From Bacteroidota bacterium (lineage in GTDB: Bacteria; Bacteroidota; Bacteroidia; UKL13-3), in the NCBI GenBank assembly GCA_947446605.1, contig CANFHJ010000007.1, positions 1 through 44,137 on the forward strand: a stretch of DNA of 44,137 nt. Reading direction: 5' to 3'. The translations under genes were made by a program, and so were the position numbers. Numbering within the stretch: the stretch's first letter is position 1; every line of letters begins with the position of its first letter. This document shows positions 1 through 44,137 of this stretch, piece by piece. The notes beneath the pieces are model-generated. The model had not been told where the DNA came from and ran no database searches. It was given only the letters and a program-made list of their open reading frames with translations.

Positions 1-3
1 CGT

Positions 4-38
4 AAAAAGCAGTTTGATTATCAAACTGCTTTTTTTTT
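4..38. terminator. Rho-independent terminator
   Basis: A 14-bp perfect inverted repeat (4-17 with 21-34, loop TTA) containing GCAGTTTGA/TCAAACTGC is followed by a run of T. It most likely ends a gene lying to the left of the window. The stem starts with A's on its left side, so it could also work on the other strand. Confidence 0.8.
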
Positions 39-95
39 ATCCTTTTATTTGTCAAATTGCGTTGACATTCAATGATGAACCAATCAATTAATTTT

Positions 96-953
96 ATGAA
101 GAAAATTATATTTCTGTTTGCCCTTATTATTTGTGGCATTCAATCTTTTGCGCAGTTCGGAAATTTTAAAAAGAAAGACGAATTAGAAAAGTTTAAAGAT
201 ACCAGGTTGGTGGTGGTATTGTTTCCTGATAGTGCCTATACTGCTTCTGTTATTGCGGCTGTAGAGCGTTACTGGACATATACAGGTTATGAATTTGCTG
301 AAGACACAGCTTTGTACCGGTATAAAAAAGGTGATTATGCCTTTTTGTATTTTAGTAAATCTAAAGGTTCAAAAATTAAAGCCAAAGTTGCAAACTCCGA
401 GGAGGATATGAATGCTATGGTTATTACTAGAAAATTTAGTAGGAGGGTAATACCAGAAAATTTATTGGCCTATGGTTTTTGCGGAAATAGGATCGATACA
501 AATGATTGGGAAACTGAAATAACGCGTGCAGTGCAATTGATGAATAATTATTTGAATTATGCTGTACAAGCCTCTGGTACCAGCGCCCCAAGTGCAAGTA
601 GCTTAATGAATAATTACCCAAGCGACAAAAGCCAGCTCTTAGATAAAAAATTAATTATTGAAGACAAACAATTGGAATTAAAAGGTAAGGAAGATGCGCC
701 AACCTTATATGATGGCGATGTGGAAGAAGTTGATATTGCAGAAATTCAGAAAGCTATCAAATGGCAAGACAATAGTTATATCTATTACTATTATTCAAAA
801 GATGAAAAGAATTGTAATAAGTTATTTATAAGTGCGGCCAATAGTGAATTAATGTATTTCACCACTGAAAGTCCAGAGAAATGCAAATGTACTTCCAACG
901 ATTTGAAAGCACTCAAAAATATTAAAGTTAAGCTAAATAAAGGCGGCAGGTAA
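96..953 (+). CDS. Exported protein of unknown function
   Basis: No family is recognised. I place the start at the ATG at 96, because the protein then begins with a clear signal peptide (MKKIIFLFALIICG, cleavage near SFAQ); an ATG at 72 would add eight residues in front of it. The mature part is about 265 residues, soluble-looking, with no further membrane segment. It has a Ser/Asn-rich stretch near residues 155-185 and ends in a short cysteine cluster (KCKC) and a basic tail, suggesting a periplasmic or surface location. It stands alone after a terminator, and its stop codon abuts the stop of the convergent next gene with no base between them. The function is unknown; the reading frame itself is secure. 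Confidence 0.8.
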   Translation: MKKIIFLFALIICGIQSFAQFGNFKKKDELEKFKDTRLVVVLFPDSAYTASVIAAVERYWTYTGYEFAEDTALYRYKKGDYAFLYFSKSKGSKIKAKVANSEEDMNAMVITRKFSRRVIPENLLAYGFCGNRIDTNDWETEITRAVQLMNNYLNYAVQASGTSAPSASSLMNNYPSDKSQLLDKKLIIEDKQLELKGKEDAPTLYDGDVEEVDIAEIQKAIKWQDNSYIYYYYSKDEKNCNKLFISAANSELMYFTTESPEKCKCTSNDLKALKNIKVKLNKGGR

Positions 954-1319
954 TTAATCTAATCCCCAACAATCAAACAGCATATTGATATAGCTGTTTT
1001 CTGTTTTTTCCATTTTCCTATCTGCCATCACCACTTTCATGGCAAATTCTATGAGTTCGTTTCTTTCATCGGAGCTTGAAATGGCGTAAAATCTTTCTGC
1101 TGTTTCAGTAAAATGATTGGGCAATTCCTCCATTGGGCAAGCTTTTAAAAATGCTTGTTCTTTAATTATTTCTATTGGCTCGCGGAAATGTTCGTCTAAG
1201 AATTCTAAGATCACTTCGCTTTCGGCCTTTTGCAGGCTTCCATCGGCTAAACTGAGAATCACTAATAAGTGAAAACCAGCTTCCGTTTTATTCATGTTTT
1301 GGATAAATTTTGTAGGCAT
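954..1319 (-). CDS. TerB-like helical protein
   Basis: This is a cytoplasmic 121-residue protein with no signal peptide, predicted all helical. Two stretches, 'LSLADGSLQKAE' near residue 22 and 'VVMADRKMEKTE' near residue 94, look like the paired 'xADGxxxxxE' helices of the TerB/DjlA-N fold, where acidic residues can bind metal. The length fits a single TerB domain. TerB-fold proteins are known from tellurite resistance and membrane-stress loci, but no other ter gene is present, so no specific role can be claimed. The start could also be the inner ATG at 1295. It converges on the upstream gene and is divergent from the cystathionine enzyme. Confidence 0.6.
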   Translation of the reverse strand: MPTKFIQNMNKTEAGFHLLVILSLADGSLQKAESEVILEFLDEHFREPIEIIKEQAFLKACPMEELPNHFTETAERFYAISSSDERNELIEFAMKVVMADRKMEKTENSYINMLFDCWGLD

Positions 1320-1408
1320 ATTTGCTTATTGTTTGGGGTAGGCGCTGCAATTTATTTAAATATTCAAATTTTTATTCAATAAACTTATTCATTTATCAAT
1401 TCAGAATG

Positions 1409-1416
1409 TAAGTTTG
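1409..1416 (+). promoter_or_regulatory. Bacteroidota -7 promoter box (TAAGTTTG)
   Basis: TAAGTTTG matches the Bacteroidota housekeeping -7 consensus TANNTTTG and lies 24 bp before the ATG of the cystathionine enzyme, giving a leader of about 20 nt. No good TTTG -33 element is visible at the expected distance. Confidence 0.5.
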
Positions 1417-1440
1417 TTGCCAAAATACAATTAGAATTCT

Positions 1441-2595
1441 ATGAATTACGATAACATGAAATTTGGCACTAAAGCCATACATGCTGGTCAAGAGCCTGAT
1501 CCAACAACTGGTGCGGTTATGACACCCATTTACCAAACCAGTACATTTTGGCAAGAAAGTCCGGGTAAAACCCAAGGATATGCCTATGCGCGTGGTAAAA
1601 ATCCAACCAGAACTGCCTTAGAAAAATGTTTGGCTTCGCTAGAAAATGCAAAACATGGTTTGTGTTTTAGCAGTGGAATGGGTGCTACAGATGCAGTTGT
1701 TAAACTGTTAGCTCCAGGTGATGAAGTAATCACAGGAAATGATTTGTATGGTGGAACCTATCGCATGTTCACCAAAGTGTTTGCAAACTTTGGCATCAAA
1801 TTTCATTTTATTGATTTAAGTAAGCCCGAAAATATTCTTCCTTTTATCAATGCAAATACCAAATTAATTTGGGTAGAAACTCCTACCAACCCTACCATGC
1901 AAATTATTGATATTGTTGCTTGTGCCGCCATTGCTAAAAAGCATCAAATTACTTTTGCTGTTGACAATACTTTTGCTTCTCCTTATTTGCAAAATCCATT
2001 GGATTTAGGTGCAGATATTGTAATGCACAGTGTAACTAAATATTTAGGCGGACACAGTGATGTAATTATGGGTGCCTTATTAACCAATAGTGATGCCTTA
2101 CATGAGCGTTTGGCTTTTATACATAATTCTTGTGGTGCTACGCCTGGTCCTATGGACAGCTTTTTAGTATTACGTGGTTTAAAAACATTGCACTTGCGCA
2201 TGAAAGCGCATTGCGAAAATGGCGAAGCCGTTGCCAAATTCTTAAAAGGTCATCCTATGATTGAAAAGGTTTACTGGCCTGGTTTTACAGACCATCCTAA
2301 CCATGAAATTGCCAAACAACAAATGCGTGGCTTTGGGGGTATGATTTCTATTGTATTAAAAAATGCCGACATGCAAAAAACTTTTGATATAGCCAGCTCT
2401 TTTAAAGTTTTTACCTTGGCCGAAAGTTTAGGAGGGGTAGAAAGTTTAATCAATCATCCGGCAACAATGACGCATGCATCAATTCCTAAAGCCGAAAGAG
2501 AAAAGGCCGGCGTAGTAGATAATTTGCTAAGATTAAGCGTTGGCGTGGAAGATATATCAGATTTATTGGCTGATTTACAAGTTGTTTTGGGATAA
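1441..2595 (+). CDS. Cystathionine gamma-synthase/gamma-lyase family enzyme
   Basis: This is a PLP-dependent enzyme of the Cys/Met metabolism family, working in trans-sulfuration between homocysteine/homoserine esters, cystathionine and cysteine. At 384 residues it has full family length. Visible landmarks are the cofactor-contacting YAYAR (48-51) and SSGMGA (77-82), D175 in the pyridine-N motif VDNTFASP, the Schiff-base lysine K200 in SVTKYLGGHSD, the ESLGGVESL loop (328-336) and the carboxylate-binding R364 in RLSVGVED. Cystathionine gamma-synthase (metB) and gamma-lyase (mccB/CTH) share all these residues, so I leave the direction of the reaction open. The gene is monocistronic, with its own -7 box and a terminator after it. 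Confidence 0.93.
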   Translation: MNYDNMKFGTKAIHAGQEPDPTTGAVMTPIYQTSTFWQESPGKTQGYAYARGKNPTRTALEKCLASLENAKHGLCFSSGMGATDAVVKLLAPGDEVITGNDLYGGTYRMFTKVFANFGIKFHFIDLSKPENILPFINANTKLIWVETPTNPTMQIIDIVACAAIAKKHQITFAVDNTFASPYLQNPLDLGADIVMHSVTKYLGGHSDVIMGALLTNSDALHERLAFIHNSCGATPGPMDSFLVLRGLKTLHLRMKAHCENGEAVAKFLKGHPMIEKVYWPGFTDHPNHEIAKQQMRGFGGMISIVLKNADMQKTFDIASSFKVFTLAESLGGVESLINHPATMTHASIPKAEREKAGVVDNLLRLSVGVEDISDLLADLQVVLG

Positions 2596-2621
2596 AATCA
2601 AATCCTTAATTTTTTCTTAAT

Positions 2622-2664
2622 AATGGGTGGTGTCTCCTTTAAAAAGGGCCCCACCCATTTTTTT
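2622..2664 (+). terminator. Rho-independent terminator after the cystathionine enzyme
   Basis: The stem AATGGGTGG (2622-2630) pairs with CCACCCATT (2651-2659), with a partly self-pairing loop, and is followed by a T run. It lies 26 bp past the stop codon. Confidence 0.8.
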
Positions 2665-2719
2665 ACTTGGATTTACAATTATTTAATATTTAAATTAGAT
2701 TAATCAAAATTTACGAGAG

Positions 2720-2752
2720 TTTGACACATAGTGCGACAATTTGTATGTTTTG
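2720..2752 (+). promoter_or_regulatory. Probable Bacteroidota promoter of the giant T9SS gene
   Basis: A TTTG at 2720-2723 (-33 element) is followed after 20 bp by TATGTTTTG at 2744-2752, close to the TANNTTTG -7 consensus with one extra T. The predicted transcript start is near 2757, leaving an AT-rich leader of about 40 nt before the ATG at 2798. Confidence 0.5.
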
Positions 2753-2797
2753 AAATTTTTAAAATTGAAATAATAATTTAAATAAATAGTAAATTCC

Positions 2798-5700
2798 ATG
2801 GAAAAAAATCTACTTCTTGATTCCCTGAAAGCCCCTTCGTCTGTGATGAATTTGGGAATTCCAAGTTTTCTTGCACCTACAAGAAAACATGGAAAAACAT
2901 TTGTAAAAATGTTTTCATTTCTATTTTTAATGTTGCTTGTTTTTAGTGAAGCACGATCCCAATGTTATACGGCGCCAAATTATTGTACGGCTATTACTGC
3001 TACCAATAATGCAAATTACGGTATGGGTATTCAGAATGTAACACTTTACACTTCTGCAATTCCAACCCAAATTAACAATACAACCACTGCAGGTCAAGGA
3101 ACGCAAATCTACTTTAATTATACAAGTATGATTGTGAAAGCAGGTGCTGGTGATTCGGTTTATTTTTCAATCAAAGGTGGAAGTAGCAACCAAACATTGT
3201 TTCGTATTTATTTAGATTACAATGCTGATGGAACTTTTAATACAACTGCACCAGAATTGGTTTATACCTCAGCAAATTTAACCACGGTAAATACCATTGT
3301 GAATGGTTCCTTTATTGTTCCTTCAACTGTTACGCCAGGTACTTATAGAATTCGTGTGGCCAGTGATGGGCAAGGTTTAATTCCAGCGCCATGCGGGCCA
3401 TTAACATATTCTGCAGAATATGAAGATTATACTTTATTTGTACCAGCAACGGTTCCAGATTTTATGTCAACCGCATTTACGCAACCTGCATCTGCAGTTG
3501 TGGGAAACAATACAGTGGCATTTTCATTTACCAATATTTCAAACACTACTATTACCAGTGTAGATATCAATTACCAATTGGGTACAAATTTCCCAGTTTC
3601 TCAATCACTAACTTCAATTTCTGTTTTGCCAGGTGCTACCTATACTGGTACTTTTACAACACAAGTGAGTTTACCTTCAACAGGTAGTTATTTGTTAAAA
3701 GCATGGACAAGTAATCCAAATTATGCTGGAAATAATACGCCAGGTAATGATACCATTTGTAAGAATATTGTTACATATTGCTCTGCGCCTTTAGCTGGCG
3801 CTTATACTATCAATCCTGCTGGTTCAGGTAGTACTAACTTTAAATCATTTGGCGGATTGGATTCTGCTTTAATGTCGTGTGGTGTAAGTGGTGCTGTGGT
3901 TGCAACAGCCACAGCAGGGATTTATAATGAGGGATTAACTTTTACCGCAATTACTGGAGCAAGTCCAACAAATACGGTTACCATTTTTGGAAATGGTAGT
4001 ACCTTGTTATATGCATGTAATGCATCTAATTTATCAGTTGTAAGATTCCAAGGAGCAAAATATATTACCTTAGATAGTTTAAACATCAAAACCAGTGATA
4101 TCAATTATGGCTGGGGTGTTCATTTTTACTTAGGTTCTGATTCAAATACCGTAAGAAATAGCACCATAGATATTTCTGCGGTAACCTCAAGCACGGCTAC
4201 AAACTCTGCGGGTATTGTATTCTCAAATAGTTTAACAAGTCCTACCACCACTGGTATTACTGGCTATAGAAACAATATCATCAATAATTTAATAAAAGGA
4301 AATCCTACTGGAGCAGGTATGTATTATGGTATTGTTGGCGCGCCTTCATCAGCTGCAACCAACGTATCGGCAAATAGGTTCGTAAATAACCGCATTGAGA
4401 ATTTCTATGTGTATGGTATTTATTGGACATTAGGTAACCGTACACTATTTAGAGGAAATAAAATTTCTCGTCCAACCAAATCTACCCTTACCACTACTTA
4501 TGCATTCTACCTCTCTTCAACTTCAAGGGCAGATACCATAGATGGCAATACCATTACTAATTTATATGGAGGTGCACCAACCAATACAAGCACCACTTAT
4601 GTATTTTATGGAATTAACTATTCTGGTTTAAATACCGAACCAAATACATTCTGTAATAACTTGGTATATGATTTGAATGGAGATGGTCCAACTTATGGAT
4701 TTTATTTGTTAACCAGTTTCAATAACAGAATATATAACAATACGTTGTTGTTCGATAACCAAGCTTCTACGAGTTCAAATGCTACGAATGGCTTATATTT
4801 TACTGGTGCAACTTCTGCAACAAGTTTCTTAGATTTTAGAAATAATATTATATCTATTACTAGAACTGGTGGAGGAGCAAAAAATGCTTTATTTACTTCA
4901 GGTTCATGGGCACTTGGAACTACCATGAATAAAAATGCTTATTACAGCAATGCTTCTAATTATGCTTTATGTAACTATTTAGGTGTAAACTATACCACAC
5001 TAGCCAATTGGAAAACAATTATGCCAACATTGGATCAGCAAAGTTTAGATTACAGTGCCAATTTTGTGAATCCAGCAACACAAAACTACTCTCCTAGAGA
5101 TGGTGGTTATGATGGAACTGGTGATAATGTAATTGCATCTGTACCTACAGATTATAAAGGTACTCCAAGGGCATTGCCAATGGATATTGGTGCTTTTGAG
5201 GCTTCTCCTGTTCCAATAGATGCGGCAATGGGTAATATCATTTTACCAGTTGCTCCTTATGTTGCTGGTTCAAAATCTATTCAAGCTACTATTAGAAATG
5301 CGGGTACCACCACCATTACAACTGCAACTGTAAATTGGAGTGTTAATGGTGTAACGCAAACACCAGTTGCCTTTTCAGGAACATTAATAGGTGGTGCATT
5401 TAGTAGCAATATTACTTTAGGCAGTGTAACTGTAGCTGCCAATACTTTATATACCATTCAGGTTTGGGTTAGTTCTCCAAATGGATTAACAGATCCAAAC
5501 AATACAAACGATTTGGTGGTAGATTATACTGCTGCTGCTGTTTCAGGAACGGTAAGCATTAATTCCGCAGGTTCTGGACCAGGGGTGTTTAATTCATTCA
5601 CCGCCTTCTCAAATATTTTAAAAATTGGTGGCTTAGGTGGTGCTGTAACAGCCAATGTTACTGTTGGAAGTGGACCATACAATGAGCAAGCGCAATTCTT

Positions 5701-8700
5701 TACATTTGCTGGCGCAAGTGCTACCAATACCGTTACAATCAATGGAAATGGCGAGTACCTGCAATTTAACAATGCAGATCCAGGAAATATTGGTATTTTA
5801 AATTTAATTGGGGCCAATTATATTACTGTAAACAACTTAAAGATTAAGAGTTTAAATGCAAGTTATGGAATAGGGGTAATTATTACCGCTAATTCAAATT
5901 ATAACAAAATAACCAACTGCTTAATTGATATTGGATCTGTAACAGGTTCTTCATCCTCTGCGGGTGTAGCTTTCACATCTTCATTGAGTAGCCCAGCTAC
6001 AACCGGTACTTTAAATGGAACATATAATCTGATTGAAAACAATGTAATCACAGGTAATGCATCAGGTGGTCCTTACTATGGAATTGGCTATTGTCCAACC
6101 ACTTCATCTAATGCTGCAAATACCTATAATGTTATTAGAAATAATGTCATTAGAGATTTTACTTATTATGGCTTCTATATCATGTATTCGGCAGGTTCAA
6201 CCATTTCGGGTAATGTGATTTCTAGACCCTACAAATCTGCACCAACAACCTTTATGGGCTTTTATGCCATCAATGGTTTGGCACAGGATACCATTGAAAA
6301 CAATGTGATTAAGCAACCGTTTAACCAAACGCCTACTACAACCAATACTTTTTATGGTTATTATTTCTCAACGCCAAATGTGCCTGCAACAAGGCCTGTT
6401 ATCATTAGAAATAACCAAATGTATGATATCAAGTCGGCAGGAGCTATTTATGGTATATATCAAGTATCATCAACGTATTTAAAATTCTTAAACAACAACT
6501 TTGTAATTGACCATGCGGCAAGTACAAGTGCTTCAACTTGCTACTTGTATTACAATTCAGGAACACCAACTACAACCACTATTAGAAATAATATTTTCTA
6601 CTTAAATCGTGGGGGTGCTGGTGCCAAATACATTTATTACCTTGCAACTACGGGTGTTGGTTATGTAATTAATAACAATGTTTTAAGTTTAAAACAATCG
6701 GGTACCAATAATTATATTGGTTACTATGCTGCAAACTTTGCAACACTTGCAACTTGGAAAACAGTTAATACCAATGCATACGACCAAAACAGTGTGGCTG
6801 CAGATCCGCAATTTAGGTTGTCTATCAATCCAGAATATTACCAACCAGGTGCAGACTCAATTAACAATATTGGATTTGCTTCAACAGATGTAATTAAAGA
6901 TGTTGTGGGTGTAACGCGCAGTGCAACACCAGATCCAGGTGCGTATGAATTCAGTGTGCCAGCTGCAGATGCAGGTTTGTCGCGTTTTTCAGCACCTCTA
7001 AATCCATTGTCATTAGGAACACAAAGTGTAAATGCAGTTATTAAAAGTTTTGGATCAACTCCATTAACAAGTGCTACAATAGATTGGAAAGTAAATGGTG
7101 TTTTACAAAGCACCAATTATTGGTATGGATACTTAGCAAATGGCGATAGTAGCAATTATACCTTAGGTTCATATGCATTTACCAATCCGGGTTTTTACAG
7201 GTTAAAAGCATGGACCAGTATGCCTAACGCTGTTGCTGATAGTTTCCCATTAAACGATACTATTAATTTAACTGTTTGTACACCAATGGTAGGTTCTTAT
7301 TTTACCATTAATCCTGCCTTGCCTGCCACTGACACCAACTATGTAAGTATTTCATCTTTTACAAATACCTTACAAATTTGTGGTGTAGGTGGTCCTGTTG
7401 CCGTTACAGTTGCTCCAGGGGTTTACAATAACCAAATTACTTTCAATGGTCCGATCCCAGGCGCATCTGCTACCAATAATGTGGTATTTAATGGTACCGA
7501 TTCTGCCACCACAAAAATTGTACATGATGGAAGCATTCAACGTGCTACTTTGTTATTTAACAATGCACGCAATATTACCTTTAGAAACTTTACCATTGAG
7601 GCTTCGGCAATGAGTGGTGGTGGTTTTGGGGTATTGTTTACCAATGCGGCAGATAGTAATAAAATTATCAGGTGTACTGTTAAAACTTATGCCCAAAATG
7701 CTACAAATGCCAACTCTGCTTTTGTTCCAATTTTATCTAGTGCAAGTTTAACAGCTGCTAATACGGCTGGTAACAATGGTAGTTATTTGGTAATTGACAG
7801 TTGTCGTGTGTTAGGCGGTTATTATGGTATTGATTTATATAATAACTCTGTGCCAAAAGCAACCGATAATGTAATTAGCAATTGTGAAATTATACAAACT
7901 TATTACTATGGTATTATTGCTTATTGGCAAAATAAAATTATTATCAATAACAATAAGTTTAATACAATTGGTAACAATTCAAATGTTTCTTCATTTAGTA
8001 TTTATACTTACCAATGTGATGGCGGTATAAAAATTACCAAGAACCAAATTTATGGTCAGATTGGTGGTTACGGAATGTACATGTACCAACACAATGGAAC
8101 TGCATTGAGCAGAAATATTGTAGCCAATAACATGCTTCAATTAGGTTTAGGAACCAATACAACTTATGGTATTTATGATGGTGGTACCGTTTATACAGAT
8201 ATTGCACACAATACAGTAAACAATACTTCTGGCGATGCTTCTTATGTAAGTACTGCTGTTTATTTCAGTTATGGTGCGCCAGCTACTGCTAATAACTTAA
8301 GAATGGTGAACAATATCTTTACTGCGCCAAATGGTGCAATGGCATTGTTCTGTCCAAGTACAGTTTCATTGTCGTCAAGCAACGTGTTTTTAAACAACAA
8401 CGTTTACTATTCTCCTTCAAGTTATCCTTTCCGTTTGGTAAATACCATTTATCCTACACTTACAAGTTACAAAGGTGGTTTGGGAGCCTTTATTCCTGGA
8501 GTAGATTCAAATGCAATTTGGTTCAACCCAAGCTTCTTTAGTGCAACTAACCTTAGAACCATTTCTCCTCAGGTAGATAGTATAGGTTTGGTATTGCCTA
8601 CTGTGCCAGATGATATTGATGGTAAATTAAGAAGTACCAATGCACCAGATGCAGGGGTTTATGAATTTGCTAGACCTGGCGATGATGCCGGTGTTATCGC

Positions 8701-11458
8701 AATTCTTCAGCCATTTGCACCAGTATCAATTGGAAAAACAAACGTAAAAGTATTGATCAAAAACTTTGGTTTAAATACCTTAACAAGTGTAGATGTGAAA
8801 TACAAGGTTGGGGTTACGGTAGTAACAAGAAACTATACTGGTTCATTATTGCCAGGTGCAGTTGATACTGTAACTTTCGATTCAACCAGTGGTCCTCTAG
8901 CAAGTGACCAACGTTTCAATTATTTAGGTGGTTCGGTAGATATGAAAGCTTATACTACTAATCCGAATTTGGCAGCTGATTTCCAAAACTTAAACGACAC
9001 TTCTTATTTGAGTTTCTGTGGTGCATTAAATGGTGTTTATACCATTAACCCTAGCGGTGTTGGTGCCAATAACTTTACTTCATTTGCAGCAGCAGTTAAC
9101 AATTTAAATTGTGGTGGTGTTTCTGGTAATGTTACTTTTAATGTAGCTAGCGGAACCTATACCACACAGGTTGATATTTCAACCATCAGCGGTGCAAGTG
9201 ATTTTGCAAGGGTTACATTTAAATCTGCAACAGGTAATGCTGCAGACGTAATATTAACGAGTAGTACCTCTACTTCACTTGATAATTATACCCTTCGTTT
9301 GAAAGGTGCAAATTATGTGAACATTGAAAAAATGACCATCAGAAATACCAATGCTACATATGGAAGGGTTATTTCAATTAATAAATTTGCAAGTTTAAAT
9401 GCCAATACAAACAATGTAGTGGTAAGAGGATGTATTCTTGAAGGTTCAATTATTAGCAGTACCGCAGATCAATATGCTATTATTTACAGTCCAGGTGGCG
9501 ATAATGCCAACAACTTAACTTTTGTAAGCAATGCCATTAAATACGGTTCTTACTCAGTTTATGTTGGTGGTCAAAGTATCATTAATTTATACTCTCCTGG
9601 TTTAGTGATTGATTCAAATACATTAACCCAACCTTATTATGCTGGTATTTATTTAACCAGTAGAAAAGATGCGAAGATTCGTTACAATTACTTAGATGGT
9701 AATGCAGCCTATGGTTATTATGGCATGTTCTTAAGTGGTGTTTCGGGAGATATGGAGCTAATTGGAAATAATATTCAAAGCCCTATGGGTACTTATGGAT
9801 TGTATATTTCTACTTTGAATTATTATGGTGAAATTGGTTATGCAAAAATTACTAATAATATAATCAACCTAGCTAGCTCTTCTACGCAATATGGTATTTA
9901 TTTAAACAGTTCTTCAAATAGCTATTTCATCAATAATACAGTTCGTTGTGCAAGTACAACTACTTCGTATGCCTATTATTTCTCTGGAAATACTACCAGT
10001 ACAACTGTTCCTCAGATTGTTGCAAGTAACAATGTGCGTTTAATTAATAATATCTTATATACTGCAGCGGGTTACCCAGTTTATTATGCAAACTTTAATG
10101 CTGTAACTGGTACAAGTGCTGCAGATAATAACTTGTATTATACAAGTGCTGCAAGTTTTGCCTATATAAATGGTATAAATTATGCACCTAGCGCAATGAA
10201 TACTACCTTTAGAAATGCGCTTTATATGGGCAGTGATAGACGTTCATTACATGCGCCAATGACATTTACATCTGCTACAGATTTAAAACCTTTGGTAAGT
10301 AATAACCAATGCTGGGCTGCAAATGGTAGAGGTCAACAAAGTACATTTGTACCTAAAGATTTCAATGGCTTAAACAGAAGTATTGCGGTTGCAACAGGCG
10401 CTACAGATATTGGTGCTTGTGAATTTACACCAACAGTTATTCCAGCAGCTGCTACCATTACAGGAAGTATCATGGGTGGAAATACCCAATACCTAATTGC
10501 TTTTGGTGATACAGTAGGAAAAGTTGTTTGGGGTTATGCTGGAACTTTACCAACAGCTATTAGCGCAACTTACCATACAGGTGCATTAATTAGCGATCCA
10601 AGCAATGGCGGCAGAAATATTGGCGCACATTACATGGATGTGTTCTGGAGAATTATTGCAAGTGGTGGTGCATATTACAGTTATGATGTTAGCTTTAATT
10701 TTGATCCAAATATGTTGGGAACCGTTCCTTCAATGTCTGATATTAAATTGGCTAAAAAGCAAGTTGGTGTATCTGGTACTTGGACCCATTATGGTTATAC
10801 ATTAACAACTGTGGATTCAGTAAATTACAATTTCGGTGTAATGGGATTGCCAGATTTCTCAGATTTTACTGGAACTTCAGATTTTGCGCCATTGCCAGTT
10901 AAATTGGCTCGTTTTGAAGCAATGAGAAGTGCAGCGGATGCCTTGTTAAATTGGAATACAGTAAGCGAATTAAATAGCCGTACTTTTGAAGTTGAACGCG
11001 CAGGTGATGGCAAAAACTTTGTTAAAATAGGTTCGGTAAATGCTGCTGGAAATTCAGTTAAAACAATTGCCTACCAATTTGAAGATTTAGGTGCCGCAAA
11101 TGCATATGCTGCTCGTCGTGCTTACTACCGTTTAAAAATGATAGATAAAGATGGTAAGTTTGAATATTCACCAGTGAGAGTTGTAGACTTTAACGATGAA
11201 AGCGACGCTGCTCTTGCTGTATTCCCTAATCCATTCACAGATAAATTGAACTTAACTTTTGATAAAGTAGAAGAAGGAGCTGTTCAAATTGAAGTGATAG
11301 ACCTTTATGGAAAAGTATGCTACAAATCAGAACAAATGATCAACTCAAGCAATCCTGATGTAGTGTTAACTGCTATGAATAAATTAAGCAATGGTATCTA
11401 CGTAATTAAAGTTAGCAAAGGCGCTAGCGTTTATACCCGTAAATTAATTAAGGAATAA
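2798..11458 (+). CDS. Giant T9SS-secreted beta-helix/CARDB repeat protein
   Basis: This 2,886-residue protein is probably exported through the inner membrane by Sec and through the outer membrane by the type IX system. The hydrophobic signal is at about 38-55 (FSFLFLMLLVF...SQ), after an unusually long charged N-region; an internal ATG (residue 38) could be the true start. Residues ~60-217 resemble a GEVED domain (DYNADG ... AEYEDYTL). Residues ~219-2543 hold four similar units, each a CARDB-like Ig domain followed by a TINP-headed right-handed beta-helix rich in Asn, Gly and Thr and closed by a D(I/P/A)GxxEF motif. A module from about 2698 (LPVKL) precedes the C-terminal type A sorting domain, which starts at 2809 (FPNPFTDK) and ends NGIYVIKV...RKLIKE. 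An adhesin or surface polysaccharide-binding role is inferred; no catalytic residues were recognised. Confidence 0.9.
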   Translation: MEKNLLLDSLKAPSSVMNLGIPSFLAPTRKHGKTFVKMFSFLFLMLLVFSEARSQCYTAPNYCTAITATNNANYGMGIQNVTLYTSAIPTQINNTTTAGQGTQIYFNYTSMIVKAGAGDSVYFSIKGGSSNQTLFRIYLDYNADGTFNTTAPELVYTSANLTTVNTIVNGSFIVPSTVTPGTYRIRVASDGQGLIPAPCGPLTYSAEYEDYTLFVPATVPDFMSTAFTQPASAVVGNNTVAFSFTNISNTTITSVDINYQLGTNFPVSQSLTSISVLPGATYTGTFTTQVSLPSTGSYLLKAWTSNPNYAGNNTPGNDTICKNIVTYCSAPLAGAYTINPAGSGSTNFKSFGGLDSALMSCGVSGAVVATATAGIYNEGLTFTAITGASPTNTVTIFGNGSTLLYACNASNLSVVRFQGAKYITLDSLNIKTSDINYGWGVHFYLGSDSNTVRNSTIDISAVTSSTATNSAGIVFSNSLTSPTTTGITGYRNNIINNLIKGNPTGAGMYYGIVGAPSSAATNVSANRFVNNRIENFYVYGIYWTLGNRTLFRGNKISRPTKSTLTTTYAFYLSSTSRADTIDGNTITNLYGGAPTNTSTTYVFYGINYSGLNTEPNTFCNNLVYDLNGDGPTYGFYLLTSFNNRIYNNTLLFDNQASTSSNATNGLYFTGATSATSFLDFRNNIISITRTGGGAKNALFTSGSWALGTTMNKNAYYSNASNYALCNYLGVNYTTLANWKTIMPTLDQQSLDYSANFVNPATQNYSPRDGGYDGTGDNVIASVPTDYKGTPRALPMDIGAFEASPVPIDAAMGNIILPVAPYVAGSKSIQATIRNAGTTTITTATVNWSVNGVTQTPVAFSGTLIGGAFSSNITLGSVTVAANTLYTIQVWVSSPNGLTDPNNTNDLVVDYTAAAVSGTVSINSAGSGPGVFNSFTAFSNILKIGGLGGAVTANVTVGSGPYNEQAQFFTFAGASATNTVTINGNGEYLQFNNADPGNIGILNLIGANYITVNNLKIKSLNASYGIGVIITANSNYNKITNCLIDIGSVTGSSSSAGVAFTSSLSSPATTGTLNGTYNLIENNVITGNASGGPYYGIGYCPTTSSNAANTYNVIRNNVIRDFTYYGFYIMYSAGSTISGNVISRPYKSAPTTFMGFYAINGLAQDTIENNVIKQPFNQTPTTTNTFYGYYFSTPNVPATRPVIIRNNQMYDIKSAGAIYGIYQVSSTYLKFLNNNFVIDHAASTSASTCYLYYNSGTPTTTTIRNNIFYLNRGGAGAKYIYYLATTGVGYVINNNVLSLKQSGTNNYIGYYAANFATLATWKTVNTNAYDQNSVAADPQFRLSINPEYYQPGADSINNIGFASTDVIKDVVGVTRSATPDPGAYEFSVPAADAGLSRFSAPLNPLSLGTQSVNAVIKSFGSTPLTSATIDWKVNGVLQSTNYWYGYLANGDSSNYTLGSYAFTNPGFYRLKAWTSMPNAVADSFPLNDTINLTVCTPMVGSYFTINPALPATDTNYVSISSFTNTLQICGVGGPVAVTVAPGVYNNQITFNGPIPGASATNNVVFNGTDSATTKIVHDGSIQRATLLFNNARNITFRNFTIEASAMSGGGFGVLFTNAADSNKIIRCTVKTYAQNATNANSAFVPILSSASLTAANTAGNNGSYLVIDSCRVLGGYYGIDLYNNSVPKATDNVISNCEIIQTYYYGIIAYWQNKIIINNNKFNTIGNNSNVSSFSIYTYQCDGGIKITKNQIYGQIGGYGMYMYQHNGTALSRNIVANNMLQLGLGTNTTYGIYDGGTVYTDIAHNTVNNTSGDASYVSTAVYFSYGAPATANNLRMVNNIFTAPNGAMALFCPSTVSLSSSNVFLNNNVYYSPSSYPFRLVNTIYPTLTSYKGGLGAFIPGVDSNAIWFNPSFFSATNLRTISPQVDSIGLVLPTVPDDIDGKLRSTNAPDAGVYEFARPGDDAGVIAILQPFAPVSIGKTNVKVLIKNFGLNTLTSVDVKYKVGVTVVTRNYTGSLLPGAVDTVTFDSTSGPLASDQRFNYLGGSVDMKAYTTNPNLAADFQNLNDTSYLSFCGALNGVYTINPSGVGANNFTSFAAAVNNLNCGGVSGNVTFNVASGTYTTQVDISTISGASDFARVTFKSATGNAADVILTSSTSTSLDNYTLRLKGANYVNIEKMTIRNTNATYGRVISINKFASLNANTNNVVVRGCILEGSIISSTADQYAIIYSPGGDNANNLTFVSNAIKYGSYSVYVGGQSIINLYSPGLVIDSNTLTQPYYAGIYLTSRKDAKIRYNYLDGNAAYGYYGMFLSGVSGDMELIGNNIQSPMGTYGLYISTLNYYGEIGYAKITNNIINLASSSTQYGIYLNSSSNSYFINNTVRCASTTTSYAYYFSGNTTSTTVPQIVASNNVRLINNILYTAAGYPVYYANFNAVTGTSAADNNLYYTSAASFAYINGINYAPSAMNTTFRNALYMGSDRRSLHAPMTFTSATDLKPLVSNNQCWAANGRGQQSTFVPKDFNGLNRSIAVATGATDIGACEFTPTVIPAAATITGSIMGGNTQYLIAFGDTVGKVVWGYAGTLPTAISATYHTGALISDPSNGGRNIGAHYMDVFWRIIASGGAYYSYDVSFNFDPNMLGTVPSMSDIKLAKKQVGVSGTWTHYGYTLTTVDSVNYNFGVMGLPDFSDFTGTSDFAPLPVKLARFEAMRSAADALLNWNTVSELNSRTFEVERAGDGKNFVKIGSVNAAGNSVKTIAYQFEDLGAANAYAARRAYYRLKMIDKDGKFEYSPVRVVDFNDESDAALAVFPNPFTDKLNLTFDKVEEGAVQIEVIDLYGKVCYKSEQMINSSNPDVVLTAMNKLSNGIYVIKVSKGASVYTRKLIKE
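3452..10426 (+). repeat. Four tandem ~580-residue protein modules
   Basis: Inside the giant gene, units cover about 3452-5203, 5204-6952, 6953-8668 and 8669-10426. The 'YTINP' heads of the helices fall at residues 336, 919, 1501 and 2081, spaced 583, 582 and 580 residues. The closing motifs DIGAFE, DPGAYEF, DAGVYEF and DIGACEF lie at 796, 1379, 1951 and 2537. The copies are diverged at DNA level, so the duplication is old or the array has been diversified, and the spacing has been kept very regular. Confidence 0.8.
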
Positions 11459-11471
11459 ATTCTTTAGCGAT

Positions 11472-11513
11472 TAAACAAAAAAGGCGAACCAATTGGTTCG
11501 CCTTTTTTGTTTA
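11472..11513. terminator. Bidirectional terminator between convergent genes
   Basis: A 19-bp perfect inverted repeat (TAAACAAAAAAGGCGAACC with its complement, loop AATT) has A's on one flank and T's on the other, so it can terminate both the giant T9SS gene and the leftward sugar transferase. Its core contains the octamers CGAACCAA and TTGGTTCG that are over-represented in this window. Confidence 0.85.
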
Positions 11514-11530
11514 TAAAAGAGTAAAAAAAA

Positions 11531-12724
11531 TCAGGCATTTGCCTTCTGAAATAAGGCGGGAATTGTTTTAATAATTAGAATTAAATCTTTCCAAAATGAA
11601 TTGTTTTTGGCATACTCATTGTCTAGTTCCATTCTTTCTGCTTCGCTCATTTGTCCTCCTTTGCCTCGTTTTGAAACTTGCCATAAACCAGTAATTCCGG
11701 CTGGGGCCATAAACCGCAAGGCAAATTGGTCGGTGGTAAGTTTTTCTGCCTCATACAATGGCAAAGGCCTATTGCCAACTATACTCATGTCGCCTCTTAA
11801 AACATTGAATAACTGAGGCAGTTCGTCTATGCTAGTATTGCGCATAAATTTCCCCAATTTTGTAATGCGTGGATCATTTTCAATTTTACTGAATTTTGCA
11901 TTTGATTTCGCCAATTTGGCAGCAGCATAAACCTTTTCGCAAATCATTTCTCCATCCATAAATAATTTAGATTTACAAGGAGAATTACTGGTTTTACATT
12001 CCTCACACAAATAGGCCTTAAAGTCATCTACTGTTGTTGGTTCACTATTACCGTATTGATTTAAATGTTGTAGGTTTTTCAAAAGAGAATCTGAACCCAC
12101 GCGCATGGATCTAAATTTATAAAAATCAAATAAGGTATAGCCTGATCCAACCCGTTTAGAAGTATATAAGATGCCTCCCTTTGTTTCAATTGAAATTACT
12201 GCGGCAACTAAAAGTAAAAAGGGAGAAAGTGTAACAATTGCAGTTAGAGAAAATACAATATCGAATGCCCTTTTTGTTAGTGGTGTGGCGTATTTAGGAA
12301 ATGAATTAGGATTTTTAATAAGTGATTTATGGTAGCGCGGTGGATTCTCAATAAGGAATAATGCCCGCTGCATAAATTCTTCTTTTTTAAGTGGGAGCTC
12401 AAAAATATCTGCAAACTGCTCAATTAACGCAATGTTTTTATTAGCTGTTGTAATGCGGTCAACAATTATAACAAATGGCACATTGGCTGTTTTAGCAAGT
12501 GTTTTGCAATTCTTTCGGAGTGAGATACCATTTGCTCCAAGTAAATCAGAATTGGTAACAATTAAACTTACAGGAGGATTTTCTGCTGTCCATTGAAAAA
12601 ATTGAAAAACATTGTTAAAATGTTTGATTTCAAAATCGTCTCTGAATTCATGGGTGAAGGTTACAATTGCTCCTAGGTTAGATGAAATAAAGACTATTCT
12701 TGGAATAGGTGTTCTGTTTTCCAT
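11531..12724 (-). CDS. Phosphoglycosyl transferase with N-terminal pseudo-receiver
   Basis: The C-terminal part is a bacterial sugar transferase (PF02397, PglC/WcaJ type) that moves a sugar phosphate from a nucleotide sugar to undecaprenyl phosphate. Its membrane segment is ~155-180, followed by KFRSM (203-207), NDPRITKLG (283-291), the catalytic Asp-Glu pair in DELPQ (D300/E301) and VGNRP (316-320; VGPRP is usual). Residues 1-125 follow the receiver fold but the phospho-acceptor position is N58, the conserved Lys is L110 and the acidic pair is Ser-Ser, so this domain should not be phosphorylated in the normal way. Between KFRSM and the DPRIT motif lies an insert of about 75 residues holding C240, C243, C250 and C262. 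The ATG directly abuts the stop of the upstream receiver gene, implying translational coupling. Confidence 0.88.
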   Translation of the reverse strand: MENRTPIPRIVFISSNLGAIVTFTHEFRDDFEIKHFNNVFQFFQWTAENPPVSLIVTNSDLLGANGISLRKNCKTLAKTANVPFVIIVDRITTANKNIALIEQFADIFELPLKKEEFMQRALFLIENPPRYHKSLIKNPNSFPKYATPLTKRAFDIVFSLTAIVTLSPFLLLVAAVISIETKGGILYTSKRVGSGYTLFDFYKFRSMRVGSDSLLKNLQHLNQYGNSEPTTVDDFKAYLCEECKTSNSPCKSKLFMDGEMICEKVYAAAKLAKSNAKFSKIENDPRITKLGKFMRNTSIDELPQLFNVLRGDMSIVGNRPLPLYEAEKLTTDQFALRFMAPAGITGLWQVSKRGKGGQMSEAERMELDNEYAKNNSFWKDLILIIKTIPALFQKANA

Positions 12725-13105
12725 TTAAATGGTCTTAAGTCTTCTAAAAATATTATCTATGCGCGCATCCAACTCTTCCAAATTAAAAGGTTTAATGAGG
12801 TAATCATCTGCACCAGCTTTTAAGCATTTAATTTTATCTGTGGTACCCTCATTTCCAGAAAGCATAATGAGCGGCACATCTCTAAAAAAACCACTGCTCC
12901 TAATTTGCCTAATAAACTCTAAGCCATTTATTTCAGGCATATTTACATCTGCAATAATTACATCTGGAATTACACCTTGCTGCATCCATTCCAAAGCTTC
13001 TTTTCCGTTTTGCTTGGCAACAACATTATAGTTTTTGTTGAAATAAAAATCGAGAATCTTTAGGATACTTAATTCATCGTCGAGCGCTAATAAAGTCTTC
13101 TTCAT
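12725..13105 (-). CDS. Stand-alone response-regulator receiver
   Basis: This is a single receiver domain of 126 residues with no output domain. It has the acidic pair D9/D10, phospho-acceptor D53 (in IADVNMP), S83 and K105 (in LIKPF), so it should be phosphorylated normally. It lies 20 bp after the NtrC-type gene and has zero gap to the sugar transferase downstream. It may be a phosphorelay intermediate or act by binding its neighbour protein; the pseudo-receiver of the transferase is a natural candidate partner (inference). No histidine kinase is present in the window. Confidence 0.93.
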   Translation of the reverse strand: MKKTLLALDDELSILKILDFYFNKNYNVVAKQNGKEALEWMQQGVIPDVIIADVNMPEINGLEFIRQIRSSGFFRDVPLIMLSGNEGTTDKIKCLKAGADDYLIKPFNLEELDARIDNIFRRLKTI

Positions 13106-13125
13106 GGTCTGGGGTATTTCGCTTC

Positions 13126-14493
13126 TTATTTTTTATAGATTTTTTGGAAAGATTCTGTTTTCATAATTCTGTAAATGGTAGATTTTCCAATATTTAATTT
13201 CTTGGCAACCGCAATTACATTGTCATCGTATTTGTCTAAAAACAGTTTAATAATTAAATTAGAATAATCGTCAAAACTCATTTCCTGAGATAGAATATTG
13301 CTAATAGATTTCTCTGAATGGTAGGTGATGTCTTTTATATCTATAGTCGCATTGTCGCATAGCACGCAAGCCAATTCTATAATTGCTTTTAATTCTCTAA
13401 TATTCCCTGGAAAAGAGTAATCAAGTAGTTTTTTTTGCGCTTCATTGCTCAATATAATTTTACCTGATTTGTTTTCTTTTACATAGTCATCAATAAAATA
13501 TTTTGCAAGATGAATTACATCATTTCCTCTATCCCTTAAAGGGGGTAAATGAATGGGCAAACCTAATAAACGGTAATAGAGATCTTCCCTAAATTTGCCT
13601 GTTTGTACCTCTTGTGCTAAATTTTTATGTGTGGCTACTATAATGCGAACATCAATTGGAATTGCCGTGTTGCTTCCTATTCTTGTTACTTCGCGCTCTT
13701 GCAAAACACGCAATAATTTTGCCTGTACATTAAAATCTAATTCGCCAATTTCGTCTAAAAATATGGTTCCTTTTATGGCCTGTTCAAATTTTCCAATTCG
13801 TCGCGCATCTGCACCTGTAAAGGCGCCTTTTTCATGGCCAAATAATTCGCTTTCAATTAAATCTTTGGGAATGGCGGCAACATTTACTGCAACAAACGAA
13901 TACTTCTTTCTATCGCTGTTATAATGTATGGCTTTTGCAACTAACTCTTTTCCAGTGCCCGTTTCGCCTGTAATTGAAACAGTAATTTTACTATTGGAAG
14001 CTTTTTCTACATAAGCAAAAGTCTTTTTTAATGCCTCGCTGTTCCCTATAATCGATTTAGAGAAGTCGTATTTTTTTCCAAGGTCTTCTCTTAATTCAAT
14101 AATTTCAGTTTTCAATGAAATATTTATCACTGCATTCTGAACAGAATTTAGCAGGCGATGCTTGGTGTCTTCGTTTTTAATTAAATAATCAAATACGCCT
14201 AATTTCAATAATTCAACCGCAGTGCCAATATCTTCCTGACCAGAAATTACAATAATTTGAATTTGCTCATCGGCCTCTTTTATTTTTTTAATTAATTCCG
14301 AACCATTCATTCCTGGCAAAGAATAATCAATGGTAATTACATCTGGTTTTTGATGTAAATTGTTGAGGCAATCTTTCGCATTTTCAAATGCAATTACTTC
14401 GTAATCGGGATTGAGTTGCAAGGAATAGGTAAGAAAATTTCTATACCAATTGTCATCTTCTACAACGAAAATTTTCGGATTTGTCTTTGCCAT
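13126..14493 (-). CDS. NtrC-family sigma-54 response regulator
   Basis: This 455-residue activator has three domains in the standard order. The receiver (1-125) has D13/D14, phospho-acceptor D56 and K106. The AAA+ sigma-54 interaction domain (~147-375) has Walker A GETGTGKE (176-183), GAFTGA (223-228, which contacts sigma-54), Walker B FLDEIGE (245-251) and FREDLYYRL. A Fis-type helix-turn-helix lies near the end (VAKKLNIGKSTIYRIMK). It should switch on sigma-54 promoters when phosphorylated. As the head of the receiver/sugar-transferase run, it probably controls surface polysaccharide, possibly including its own operon (inference). I found no clear -24/-12 element by eye in the 70-bp gap upstream. 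Confidence 0.95.
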   Translation of the reverse strand: MAKTNPKIFVVEDDNWYRNFLTYSLQLNPDYEVIAFENAKDCLNNLHQKPDVITIDYSLPGMNGSELIKKIKEADEQIQIIVISGQEDIGTAVELLKLGVFDYLIKNEDTKHRLLNSVQNAVINISLKTEIIELREDLGKKYDFSKSIIGNSEALKKTFAYVEKASNSKITVSITGETGTGKELVAKAIHYNSDRKKYSFVAVNVAAIPKDLIESELFGHEKGAFTGADARRIGKFEQAIKGTIFLDEIGELDFNVQAKLLRVLQEREVTRIGSNTAIPIDVRIIVATHKNLAQEVQTGKFREDLYYRLLGLPIHLPPLRDRGNDVIHLAKYFIDDYVKENKSGKIILSNEAQKKLLDYSFPGNIRELKAIIELACVLCDNATIDIKDITYHSEKSISNILSQEMSFDDYSNLIIKLFLDKYDDNVIAVAKKLNIGKSTIYRIMKTESFQKIYKK

Positions 14494-14563
14494 ATCTTGG
14501 GTTCGAAGTACAAATATGGGCTTTTTGTCGCAAAATGGGAAGAAGTATTTTTTTAAAACTTTT

Positions 14564-15490
14564 TTAAGCGCGGCTTTGAAAATCTTGGTAGGCCATTTTT
14601 ATACCATTTGCAAGGCTTACAGCGGGTTTCCATCCCAAAGATTTAATTTTGCTTACATCCATTAATTTTCTGGGGGTGCCATCTGGTTTCTCTGGGTTGA
14701 ACCTTAATTCTCCCTCAAAACCTACAATTTCCTTGATCAATAAGGCTAAATCTCTAATGCTCAAATCCTCCCCACTTCCAATATTTAGGAACATTTTTTC
14801 ATTGTAATCTTGCATCAACAAAAAAGCTGCAGCGGCTAAATCGTCTACATACAAGAATTCCCGCAATGGATTTCCCGAACCCCATACTTCAACAAATGGG
14901 GCTTTGGCCAATTTGCCTTCATGAAATTTTCTAATAAGTGCAGGTAAAACATGCGCGTTTTCTGGGTGGTAATTGTCGTTTGGCCCATACAAATTTGTAG
15001 GCATCACCGATACATAATTGCAGCCATATTGGTCTCGGTAGGCTTCGCACATTTTAATACCAGCAATTTTAGCTATGGCATAGGGCTCATTTGTTGGTTC
15101 TAAAATACCTGTAAGCAAACTTTCTTCTTGCAGTGGTTGTGGGGCTAATTTTGGGTAAATGCAGCTCGATCCAAAAAACATCAATTTCTCTATGCTGTTT
15201 AAATAGCTATTATGAATGATATTGTTTTGAATCATCAAATTCTCATATATGAATTGAGCCCTGTAGGTATTGTTAGCGCCTATACCACCTACTTTGGCAG
15301 CAGCTAAGAACACATATTTTGGTTTTTCACTTGTAAAGAAATTTGCCACCGCCACTTGGTCGGTTAGGTTAAGTTCCTTAGAAGTTCTAACAACAATATT
15401 GGTAAAACCTTCTTGTGTTAATTTTCTGTGAACGGCCGATCCAACCATTCCTTTATGTCCTGCTATATAAATTTTGTCTTGGTGCTGCAT
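14564..15490 (-). CDS. fcl: GDP-L-fucose synthase
   Basis: This is an NADPH-dependent epimerase/reductase of the extended SDR family that converts GDP-4-keto-6-deoxymannose to GDP-L-fucose, a donor for surface glycans. I chose the ATG at 15490, which gives 308 residues and puts the Rossmann motif GHKGMVG at 11-17, as in the family; a longer frame would add 26 hydrophobic residues that do not belong. The catalytic residues are Ser in FFGSSCIYP (108/109) with Y137 and K141 (YAIAK). The AKVGGIGAN segment is typical. The partner dehydratase Gmd is not in the window. It lies 70 bp before the NtrC-type gene and may share its transcript. Confidence 0.93.
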
Positions 15491-15539
15491 TGTTACTGCA
15501 ATGATAATAAATTGGGTAGTGAATAGGAAAGCTTGTTGT

Positions 15540-16280
15540 TTATCGTAATTTCTTTTTATAAATACCAACCATTTCTTGTTTGGTGTGTTCGCTAAATTTT
15601 GAGTTGTAAATCATTTTATACTGGGTTCCCATTTCTATGGAATCGTAGCGTTTAACACGCAATTCACGGGTGTAAAAAATGGCAATTAATTCATTACGGT
15701 AAAAAACCATTAGCAAGCGCGGCTCTAGTATTTGTTGGGTAAAATTGGGCTGAACCAATAAGTAAGAAGTATACTCATTGCTTTCAATGGTTTGGTTTAA
15801 TTCATACTTTTTAATGAAGCTTTCAAAATAAGTGTATTTCTCGTTTTCTGAAGCTTCATCTAACAAGTTCCCAAGCGCTTCCTCTGCAATAAAGGTATTG
15901 TCTGTGCAAGATTTTTCAAGATAGCCTGCAATAACAATATGTGTTAAACTGTCTTTAAGTTCTAGTATTTTTAATGGATTAAACCCTGTTACCACCTTGC
16001 CAATTGGCTTGCGTTCTTGGTTGTATATCTTAGCTTTTGGCTGCAGCATAATGCCATCATACAATTCGCTTGTTTTAATCCATGCGTCTATCCAAATTCT
16101 ATTCCTTAATGGCGATGCGCCAATGCAATGAAAAAACACACGAGGGTAAAGGCTCAATACTTCTTTGCCTTTTTCTTCTTCACTCATGGCACAATAGCCA
16201 CTGGTTCTTTCTGCAAAAGAATTGGCAATGCTCAAGAAGCAAAGCAATAAGAAAATGTATATGTAATTATTTTTTTGCAA
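15540..16280 (-). CDS. Exported protein of unknown function in polysaccharide run
   Basis: No family is recognised. The 246-residue product starts with a signal peptide ([18 protein letters not shown]), followed by a soluble domain of mixed alpha/beta character with three cysteines (two early, one near residue 124) and a Lys-rich C-terminus. Its start lies inside the 3' end of the DedA gene (14-bp overlap) and it ends 49 bp before fcl, so it is almost certainly co-transcribed with both. A periplasmic accessory role in envelope biogenesis is only a guess from position. Confidence 0.75.
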
Positions 16281-16920
16281 ACTGGTGTTTTATTACCTGA
16301 AATACCACGGGTAAAACAGACGCAAAAACAATGCCTAGCACTACTTTTTCAAAGTTCTTTTGCACCCATTCAATATTGCCCAAAAAATAACCCGCAAGTG
16401 TAATGCTACTTACCCATAATATTGCTCCAATAACGCAGTACGTTATGTATTTGCTATATTTCATGCTGCCAACACCTGCCACAAAAGGGGCAAAGGTTCT
16501 CACAATTGGTACAAACCGAGCAATAATAATTGCCACAGAACCATGCTTTTCATAGAAGCTCTCCGTCTTTTGTATGTATTCTTTCTTAATGGTAAAAATG
16601 CCAAACAACTTGGCCCCTTCGCCTTTTTGGGCCAAAAATTTTCCAATAAAATAATTGGTATTGTCGCCCATGAGTGCCGCCAAAATTAAAAGCACAATAA
16701 TGAGCATTACATCTAAATTGTTGTTGGCATTACCTGCCAAAACCCCTGCGGTAAACAACAAGGAATCGCCTGGTAACAGAGGCAATACAACCAATCCTGT
16801 TTCACAAAATACAATCAGAAAAAGCAATCCGTAAATCCAAAGTCCATGATCAGAAACAAATGCTTCCAAAAAACCCTTTGTGTTTGTTAATAATTCTTTT
16901 AAAATAGCTAATAGTTCCAT
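16267..16920 (-). CDS. DedA-family membrane protein
   Basis: This is a 217-residue integral inner-membrane protein of the DedA/VTT (SNARE-associated) family. Motifs in order are CETGLVVLPLLPGDSLL (~39-55), GDNTNYFIGK (~85-94), ARFVPIVRTFAPFVAGVG (~134-151, with the conserved arginines) and a hydrophobic C-terminal end. Members recycle undecaprenyl phosphate or other lipids across the membrane, and this fits the neighbouring lipid-carrier sugar transferase, though the pairing is inferred. It is the first gene of the leftward run and is divergent from the small lipoprotein at 16982. Confidence 0.92.
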   Translation of the reverse strand: MELLAILKELLTNTKGFLEAFVSDHGLWIYGLLFLIVFCETGLVVLPLLPGDSLLFTAGVLAGNANNNLDVMLIIVLLILAALMGDNTNYFIGKFLAQKGEGAKLFGIFTIKKEYIQKTESFYEKHGSVAIIIARFVPIVRTFAPFVAGVGSMKYSKYITYCVIGAILWVSSITLAGYFLGNIEWVQKNFEKVVLGIVFASVLPVVFQVIKHQFAKK

Positions 16921-16969
16921 TTGTTTAAGTTAATGCAGCGCAAGTTTAATGAAATCTCGTTGCTTTTTA

Positions 16970-16977
16970 TAATTTTG
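16970..16977 (+). promoter_or_regulatory. -7 promoter box TAATTTTG
   Basis: This is a perfect TANNTTTG match only 4 bp before the ATG of the small lipoprotein gene. The expected transcript start falls at or next to the ATG, which would make the message leaderless or nearly so. A TTTA at 16945 is a weak -33 candidate. Confidence 0.55.
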
Positions 16978-16981
16978 TGCT

Positions 16982-17104
16982 ATGAGGGGAATGTTCAAAA
17001 TAATTTTGTTTGGAATGGTAATGGTGTTTTTGTTGGGCGCAAGTTCGTGTAGCACACATAAAGGAATTGCACGCGATAGAAAATGTAATTGTCCTAAATT
17101 TTAA
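16982..17104 (+). CDS. Small lipoprotein (40 residues)
   Basis: This gene is below normal length cut-offs. The product has an N-terminal basic residue, a hydrophobic stretch (IILFGMVMVFLLG) and a lipobox ending in ASSC, after which a mature peptide of only 17 residues remains, STHKGIARDRKCNCPKF. The ending with CxCP is reminiscent of other very short Bacteroidota lipoproteins. A TANNTTTG box precedes it, and its TAA overlaps the ATG of the next gene (TAATG), which argues that it is translated. A start at the second ATG (16991) is possible. The function is unknown. Confidence 0.7.
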   Translation: MRGMFKIILFGMVMVFLLGASSCSTHKGIARDRKCNCPKF

Positions 17105-17919
17105 TGACAGCACCAGTTAAACTTAGTCTAATTACTGTTTGTTACAATGCAGGAAATTTACTGCAGGAAACATTGCAATCTGCCATAAATCAAACTTTTC
17201 AGGATTTTGAGTTGGTGATAATAGATGGCGGCTCAAAGGATAATACCTTGCTTGTTGCCAATCAATTTGAAGCGCATATTGGTACGCTCATTTCAGAAAA
17301 AGACAAGGGTATTTATGATGCAATGAACAAAGGTGTTATGGCTGCAAAAGGCGAATGGGTTTATTTTCTCAATGCAGGTGATTCCTTTTACAATACACAT
17401 GTTTTGGATAGCATTTTTAGCAATGAAATGCTCTTATTAAACGATTTTATTTATGCCAAGGTTGAAACCAAAAATGAACCCACTGGCATCAATTATATAA
17501 ATGGAAAGGAAGTAAGCTTGCCCATGTTTTATTCGCATTACCCAATTTGCCACCAAGGAACTTTTGCGAGAAAAGAAGTATTTCAAAAAATAGGAAATTT
17601 TAATTTATCATACCCCCTTGTGGCAGATAGTGAGTGGTTTGTTCGCCTGTTTAAGGATGCCACAATTAAATGCAAATTTGTAGATCAAGTTGTGGCTTAT
17701 TACGATATTCAAGGTGCTACTTATCATAAAAGAATGCAAGGTTACCGCGAATATATTAAGGTTGGATTTGTTCACTTCCCGTTTTTTGTGGCTTTGTTAA
17801 ACTACTTTCTATACCCAATAATATGGTTAAAGGTTTGGGTAATCAGAACTTTTCAGCATATGGCTTGGTTCAAAAAATACCGGGAACAAAAGTTTAAAAA
17901 TAAAAAGGCAGGGAGCTAA
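17104..17919 (+). CDS. Family 2 glycosyltransferase
   Basis: This 271-residue GT-A fold enzyme presumably transfers a sugar from a nucleotide donor during surface glycan synthesis. Visible features are the N-terminal strand LSLITVCYNAGNLL, the donor-binding IIDGGSKDNT (~49-58), SEKDKGIYDAMNKG (~78-91) and the DXD-like metal site in FLNAGDS (~102-108), with HQGTF and the later ADSEWFVRL as an acceptor-side motif. This DKGIYDAMNKG signature is typical of WcaA/WcaE-type enzymes. The C-terminus is hydrophobic then very basic, suggesting membrane association. It overlaps the preceding lipoprotein gene by one base and is followed 5 bp later by the Nif3 gene. Confidence 0.9.
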   Translation: MTAPVKLSLITVCYNAGNLLQETLQSAINQTFQDFELVIIDGGSKDNTLLVANQFEAHIGTLISEKDKGIYDAMNKGVMAAKGEWVYFLNAGDSFYNTHVLDSIFSNEMLLLNDFIYAKVETKNEPTGINYINGKEVSLPMFYSHYPICHQGTFARKEVFQKIGNFNLSYPLVADSEWFVRLFKDATIKCKFVDQVVAYYDIQGATYHKRMQGYREYIKVGFVHFPFFVALLNYFLYPIIWLKVWVIRTFQHMAWFKKYREQKFKNKKAGS

Positions 17920-17924
17920 AAACA

Positions 17925-19022
17925 ATGAGAATCAAAGAAATTATTCAGTATTTAGAGGACGTGGCACCCCGCAGTTACCAAGAGTCATACGACAATTCTG
18001 GCTTATTAATTGGTTCGGACCAAACCGAAATTACTAGCGTACTCATAAGTTTAGATTGCACAGAAGAGGTTGTAGATGAGGCCATAGCCCAACAATGCAA
18101 ATTTATTATTGCGCATCACCCCATCATTTTTGGTGGACTAAAAAAACTCACTGGAGCTAATTATGTGGAACGCACGGTTATTAAAGCCATTCAAAATAAT
18201 ATTGCTATTTATGCCATTCATACCAATTTAGACAATGTGGCAAATGGTGTAAACTTTAAAATTTCCGAAAAATTAGGATTACAGCAAACGTTGGTGCTAG
18301 ACCCAAAAAGCAATTTACTCCAAAAGTTGGTATGCTACGTGCCAACCGCACATTTAGAAAAGCTGCAAGCAGCGCTGTTTGCAGCAGGTGCTGGCCATAT
18401 CGGAAATTACAGTGAATGTTCTTTCGTTTCTGAGGGTGTGGGTGCTTTTAAAGCTGGAGAGGGCGCAAAGCCATTTGTTGGCGGTTCGAACCAAAGGCAC
18501 CAAGAAGCGGAAAATAGACTTGAGGTAGTATTGCCCAAATATGCCCAGGGCAAAGTTTTAATGGCCCTTTTTGAGAATCATCCTTATGAAGAGGTGGCAT
18601 ACGATTTATTTGATTTGGTTAATTTACATGCTCAAGTTGGTTCGGGATTAATTGGAATTTTGCCCGAAGAAATGGATGAAAATACGTTTTTAGCCTACCT
18701 AAAAGACAAAATGGAGCTCAAATCTATTCGTTATACAAAGTATAATGAAAAGAAAATCAGAAAGATAGCAATTTGTGGGGGTGCCGGCAGTTTCTTGTTA
18801 AAGAAAGCTATAGCCGCAGGTGCTCAGGCATTTGTGAGCTCAGATTTTAAATACCATGAGTTTTTTGATGCCGAAAAACACCTGATGATAGCCGATATTG
18901 GTCATTATGAGAGTGAAAAATTCACTAAATCATTATTAAGTGAATTGATTATCAAAAAATTTCCTACTTTTGCAATCCTTTTATCCAAAACAGATACCAA
19001 CCCGGTTAATTATTATTCATAA
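17925..19022 (+). CDS. Nif3-like dinuclear metal-centre protein
   Basis: This is a member of the Nif3/YbgI family (once called GTP cyclohydrolase 1 type 2 homologue); its enzymatic role is not settled. Metal ligands are visible as H64/H65 in AHHPIIFGG, H99 and D103 in HTNLDNVANG, and the C-terminal DIGHYESE. At 365 residues it is the long form with a CutA/PII-like insert between the two halves (roughly 125-230), as common in Firmicutes and Bacteroidota. It sits 3 bp before the zinc-ribbon gene, a pairing conserved in many bacteria. Confidence 0.93.
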   Translation: MRIKEIIQYLEDVAPRSYQESYDNSGLLIGSDQTEITSVLISLDCTEEVVDEAIAQQCKFIIAHHPIIFGGLKKLTGANYVERTVIKAIQNNIAIYAIHTNLDNVANGVNFKISEKLGLQQTLVLDPKSNLLQKLVCYVPTAHLEKLQAALFAAGAGHIGNYSECSFVSEGVGAFKAGEGAKPFVGGSNQRHQEAENRLEVVLPKYAQGKVLMALFENHPYEEVAYDLFDLVNLHAQVGSGLIGILPEEMDENTFLAYLKDKMELKSIRYTKYNEKKIRKIAICGGAGSFLLKKAIAAGAQAFVSSDFKYHEFFDAEKHLMIADIGHYESEKFTKSLLSELIIKKFPTFAILLSKTDTNPVNYYS

Positions 19023-19025
19023 ATT

Positions 19026-19790
19026 ATGGCAGGAGCTACAGAAACCAGCATTGAACAAAAATTAAAAGCTTTATACAAGCTTCAATTAATCGATTCCAAA
19101 ATTAACAAGTTAACCGCTATCAGAGGTGAATTGCCAATTGAGGTAAGCGATTTGGAAGACGAAATTATTGGTCAAGAGACCCGTTTTAGCAATTTGCAAG
19201 CTGAAGTTAAGAAGATGGATGAGTCTATTTCTTCTAACAAAGGTAAAATTACGGATGCCAAAGCATTGGTAAAGAAATATGAGAAACAATTGGACAATGT
19301 AAAAAACAACAGAGAGTTTGATGCATTGAACAAGGAAATTGAAATTCAAGGTTTAGAGCAACAAGCTTTAGAAAAAAGAATCAAGAATATTCAATTTGAC
19401 ATTGAACAAAAGAAAGCAAACATAGATACCTTGAAAACGGAATTGGAAGGTCGTGTTGCCGATTTGAAAAATAAAAAAGCAGAATTGGATACCATTGTTG
19501 CAGAAACCCAAAAGGAAGAAGACGATTTGTTAAAAGTTCGTGCTACTGCTGTTAAGGTTTCAGATGAGCGTTTGGTTCATTCTTATGATAGAATACGTAA
19601 AAGTGTTAAAAACGGTATTGGTGTTGCCACCATTGAACGTGATAGCTGCAGCGGTTGTTTTGCTGGTATTCCACCACAAAGACAAAGTGACATCAAACAA
19701 AGAAAGAAAATTATCGTTTGCGAAAATTGCGGTAGAGTGCTAACAGATGCATTGCTCGCAGAGGAAGTCGGAAGCGAATTCAAACATTAA
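19026..19790 (+). CDS. Coiled-coil C4 zinc-ribbon protein (CT398/COG1579 type)
   Basis: This 254-residue cytoplasmic protein has a long helical hairpin (~10-190, rich in Lys/Glu heptads) followed by a zinc ribbon with C208, C211, C232 and C235. This layout is the CT398/COG1579 family, thought to bind nucleic acid or act as an adaptor. The tight linkage with Nif3 (3-bp gap) is the usual genomic context. It is ended by a strong terminator 2 bp past the stop. Confidence 0.92.
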   Translation: MAGATETSIEQKLKALYKLQLIDSKINKLTAIRGELPIEVSDLEDEIIGQETRFSNLQAEVKKMDESISSNKGKITDAKALVKKYEKQLDNVKNNREFDALNKEIEIQGLEQQALEKRIKNIQFDIEQKKANIDTLKTELEGRVADLKNKKAELDTIVAETQKEEDDLLKVRATAVKVSDERLVHSYDRIRKSVKNGIGVATIERDSCSGCFAGIPPQRQSDIKQRKKIIVCENCGRVLTDALLAEEVGSEFKH

Positions 19791-19791
19791 T

Positions 19792-19823
19792 AAAAAAAAG
19801 TCGCCAATTGGCGACTTTTTTTT
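19792..19823 (+). terminator. Rho-independent terminator after the Nif3/zinc-ribbon operon
   Basis: This is a self-complementary stretch with core GTCGCCAATTGGCGAC flanked by eight A's and eight or more T's. It lies directly after the zinc-ribbon stop codon. Confidence 0.88.
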
Positions 19824-19853
19824 TGGTAAATTAGTACATCTTTGTTGCCCTCC

Positions 19854-21374
19854 ATGTTAAATCCAAGCCAAATAATTCTGCGTCTTTTTTTTATTTTTAA
19901 AAGGAAAGCCCTGCTCTTTGTGCTGGTTTTCCAAATTTCTCTTTCATTAAAAGCCGCATATTTTGAATATACGCCGGCCTTGAATGAATGTCAGAAGCAT
20001 TTAGTCTCACTTAGGCTAAAACAGGCTGATGCTATCATTAGCAGCGAAATTCTTAAACATCCAGATAATATTGCGGGTTATTACCTTTTGCATTATGCTA
20101 AGTTCTACCATTTGATGGTTCAGCAGAATAAGGTATTGTTGCCAGAATTTGAAAAGGTACATGCAAGTACCTTGAATCAAATTCAGTTGTTGCCTGATAA
20201 TTCTCCCTATAAATTATTTTTAAAAGCAAGTGTACACTTGCAAAGTGCTTTTGTAAAAGGTGCATTTAATGAATACCTTTCGGCTGCCTGGGATTTTAGA
20301 TCGGCATTTTTAGAGGTAAATCAAAATGAAAGAAGCTTTCCCAATTTCTTGGGACATAAAAAGGAGCTTGGAGCCCTGAAGGCATTAATTGGTACATTTC
20401 CTTCGCAATACAATTGGATATTAAATGTTGTTGGCTTAGAAGGTGATTTTGATAAAGGACTGAAGGTTTTGCATTCCTATATTGAGCTTGATAGCAAAGA
20501 GCCATTGATAGAGCAACAGCAAGCGGAGGTAATGTATACCTTAATTCAACTAAATTTTGGTCCAGACAAAAAACTGGCGTGGACCTTTTATAAAGAACAT
20601 TCAAAAGATTACCGCCAAAACCTGATGCAATGCTATGTGAGAGCTTATGTGGCAGGTAAATGTGGTGAGAATGACATGGCATTGCAAACACTTAAAGCAC
20701 GACCAACAGATGAGGCTTATGAGCAAATTTATTACCTCAACTTATTAATGGGAACTTATTTGTTAAATGAATTGGATTATTCTGCAGCTATTTGGTTCAA
20801 AAAATATTTGGCTTTTAGCATTACCAAAGGTTCGTTTAAAGAAGCGTACCAAAAATTATCTTGGATTGCATGGTTACAGGGCGATACGCTAAAGTTTCAT
20901 ACCTATACCAATTTGATGATTAAGCATAGCAAAGAAATGGGTTCGGAAACAAGCTTAATGAACCAAGATTTAAGTAAAGGTATTTTTCCATCTGCAGAAA
21001 TGTTAAAAGCGCGTTTGCTTTTTGATGGCGGACACTATGCCAAAGCGCAATTAATTTTAATGAAAATAAAGCCTGAATTATTGCCAAGTAAGTTTCAGAA
21101 AATTGAATGGGATTACCGTTGTGCACGCATTTACCAAGAGGAAGGGAAATTGGCAGAGGCAATTTCTCATTATAAATCCTGTTTAGAAAAGGGCAAAGAA
21201 ATTAACACCTATCTGCTGCCCAATGCCTGCCTACAATTGGGCGCTATTTATGAGAAAATGAATTATATTTCATTGGCTCGAACCTATTACGAACAGGTGG
21301 ATAATTATAGTCATTATGATTATGACACAAGCATTCAGCAAAAAGCAAAAACTAATTTACTTCGTCTGCATTAA
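19854..21374 (+). CDS. TPR-like exported or membrane-anchored protein
   Basis: I use the ATG at 19854 (506 residues); a TTG four codons upstream would be the alternative. The N-terminus has a hydrophobic segment after a basic stretch (FKRKALLFVLVFQISLSLKA), so the protein is exported or anchored. The rest is all helical with degenerate tetratricopeptide-type repeats, clearest at the C-terminal end (for example AKAQLILMKIKP, YQEEGKLAEAISHYKSCLEKG and the following YEKMNYISLARTYYEQV). No catalytic domain is visible. TPR arrays mediate protein contacts; the partner is unknown. Such proteins are frequent in Bacteroidota next to housekeeping genes. Confidence 0.8.
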   Translation: MLNPSQIILRLFFIFKRKALLFVLVFQISLSLKAAYFEYTPALNECQKHLVSLRLKQADAIISSEILKHPDNIAGYYLLHYAKFYHLMVQQNKVLLPEFEKVHASTLNQIQLLPDNSPYKLFLKASVHLQSAFVKGAFNEYLSAAWDFRSAFLEVNQNERSFPNFLGHKKELGALKALIGTFPSQYNWILNVVGLEGDFDKGLKVLHSYIELDSKEPLIEQQQAEVMYTLIQLNFGPDKKLAWTFYKEHSKDYRQNLMQCYVRAYVAGKCGENDMALQTLKARPTDEAYEQIYYLNLLMGTYLLNELDYSAAIWFKKYLAFSITKGSFKEAYQKLSWIAWLQGDTLKFHTYTNLMIKHSKEMGSETSLMNQDLSKGIFPSAEMLKARLLFDGGHYAKAQLILMKIKPELLPSKFQKIEWDYRCARIYQEEGKLAEAISHYKSCLEKGKEINTYLLPNACLQLGAIYEKMNYISLARTYYEQVDNYSHYDYDTSIQQKAKTNLLRLH

Positions 21375-21467
21375 TTATAAAAAATAGCGCCCTAACTTTT
21401 GGTATTTTACTATTATGTAAAAGAATAGTTTTTAAGGTGGTCTGCTTTGCTTATTTTCGCAAATAGT

Positions 21468-23024
21468 ATGGAAAATTTGAATTTACTAAGTGAGCAGGAG
21501 CGTATCCGCCGTCAGAAATTAATTGATTTAGCAGAAATGGGCATTAATGCCTATCCGCCAGAATCATTTGAAGTTAATGCTACATCTACAGACATTAAAG
21601 CCAATTTCCCGCAAAGCATGGAAGATGCCAAGTGGAAGGAAATTAGCATTGCAGGTAGAATTATGAGCGTGCGCGATATGGGTAAAGCAAACTTTGCAGT
21701 AATTCAAGACGATGCAGGTAAAATTCAAATTTATGTTCGCAGAGATGATATTTGCCCCGGTGAAGACAAATCTTTCTTCGATACTGTATTCAAAAAACTA
21801 TTAGATATTGGCGATATTATTGGGATCAAAGGTTTTGTGTTTGTGACCAAAACTGGTGAAACATCTATTCATGCGCATTCGGTTACCTTGCTATCAAAAT
21901 CTTTACATCCTTTGCCAATTGTAAAGGAAAAAGAAGGTGAAACATTTGATGCTGTTACCGATCCTGAATTTCGTTACCGCCAGCGCTATGCCGATTTAAT
22001 TGTGAATCCGCATGTAAAAGATACTTTCTTAAAACGCTCTCAAATGATTCGTTCTATTAGAGATTTCTTGAACGATCATGGTGCTTTGGAAGTAGATACC
22101 CCTGTATTGCAAAATATTCCTGGTGGCGCTGCTGCTAAACCATTTATTACCCATCACAATGCCTTGGATGTTCCTTTTTATTTAAGGATTGCCAATGAGC
22201 TTTATTTAAAGCGCCTAATAGTTGGTGGCTTTGATTGGGTATATGAATTTAGTCGTAATTTTAGAAATGAAGGGATGGACCGAACCCATAACCCTGAGTT
22301 TACCATCCTTGAATTTTATGTAGCCTACAAAGACTACTTTTGGATGATGGATTTCACCGAAAAAATGTTAGAAAAAGTGGCCATGGATTTACATGGTACC
22401 ACCGAAGTACAAATGGGTGAAAATACCTTAAACTTTAAAGCGCCTTTTAAACGCATTAGTATTTACGATGCCATTAAGGAATTTACTGGCTTTGATGTAA
22501 GCACCATGGATGAAGAGGGTATACGCGAAGTATGTAAAAAATTGCATATTGAAGTTTCTCCAAGCATGGGCAAAGGCAAGCTTATTGATGAGTTGTTTAG
22601 TGAAAAATGTGAAGGTAATTTTATTCAACCAACCTATATCATAGATTACCCAGTGGAAATGAGTCCACTTACCAAAAAACACCGTTCTAAAGAAGGTTTG
22701 GTAGAACGTTTTGAGTTAATGGTAAATGGTAAAGAAATTGCCAATGCTTATACAGAGTTAAACGATCCAATTGAGCAACGTGAGCGTTTTGAGGAGCAAG
22801 TGCGTTTAATGGAAAGAGGCGATGACGAGGCCATGTTTATCGACCATGATTTTCTTCGTGCATTGGAATACGGCATGCCGCCAACAGCTGGTATTGGCAT
22901 TGGTATTGATCGTTTATGTATGCTAATGACCAACCAAGCATCTATTCAAGATGTATTGTTTTTCCCTCAAATGCGTCCTGAACTGAGCCAAAAAAATGAG
23001 GCAAACGAAAAGGAAGAAGCATAA
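21468..23024 (+). CDS. lysS: Lysyl-tRNA synthetase, class II
   Basis: This enzyme charges tRNA-Lys with lysine using ATP. The ATG at 21468 gives MENLNLLSEQERIRRQK, the usual start; an upstream TTG adds seven residues without merit. Residues ~55-145 form the OB-fold anticodon domain (ISIAGRIMSVRDMGKANF). Class II motif 2 is FRNEGMDRTHNPEF (~260-273) and motif 3 is GIGIGIDRLCML near the C-terminus. The length (518) is within the normal range of 490-520. It is monocistronic. Confidence 0.97.
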   Translation: MENLNLLSEQERIRRQKLIDLAEMGINAYPPESFEVNATSTDIKANFPQSMEDAKWKEISIAGRIMSVRDMGKANFAVIQDDAGKIQIYVRRDDICPGEDKSFFDTVFKKLLDIGDIIGIKGFVFVTKTGETSIHAHSVTLLSKSLHPLPIVKEKEGETFDAVTDPEFRYRQRYADLIVNPHVKDTFLKRSQMIRSIRDFLNDHGALEVDTPVLQNIPGGAAAKPFITHHNALDVPFYLRIANELYLKRLIVGGFDWVYEFSRNFRNEGMDRTHNPEFTILEFYVAYKDYFWMMDFTEKMLEKVAMDLHGTTEVQMGENTLNFKAPFKRISIYDAIKEFTGFDVSTMDEEGIREVCKKLHIEVSPSMGKGKLIDELFSEKCEGNFIQPTYIIDYPVEMSPLTKKHRSKEGLVERFELMVNGKEIANAYTELNDPIEQRERFEEQVRLMERGDDEAMFIDHDFLRALEYGMPPTAGIGIGIDRLCMLMTNQASIQDVLFFPQMRPELSQKNEANEKEEA

Positions 23025-23170
23025 AATTTAAATAAGTATTTTATTATTAATGATTTGGTAATTAGTTAATTGATGTTTTTTTAACAATTATTTTAGCTAA
23101 TTCAACTTGAATGCATATTTTGCAATTATAATTTGATTAAGGAGTGTTGCTAATTCAACAAACTTTTTAA

Positions 23171-23178
23171 TAAATTTG
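23171..23178 (+). promoter_or_regulatory. -7 promoter box TAAATTTG before the LytTR gene
   Basis: This is a perfect TANNTTTG match ending 7 bp before the ATG at 23186; a GTTG at 23146-23149 sits at about the right distance for a weak -33 element. The implied leader is about four bases. Confidence 0.55.
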
Positions 23179-23185
23179 GTAAAAT

Positions 23186-23935
23186 ATGGCAAGTGGAACA
23201 ATAAGATCTGTAGTAATTGACGATGTAGATATGATGCGTGCCACACTTAAAAAAGTGTTGGAAGCATTTCCCGCAATTGAAATTGTTGGTGAAGCGGCAG
23301 ATTATGAATCTGCAAGAGCAGTTATAAATGATACCAGGCCGGATTTAATTTTTTTGGATATAGACCTTAATGGATTAACCTCATTGGATTTATTAAATGA
23401 GATCAATTGCAGTCCCAAAATTATTTTTATTACCTCTCATTCAGATTTTGCAATAAAGGCATTTGAAATAAATGCGATAGATTATATCCTCAAACCAATT
23501 AGTAGCGATCGCTTAAGGAAAGCCATTGACAAGGTAATTGAAATTCGTGAAGACCTAGAAATAGATGGCGTTTTGGGTGATTCAGGAGAGGTTTTTAAGC
23601 AAGATCAAATTATTCTTTTGAATTTTGAAAATAAGTTAACCTTTATCAAAATTCACGAAATTAATTACATTGAAGCCTTTGGAAATTATACCAAAATTTT
23701 CATGCGTGATGGTAAATTGAGTGTTACCTATAACTCAATTAAAAATTGGGAGAGCCGTTTACCTGAAGATATTTTTGTTCAAATTCATCGCTCAACTGTG
23801 GTAAATTTATTGAACGTTGCCAAAATAGAAAAATGGACTAACGACACCGGTCGTTTGTTTTTACATGGCGTAGAAAAGCCATTTGAGATTAGTAGGAGTT
23901 ACTTTTTTCAGATGAAGAAGAAGTATAAAGTTTAG
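23186..23935 (+). CDS. LytTR-type response regulator
   Basis: This is a 249-residue transcription regulator of the LytR/AlgR class. The receiver (1-125) has D12/D13, phospho-acceptor D58 (IFLDIDLNG), T83 (FITSHSD) and K103 (ILKPI). The LytTR DNA-binding domain (~145-249) has the typical INYIEAFGNYTKIFM and QIHRSTVVNL segments. In Bacteroidota such regulators are usually paired with a LytS/YehU-like kinase, but none is in the window, so it is an orphan here. It is transcribed alone from its own box, and the spacer right after its stop codon is repeat-rich. Confidence 0.95.
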   Translation: MASGTIRSVVIDDVDMMRATLKKVLEAFPAIEIVGEAADYESARAVINDTRPDLIFLDIDLNGLTSLDLLNEINCSPKIIFITSHSDFAIKAFEINAIDYILKPISSDRLRKAIDKVIEIREDLEIDGVLGDSGEVFKQDQIILLNFENKLTFIKIHEINYIEAFGNYTKIFMRDGKLSVTYNSIKNWESRLPEDIFVQIHRSTVVNLLNVAKIEKWTNDTGRLFLHGVEKPFEISRSYFFQMKKKYKV

Positions 23936-24093
23936 AGGCGAGAGACGAGAAGCGAGAGACGAGAGACGAGAAGCGAGTTGAAGTGCAATGGTTCGGCAGG
24001 CTCACCATGACGGTGTAATTTCTGCAGGTAAATGCTATTTACACACTGAAAAATGTAATTTTCCTTATTGAGTGCAATGGTTCGGCAGGCTCA
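23936..24093. repeat. Repeat-rich spacer with REP-like 23-bp direct repeats
   Basis: Directly after the LytTR stop codon lies a GA-rich stretch with two copies of GAGACGAGAAGCGAG (23942-23956 and 23963-23977). It is followed by two copies, 89 bp apart, of a 23-bp sequence containing ATGGTTCGGCAGGCTCA (23982-24004 and 24071-24093), each followed by a diverged GACGG. The GGTTCGGCAGGCTCA core resembles short dispersed 'TTCGACAGGCTCA' repeats known from many bacterial intergenic regions. No open frame worth calling lies in the 211-bp spacer (23936-24146). Confidence 0.7.
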
Positions 24094-24146
24094 ACAGGAC
24101 GGCTTTGTAGCCACAAAGACCATGTACCAGCCAACTAGCGAACCGC

Positions 24147-25022
24147 TTACTTTCCTTTATGGTGAAATCTCGCTAAAATTCCTAATGGTAATTGAACGCC
24201 AGATTTGGCTTGGAGGTAGAGTTCGCCGTTTTCTAATTCGCCAGCGGTTTTAAAATTTTGTTGTACCAAGTTTTGAACCAATAATGCGCTCAAGCCCATT
24301 GAGTATACATTTAATATGAGAAAATGCTCTTTTGGATCGAGCAATAGGGAAATATCTTGCAAGAGTTCATTGATGCTGTCTTCCAATTGCCATCTTTCTC
24401 CATTGGCCCCAATTCCATAGGCAGGTGGATCTAAAATAATACCATGGTAGGTTTTACCGCGCTTTACTTCGCGTTTTACAAATTTCATGGCATCTTCTAC
24501 CACCCAACGAATATTATCGAGTTTAGATGCCTCCATATTTTCTTTACTCCAGCTGATTACCTGTTTTACAGAATCAACATGGGTAACATCTGCGCCTGCT
24601 GCTTTGGCCGCAATACTTGCACCACCGGTATAGGCAAACAAATTTAAAAACTTGGCGCCTTCAATTGGTTTAAGGGTATTGTAAATATAATCCCAATTGG
24701 CAGCTTGCTCTGGGAAAATGCCAACATGTTTAAACGAGGTAAGTGAGAGGTTAAATTTTAATTGGTATTCTTTGGTTGAATAGGGGAGATGCCATTTGGT
24801 TGGCATTTTCTTTGGGTTAATCCATTCTCCGCTGTGGCTACCTTTTTGTTTAAAGGTAATATCGCATAATTTTTTCCATTCAATTTCGTCCCAAACCTTG
24901 TTCCATAAGGCTTGTGGCTCGGGTCTTCTTAAAATAACTGGACCAAAACGTTCTAGTTTTTCAAAGTTACCACAATCTAATAATTCGTAATCGAGCCAAT
25001 TTTTGGGAGTGAAAGTTTGCAT
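24147..25022 (-). CDS. SAM-dependent methyltransferase (RlmI/RlmK-like)
   Basis: This is a 291-residue class I methyltransferase of the Methyltrans_SAM/COG1092 group, best known for 23S rRNA cytosine methylation. Motif I is LNLFAYTGGASIAAKAAGA (~126-144), the acidic loop is THVDSVK and motif IV is ILDPPAYG (~197-204). The N-terminal ~115 residues include an RFGPVILRRPEPQA segment and lack an obvious complete PUA domain, so it is shorter than E. coli RlmI (~396). The substrate is therefore uncertain. It follows rnz on the same strand with a 46-bp gap. Confidence 0.85.
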   Translation of the reverse strand: MQTFTPKNWLDYELLDCGNFEKLERFGPVILRRPEPQALWNKVWDEIEWKKLCDITFKQKGSHSGEWINPKKMPTKWHLPYSTKEYQLKFNLSLTSFKHVGIFPEQAANWDYIYNTLKPIEGAKFLNLFAYTGGASIAAKAAGADVTHVDSVKQVISWSKENMEASKLDNIRWVVEDAMKFVKREVKRGKTYHGIILDPPAYGIGANGERWQLEDSINELLQDISLLLDPKEHFLILNVYSMGLSALLVQNLVQQNFKTAGELENGELYLQAKSGVQLPLGILARFHHKGK

Positions 25023-25068
25023 GCAAAAAAATATTGGGTGTAAAGGTATTGAACTAAATCAATACTTT

Positions 25069-25983
25069 CTATTCTAAAACAAAAGTAAGGCCTTCTATGG
25101 CCAATTCTGTATCTGGGAATTCGCTACGGGCTTCTTCTAGTAATGGATTTAAATCGTCGTAGCGTGAAGAAAAATGGCCAATAATAAGTTTGTTTACGCG
25201 CGCTTGTTTGGCAACCATTCCCGCTTGTTTGGCAGTGGTATGCATGGTGGTAATGGCGCGATCCAATTTTTCATGCAAGAAAGTAGCTTCGTGGTATAAG
25301 TAATCTGCCTCTTCCACTGCATTTATTACGCGTACATCATAATTGGTGTCCGAACAATACGCATAAGAAATAGGCCGCATGGCAGGAAAAGTAAGTTCTT
25401 CATTGGGTGTAGTTTTGCCATCTGAACTGGTATAATCCTTGCCCATTTTAATATCGTTAAAATGTGTGAAAGGGATATTGAGTTTTTGGCATGCCGCTAC
25501 ATTTAATTTTTTGAGCATGGCGCGTTCCTCAAAAAGATAACCAACTGTTGGAACTCTATGAAATAAAGGAAATGCCTTTACTCTAAAGTATAAGTTTTCC
25601 ATAACAATGCTGGTAGTAGTTGGGTCTATGGAATGGTAATGTAAAGGGAAACTAAATTCTGTTTCGGTGTATTTGAAAAACACGTTTAATATTTCAAATA
25701 ATTCTTTTGGTCCATATACATTTACTGGCTGCTCATGCTTGTTTAAATTCATAGAGAGCAATAATCCTGGTAGCCCAAGAATATGATCGCCATGCACATG
25801 GGTAATGAAGATATGCGTAAGTTTTGATTTCTTAAGTTTGTAGCGCTGCAATTGCATTTGCGTTCCTTCGCCACAATCAATTAACATGTGGTGATCGCAG
25901 ATATGAATATACTGGCCGCTTGGATGCCTGTTGGGCGTTGGCGATGCCGAACTGTTTCCTAAAATGGTTACTTCAAATGCCAT
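25069..25983 (-). CDS. rnz: Ribonuclease Z
   Basis: This is a metallo-beta-lactamase-fold endonuclease that trims tRNA 3' ends. At 304 residues it is the normal short form. Zinc ligands are visible in THVHGDHILGLPG (~61-73), the exosite-type insert lies between ~155 and 210, and later ligands are in YCSDTNYD (~213), HEATF and the C-terminal IIGHFSSRY (~269). The start NSSASPTPNRHPSG matches the family. It is preceded by the STAS gene (11-bp gap), so the two are probably one transcript. Confidence 0.95.
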   Translation of the reverse strand: MAFEVTILGNSSASPTPNRHPSGQYIHICDHHMLIDCGEGTQMQLQRYKLKKSKLTHIFITHVHGDHILGLPGLLLSMNLNKHEQPVNVYGPKELFEILNVFFKYTETEFSFPLHYHSIDPTTTSIVMENLYFRVKAFPLFHRVPTVGYLFEERAMLKKLNVAACQKLNIPFTHFNDIKMGKDYTSSDGKTTPNEELTFPAMRPISYAYCSDTNYDVRVINAVEEADYLYHEATFLHEKLDRAITTMHTTAKQAGMVAKQARVNKLIIGHFSSRYDDLNPLLEEARSEFPDTELAIEGLTFVLE

Positions 25984-25994
25984 GTTTACCTTGC

Positions 25995-26360
25995 TTAAAT
26001 ATCGTCTAAGAATTGTTTTTCCAATTGGTCCATCATTACATATTCGATGGCCTCATTTTCACTTGGCACGGCAATTAATTGGTTTTCTTCAAAGGTGTTT
26101 TGCAAATCAATATGCTTATTAATGCAAATTAATAAACCATTTCTTTCAAGCAAGGTATCGTGCATTTCAAGCAGGCTATTTATTTCTGCAGATTCTATTT
26201 TTTCAATGCCATTTATATCAAAAATAAAATATACAAATTCATTTTGATCCAAGGCTTGATTGGCAACTTGCATAAGTTCTGATAAAGCTGTTAAACTATT
26301 ATCTCCTGCGGGTAAGCGAAACATCGCATAATGTTCGGTTTTTTCAATAGAAACTTTCAT
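25995..26360 (-). CDS. STAS-domain protein without the phospho-serine
   Basis: This 121-residue cytoplasmic protein has the length and strand pattern of an anti-sigma-factor antagonist (SpoIIAA/RsbV-like STAS domain): FIFDINGIEKIESAEINSLL corresponds to the beta3-alpha2 region that carries DSSGL in RsbV. Here the serine that is normally phosphorylated aligns with A58 (S57 just before it is kept), so switching by a kinase is unlikely. It lies 11 bp upstream of rnz and is divergent from the SDR gene. The partner is unknown; no RsbW-like kinase is present. Confidence 0.65.
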   Translation of the reverse strand: MKVSIEKTEHYAMFRLPAGDNSLTALSELMQVANQALDQNEFVYFIFDINGIEKIESAEINSLLEMHDTLLERNGLLICINKHIDLQNTFEENQLIAVPSENEAIEYVMMDQLEKQFLDDI

Positions 26361-26392
26361 CTTTGTTATTCGGGTATTCGAAAATATAAAAA

Positions 26393-27154
26393 ATGAACAA
26401 GAAAATAGCTTTTATTACCGGGGCCAGCTCAGGTATTGGTTCGGCCACAGCCTATTTGTTGGCGCAAAATGGTTATAATTTGATTTTAAGCGGTAGGCGT
26501 GCAGATAGAATTTTATCCTTGCAAGCGCAATTGAAAGCAGAATTTGGCACGGTATCACATGCCGCTATTTTTGATATTCGATACAAAGAAGAAGTGCAAA
26601 TAGCCTTTGAGGCCCTGCCAAAAGATTTTCAAGCCATTGATGTTTTAGTTAACAATGCAGGCTTGGCAAGTGGCTTAAGCACCCTCGATAAAGGCGCATT
26701 AGACGATTGGGAAGCCATGATAGATACCAATGTAAAAGGTTTATTGTATATCTCTCGTTTGGTAATTCCAGGCATGATTGAAAGAAAAACAGGTCATGTA
26801 GTAAACATTAGCAGTATTGCTGGTAAAGAAGTTTATGCCAATGGAAATGTTTACTGTGCTACAAAATTTGCGGTTGATGCTTTAAACAAAGCCATGCGCA
26901 TAGAATTATCGGCATACCCAATTAGGGTTACTGGAATTTATCCGGGAGCCGTAGAAACAGAATTCTCTCTTGTTCGTTTCCATGGCGATGAAGAAAAAGC
27001 AAAAGCAGTTTACCAAGGATTTGATAATTTATTGGCCAGTGATATTGCAGATGCCATTTATTATGCCATTAGCAGACCGGCGCATGTAAATATCAATGAA
27101 ATGATTGTAATGCCAACAGCACAGCCTGTGCCCGGCATTATACATAGAAAGTAA
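26393..27154 (+). CDS. Short-chain dehydrogenase/reductase
   Basis: This is a 253-residue classical SDR that oxidises or reduces an alcohol/ketone with NAD(P). The cofactor motif is TGASSGIGSA (~9-18), followed by the Arg pair SGRRADR, which suggests NADP(H), then the structural NNAG (~88-91), catalytic Ser in NISSIAG (~139-145) and YCATK (~153-157). It resembles YdfG-type enzymes acting on serine or 3-hydroxy acids, but the substrate cannot be read from sequence. The stop codon is one base from the stop of the convergent prfB. Confidence 0.92.
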   Translation: MNKKIAFITGASSGIGSATAYLLAQNGYNLILSGRRADRILSLQAQLKAEFGTVSHAAIFDIRYKEEVQIAFEALPKDFQAIDVLVNNAGLASGLSTLDKGALDDWEAMIDTNVKGLLYISRLVIPGMIERKTGHVVNISSIAGKEVYANGNVYCATKFAVDALNKAMRIELSAYPIRVTGIYPGAVETEFSLVRFHGDEEKAKAVYQGFDNLLASDIADAIYYAISRPAHVNINEMIVMPTAQPVPGIIHRK

Positions 27155-27155
27155 A

Positions 27156-28242
27156 TTAGTTTTTAGAGTTCTCCATGAGGTACGCTTTGATAAAATCATC
27201 TAAGCCTCCATCCATTACTTTTTGCACGTCTGAAGTTTCGGTATCTGTTCTTAAATCCTTAATTAATTTATATGGATGAAAAACATAATTACGAATTTGA
27301 CTGCCCCATTCTATTTTCTTTTTGCCTGCTTCAATTACAGATTTTGCTTCGTTTTGTTTGCGCAATTCTAGTTCGTATAATTGCGAGCGCAACATGGTTA
27401 AAGCCCTTTCTTTATTGGCACTTTGAGAGCGATCTACCTGACAAATAATAACAATTCCTGTAGGTTTATGGGTTAGTTGTACTTTGGTTTCAACCTTGTT
27501 TACATTTTGTCCACCTGCACCCCCAGACCTAGAAGTTTGAAATTCTATATCTGCATCTTTGATATCTATTTCTATGCTATCGTCAACAATTGGATAAACG
27601 TATACAGAGGCAAAAGAAGTATGTCGTCTGGCATTGCTATCAAATGGAGAGATTCGAACCAAACGATGCACGCCATTTTCTCCTTTTAAAAAGCCATAAG
27701 CAAAATCGCCACTTACTTCAATGGAGCATGATTTAATACCTGCACCATCACCTGCTTGTTCATCTACCACCGCGGCTTTGAGGCCGTGTTTATCTGCATA
27801 CATAATATACATACGCATGAGCATTTCTGCCCAATCTTGGCTCTCTGTTCCACCTGCACCAGAATTGATATTGATCATACAATTCATTTGGTCTTCCTCA
27901 TTGCTAAGCATGTTTTTAAATTCAAGCTCTTCAACAATTTTGGCGGCATTCTGGTAGGCAGTTTCTACTTCTTCTTCTGTGCCTTCACCTTCTTGATAAA
28001 ATTCAAATAATACAGATAAATCTTCCAACACAGTTTCCGTGTTGGCGTAGGCATCGGTCCAGATTTTCTTTAACCTGGTACCTTTAATATGTCGTTCTGC
28101 TTCTTTGGGATTGTCCCAGAAATTGGGCTGTAAACTACGCGCCTCTTCTTCCTTGATGTCTAATAATTTATTATCGACGTCAAAGATACCTCCTCAGGGC
28201 ATCTGCCCTCAACTTCAAATCTTTGAGTTGTTCTGTAGTCAT
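27156..28242 (-). CDS. prfB: Peptide chain release factor 2, +1 programmed frameshift
   Basis: RF2 ends translation at UGA and UAA. The gene is read from the ATG at 28242 through 20 codons to CTT, then an in-frame TGA (28182-28180). A +1 shift at CTT TGA C continues as Asp-Val-Asp-Asn-Lys and the second frame runs to the stop at 27156, giving about 361 residues, the normal RF2 length. The catalytic [13 protein letters not shown] and the stop-reading tripeptide SPF ([11 protein letters not shown]) are present. Calling only the downstream frame would start the protein at an internal Met and lose about 70 residues. It lies downstream of typA on the same strand. Confidence 0.95.
28179..28194 (-). 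promoter_or_regulatory. RF2 autoregulatory frameshift site
   Basis: Reading leftwards the bases are AGGAGG (28194-28189), TAT, CTT (28185-28183), TGA (28182-28180), C. This is the canonical RF2 signal: an internal Shine-Dalgarno-like sequence three bases before the slippery CTT and a poor-context UGA C stop. When RF2 is scarce, termination at UGA is slow and ribosomes slip +1, making more RF2. Confidence 0.95.
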
Positions 28243-28261
28243 GGAAAGGTATTATTTAATG

Positions 28262-28300
28262 AAATGAAATTGTTCTGAAAAATACAGAACAATTTCATTT
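28262..28300 (-). terminator. Hairpin between typA and prfB
   Basis: A 16-bp perfect stem (28262-28277 with 28285-28300, core GAAATTGTTCTG/CAGAACAATTTC) with a 7-nt AT loop lies just past the typA stop. On the minus strand the 3' side is T-rich but lacks a clean T run, so it may be a leaky terminator that partly separates typA from prfB. Confidence 0.5.
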
Positions 28301-28314
28301 TTAATTTCAATGTA

Positions 28315-30126
28315 TTACGACGAAGCCAAAGAGTTTTTGTAACGTTTGCGTTCGTTCTCATCCAAATGTACTTTACGCAAACGAAGTGAAAGTGGTGTAA
28401 TTTCTACCAGCTCATCACCTTGAATATATTCCATACATTCTTCTAAAGAGAAATTAATTTTTGGCGCCATACGGGTTTTATCATCTGTTCCAGATGCACG
28501 CATATTGGTTAATTTTTTCTCTTTGGTAATATTAACAACTAAATCGTCTTGACGGTTAGTTTCACCAATAATCTGACCCATGTAAATGTTTTCACCTGCT
28601 TCAACAAAGAAGCTACCACGGTCTTGTAATTTATCAATTGAATAAGCAATTGCTTTACCTTGTTCGCCAGAAATCATTACACCACTACCACGGTTAGGAA
28701 TAGTTCCTTTCCAAGGTTCAAATGCTTTGAAACGGTGCGCCATTATTGCTTCACCAGCTGTTGCGGTAAGCAAGTTATTTCTTAAACCAATGATACCACG
28801 TGAAGGAATTTCAAATTCTAAGTGAATCAAATCGCCTTTAGGTTCCATGATTAACATATCTCCTTTGCGCTGACTTACATATTCAATTACTTTACCTGAA
28901 TATTCTTCTGGTACGTTTACTGTGAGAATTTCAATTGGTTCACATTTCTTGCCATCAATTTCTTTAACAATAACTTGTGGTTGTCCAACTTGCATTTCAT
29001 AACCTTCACGGCGCATGGTTTCAATTAAGATAGATAAATGCAAAATACCTCTACCAAATACCAAGTATGAATCTGCCGCATCTGTTTCTTCAACACGTAG
29101 GGCTAAGTTCTTTTCTAATTCTTTAAACAAACGATCACGTAAGTGACGTGAGGTTACAAATTTTCCTTCTTTACCAAAGAATGGTGAGTTGTTAATACAA
29201 AACAACATATTCATGGTAGGTTCGTCAATCTTAATAGGAATAAGGCCTTCAGGATTTTCGAAATCGGCAATGGTATCACCAATTTCAAAACCATCAATAC
29301 CCATCACCGCACAAATATCTCCACCGTGTGCTTCTTCTACTTTCATTTTACCAAGACCTTCAAAGGTATAAAGTTCTTTGATACGCGATTTTTGGATTGA
29401 TCCATCACGTTTAACAATGCTAACTGGTTGGTTAACTTTAATACTACCACGTAAAATTCTACCAATGGCAATACGACCAGTAAATGAAGAGTAGTCCAAA
29501 GAAGTAATTTGCATTTGCAAGTTACCTTCTGGTACCACAGGTGCTGGAATTTGGGTAATGATATCTTCTAATAATTCTGTGAAATCTGTTGTTGGATTTT
29601 TCCAATCTCTACCCATCCAACCCATTTTAGAACTGCCATACATGGTATGGAAATCTAATTGTTCTTCGGTTGCTTCAAGGTTAAAGAATAAATCAAATAC
29701 CGCGTCATGTACTTCATCTGGACGGCAGTTAGGTTTGTCTACCTTGTTAATTACAACAATTGGTTTTTTACCCAAAGCCAATGCTTTTTGCAAAACAAAA
29801 CGCGTTTGTGGCATTGGACCTTCAAAAGCATCTACCAATAGCAATACGCCATCGGCCATATTTAATACACGCTCAACCTCACCTCCAAAGTCACTGTGAC
29901 CAGGTGTATCGATGATGTTTATTTTAGTTCCTTTGTAATTAACTGAGATATTCTTAGCCAAAATAGTGATACCTCTTTCACGCTCAAGGTCATTGTTGTC
30001 AAGGATTAAGTCGCCTTTTTCTTGGTTTTCACGAAAAATCTGAGTTTGGTGAATGATTTTGTCAACCAAAGTAGTTTTTCCATGGTCAACGTGTGCTATA
30101 ATAGCTATATTTCTGATATTCTGCAT
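28315..30126 (-). CDS. typA: Ribosome-associated GTPase TypA/BipA
   Basis: This is a translational GTPase related to EF-G that helps 50S assembly and growth under stress. The ATG at 30126 (MQNIRNIAIIAHVDHGKTT) gives 603 residues, the normal length; a TTG two codons earlier is not needed. G motifs are G1 AHVDHGKTT, G2 around RERGITI, G3 DTPGHSDF and G4 NKVD. The C-terminal domain has the TypA-specific GRGILHLSILIETMRREGYE and later SGVMISGEQGKA segments. It is monocistronic with its own -7 box, or the head of a typA-prfB transcript. Confidence 0.97.
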   Translation of the reverse strand: MQNIRNIAIIAHVDHGKTTLVDKIIHQTQIFRENQEKGDLILDNNDLERERGITILAKNISVNYKGTKINIIDTPGHSDFGGEVERVLNMADGVLLLVDAFEGPMPQTRFVLQKALALGKKPIVVINKVDKPNCRPDEVHDAVFDLFFNLEATEEQLDFHTMYGSSKMGWMGRDWKNPTTDFTELLEDIITQIPAPVVPEGNLQMQITSLDYSSFTGRIAIGRILRGSIKVNQPVSIVKRDGSIQKSRIKELYTFEGLGKMKVEEAHGGDICAVMGIDGFEIGDTIADFENPEGLIPIKIDEPTMNMLFCINNSPFFGKEGKFVTSRHLRDRLFKELEKNLALRVEETDAADSYLVFGRGILHLSILIETMRREGYEMQVGQPQVIVKEIDGKKCEPIEILTVNVPEEYSGKVIEYVSQRKGDMLIMEPKGDLIHLEFEIPSRGIIGLRNNLLTATAGEAIMAHRFKAFEPWKGTIPNRGSGVMISGEQGKAIAYSIDKLQDRGSFFVEAGENIYMGQIIGETNRQDDLVVNITKEKKLTNMRASGTDDKTRMAPKINFSLEECMEYIQGDELVEITPLSLRLRKVHLDENERKRYKNSLASS

Positions 30127-30146
30127 GTTCAATTTAAAAAGGACTG

Positions 30147-30154
30147 CAAATGTA
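30147..30154 (-). promoter_or_regulatory. -7 promoter box TACATTTG of typA
   Basis: Read on the minus strand this is a perfect TANNTTTG, 20 bp before the typA ATG; T-rich sequence lies about 20 bp further upstream at the -33 position. It is back to back with the box for the 30225 gene. Confidence 0.55.
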
Positions 30155-30209
30155 AGTGAAATTATCCTGCTAAAAAATTTTTGCTTGATTATTTGCCTGC
30201 TAAAAGAAT

Positions 30210-30217
30210 TAACTTTG
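30210..30217 (+). promoter_or_regulatory. -7 promoter box TAACTTTG of the copper cluster
   Basis: This is a perfect TANNTTTG ending 7 bp before the TTG start at 30225, so the leader would be only a few bases. TTTG motifs upstream (30180 and 30192) are not at the ideal 19-bp spacing. Confidence 0.5.
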
Positions 30218-30224
30218 TGTAAAC

Positions 30225-30614
30225 TTGAAAAATAGGCTGCACATATTATTTGTTTTCTTTTACCTGTTAAGTATTGCGGGAATGCCTATTCACAGCCATT
30301 TTTGTGGCCAAAAATTAACAGCATTAAGTTTCTTTTCTACTGCCATTGGTTCGGATGATTGCGCATGTTCCGATGTAGGAAATACAGATTGTTGTTCGGA
30401 TATTGTTGTTAAGCCAAGCGTAAAAGACCAAAGTTTTCAGGCAAAACAGAGTTTTGTGGCAAAGCGTATTTTACTTCCTGGCTTGACTTTTATTGCTTCA
30501 TTTGATTCTTCTTTATTAGGTTTAAATAAGTATGCAAAAAAGATTGATTGGAATTTTGGTTCGCCACCCATTCGGAAATTAGACCCGAGTGCCTTGCAAG
30601 TATTTAGAATTTAG
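30225..30614 (+). CDS. HYC_CC_PP-type exported Cys/His protein
   Basis: This 129-residue protein has a signal peptide and a set of possible metal ligands: HSHFCG right after the signal region (~23-28), CAC (~46-48), CC (~56-57), and a C-terminal SPPIRKLDPSALQVFRI. This order (H-x-CG, CC, PP) is the HYC_CC_PP family, found in Bacteroidota beside copper-related genes. The start is TTG at 30225: an in-frame stop lies five codons upstream and the first ATG would remove the signal peptide. The location is periplasm or outer membrane. A copper-handling role is inferred from the ligands and the next two genes. Confidence 0.75.
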   Translation: MKNRLHILFVFFYLLSIAGMPIHSHFCGQKLTALSFFSTAIGSDDCACSDVGNTDCCSDIVVKPSVKDQSFQAKQSFVAKRILLPGLTFIASFDSSLLGLNKYAKKIDWNFGSPPIRKLDPSALQVFRI

Positions 30615-30699
30615 GATGAATTTGTTAGCTGCCTAGTAGGCTATGTATTAAGTTGGCCATTTTGGTTCGACCCTATTAATTATTTAACAAATTCTAATT

Positions 30700-31059
30700 A
30701 TGAAAAATTCAAAATTTATCATCCTATTTATATTTTCAATGGTTTTTGCTTTTTCTGCTTTCGCGCAAAAAAGCAAAACAGAAAAGGTTTCTTTTAAAGT
30801 TTATGGAAATTGTGGTCAGTGTAAAGACCGTATAGAAGCTGCTTGCGACGTGAAAGGTATAAAAGCGGCAGAGTGGAATGTGGATACAAAAATGATAGAG
30901 GTGATTTATGTTCCCGAAAAAATTAGCCTCGAAAAAGTCCACCAATTGATTGCAGATTGTGGACATGATACAGATCTGAAAAAGGCAAGTGACGCAGTAT
31001 ATCAAAAACTCCCTGATTGTTGCTTATACCGCGAGAAACCAAATACGCACCACGAATAA
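30700..31059 (+). CDS. Periplasmic HMA-domain metal-binding protein
   Basis: This 119-residue protein has a signal peptide (MKNSKFIILFIFSMVFAFSAFAQ) and one heavy-metal-associated ferredoxin-like domain (~26-93). The metal site is GNCGQC (~36-41), the CxxC of copper chaperones. After the domain comes a short tail with CC (~110-111) and a His pair at the very end, possibly extra ligands. Most HMA chaperones are cytoplasmic, so the signal peptide suggests periplasmic copper delivery. The stop overlaps the ATG of the TonB receptor (TAATG), indicating coupled translation. Confidence 0.88.
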   Translation: MKNSKFIILFIFSMVFAFSAFAQKSKTEKVSFKVYGNCGQCKDRIEAACDVKGIKAAEWNVDTKMIEVIYVPEKISLEKVHQLIADCGHDTDLKKASDAVYQKLPDCCLYREKPNTHHE

Positions 31060-33308
31060 TGAAAGCGTTTTTTGTGTTTTGTTTGGGCTTTTTGTTTCTA
31101 TTGGAAACAAGGGCTCAAAAGCCATTGCTATTGCATGGGGTTGTTGTGGAAACAAACCAAAAAGGACTCATTGAACCTATTCAAGGCGCGGTGATTCATT
31201 GGATGGGATCAAATTATAGCACTGCCACAGATAGCAATGGCACTTTTAAAATTGCAATAGATCCGCAATATTCTTATTTAATTGTTCAAGCTTTAGGTTT
31301 TAAAAATGATACCATTTTTGTAAGTGGAAATAATTACCTCAAAGTATTAATGGTAAGCAAAAGAAATTTTGAGGAAGCAATTATTACCTATGAGCGCAAA
31401 TCAAGTGAGGTTTCTTTTATTGATCCTTGGAAAACTACCATTATGAATGAAAAGGAATTGTTTAAAGCCGCCTGTTGCAATTTATCAGAAAGCTTCGAAA
31501 CCAATCCGAGTGTAGATGTGGCTTATAGCGATGCCTTAACGGGTTCGAAACAAATTCAAATGTTAGGATTGGCAGGGCAATATACGCAAATGAGCTTAGA
31601 ACAAATGCCCGGCATACGTGGTATTGCGAGCAATTTTGGCTTAAATTACATTCCTGGAACTTGGGTAAATTCTATTCAAGTAAGCAAAGGAATGGGTTCG
31701 GTGGTAAATGGTTTTGAAAGTGTTTCGGGTCAAATTAATGTGGAGTTGCACAAACCAATTTCTAAAGATAAAATTTATTGGAACGCCTATGCTGGGCAGG
31801 GTGGCAGGTATGAAACAAATTTAGTTTTGGCGCAACAGCCCACTAAAATGTTTTCGCATGCCTTGTTTTTACATACGAGTGCAACGGTAAATAGGATGGA
31901 TCAAAATAGAGATAGCTATTTAGATAATCCTATAGGCAATCAAACAAATTTACTTTACCGTATTTTCCTCGATCCTAAAAATGGTTGGGTATTTCATGCT
32001 TCGATCCAATATGTAAAAGATGAGAAAATGGGGGGCATGGTGGACTTTAAACCAAGTATGCAAGATACCGCCCACAATACCATGTTTGGCACGCAAATAA
32101 ATGCCAAAAGGATAAGCAGTACAATGAAGTTGGGTTATGTGTTTCCAAAAAATAAATACCGCAGCATAGGCTTGCAAGCAAACGGTTCGAACCAAAGTTT
32201 TGATAATTATTTTGGAAACAATTTATACAATGCAAAACAGCAAAGTTTGTATGCGAATTTAATTTACCAAGATATAATTGGAAATACCAAGCATAAAATG
32301 AGGGCTGGATTGAGTCATCAATCTGATATAATTGACGAAAATTTATTTAACAAACAAGCCTATCATTTTATACGCAATGAACAAGTAAGTGGTGCTTTTG
32401 CAGAATATACCTATTCTTATTTGGCATTGTTTACCGCGGTTGCGGGTGCAAGAATAGATTACCATAATTATTTTGGATGGAAATTTGTTCCGCGTTTACA
32501 TCTAAGATATGCACCCTCTGTAAGCACTGTATTTAGAGCCGTTGCGGGTAAAGGTTGGCGTACCGCAAATTTAATTAGTGAAAACATGAGCAGCTTAACT
32601 AGTAATAGAACTTGGGTTTTTACAAATGCATTTTTGCCAAAAACTGTTTATGGATTTGCCCCAGAAGAGGCATGGAATTTTGGCGTAAACCTAACCCATG
32701 AATTTAAAATAAACTTACACAAAGGAAATTTTGGCATCGATTATTACCATACCATTTTTGAAAAACAAATTGTGGTAGATAGAGATGCAAAAACCAATTC
32801 GGTTTATTTTTATAATTTAAATGGGAGCTCCTACAGCAGAAGTTTGCAAGTGCAAATGGATTTTCAACCTATGCGCAGGTTTGATGTACGTTTTGCCTAT
32901 CGTTGGTATGAGGTGAAAACACAATACCAAACAGCCTTATTGGATGTGCCTATGATTGCAACACATAGGTGGTTTTTAAACATGGCTTATGCCACAAAAT
33001 CAAAATGGAGTTTTGATGCAACAGCCAATTGGATTGGCGCAAAACGCTTGCCACAAACTTTGGATAATCCAATTGCCTTGCAGTTGGCTGCTCGATCCAA
33101 TGCCTATGTTTTGGTAAATGCACAAATAACCAAGAGCATTAAAAAGAAATGGGATGTGTATACGGGTTGTGAAAACATTTTAAACTTTCAACAACCACGT
33201 GCCATTTTGGATGGCGCAAATCCATTTGGAAATTACTTTGATGCAAGCATGACTTGGGGACCCGTTTTTGGAAGAATGTTTTATGGTGGATTTAGGTTTA
33301 AAATGTAA
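31059..33308 (+). CDS. TonB-dependent receptor, probably copper-linked
   Basis: This is an outer-membrane receptor of 749 residues. I use the ATG at 31059, which overlaps the previous stop and gives a proper signal peptide (MKAFFVFCLGFLFLLETRAQ). Next come a carboxypeptidase-like Ig domain (~20-105, with DSNGTFKI), a plug (~120-235) with an unusual CC motif in KAACCNLSESFETNP, then a beta-barrel ending in an aromatic strand (FGRMFYGGFRFKM). The plug sequence with ACCNLSESF is typical of receptors found next to HMA proteins. The substrate is inferred to be copper or a copper complex. Confidence 0.9.
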   Translation: MKAFFVFCLGFLFLLETRAQKPLLLHGVVVETNQKGLIEPIQGAVIHWMGSNYSTATDSNGTFKIAIDPQYSYLIVQALGFKNDTIFVSGNNYLKVLMVSKRNFEEAIITYERKSSEVSFIDPWKTTIMNEKELFKAACCNLSESFETNPSVDVAYSDALTGSKQIQMLGLAGQYTQMSLEQMPGIRGIASNFGLNYIPGTWVNSIQVSKGMGSVVNGFESVSGQINVELHKPISKDKIYWNAYAGQGGRYETNLVLAQQPTKMFSHALFLHTSATVNRMDQNRDSYLDNPIGNQTNLLYRIFLDPKNGWVFHASIQYVKDEKMGGMVDFKPSMQDTAHNTMFGTQINAKRISSTMKLGYVFPKNKYRSIGLQANGSNQSFDNYFGNNLYNAKQQSLYANLIYQDIIGNTKHKMRAGLSHQSDIIDENLFNKQAYHFIRNEQVSGAFAEYTYSYLALFTAVAGARIDYHNYFGWKFVPRLHLRYAPSVSTVFRAVAGKGWRTANLISENMSSLTSNRTWVFTNAFLPKTVYGFAPEEAWNFGVNLTHEFKINLHKGNFGIDYYHTIFEKQIVVDRDAKTNSVYFYNLNGSSYSRSLQVQMDFQPMRRFDVRFAYRWYEVKTQYQTALLDVPMIATHRWFLNMAYATKSKWSFDATANWIGAKRLPQTLDNPIALQLAARSNAYVLVNAQITKSIKKKWDVYTGCENILNFQQPRAILDGANPFGNYFDASMTWGPVFGRMFYGGFRFKM

Positions 33309-33320
33309 TAATTTGCAAAC

Positions 33321-34388
33321 ATGTTGAATAGATTTTTTCTGCTTTCATGTCTGTTGCTTTTGTTTTTCGCTTGTAAGAAAAACAATGCAACTAATGTTGG
33401 TGTAAAACCAAGTCCATTTTTTATTAAGGCTGCGGATTTATCTTTTTTGCCAAAAGTTAGGCAGAGCGGCGTAAAAGTTTATAACCAAAATGGGTATGAT
33501 GAAGATATGCTGCAAACACTTGTTAAATCTGGTATTAATACTATTCGACTTCGTTTATGGAAAGATCCTGCAGATGGGCATTGTGGATTTGAAGAAGTTA
33601 AAACCTTAGCCGCAGAAATTAAGAAAGCGGGATTGAAAGTTTGGTTAACGGTTCATTATTCAGACACATGGGCAGATCCTGGCGCACAAACAAAACCACT
33701 TGCTTGGAAAAATATTTCTTATGTGCAATTGAAGGACAGTGTGTTTGTATATACGGGGAAAATTATGGCTGAAATTCAACCAGATTATATTCAAATTGGC
33801 AATGAGGTAAACAATGGATTTTTATGGCCAGAAGGGAATATTTCCTCGCTTTCGCAATTCAAAGATTTAATGAACCAAGGTGTTATGGCTGTGAGGTTAT
33901 CTAGCTATAGTTGCAGTGTTATTTTGCAATATGCTGGGTATAAAGATGTGCTATGGTTTATGAACCAAATAGGTGAAGTAGGGGCAGATATAATTGGTCT
34001 TTCTTATTATCCAGCTTGGCATGGTACTAATTTAGATAGTTTGCAATTGCAGCTTTCTACTGTTTCAACGCTCACCAATAAACCTGTACTCATTGCAGAA
34101 ACTTCTTATCCGTTTACTTTGGGATGGAACGATTGGACAAATAATATTGTAGGTGATAGTTCACAATTACACCCGCAATTTCCGGCTACAAAAATTGGGC
34201 AACGTGATTTTTTATTGCGTATAAAAGACATTGCTAGCAATGCAAAAGGTGGACAAGGTTTTTGCTATTGGGGAGGGGAGTGGATTGCCTTTAAAGGCGC
34301 AACTGCAAAGGATGGATCTTCTTACGAAAATCAGGCCTTCTGGGATTTTAATGGCTTGGCATTACCTGTTTTGGATGCCTATAAATAA
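33321..34388 (+). CDS. GH53 endo-beta-1,4-galactanase lipoprotein
   Basis: This is a 355-residue glycoside hydrolase family 53 (arabinogalactan endo-1,4-beta-galactosidase) enzyme cutting beta-1,4-galactan side chains of pectin. The lipobox LFFAC places the lipidated Cys at 18. The TIM barrel starts at ADLSFLP (~38); RLRLW (76-80) and HYSDTWADPG (112-121) are family signatures. The acid/base is E162 (QIGNEVNNG) and the nucleophile E260 (LIAETSYP). It begins 12 bp after the TonB receptor, but functionally it fits better with the convergent sugar transporter. Lipidation suggests a periplasmic or surface location. Confidence 0.93.
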   Translation: MLNRFFLLSCLLLLFFACKKNNATNVGVKPSPFFIKAADLSFLPKVRQSGVKVYNQNGYDEDMLQTLVKSGINTIRLRLWKDPADGHCGFEEVKTLAAEIKKAGLKVWLTVHYSDTWADPGAQTKPLAWKNISYVQLKDSVFVYTGKIMAEIQPDYIQIGNEVNNGFLWPEGNISSLSQFKDLMNQGVMAVRLSSYSCSVILQYAGYKDVLWFMNQIGEVGADIIGLSYYPAWHGTNLDSLQLQLSTVSTLTNKPVLIAETSYPFTLGWNDWTNNIVGDSSQLHPQFPATKIGQRDFLLRIKDIASNAKGGQGFCYWGGEWIAFKGATAKDGSSYENQAFWDFNGLALPVLDAYK

Positions 34389-34422
34389 AAAAAGCGCGAA
34401 GAATATTCTTCGCGCTTTTTTT
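34387..34422. terminator. Bidirectional terminator between GH53 and MFS genes
   Basis: This is a self-complementary sequence with core GCGCGAAGAATATTCTTCGCGC flanked by A's and T's; it serves both convergent genes and begins within two bases of the GH53 stop. Confidence 0.88.
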
Positions 34423-34442
34423 ATACTAATTTGTTTTGGATA

Positions 34443-35882
34443 TTAATGTCCGCCGCTTATTTTTTTATCAAAATCAATTCCTTGACTTTTTAGGATGCCA
34501 CTTACTTTCCAAGCATAAAATGCCAAGTAGGCAAAGCAGAAAATACCAACTACATAACTCAATTGGATACTGTTAATTTCATCTGCAATAAATCCTTGAA
34601 GCCAGCTAATTATACCACCGCCCATAATCATCATAATTAAAAAGCTGCTACCTTGACTGGTATGTTTTCCTAAGCCGCTAATGGCCAATGTAAAAATACA
34701 AGGCCAAAGTGTACTGCAGAATAAACCAACACTGGTAAAGGCGTATACGCTGGTCATGCCTGAAGTTGTAATTCCAATTAGGAGTGCGGCAATACCTAGC
34801 AAAGAGAAAATTAAAAGCATACGTGCTGGATTTCCTTTGCTGGCAATATCTCCAGCGATAAGCACTAAAATAATAAATGCATAAACATAGAATGGTGCTA
34901 AATCGTGTTTTGCAATTGCGTTCACAAAAAGGAAAACCGCAAAGGCCAAATAAGGTGCTAAAAAACGCAATATTTTTTGCGTGCTCATGTTGTCCGTAAA
35001 TGCTTCAACAGCACCTGTCCAACGACCAATCATTAAACTTGCCCAATACAAAGAAATATAAGGTGCAATGTCTTTTGTTAAGAAGCCTAAGTTTTTTTCC
35101 ATGTAAGCTGGCAGGTTACTTGCTGTAGATACTTCCACACCTACGTATACAAAAATACCAATCATACCCAAAATCAATTGAGGATATTTTAAAGCAGAAC
35201 TTTTGTTTGAATGTGGGTGTGCTTCTTCTTCTAAAATTGCTGCAGGTTTGTCTGGCAAGGAAGAAGTTTTTAATAGAATAGCAACCAATAAAAAGGCAAG
35301 ACCTAAAACAAGGTAAGGCACCTTTACACTTTCAATACTCATATCTGAATTGGCAGTGCTGGCCGAACCAAAAATGGCAAAACTTACAATTAGTGGGCCA
35401 ATGGTTGTTCCTAAATTATTGATACCACCTGCCATGGTTAACCTTTGCGATCCTGTGCTAATTGGTCCGAGTGCGATAGCCAAAGGATTAGCAACTGTTT
35501 GTTGCAAAGAAAAACCAAGGGCAACAGTAAATAAACCGGAAAGCATTAATGGAAATGAACTCAAATTTGCTGCTGGGTAAAACAATAAAGTTCCAAGTGC
35601 CGAAATAAATAATCCTAAAGCTAAACCGTTTTTGTAGCCAATTTTATTTACCAAGTCTTGTTTCATTAACATGGAAATGCCCATGTAAATAAGAGAACCA
35701 ACGGTATAGGCAATGTAAAAGGCAAGAGAAACCAATTGGCTTTCTCCTTGCGATAAACTAAATGTTTTTTTGAAAACTGGAATTAAGATATCGTTGCTTG
35801 CAGCAACAAAACCCCAAAAGAAGAAAACAATAACTAAGGGAATAAATTGCCCCCAATTTGTTTTTGAATTGTCTGAATTCAT
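34443..35882 (-). CDS. FucP-like sugar MFS transporter
   Basis: This is a 479-residue, 12-segment major-facilitator protein of the FHS/FucP family (fucose, glucose/galactose-proton symporters). Recognisable stretches are PLVIVFFFWGFVAASNDIL in helix 1, SLQQTVANPLA (~125-135), GGINNLGTTIGPL (~150-162) and the long loop with His-rich LEEEAHPHSNKSS (~217-229) between the two halves. It carries sugar into the cytoplasm. Because it lies next to a galactanase, galactose or short galactosides are plausible substrates (inference). Confidence 0.9.
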   Translation of the reverse strand: MNSDNSKTNWGQFIPLVIVFFFWGFVAASNDILIPVFKKTFSLSQGESQLVSLAFYIAYTVGSLIYMGISMLMKQDLVNKIGYKNGLALGLFISALGTLLFYPAANLSSFPLMLSGLFTVALGFSLQQTVANPLAIALGPISTGSQRLTMAGGINNLGTTIGPLIVSFAIFGSASTANSDMSIESVKVPYLVLGLAFLLVAILLKTSSLPDKPAAILEEEAHPHSNKSSALKYPQLILGMIGIFVYVGVEVSTASNLPAYMEKNLGFLTKDIAPYISLYWASLMIGRWTGAVEAFTDNMSTQKILRFLAPYLAFAVFLFVNAIAKHDLAPFYVYAFIILVLIAGDIASKGNPARMLLIFSLLGIAALLIGITTSGMTSVYAFTSVGLFCSTLWPCIFTLAISGLGKHTSQGSSFLIMMIMGGGIISWLQGFIADEINSIQLSYVVGIFCFAYLAFYAWKVSGILKSQGIDFDKKISGGH

Positions 35883-35982
35883 ATAATTATTTTAATAGGT
35901 GTATGGATGGATTTTATACCGCATAATACATCTTTCAATGAAATAATTAAAGGATTTTTTTTATTGCGGTAGGGACCTGTCC

Positions 35983-37716
35983 CTACCCATTCATGGATGC
36001 CAAGAATTCTTCGTTGTTTTTGGTTGAACGCATGTTTTTTAACATTACATCCATTGCCTCATCTGGGTTCATATCTGCCAAATGGTTACGCAATACCCAA
36101 ATACGTTGTAAGGTTGATTTTTCTAATAACAAATCATCTCTACGTGTACTTGAGGAAACAATATCAATGGCTGGGAATACGCGTTTATTGGCCAATTTTC
36201 TATCAAGTTGAAGTTCCATGTTACCGGTACCTTTAAACTCTTCAAAAATAACCTCATCCATTTTAGAGCCGGTTTCTGTAAGGGCGGTGGCAATAATGGT
36301 TAATGAACCACCATCTTCAATTTTACGTGCAGCGCCAAAGAAGCGTTTTGGTTTGTGTAAAGCATTTGCATCCACACCACCAGATAATATTTTACCTGAG
36401 GCAGGTTGGGCAGTATTAAAGGCACGTGCCATACGTGTAATAGAATCTAAAAGAATTACCACATCATGTCCACATTCTACCAAACGTTTTGCTTTTTCTA
36501 AAACAATATTTGCAAGCTTCACATGCTTTTCTGCTGGTTCGTCAAAGGTAGAGGCAACAACTTCTGCACGTACGCTGCGTTGCATATCTGTAACCTCTTC
36601 CGGACGTTCATCAATTAATAAAATTAACAAATAAACCTCAGGGTGATTTTTGGCAATAGCGTTGGCAATTTCTTTTAATAAAATAGTTTTACCGGTTTTA
36701 GGTTGTGCCACTATTAATCCACGTTGGCCTTTTCCAATAGGTGCCAAAAGATCTATTATACGTGTTGAATAGGTTGATGAGTTATCAGCCAATCTTAATT
36801 TTTCATCTGGGAACAAGGGTGTTAAATGTTCAAAAGCAACCCTATCGCGCACCTCTGAAGGTATTCTACCATTAATAGATTCAACCTTAACCAAAGCAAA
36901 ATATTTTTCACCTTCTTTCGGAGGTCTAATTGTTCCTTGCACGGTATCACCTGTTTTTAAACCAAACAATTTGATTTGTGAAGGAGATACATAAATATCA
37001 TCTGGAGAAGGCATGTAGTTGTAATCAGAAGAGCGCAAGAAACCATAGCCATCTGCCATCATTTCTAAAACACCTTCAGATGTTACCAAGGCTTCTAATT
37101 CTTGGTAGGCAATTTTTTCAACGCGTTCAACTCTTTCAACTTGGTTGTTGCCTCCATTGTTTGGGTTGTTAGCTCCGTTGTTATAATTGTTCCCTGCGTT
37201 GTTGGGATTATTATGGTTGTTGGGGTTGTTTCCGTTTTCCGGACGCGGTTGTCTTTGTTGGTTCGGATTTCTATCGTTACGTTCTGGACCACGGTCGATT
37301 CTATCGTTGCGCCATTTGTTGTCTTTTCTTTCTGGCTGACGGTTTGGCTGACGGTTTTCGTAAGTATTTACGTTTGTGGAAGGGGGCGTATTTGTATTTT
37401 CTATATTGCTAGGTGCTTCGTTATTTTGAGGGATTGAAACAAGGGGTGCCACAGGCGCAATAGGTGCCACAGGCGCAATAGGTGTTTCTTCAACTTCTAT
37501 TTTTACGTCAGCTTCAGCGGCTTTAGTAACCTTTGGACGGCCTCTTCTTTTTGGAGCGGCTGCATTTTCATCATTGGCAGAATCTCCGCCTTTGTTTTGA
37601 ATGATAGCTGCAATTAAGCCTTGTTTGTCTAATCCACTGGCATTGATGCCTTGATTTTTAGCAATTTCTTTCAGCTCTGGAACGAGCATGTTTGATAAGG
37701 AAGTAGAATCGTGCAT
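35983..37716 (-). CDS. rho: Transcription termination factor Rho with disordered insert
   Basis: This is a hexameric RNA helicase that stops transcription. The 577 residues split into an N-terminal SAP-like helix bundle (1-42), an AT-hook-like PKRRGRPK (55-62), a Pro/Ala then Asn/Arg/Gln-rich low-complexity insert (~75-192), the cold-shock-like RNA-binding domain ([15 protein letters not shown], from 215) and the ATPase with Walker A AQPKTGKT (337-344) and Walker [12 protein letters not shown]. coli Rho is 419 residues; the difference is the insert, a known Bacteroidota feature linked to condensate formation in Bacteroides thetaiotaomicron. It is transcribed alone. Confidence 0.97.
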
Positions 37717-37878
37717 GTAAATTTTTTAAATGAACCAATCAACCGGAATTTGGTTTCGAAAAGACACCGATAAATCCTTGGGGGGAGTTGATTGAGAATA
37801 CAATAGTAGGGAATAATCAATTAAAAAAGCAAATAATTTAGCCTAATTGAATTGATTTTTATTGGAATTAGGATTGTA

Positions 37879-39210
37879 TTACTGCGTTTGCAGGCCTTTT
37901 TTATAAACCTCCAAGCAGCGTTTCCTAGCAAAATCATGGTCGACAATAGGTTTTGGATAATTGGGAGATAAAAGTTCTGGTACCCATTTTTTTATATAAA
38001 CCAGGTTTTTATCGAATTTTTCTGTTTGTAGTTTTGGACTAAATACCCTGAAATAGGGCGCTGCATCTGTTCCACAGCCTGCAGCCCATTGCCATCCACC
38101 GTTGTTTGCACTAAGATCAAAGTCTAATAGTTTTTCTGCAAAGTAGGCTTCTCCCCAACGCCAATCAATTAATAGGTGTTTTGTTAAAAAACTTGCCACA
38201 ATCATACGTACACGGTTGTGCATAAATCCAGTTGCGTTTAGTTCTCTGATGCCTGCATCCACAATAGGGTAGCCTGTTTGACCAGTACAAAATTTTTCAA
38301 ACTCAATCTCATTGTTTCGCCATTCAATTCTGTCGTAAATTGGTCGGAATGCGCCATTTACTACATGCGGAAAATGAAACAGAATTTGCATGTAGAAATC
38401 TCTCCAAATTAATTCATTTAAAAAGGTTTCATTGAGTTGAATAGCTTTTCTAGCTTTTTCGCGAATGCTTATTGTGCCAAACCTAAAATGAATGCCAAGG
38501 TGCGAAGTTCCTTCAATTGATGGAAAATTTCTATTTTCAGAATAGTTTTTAATGAGGCTGCTTGCCACTTCTTTTTGAGGGAATTTAAATGCAGTTTTTT
38601 CAAAGCCCATTTCATTTAAAGTTGGGGTCGGTTCGAACCGAAATTCTTTGATAAAATTTTGAAAGTATTTTTCTGTGGGAAAGGCTTTGAAAAAGTAAAA
38701 TTCATTGTCATTAATTTTGCTGTTTAATTTTGCTTTCCACTTTTTAGAATAGGGCGTAAATACTGTGTAGGGGCTGCCGTCGTCCTTAGTTATTTCGTGC
38801 TTTTCAAAGATGCATTGGTCTTTAAAGGAATAAAATTGCACCTTGTTGTTTTGGCACAAGGCAGCAATTTTTTGGTCTCTTGTAATGGCATTTGGTTCGT
38901 AATCGTGGTTGCAATAAACAGCTTTTATTTGTTGGTTCGAAAGCAGTTCATTGAGAACTGTTTCTGGTGTGCCATATTTCACCAAAAGGTTCGATCCAAT
39001 TCCCACTAATTCTTCTTTGAGTTGTTGAATTTCTTGATGGATAAAATTAACCCTAAGGTCTTTTTTATTATCGAGTTTGTCTAAGATGTTTTGATCGAAA
39101 ATAAATAGTGGCAGCACCTCAAGCCCACTGCGAAGCGCTTGGTACAGTCCTGCGTTATCTGCAAGTCTTAAATCGCGGCGAAACCAAAATATTGCAATGT
39201 TTTTTTGCAT
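37879..39210 (-). CDS. phrB: Deoxyribodipyrimidine photolyase
   Basis: This is a light-driven flavoenzyme repairing cyclobutane pyrimidine dimers. The 443-residue class I protein has the N-terminal alpha/beta antenna domain (IAIFWFRRDLRLADN, 5-19) and a helical FAD domain with ELIWRDFYMQ, the TGYPIVDAGIRELNATGFMHNR region, and NGGWQWAAGCGTDAAPYFRVF, whose Trp residues belong to the electron-transfer chain. The length is slightly short but complete (usual 450-480). A cryptochrome role cannot be excluded by sequence alone. It stands alone on the minus strand. Confidence 0.94.
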   Translation of the reverse strand: MQKNIAIFWFRRDLRLADNAGLYQALRSGLEVLPLFIFDQNILDKLDNKKDLRVNFIHQEIQQLKEELVGIGSNLLVKYGTPETVLNELLSNQQIKAVYCNHDYEPNAITRDQKIAALCQNNKVQFYSFKDQCIFEKHEITKDDGSPYTVFTPYSKKWKAKLNSKINDNEFYFFKAFPTEKYFQNFIKEFRFEPTPTLNEMGFEKTAFKFPQKEVASSLIKNYSENRNFPSIEGTSHLGIHFRFGTISIREKARKAIQLNETFLNELIWRDFYMQILFHFPHVVNGAFRPIYDRIEWRNNEIEFEKFCTGQTGYPIVDAGIRELNATGFMHNRVRMIVASFLTKHLLIDWRWGEAYFAEKLLDFDLSANNGGWQWAAGCGTDAAPYFRVFSPKLQTEKFDKNLVYIKKWVPELLSPNYPKPIVDHDFARKRCLEVYKKGLQTQ

Positions 39211-39259
39211 ATAGAATAAACCGCTAATTTTGAAAAATGTTTTAAGTAACTATTTTTTT

Positions 39260-39727
39260 TTAACGATATTTTTCTGCGTATTTTATTTGAAGGCCATGTA
39301 AAAAGTTTCTAATGATTTGGTCTTTACAGGGTCTATATTGGTCTTGATCTGGTTTTCTAAAGAAGGCGCTCAATTCATGTTTTCCAAATTGAAAATCAAC
39401 CAAAGCCAAGATAGCAAGGATGTCTTCATCTTTAAGGTTAAGTGCAATTTTTAGCTTTCTAAAAATGATATTGTTATTGAGTTTTTTTTCAGCTTTGGGT
39501 TGTTCACCTTCTTTTTTGCCCCGCATTAGTGTGATAAAACCATTTAAGAAAACAGCCAATTGAGGGTCGTACAATGCCTTAAAATCTGGGTCCTCTTCCC
39601 TTTTAAGCCAATCACTAATTTCGGCGCGCGTGGCTTCTTGTCCTCCTTCCTTAAAGAGGTCCATCATTTTGGTATCATTAAAATTGAATGTGTAGCGAAG
39701 TTGGCGTAGGATATCGTTGTTATGCAT
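39260..39727 (-). CDS. DUF1456 (YehS-like) protein
   Basis: This 155-residue helical cytoplasmic protein contains two related halves, each opening with NDILRQLRYTFNFND (~4-18) and NIIFRKLKIALNLKD (~85-99) and followed by an acidic-aromatic helix, the hallmark of the DUF1456/YehS family. Both halves end in similar 'xxxFxRKxxxxxYxxC' type segments. The function of the family is not known. It is divergent from the lipoprotein gene at 39839. Confidence 0.88.
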   Translation of the reverse strand: MHNNDILRQLRYTFNFNDTKMMDLFKEGGQEATRAEISDWLKREEDPDFKALYDPQLAVFLNGFITLMRGKKEGEQPKAEKKLNNNIIFRKLKIALNLKDEDILAILALVDFQFGKHELSAFFRKPDQDQYRPCKDQIIRNFLHGLQIKYAEKYR

Positions 39728-39838
39728 ATTGGCGCTAAAAATTCAAATTTACTGCAAATTAATGGAAGGAACTATTACCACGCGCTTAATTATGACTTTA
39801 AAATTAATATCTTGCAGGTAATTAATGTTCTAAATGTT

Positions 39839-40495
39839 ATGCAAAAAATTAGCTTCATTTTCCTTTTGCTTGTTTTGGTTTCCTGTGCTCCAAGTAGGAT
39901 TGTAAAGCCATTGGCAAAGGGTGAGCAAGCCATTGGTGCAAATTTGGGAGGGCCCTTAATTAACTTTGGAGGCCTGCCAATTCCTATTCCATATACCAGT
40001 GCTTTTTATGCTAAGGGTATATCCTCAAAAACAACTGCATTTGGATCTTTGCATTTAACAGCTTTGGCATTTGGCGTTTTTCAGACAGATATAGGTTTAT
40101 GTACCAATGTGTTTTATTCTCCAAAATTTAAATTGGGAATGAGTGCAAACCCTGCCATTAATTTTGCCATTGATAAGTGGGAATGGAAAGCCAAAATTTG
40201 GCCACAATTGGATGTAAATATGTATAAGAATATTGGTTCAAAATCATTTTTGTATTTTGGTGTTTCTAATTGGTTCGAACCAAGCAATACGCGTGCACAT
40301 GGCGAGGGTCAAAATAAAAATTGGTTTATGAATCCGCAGCTTGGTTTTCAATATGCACCCAATAAGTGGACATACGGAATTGAATCTAAATGGGTAGCGC
40401 CAGGAGTTTCAAATCAGCCGAATGTGCCAGATTATATGGGGCCTCACCATCAAGGTGCTATTGGCGTTTATTTTCAAATAATGAGGAGGTTCTAA
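39839..40495 (+). CDS. Lipoprotein of unknown function, probable beta-rich
   Basis: I start at the ATG at 39839, which yields MQKISFIFLLLVLVSCAPS with a lipobox (Cys16); earlier in-frame ATGs would bury this signal. The mature part (~200 residues) is rich in aromatic and Gly residues and alternating strands (GANLGGPLINFGGLPIP, SFLYFGVSNWFEP) and ends with a strand closing in Phe (GVYFQIMRRF), as in small outer-membrane barrels. No named family was recognised. The TAA overlaps the ATG of the hydrolase gene (TAATG). Confidence 0.75.
   Translation: MQKISFIFLLLVLVSCAPSRIVKPLAKGEQAIGANLGGPLINFGGLPIPIPYTSAFYAKGISSKTTAFGSLHLTALAFGVFQTDIGLCTNVFYSPKFKLGMSANPAINFAIDKWEWKAKIWPQLDVNMYKNIGSKSFLYFGVSNWFEPSNTRAHGEGQNKNWFMNPQLGFQYAPNKWTYGIESKWVAPGVSNQPNVPDYMGPHHQGAIGVYFQIMRRF
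40484..40489 (+). promoter_or_regulatory. Shine-Dalgarno sequence deciding the hydrolase start
   Basis: AGGAGG five bases before the ATG at 40495 is one of the few clear Shine-Dalgarno sites here. It supports the ATG at 40495 rather than an upstream in-frame start and, with the TAATG overlap, re-initiation after the lipoprotein gene. Confidence 0.6.
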
Positions 40496-41376
40496 TGAAA
40501 ATGCAAATAAAAATTAGCTTAGTATTTATCCTTTTTTCTTTTGCAAGCTGTTTAAGGTTGGATAGTAATTTTTACAACTTGGATGAAAAAATTACGGAAT
40601 ACAAATGGGATCAATATAAAGGAGATAAAGATTTTGTATTGGATGCTTCTTATCAAATTGCTGATAGCATGCAACATGTTTTTACCTTGGATTCTAAAGG
40701 GAATAAAATTTATGCCATGTACATTGGTGATATCAATAAGATTAGCACTGATACTATTATTATGTATTGTCATGGCAATAAATGGCATATGGATTTTTAT
40801 TGGCAACGCGCCAAATTACTTGCCAATACTGGTTATAAACACCGTTATGGTGTGTTAATGATAGATTACCGTGGTTATGGTTTATCGGAAGGAGTGCCAA
40901 GTGAAGAAGGATTATATGAGGATGTGGATGCTGCTTTATCTTGGTTAAAAAATAAGGGCTTGAATTCGCAACGTTTAATTATGTATGGATTTAGCATGGG
41001 AACAGCTCCGGTTTGTAAACTATCAGCCCATCCAAGAAGTTTAACGCCACATAAATTAATTTTGGAAGCACCGTTTGCAAGCGAAGCTATTATGGTTGCT
41101 GATGGAGCCGGATTAAATGTTCCTGGTTCATATATTAGCAATTTGAAAATAGACAATGCCGAAGAAATTAAATTGGTGCGTCAAGACCTTTGCTGGATCC
41201 ATGGTTTAAATGATAATTTCTTAAACATTAAAACGCATGGTGAAGTGGTTTATAAAAACCACGGGGGTTTATACAAAGAAGCGCATCGCATTGCAGGATC
41301 GGACCACGGACAAATTCCAGCTGTTTTTGGTTTTCAAAATTACTCAGAAGTAATTGAGAAATTTATTACGCGTTAA
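40495..41376 (+). CDS. Alpha/beta-hydrolase lipoprotein
   Basis: This 293-residue protein has a lipobox (FSFASC, Cys19) and an alpha/beta-hydrolase fold of the BEM46/YqkD (ABHD13-like) type. Visible are the oxyanion region YCHGNKWHMD (~88-97), YRGYGLSEG (~125-133), the nucleophile elbow GFSMGTA with its Ser (~166), an acid region near HGLNDNF (~236-242) and the catalytic His in GSDHGQIPAV (~273-282). The substrate is unknown; an esterase, thioesterase or peptidase are possible. It is tethered in the envelope. Its stop overlaps the stop of the convergent E1 gene inside TTAA. Confidence 0.88.
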   Translation: MKMQIKISLVFILFSFASCLRLDSNFYNLDEKITEYKWDQYKGDKDFVLDASYQIADSMQHVFTLDSKGNKIYAMYIGDINKISTDTIIMYCHGNKWHMDFYWQRAKLLANTGYKHRYGVLMIDYRGYGLSEGVPSEEGLYEDVDAALSWLKNKGLNSQRLIMYGFSMGTAPVCKLSAHPRSLTPHKLILEAPFASEAIMVADGAGLNVPGSYISNLKIDNAEEIKLVRQDLCWIHGLNDNFLNIKTHGEVVYKNHGGLYKEAHRIAGSDHGQIPAVFGFQNYSEVIEKFITR

Positions 41377-43394
41377 TAGTTGAGTAGTTCTTGTAAGGCG
41401 GTTTTAAAACGTTCTTTTGGCAAATAGTTTTGCTCTAAATCCATGTTAAATGGAACGGGTGAATCTAAGCTTCCAACACGTTTAACAGGCGCATCTAAAT
41501 AACTAAAACAATGTTCAGAAATATGGGCTGCAATTTCTGCACCTATGCCACCTGTTAATGTATCTTCATGCAATACAATTGCTTTTCCAGTTTTCTTTAC
41601 ACTTTCTTCAACAGCTTGTTTGTCCCATGGCAGCAAGCAACGTAGGTCAATGATGTCTGCATCAATATTCATTTCTTTTACGTAGGCACTTGCCCAATGA
41701 ACACCATAGCCATAGGTAATAATAGTTACTTCGTTTCCTTCTTTTACTTTACGTGCTTTACATAAATCAAGCATGTAATAATCGTCGTATACTTCTTCTT
41801 CTAATTCTACTAAGCGGTATAATACTTTGTGCTCAAAATATAATACAGGGTTAGGGTCGTTAATAGCGGCAATTAATAATCCTTTTGCATCAGAAGGGGT
41901 AGAAGGATAAACTATTTTTAAACCCGGAACATGAAAAAACCACGCTTCATTACTTTGCGAGTGAAATGGGCCAGCGCCAACGCCAGCGCCTGTTGGCATG
42001 CGTACTACTACATCTGCATTTTGTCCCCAACGGTAATAACTTTTTGCAAAATTATTGACAATTTGATTGAAGCCTACACTTACAAAATCTGCAAATTGCA
42101 TTTCAACCATAGCTTTCATTCCTTTGATGGATAAGCCATAGCCGGCACCAAGAATAGCACTTTCGCAGAGAGGGGTATTGCGCACGCGGCCTTTTCCAAA
42201 TTGTTCAAGGAATCCTTGCGTAATTTTAAATACCCCACCGTAATCGGCAATGTCTTGTCCCATTAAAACCAAGTTCGGGTGTTTTTCCATTGCCTGACGA
42301 AGTCCGTCGGAAATGGCGTCTACAAAGCGTTTTTTACTTTTATTTTCACTTGCTGGTTTAATTACCACATGTTGTAAGTTTTGGTAGCTACTTACGGCAT
42401 CTGGAATTGAACTAGGCATGTATACATCCTTAAGTTCATAGGTAGTATCTGGAACAATATCTACTTCATTTTCTACTATTTCAACACCTTCATCAATTTC
42501 TTTTTTGATACGTGATTTGATAACTGAAATAATTTCTTCATTGAGAATTCCTTCTTCAATTAAGTAATGTTCATAATTGCTAACAGGGTCTTTTTTACCC
42601 CACATTTCAAACAATTCTTGAGGTACATATTTGGTACCTGAAGCTTCTTCATGGCCGCGCATGCGGAAGGTATTGCATTCAAGTATTACTGGACGTGGTT
42701 TGGTTCGGATCGATTCACTTAAGTCTTTTATGGTGTCATAAACTTCTAGGATATTATTCCCATCAATTTTATAGGCTTCCATTCCATATCCAAGACCTTT
42801 ATCGGTAAAGCTTTTAAATTTAAATTGTTGGTCGCTTGGAGTTGAAAGTCCGTAGCCATTGTTTTCAATTAAGAAAATAACTGGCAGGCTCCAAACAGCC
42901 GCTGTATTTAATGCTTCATGGAAATCTCCCTCACTTGCGCCGCCATCTCCACTAAACACAACTGTTACTTTTTTCTCTTCTGCCAATAAATTTGCCAATG
43001 CAATACCATCTGCTACACCTAGCATTGCGCCTAGGTGAGAGATCATTCCAACAATATGGTATTCATTGGTTCCAAAATGAAAAGAGCGCTCTCTGCCTTT
43101 TGAAAAGCCACTTAATTTTCCTTGCCATTGCGCGAATAATTTTGCGAAAGGAATATTTCTTCCAGTGAAAACACCTAGGTTTCTATGTAATGGAAGAATG
43201 TATTCGTCGTTATGTAATGCTTTTACTAAACCAATACTAATGGCCTCTTGCCCAATGCCACTAAACCATTTGCTTACTTTTCCCTGGCGAAGAAGGATGA
43301 GCATTTTTTCTTCAATCATTCTAGGCTTAACCAAGGCTTCATAAAGAGATAGGAGCAGTTCGTTGCTGTATTGTTTCCTGTTGTAACTTAACAT
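41373..43394 (-). CDS. Fused 2-oxoacid dehydrogenase E1 (alpha+beta)
   Basis: This thiamine-diphosphate enzyme decarboxylates a 2-oxo acid and passes the acyl group to a lipoylated E2. The alpha part (1-~330) contains the GDG...NN cofactor motif (FSGDGGASEGDF, 148-158, to IENN, 176-179) and the RMRGHEEASG phosphorylation-loop-like region. The beta part (~345-673) contains MGQDIADYGGVF and FHSQSNEAWF with HKVLYR. In most bacteria alpha and beta are separate genes; fusion is common in Bacteroidota. Branched-chain (2-oxoisovalerate) specificity fits best, but pyruvate cannot be excluded. E2 and E3 are not in the window. Confidence 0.92.
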   Translation of the reverse strand: MLSYNRKQYSNELLLSLYEALVKPRMIEEKMLILLRQGKVSKWFSGIGQEAISIGLVKALHNDEYILPLHRNLGVFTGRNIPFAKLFAQWQGKLSGFSKGRERSFHFGTNEYHIVGMISHLGAMLGVADGIALANLLAEEKKVTVVFSGDGGASEGDFHEALNTAAVWSLPVIFLIENNGYGLSTPSDQQFKFKSFTDKGLGYGMEAYKIDGNNILEVYDTIKDLSESIRTKPRPVILECNTFRMRGHEEASGTKYVPQELFEMWGKKDPVSNYEHYLIEEGILNEEIISVIKSRIKKEIDEGVEIVENEVDIVPDTTYELKDVYMPSSIPDAVSSYQNLQHVVIKPASENKSKKRFVDAISDGLRQAMEKHPNLVLMGQDIADYGGVFKITQGFLEQFGKGRVRNTPLCESAILGAGYGLSIKGMKAMVEMQFADFVSVGFNQIVNNFAKSYYRWGQNADVVVRMPTGAGVGAGPFHSQSNEAWFFHVPGLKIVYPSTPSDAKGLLIAAINDPNPVLYFEHKVLYRLVELEEEVYDDYYMLDLCKARKVKEGNEVTIITYGYGVHWASAYVKEMNIDADIIDLRCLLPWDKQAVEESVKKTGKAIVLHEDTLTGGIGAEIAAHISEHCFSYLDAPVKRVGSLDSPVPFNMDLEQNYLPKERFKTALQELLNY

Positions 43395-43411
43395 AGGTTC
43401 GGAGTAATGGG

Positions 43412-43419
43412 CAAAAATA
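43412..43419 (-). promoter_or_regulatory. -7 promoter box TATTTTTG of the E1 gene
   Basis: Read on the minus strand this is a perfect TANNTTTG 17 bp before the ATG at 43394, implying a leader of about a dozen bases. No clear -33 TTTG was seen. The 166-bp divergent spacer (43395-43560) shows nothing else that I can name. Confidence 0.5.
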
Positions 43420-43560
43420 GGGAATTTGAGCAGATGCTACTTAAATATCATTGATTTTGGTAGCCTATTTTTTTTTCGTAAAATTGTTTACTTATTAAGC
43501 CCTTGGTTGTGAGGAATACAAGGAATAGGAATAAATTCAGAATTTGATTGTAAAAAACGT

Positions 43561-44022
43561 ATGAAAAAAACAATTTCAATTTTCTTGTGTTTGGCGTTTA
43601 TTTTGTCTTTTATTAGTCCAAAAGAAGATGAATTAAAGTGGTACCAATGGAACGAAGGTTACCCAAAAGCGATTAAGGAAAAGAAATTAATTTTGGTAGA
43701 TGCCTATACAGATTGGTGTGGTTGGTGTAAAAAAATGGACCGAGATACCTATTCAAATTCAGAGGTAATTAAAAAGCTCAACAAGTATTTTGTAGTTATA
43801 AAATTTAATCCCGAACAATTGGATAAAACATATACCATTGATGGGCAGGTATTTACTTCTAGAGATTTTTATAATCAACTGTGCAGGGGTGAGCGCACAG
43901 GGTTCCCAACTACTTACTTTATCGATCCCGTAAGGAAATCCCTTTTAATTGACGCCGGTTACAAAGATGCCGCAGGCTTTATGCAAGTTTTGGATCATGT
44001 TTTAGGTGAGGCAGCAAAATAA
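43561..44022 (+). CDS. Exported thioredoxin-fold protein
   Basis: This 153-residue protein has a signal peptide (MKKTISIFLCLAFILSFIS) and one thioredoxin-like domain. The active site is DWCGWCKKMD with C53 and C56; the second-half cis-Pro is in TGFPTTYF (~118-125). The W-C-G-W-C-K-K-M form is typical of the periplasmic DsbD-gamma/thioredoxin_7 group, so it probably reduces or shuffles disulfides in the periplasm. It is divergent from the E1 gene, and the link between them is likely only positional. Confidence 0.9.
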   Translation: MKKTISIFLCLAFILSFISPKEDELKWYQWNEGYPKAIKEKKLILVDAYTDWCGWCKKMDRDTYSNSEVIKKLNKYFVVIKFNPEQLDKTYTIDGQVFTSRDFYNQLCRGERTGFPTTYFIDPVRKSLLIDAGYKDAAGFMQVLDHVLGEAAK

Positions 44023-44093
44023 GTTTTCCTTTTTTTTGTCTAATCTTCTCCTTTTACTGATTTCTATTATTTTTTTAGGCCATATTTATATGG

Positions 44094-44101
44094 TAAATTT
44101 G
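44094..44101 (+). promoter_or_regulatory. Candidate -7 box TAAATTTG for a gene beyond the window
   Basis: This is a perfect TANNTTTG with TTTT at 44071-44074 about 19 bp upstream. An ATG at 44134 may be the start of the next gene, which is cut off by the window end. Otherwise 44023-44137 is AT-rich with no gene. Confidence 0.4.
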
Positions 44102-44137
44102 TGCTTGATTTGTCTATATTAATTAGGTGTTTCATGC

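Follow-up and report, generated by a model that had tools for sequence, protein, structure and literature searches.

A candidate type IX-secreted surface stalk built from four CARDB-like and beta-helix modules in a Bacteroidota genome

One open reading frame of a freshwater-type Bacteroidota genome encodes what is probably a surface-held stalk, exported by way of Sec and the type IX secretion system (T9SS), in which four modules, each a CARDB domain plus a beta-helix, carry a GEVED head in an adhesin-like arrangement. The gene lies at 2798–11458 (+) of the window, i.e., the whole stretch of 44,137 nucleotides that was analysed, and its translation reads as a secreted-type protein of 2886 residues with a signal peptide region, GEVED, four abutting units, and a C-terminal part with a T9SS sorting domain, in this order (Table 1). 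The start codon of the reading frame is uncertain, as similarity to most orthologues starts only at aa 20–41, and Met 17 or Met 38 is a possible true start.

Table 1. Features of the array protein and their positions in the window
Feature	Position	Strand	Residues (aa)	Basis
N-terminal signal region	2798..2956	+	1-53	Hydrophobic core KMFSFLFLMLLVFSEARSQ; read from translation
N-terminal head with GEVED	2957..3445	+	54-216	Pfam PF20009 at aa 135-213, E 5.8e-13
Unit 1 CARDB-like domain C1	3446..3787	+	217-330	hhalign vs C2-C4, E 5e-8 to 2.5e-12
Unit 1 beta-helix H1	3788..5203	+	331-802	hhalign vs H2-H4, E 4e-85 to 9e-33; unit alignment
Unit 2 CARDB-like domain C2	5204..5539	+	803-914	Modelled beta-sandwich; PF07705, E 2.4e-4
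Unit 2 beta-helix H2	5540..6952	+	915-1385	AlphaFold2 model
Unit 3 CARDB-like domain C3	6953..7288	+	1386-1497	AlphaFold2; PDB 2kl6, target TM 0.72 (two-unit model)
Unit 3 beta-helix H3	7289..8668	+	1498-1957	Model; AlgE4 2pyh, Z 30.2, rmsd 2.8, 324 residues
Unit 4 CARDB-like domain C4	8669..9022	+	1958-2075	hhalign vs C3, E 5e-22
Unit 4 beta-helix H4	9023..10426	+	2076-2543	Best Pfam Beta_helix at 2236-2387, NosD at 2210-2402; hhalign
C-terminal linker domain	10427..10867	+	2544-2690	Orthologue identity 65%; no Pfam family
Beta-sandwich domain preceding sorting tail	10868..11197	+	2691-2800	Strands pLDDT ~80; no Pfam name
T9SS type A sorting domain	11219..11455	+	2808-2886	PF18962, E 5.7e-11; TIGR04183, E 1.5e-10

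Domain architecture and the four-unit repeat

The units measure 586, 583, 572, and 586 residues in order (aa 217–802, 803–1385, 1386–1957, and 1958–2543), with the signal region and GEVED head (aa 1–216) and the C-terminal part (aa 2544–2886) outside them. Every unit starts with a CARDB-like sandwich (~115 residues) and continues as a capped right-handed beta-helix (~465), and the joints between units span 0–3 residues, i.e., there is no linker. The initial annotation had described a fourfold CARDB plus beta-helix array at 3452–10426, which matches the units delimited here (3446–10426) and was confirmed by unit alignment, hhalign, and structure prediction. Its finer readings needed small corrections: the helix heads (YTINP, SINSA, FTINP, and YTINP, at aa 336, 920, 1502, and 2081) are spaced by 584, 582, and 579 residues, so that of the earlier values of 583, 582, and 580 the middle one was exact and the other two differ by one residue; likewise, the closing motif D(I/P/A)GxxEF ascribed to every unit is present in units 2 to 4 (DPGAYEF, DAGVYEF, and DIGACEF), while unit 1 ends in EA (DIGAFEA), which gives D(I/P/A)GxxE(F/A) for all four.

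A BLASTP comparison of the whole protein with itself gave no off-diagonal matches; the similarity emerged in unit-by-unit alignment. Whole-unit local alignments among the window's four units were 27–36% identical across 592–638 columns and scored 399–740 against a shuffle maximum of 145 (z of 23–48; 200 shuffles per pair). The HMM–HMM comparison that had been suggested as a check was significant throughout, with E values of 5e-8 to 3e-25 between CARDB profiles and of 7e-25 to 4e-85 between helix profiles (all from orthologues), and all six pairs of unrelated control profiles gave E >0.1. At the DNA level, the repeat copies are 68–74% identical to the reference, and the longest repeat in the gene is 31 nt, i.e., there are no long DNA repeats. 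In trees, the units group by position and not by species, so that the four were already distinct before the species split and, being orthologous by position, stem from ancient duplications that were not homogenised; recent duplication or homogenisation was ruled out by this clustering and the shortness of the longest repeat. Collapse or expansion of the repeats during assembly is unlikely for the same two reasons, i.e., the absence of long near-identical DNA repeats and the position-wise clustering.

Structure prediction was run with AlphaFold2 on units 2 and 3, using an alignment of 40 two-unit rows (mean pLDDT 88.6, pTM 0.59), and the helix and CARDB assignments held in the resulting model. 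Each modelled unit consists of an antiparallel sandwich and, behind a capping alpha-helix, a right-handed parallel beta-helix with ~11–12 coils, as counted from the strand pattern, although the pTM makes the unit-to-unit orientation, and hence a straight rod, uncertain. Positions invariant in 40 of the 40 rows are mostly asparagines in short turns between strands, and the Asn ladder proposed from the sequence is found there (337, 367, 403, 431, 462–463, and 492 in model numbering); like the cap glycines and the closing motif, which are also common to all units, it is structural. The Pfam Beta_helix family (PF13229) was recognised above cut-off (E 8e-11, seven stretches), and PDB matches to the helix included AlgE4 (Z 30.2), NosD, tailspikes, RbmB, PfbA (Z 25.8), and PL6 lyases; as modelled, the H domains are predicted to be right-handed parallel beta-helices with an N-terminal cap. 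CARDB was not recognised in the whole-protein Pfam scan. When the CARDB-like domains were excised, 40 of 64 family members matched PF07705 at E up to 0.1 (best 5.7e-7), with the window's C2 at 21.7 bits, under the cut-off of 22.7. The modelled fold, which matches PDB 2kl6 and 3idu (target TM 0.66–0.72, rmsd 3.2–3.7), and profile similarity to these proteins indicate that the C domains carry the CARDB beta-sandwich fold. The C-terminal linker (aa 2544–2690), predicted with a five-row alignment, had a pLDDT <50 over most of its length.

Predicted export and anchoring, and possible function

The sorting tail scored 40.9 bits with TIGR04183 (cut-off 23) and 43 with PF18962 (cut-off 27), and the host genome encodes SprA (2225 bits), five PorP/SprF-like proteins, and ~86 sorting tails, in keeping with the T9SS anchor that the initial annotation had placed at the end of the array. 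Judged by sequence, the protein would qualify as T9SS type A cargo, with its sorting domain and a T9SS-encoding genome. We propose that it passes the Sec pathway and then the T9SS, and that the C-terminal sorting domain would hold it at the cell surface, where the four modules, end to end, would form an elongated stalk that lifts the GEVED head off the cell. If the units stack in line, the stalk would extend ~10 nm per unit and ~40 nm in total (4.8 Å per coil plus the sandwich), and the ladder faces of its helices may also bind glycans. Adhesion or glycan contact would then be the task of the protein, and proteins of this family are probably stalk-like surface adhesins. Among the features of a fibrillar adhesin, GEVED and an anchor are present and Pfam names no adhesive domain; in particular, the Pfam scan of the protein did not recognise NR2, the adhesive partner of GEVED in Csh-type adhesins.

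Besides the modest pTM and the unrecognised NR2 domain, a further point against a stalk is that the best fold matches of the helices are mostly carbohydrate-active enzymes. The nearest folds (AlgE4 alginate epimerase, PL6 alginate lyases, GH136 lacto-N-biosidases, and phage tailspikes) and the charged or aromatic residues that are invariant among orthologues at each helix position (e.g., W439, H442, and D448 in H1) would suit a carbohydrate-active enzyme with several sites, or a surface protein that binds glycans; its helices would bind and perhaps cut or epimerise polysaccharide, its CARDBs would be spacers, and the T9SS would export it to feed on glycans of algae or plants. We consider this unlikely, as Pfam and NCBIfam scans found no CAZy-type family, the residues invariant across units are structural, and the neighbouring genes (cystathionine gamma-synthase upstream; sugar-phosphate transferase and regulators downstream) do not form a sugar-utilisation locus. 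The helices are moreover poor in His and in charged residues (8–10%), with no charged in-coil cluster common to all four, so that a scaffold or binding surface fits better than an enzyme, although catalysis by a single unit may still be compatible with the low charge and with no recognised catalytic family.

The Asn/Thr-rich, low-charge, and repetitive sequence, the T9SS tail, and the strong purifying selection would also suit a surface-layer or matrix protein (armour or biofilm scaffold) that is not adhesive and has no specific ligand. This alternative seems to us quite unlikely, because the separate GEVED head, the best conserved segment of the protein (74% identity among orthologues), moves between arrays, and a conserved and mobile head suggests that the tip has a task of its own. 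The earlier interpretation of the array as a rod or adhesin was half correct: the protein is best read as an adhesin-like stalk exported by the T9SS, and its rod geometry and adhesin function are what we infer.

Downstream of the gene, at 11531–16280 (−), the window encodes an exopolysaccharide-type sugar-phosphate transferase, a small conserved gene (12725–13105), and an NtrC-type sigma-54 regulator, a gene set that is conserved at the loci L040 and L041. The Bacteroidota promoter motif occurs six times in the window (5.3 expected), and no occurrence lies upstream of the array gene.

Length, unit number, and domain exchange in the family

Every unit is under strong purifying selection, with a dN/dS of 0.08 between the window and the close relative G012 (837 codons) and of 0.13 over the whole protein between the window and G003, where dS is near saturation. 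The strong drift that had been read inside each helix applies between units, at the 27–36% identity given above, and not within orthologous units, which are 57–64% identical (dN/dS ~0.08). The genus is represented by 19 genomes, of which 11 contain a complete GEVED-headed orthologue with four units, and in another six it is interrupted by contig ends, with remaining parts that agree with the four-unit form. G015 has four helices without the GEVED–C1 head, and the gene of G018 (L118, G018:C52:52633-64797), with the same cystathionine gamma-synthase gene upstream, carries six units. A unit profile found arrays throughout the taxonomic family of the host genome, and named records with arrays include Chitinophaga, Hymenobacter, Adhaeribacter, Niastella, Lewinella, and others. 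In complete array proteins the number of full-length units ranges from 2 to 10, and the largest protein found, with ten, has 6985 aa. Counting units in relatives, as the initial annotation had advised for detecting recombination, thus gave a constant four in the 11 complete orthologues and variation beyond them.

Several side observations concern these relatives. Giant proteins of 5600–6985 aa (L119/L141 at G031:C29:86603-107557, L120/L142, L122/L143, L123/L144, L124/L145, and L146) have eight to ten CARDB/beta-helix units per reading frame, only some with a GEVED head. At L068, L069, L092, L108, and G031:C29:282366-295639, two to four adjoining genes per locus encode unit-bearing proteins, which suggests that the family expands also as tandem genes. 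The window's own genome contains two paralogues interrupted by contig ends, L136 (G000:C112) and L137 (G000:C80), the former with additional stretches resembling the GEVED region in mid-protein.

Selection for a rod of fixed length was not supported in the form first suggested. The length of the array is conserved, yet no more than the remainder of the protein: the unit domains show 0–0.65 indels per 100 aa (zero in three of the four CARDBs among 12 orthologues), compared with 0.55 in GEVED and 0.25–0.56 in the two C-terminal domains. Unit size is instead a family trait, with a period of 570 ± 14 residues (range 540–603; 156 adjacent pairs) that is common to all arrays, those of the 5600–7000-aa relatives with 9–10 units included. 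Selection could also act on total length, with four units of fixed size setting a defined reach, which may hold together with the stalk reading and would agree with the paucity of indels and with the narrow span of the 11 complete four-unit orthologues (2874–2932 aa). We find this very unlikely, however, since indel rates are not below those of the other domains, the syntenic G018 gene carries six units, and the same unit size recurs in paralogues and distant relatives with 2–10 units, which points to a size that was inherited and not tuned in the window's protein.

The arrays of the family have also had parts reshuffled. The GEVED head is common to the four-unit orthologues and the G018 protein with its six units, and several of the giants carry it too; the 12 CARDB domains that follow it form a single group (SH-aLRT 93), whereas the helices downstream of these CARDBs scatter over several distant groups. 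Forcing those helices into one group cost 748 log-likelihood units (p-AU 0.003), where the tested group was named after a prior look at a FastTree tree, so that the p-value is not fully pre-specified; the likelihood gap is nonetheless large. With the CARDBs grouped and the helices scattered, GEVED and C1 have been joined to different helix arrays, i.e., the trees indicate domain shuffling between the GEVED plus CARDB head and different helix lineages, with a breakpoint near the CARDB/helix joint. In the G018 array, the first and last three helices group with those of units 1, 2, 3, and 4, the two extra helices group among the units of the giants, and the CARDB ahead of the unit 2-like helix is not of unit 2 type, which, in moderately supported trees, is consistent with an inserted foreign C-H-C-H-C stretch. 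We tentatively hypothesize that stalks of this family are assembled from a kit of an exchangeable GEVED plus CARDB head cassette, a pool of diverged, abutting CARDB/beta-helix units of standard size, and a T9SS tail; it is possible that the head, the reach (2–10 units), and the binding face at each helix position evolve separately, and that every helix position recognises a glycan of its own.

Comparison with known systems

Our literature search found no paper uniting CARDB, beta-helix, and type IX secretion. PfbA belongs to a Gram-positive bacterium and has one helix and, to our knowledge, no array of CARDB plus helix units. The solved part of this pneumococcal adhesin (PDB 3zpp and 4mr0) resembles the H domains in being a right-handed beta-helix (fold match with Z ~25). 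PF1109 CARDB (PDB 2kl6 and 3idu), from an archaeal protein, has the same sandwich fold as the C domains and profile similarity to them. The archaea Methanobrevibacter and Methanosphaera have adhesin-like surface proteins (PMC11532034) that similarly combine right-handed beta-helices with Ig-like stalk domains, but there the helices are clustered at the N-terminus, ahead of big-domain repeats and membrane anchors, whereas the window protein alternates sandwich and helix and ends in a T9SS signal. The Knotted Solenoid fold (PMC13123833), described for 14-kDa Brevundimonas proteins, was ruled out.

Periscope Proteins (PMC9704523) share with the window protein a monomeric tandem-repeat stalk whose repeat number varies between related genes. 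The stalk repeats listed in that review of them are of 50–165 residues, and Periscope Proteins need very high identity between repeats, in contrast to the divergent units of ~570 residues (27–36% identity) found here. Length switching of the Periscope type was ruled out on repeat identity and the absence of long DNA repeats; unlike in Periscope Proteins, nearly every species of the genus has the same number of units, which is thus not a population-level switch.

Close parallels were seen in Csh-type fibrillar adhesins (PMC10952558), which have a signal peptide (a putative signal region in the window protein), an N-terminal GEVED region, a stalk of repeated domains, a C-terminal surface anchor, and domain shuffling. 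In adhesins, GEVED is known to accompany adhesive domains and to be exchanged between stalks. The window protein differs in having no recognised NR2, a stalk of CARDB plus beta-helix units, and a T9SS sorting tail as anchor. Our data suggest that domain shuffling as in Csh-type adhesins extends to proteins of the T9SS, where the breakpoints lie close to the joint between sandwich and helix. The composite repeat of ~570 residues is constant in size throughout a wide family in which the number and order of the repeats vary. Its duplicates are old, position-specific, and not homogenised, and the family, with proteins of two to ten modules, offers a natural series in which the relation of reach to attachment could be tested.
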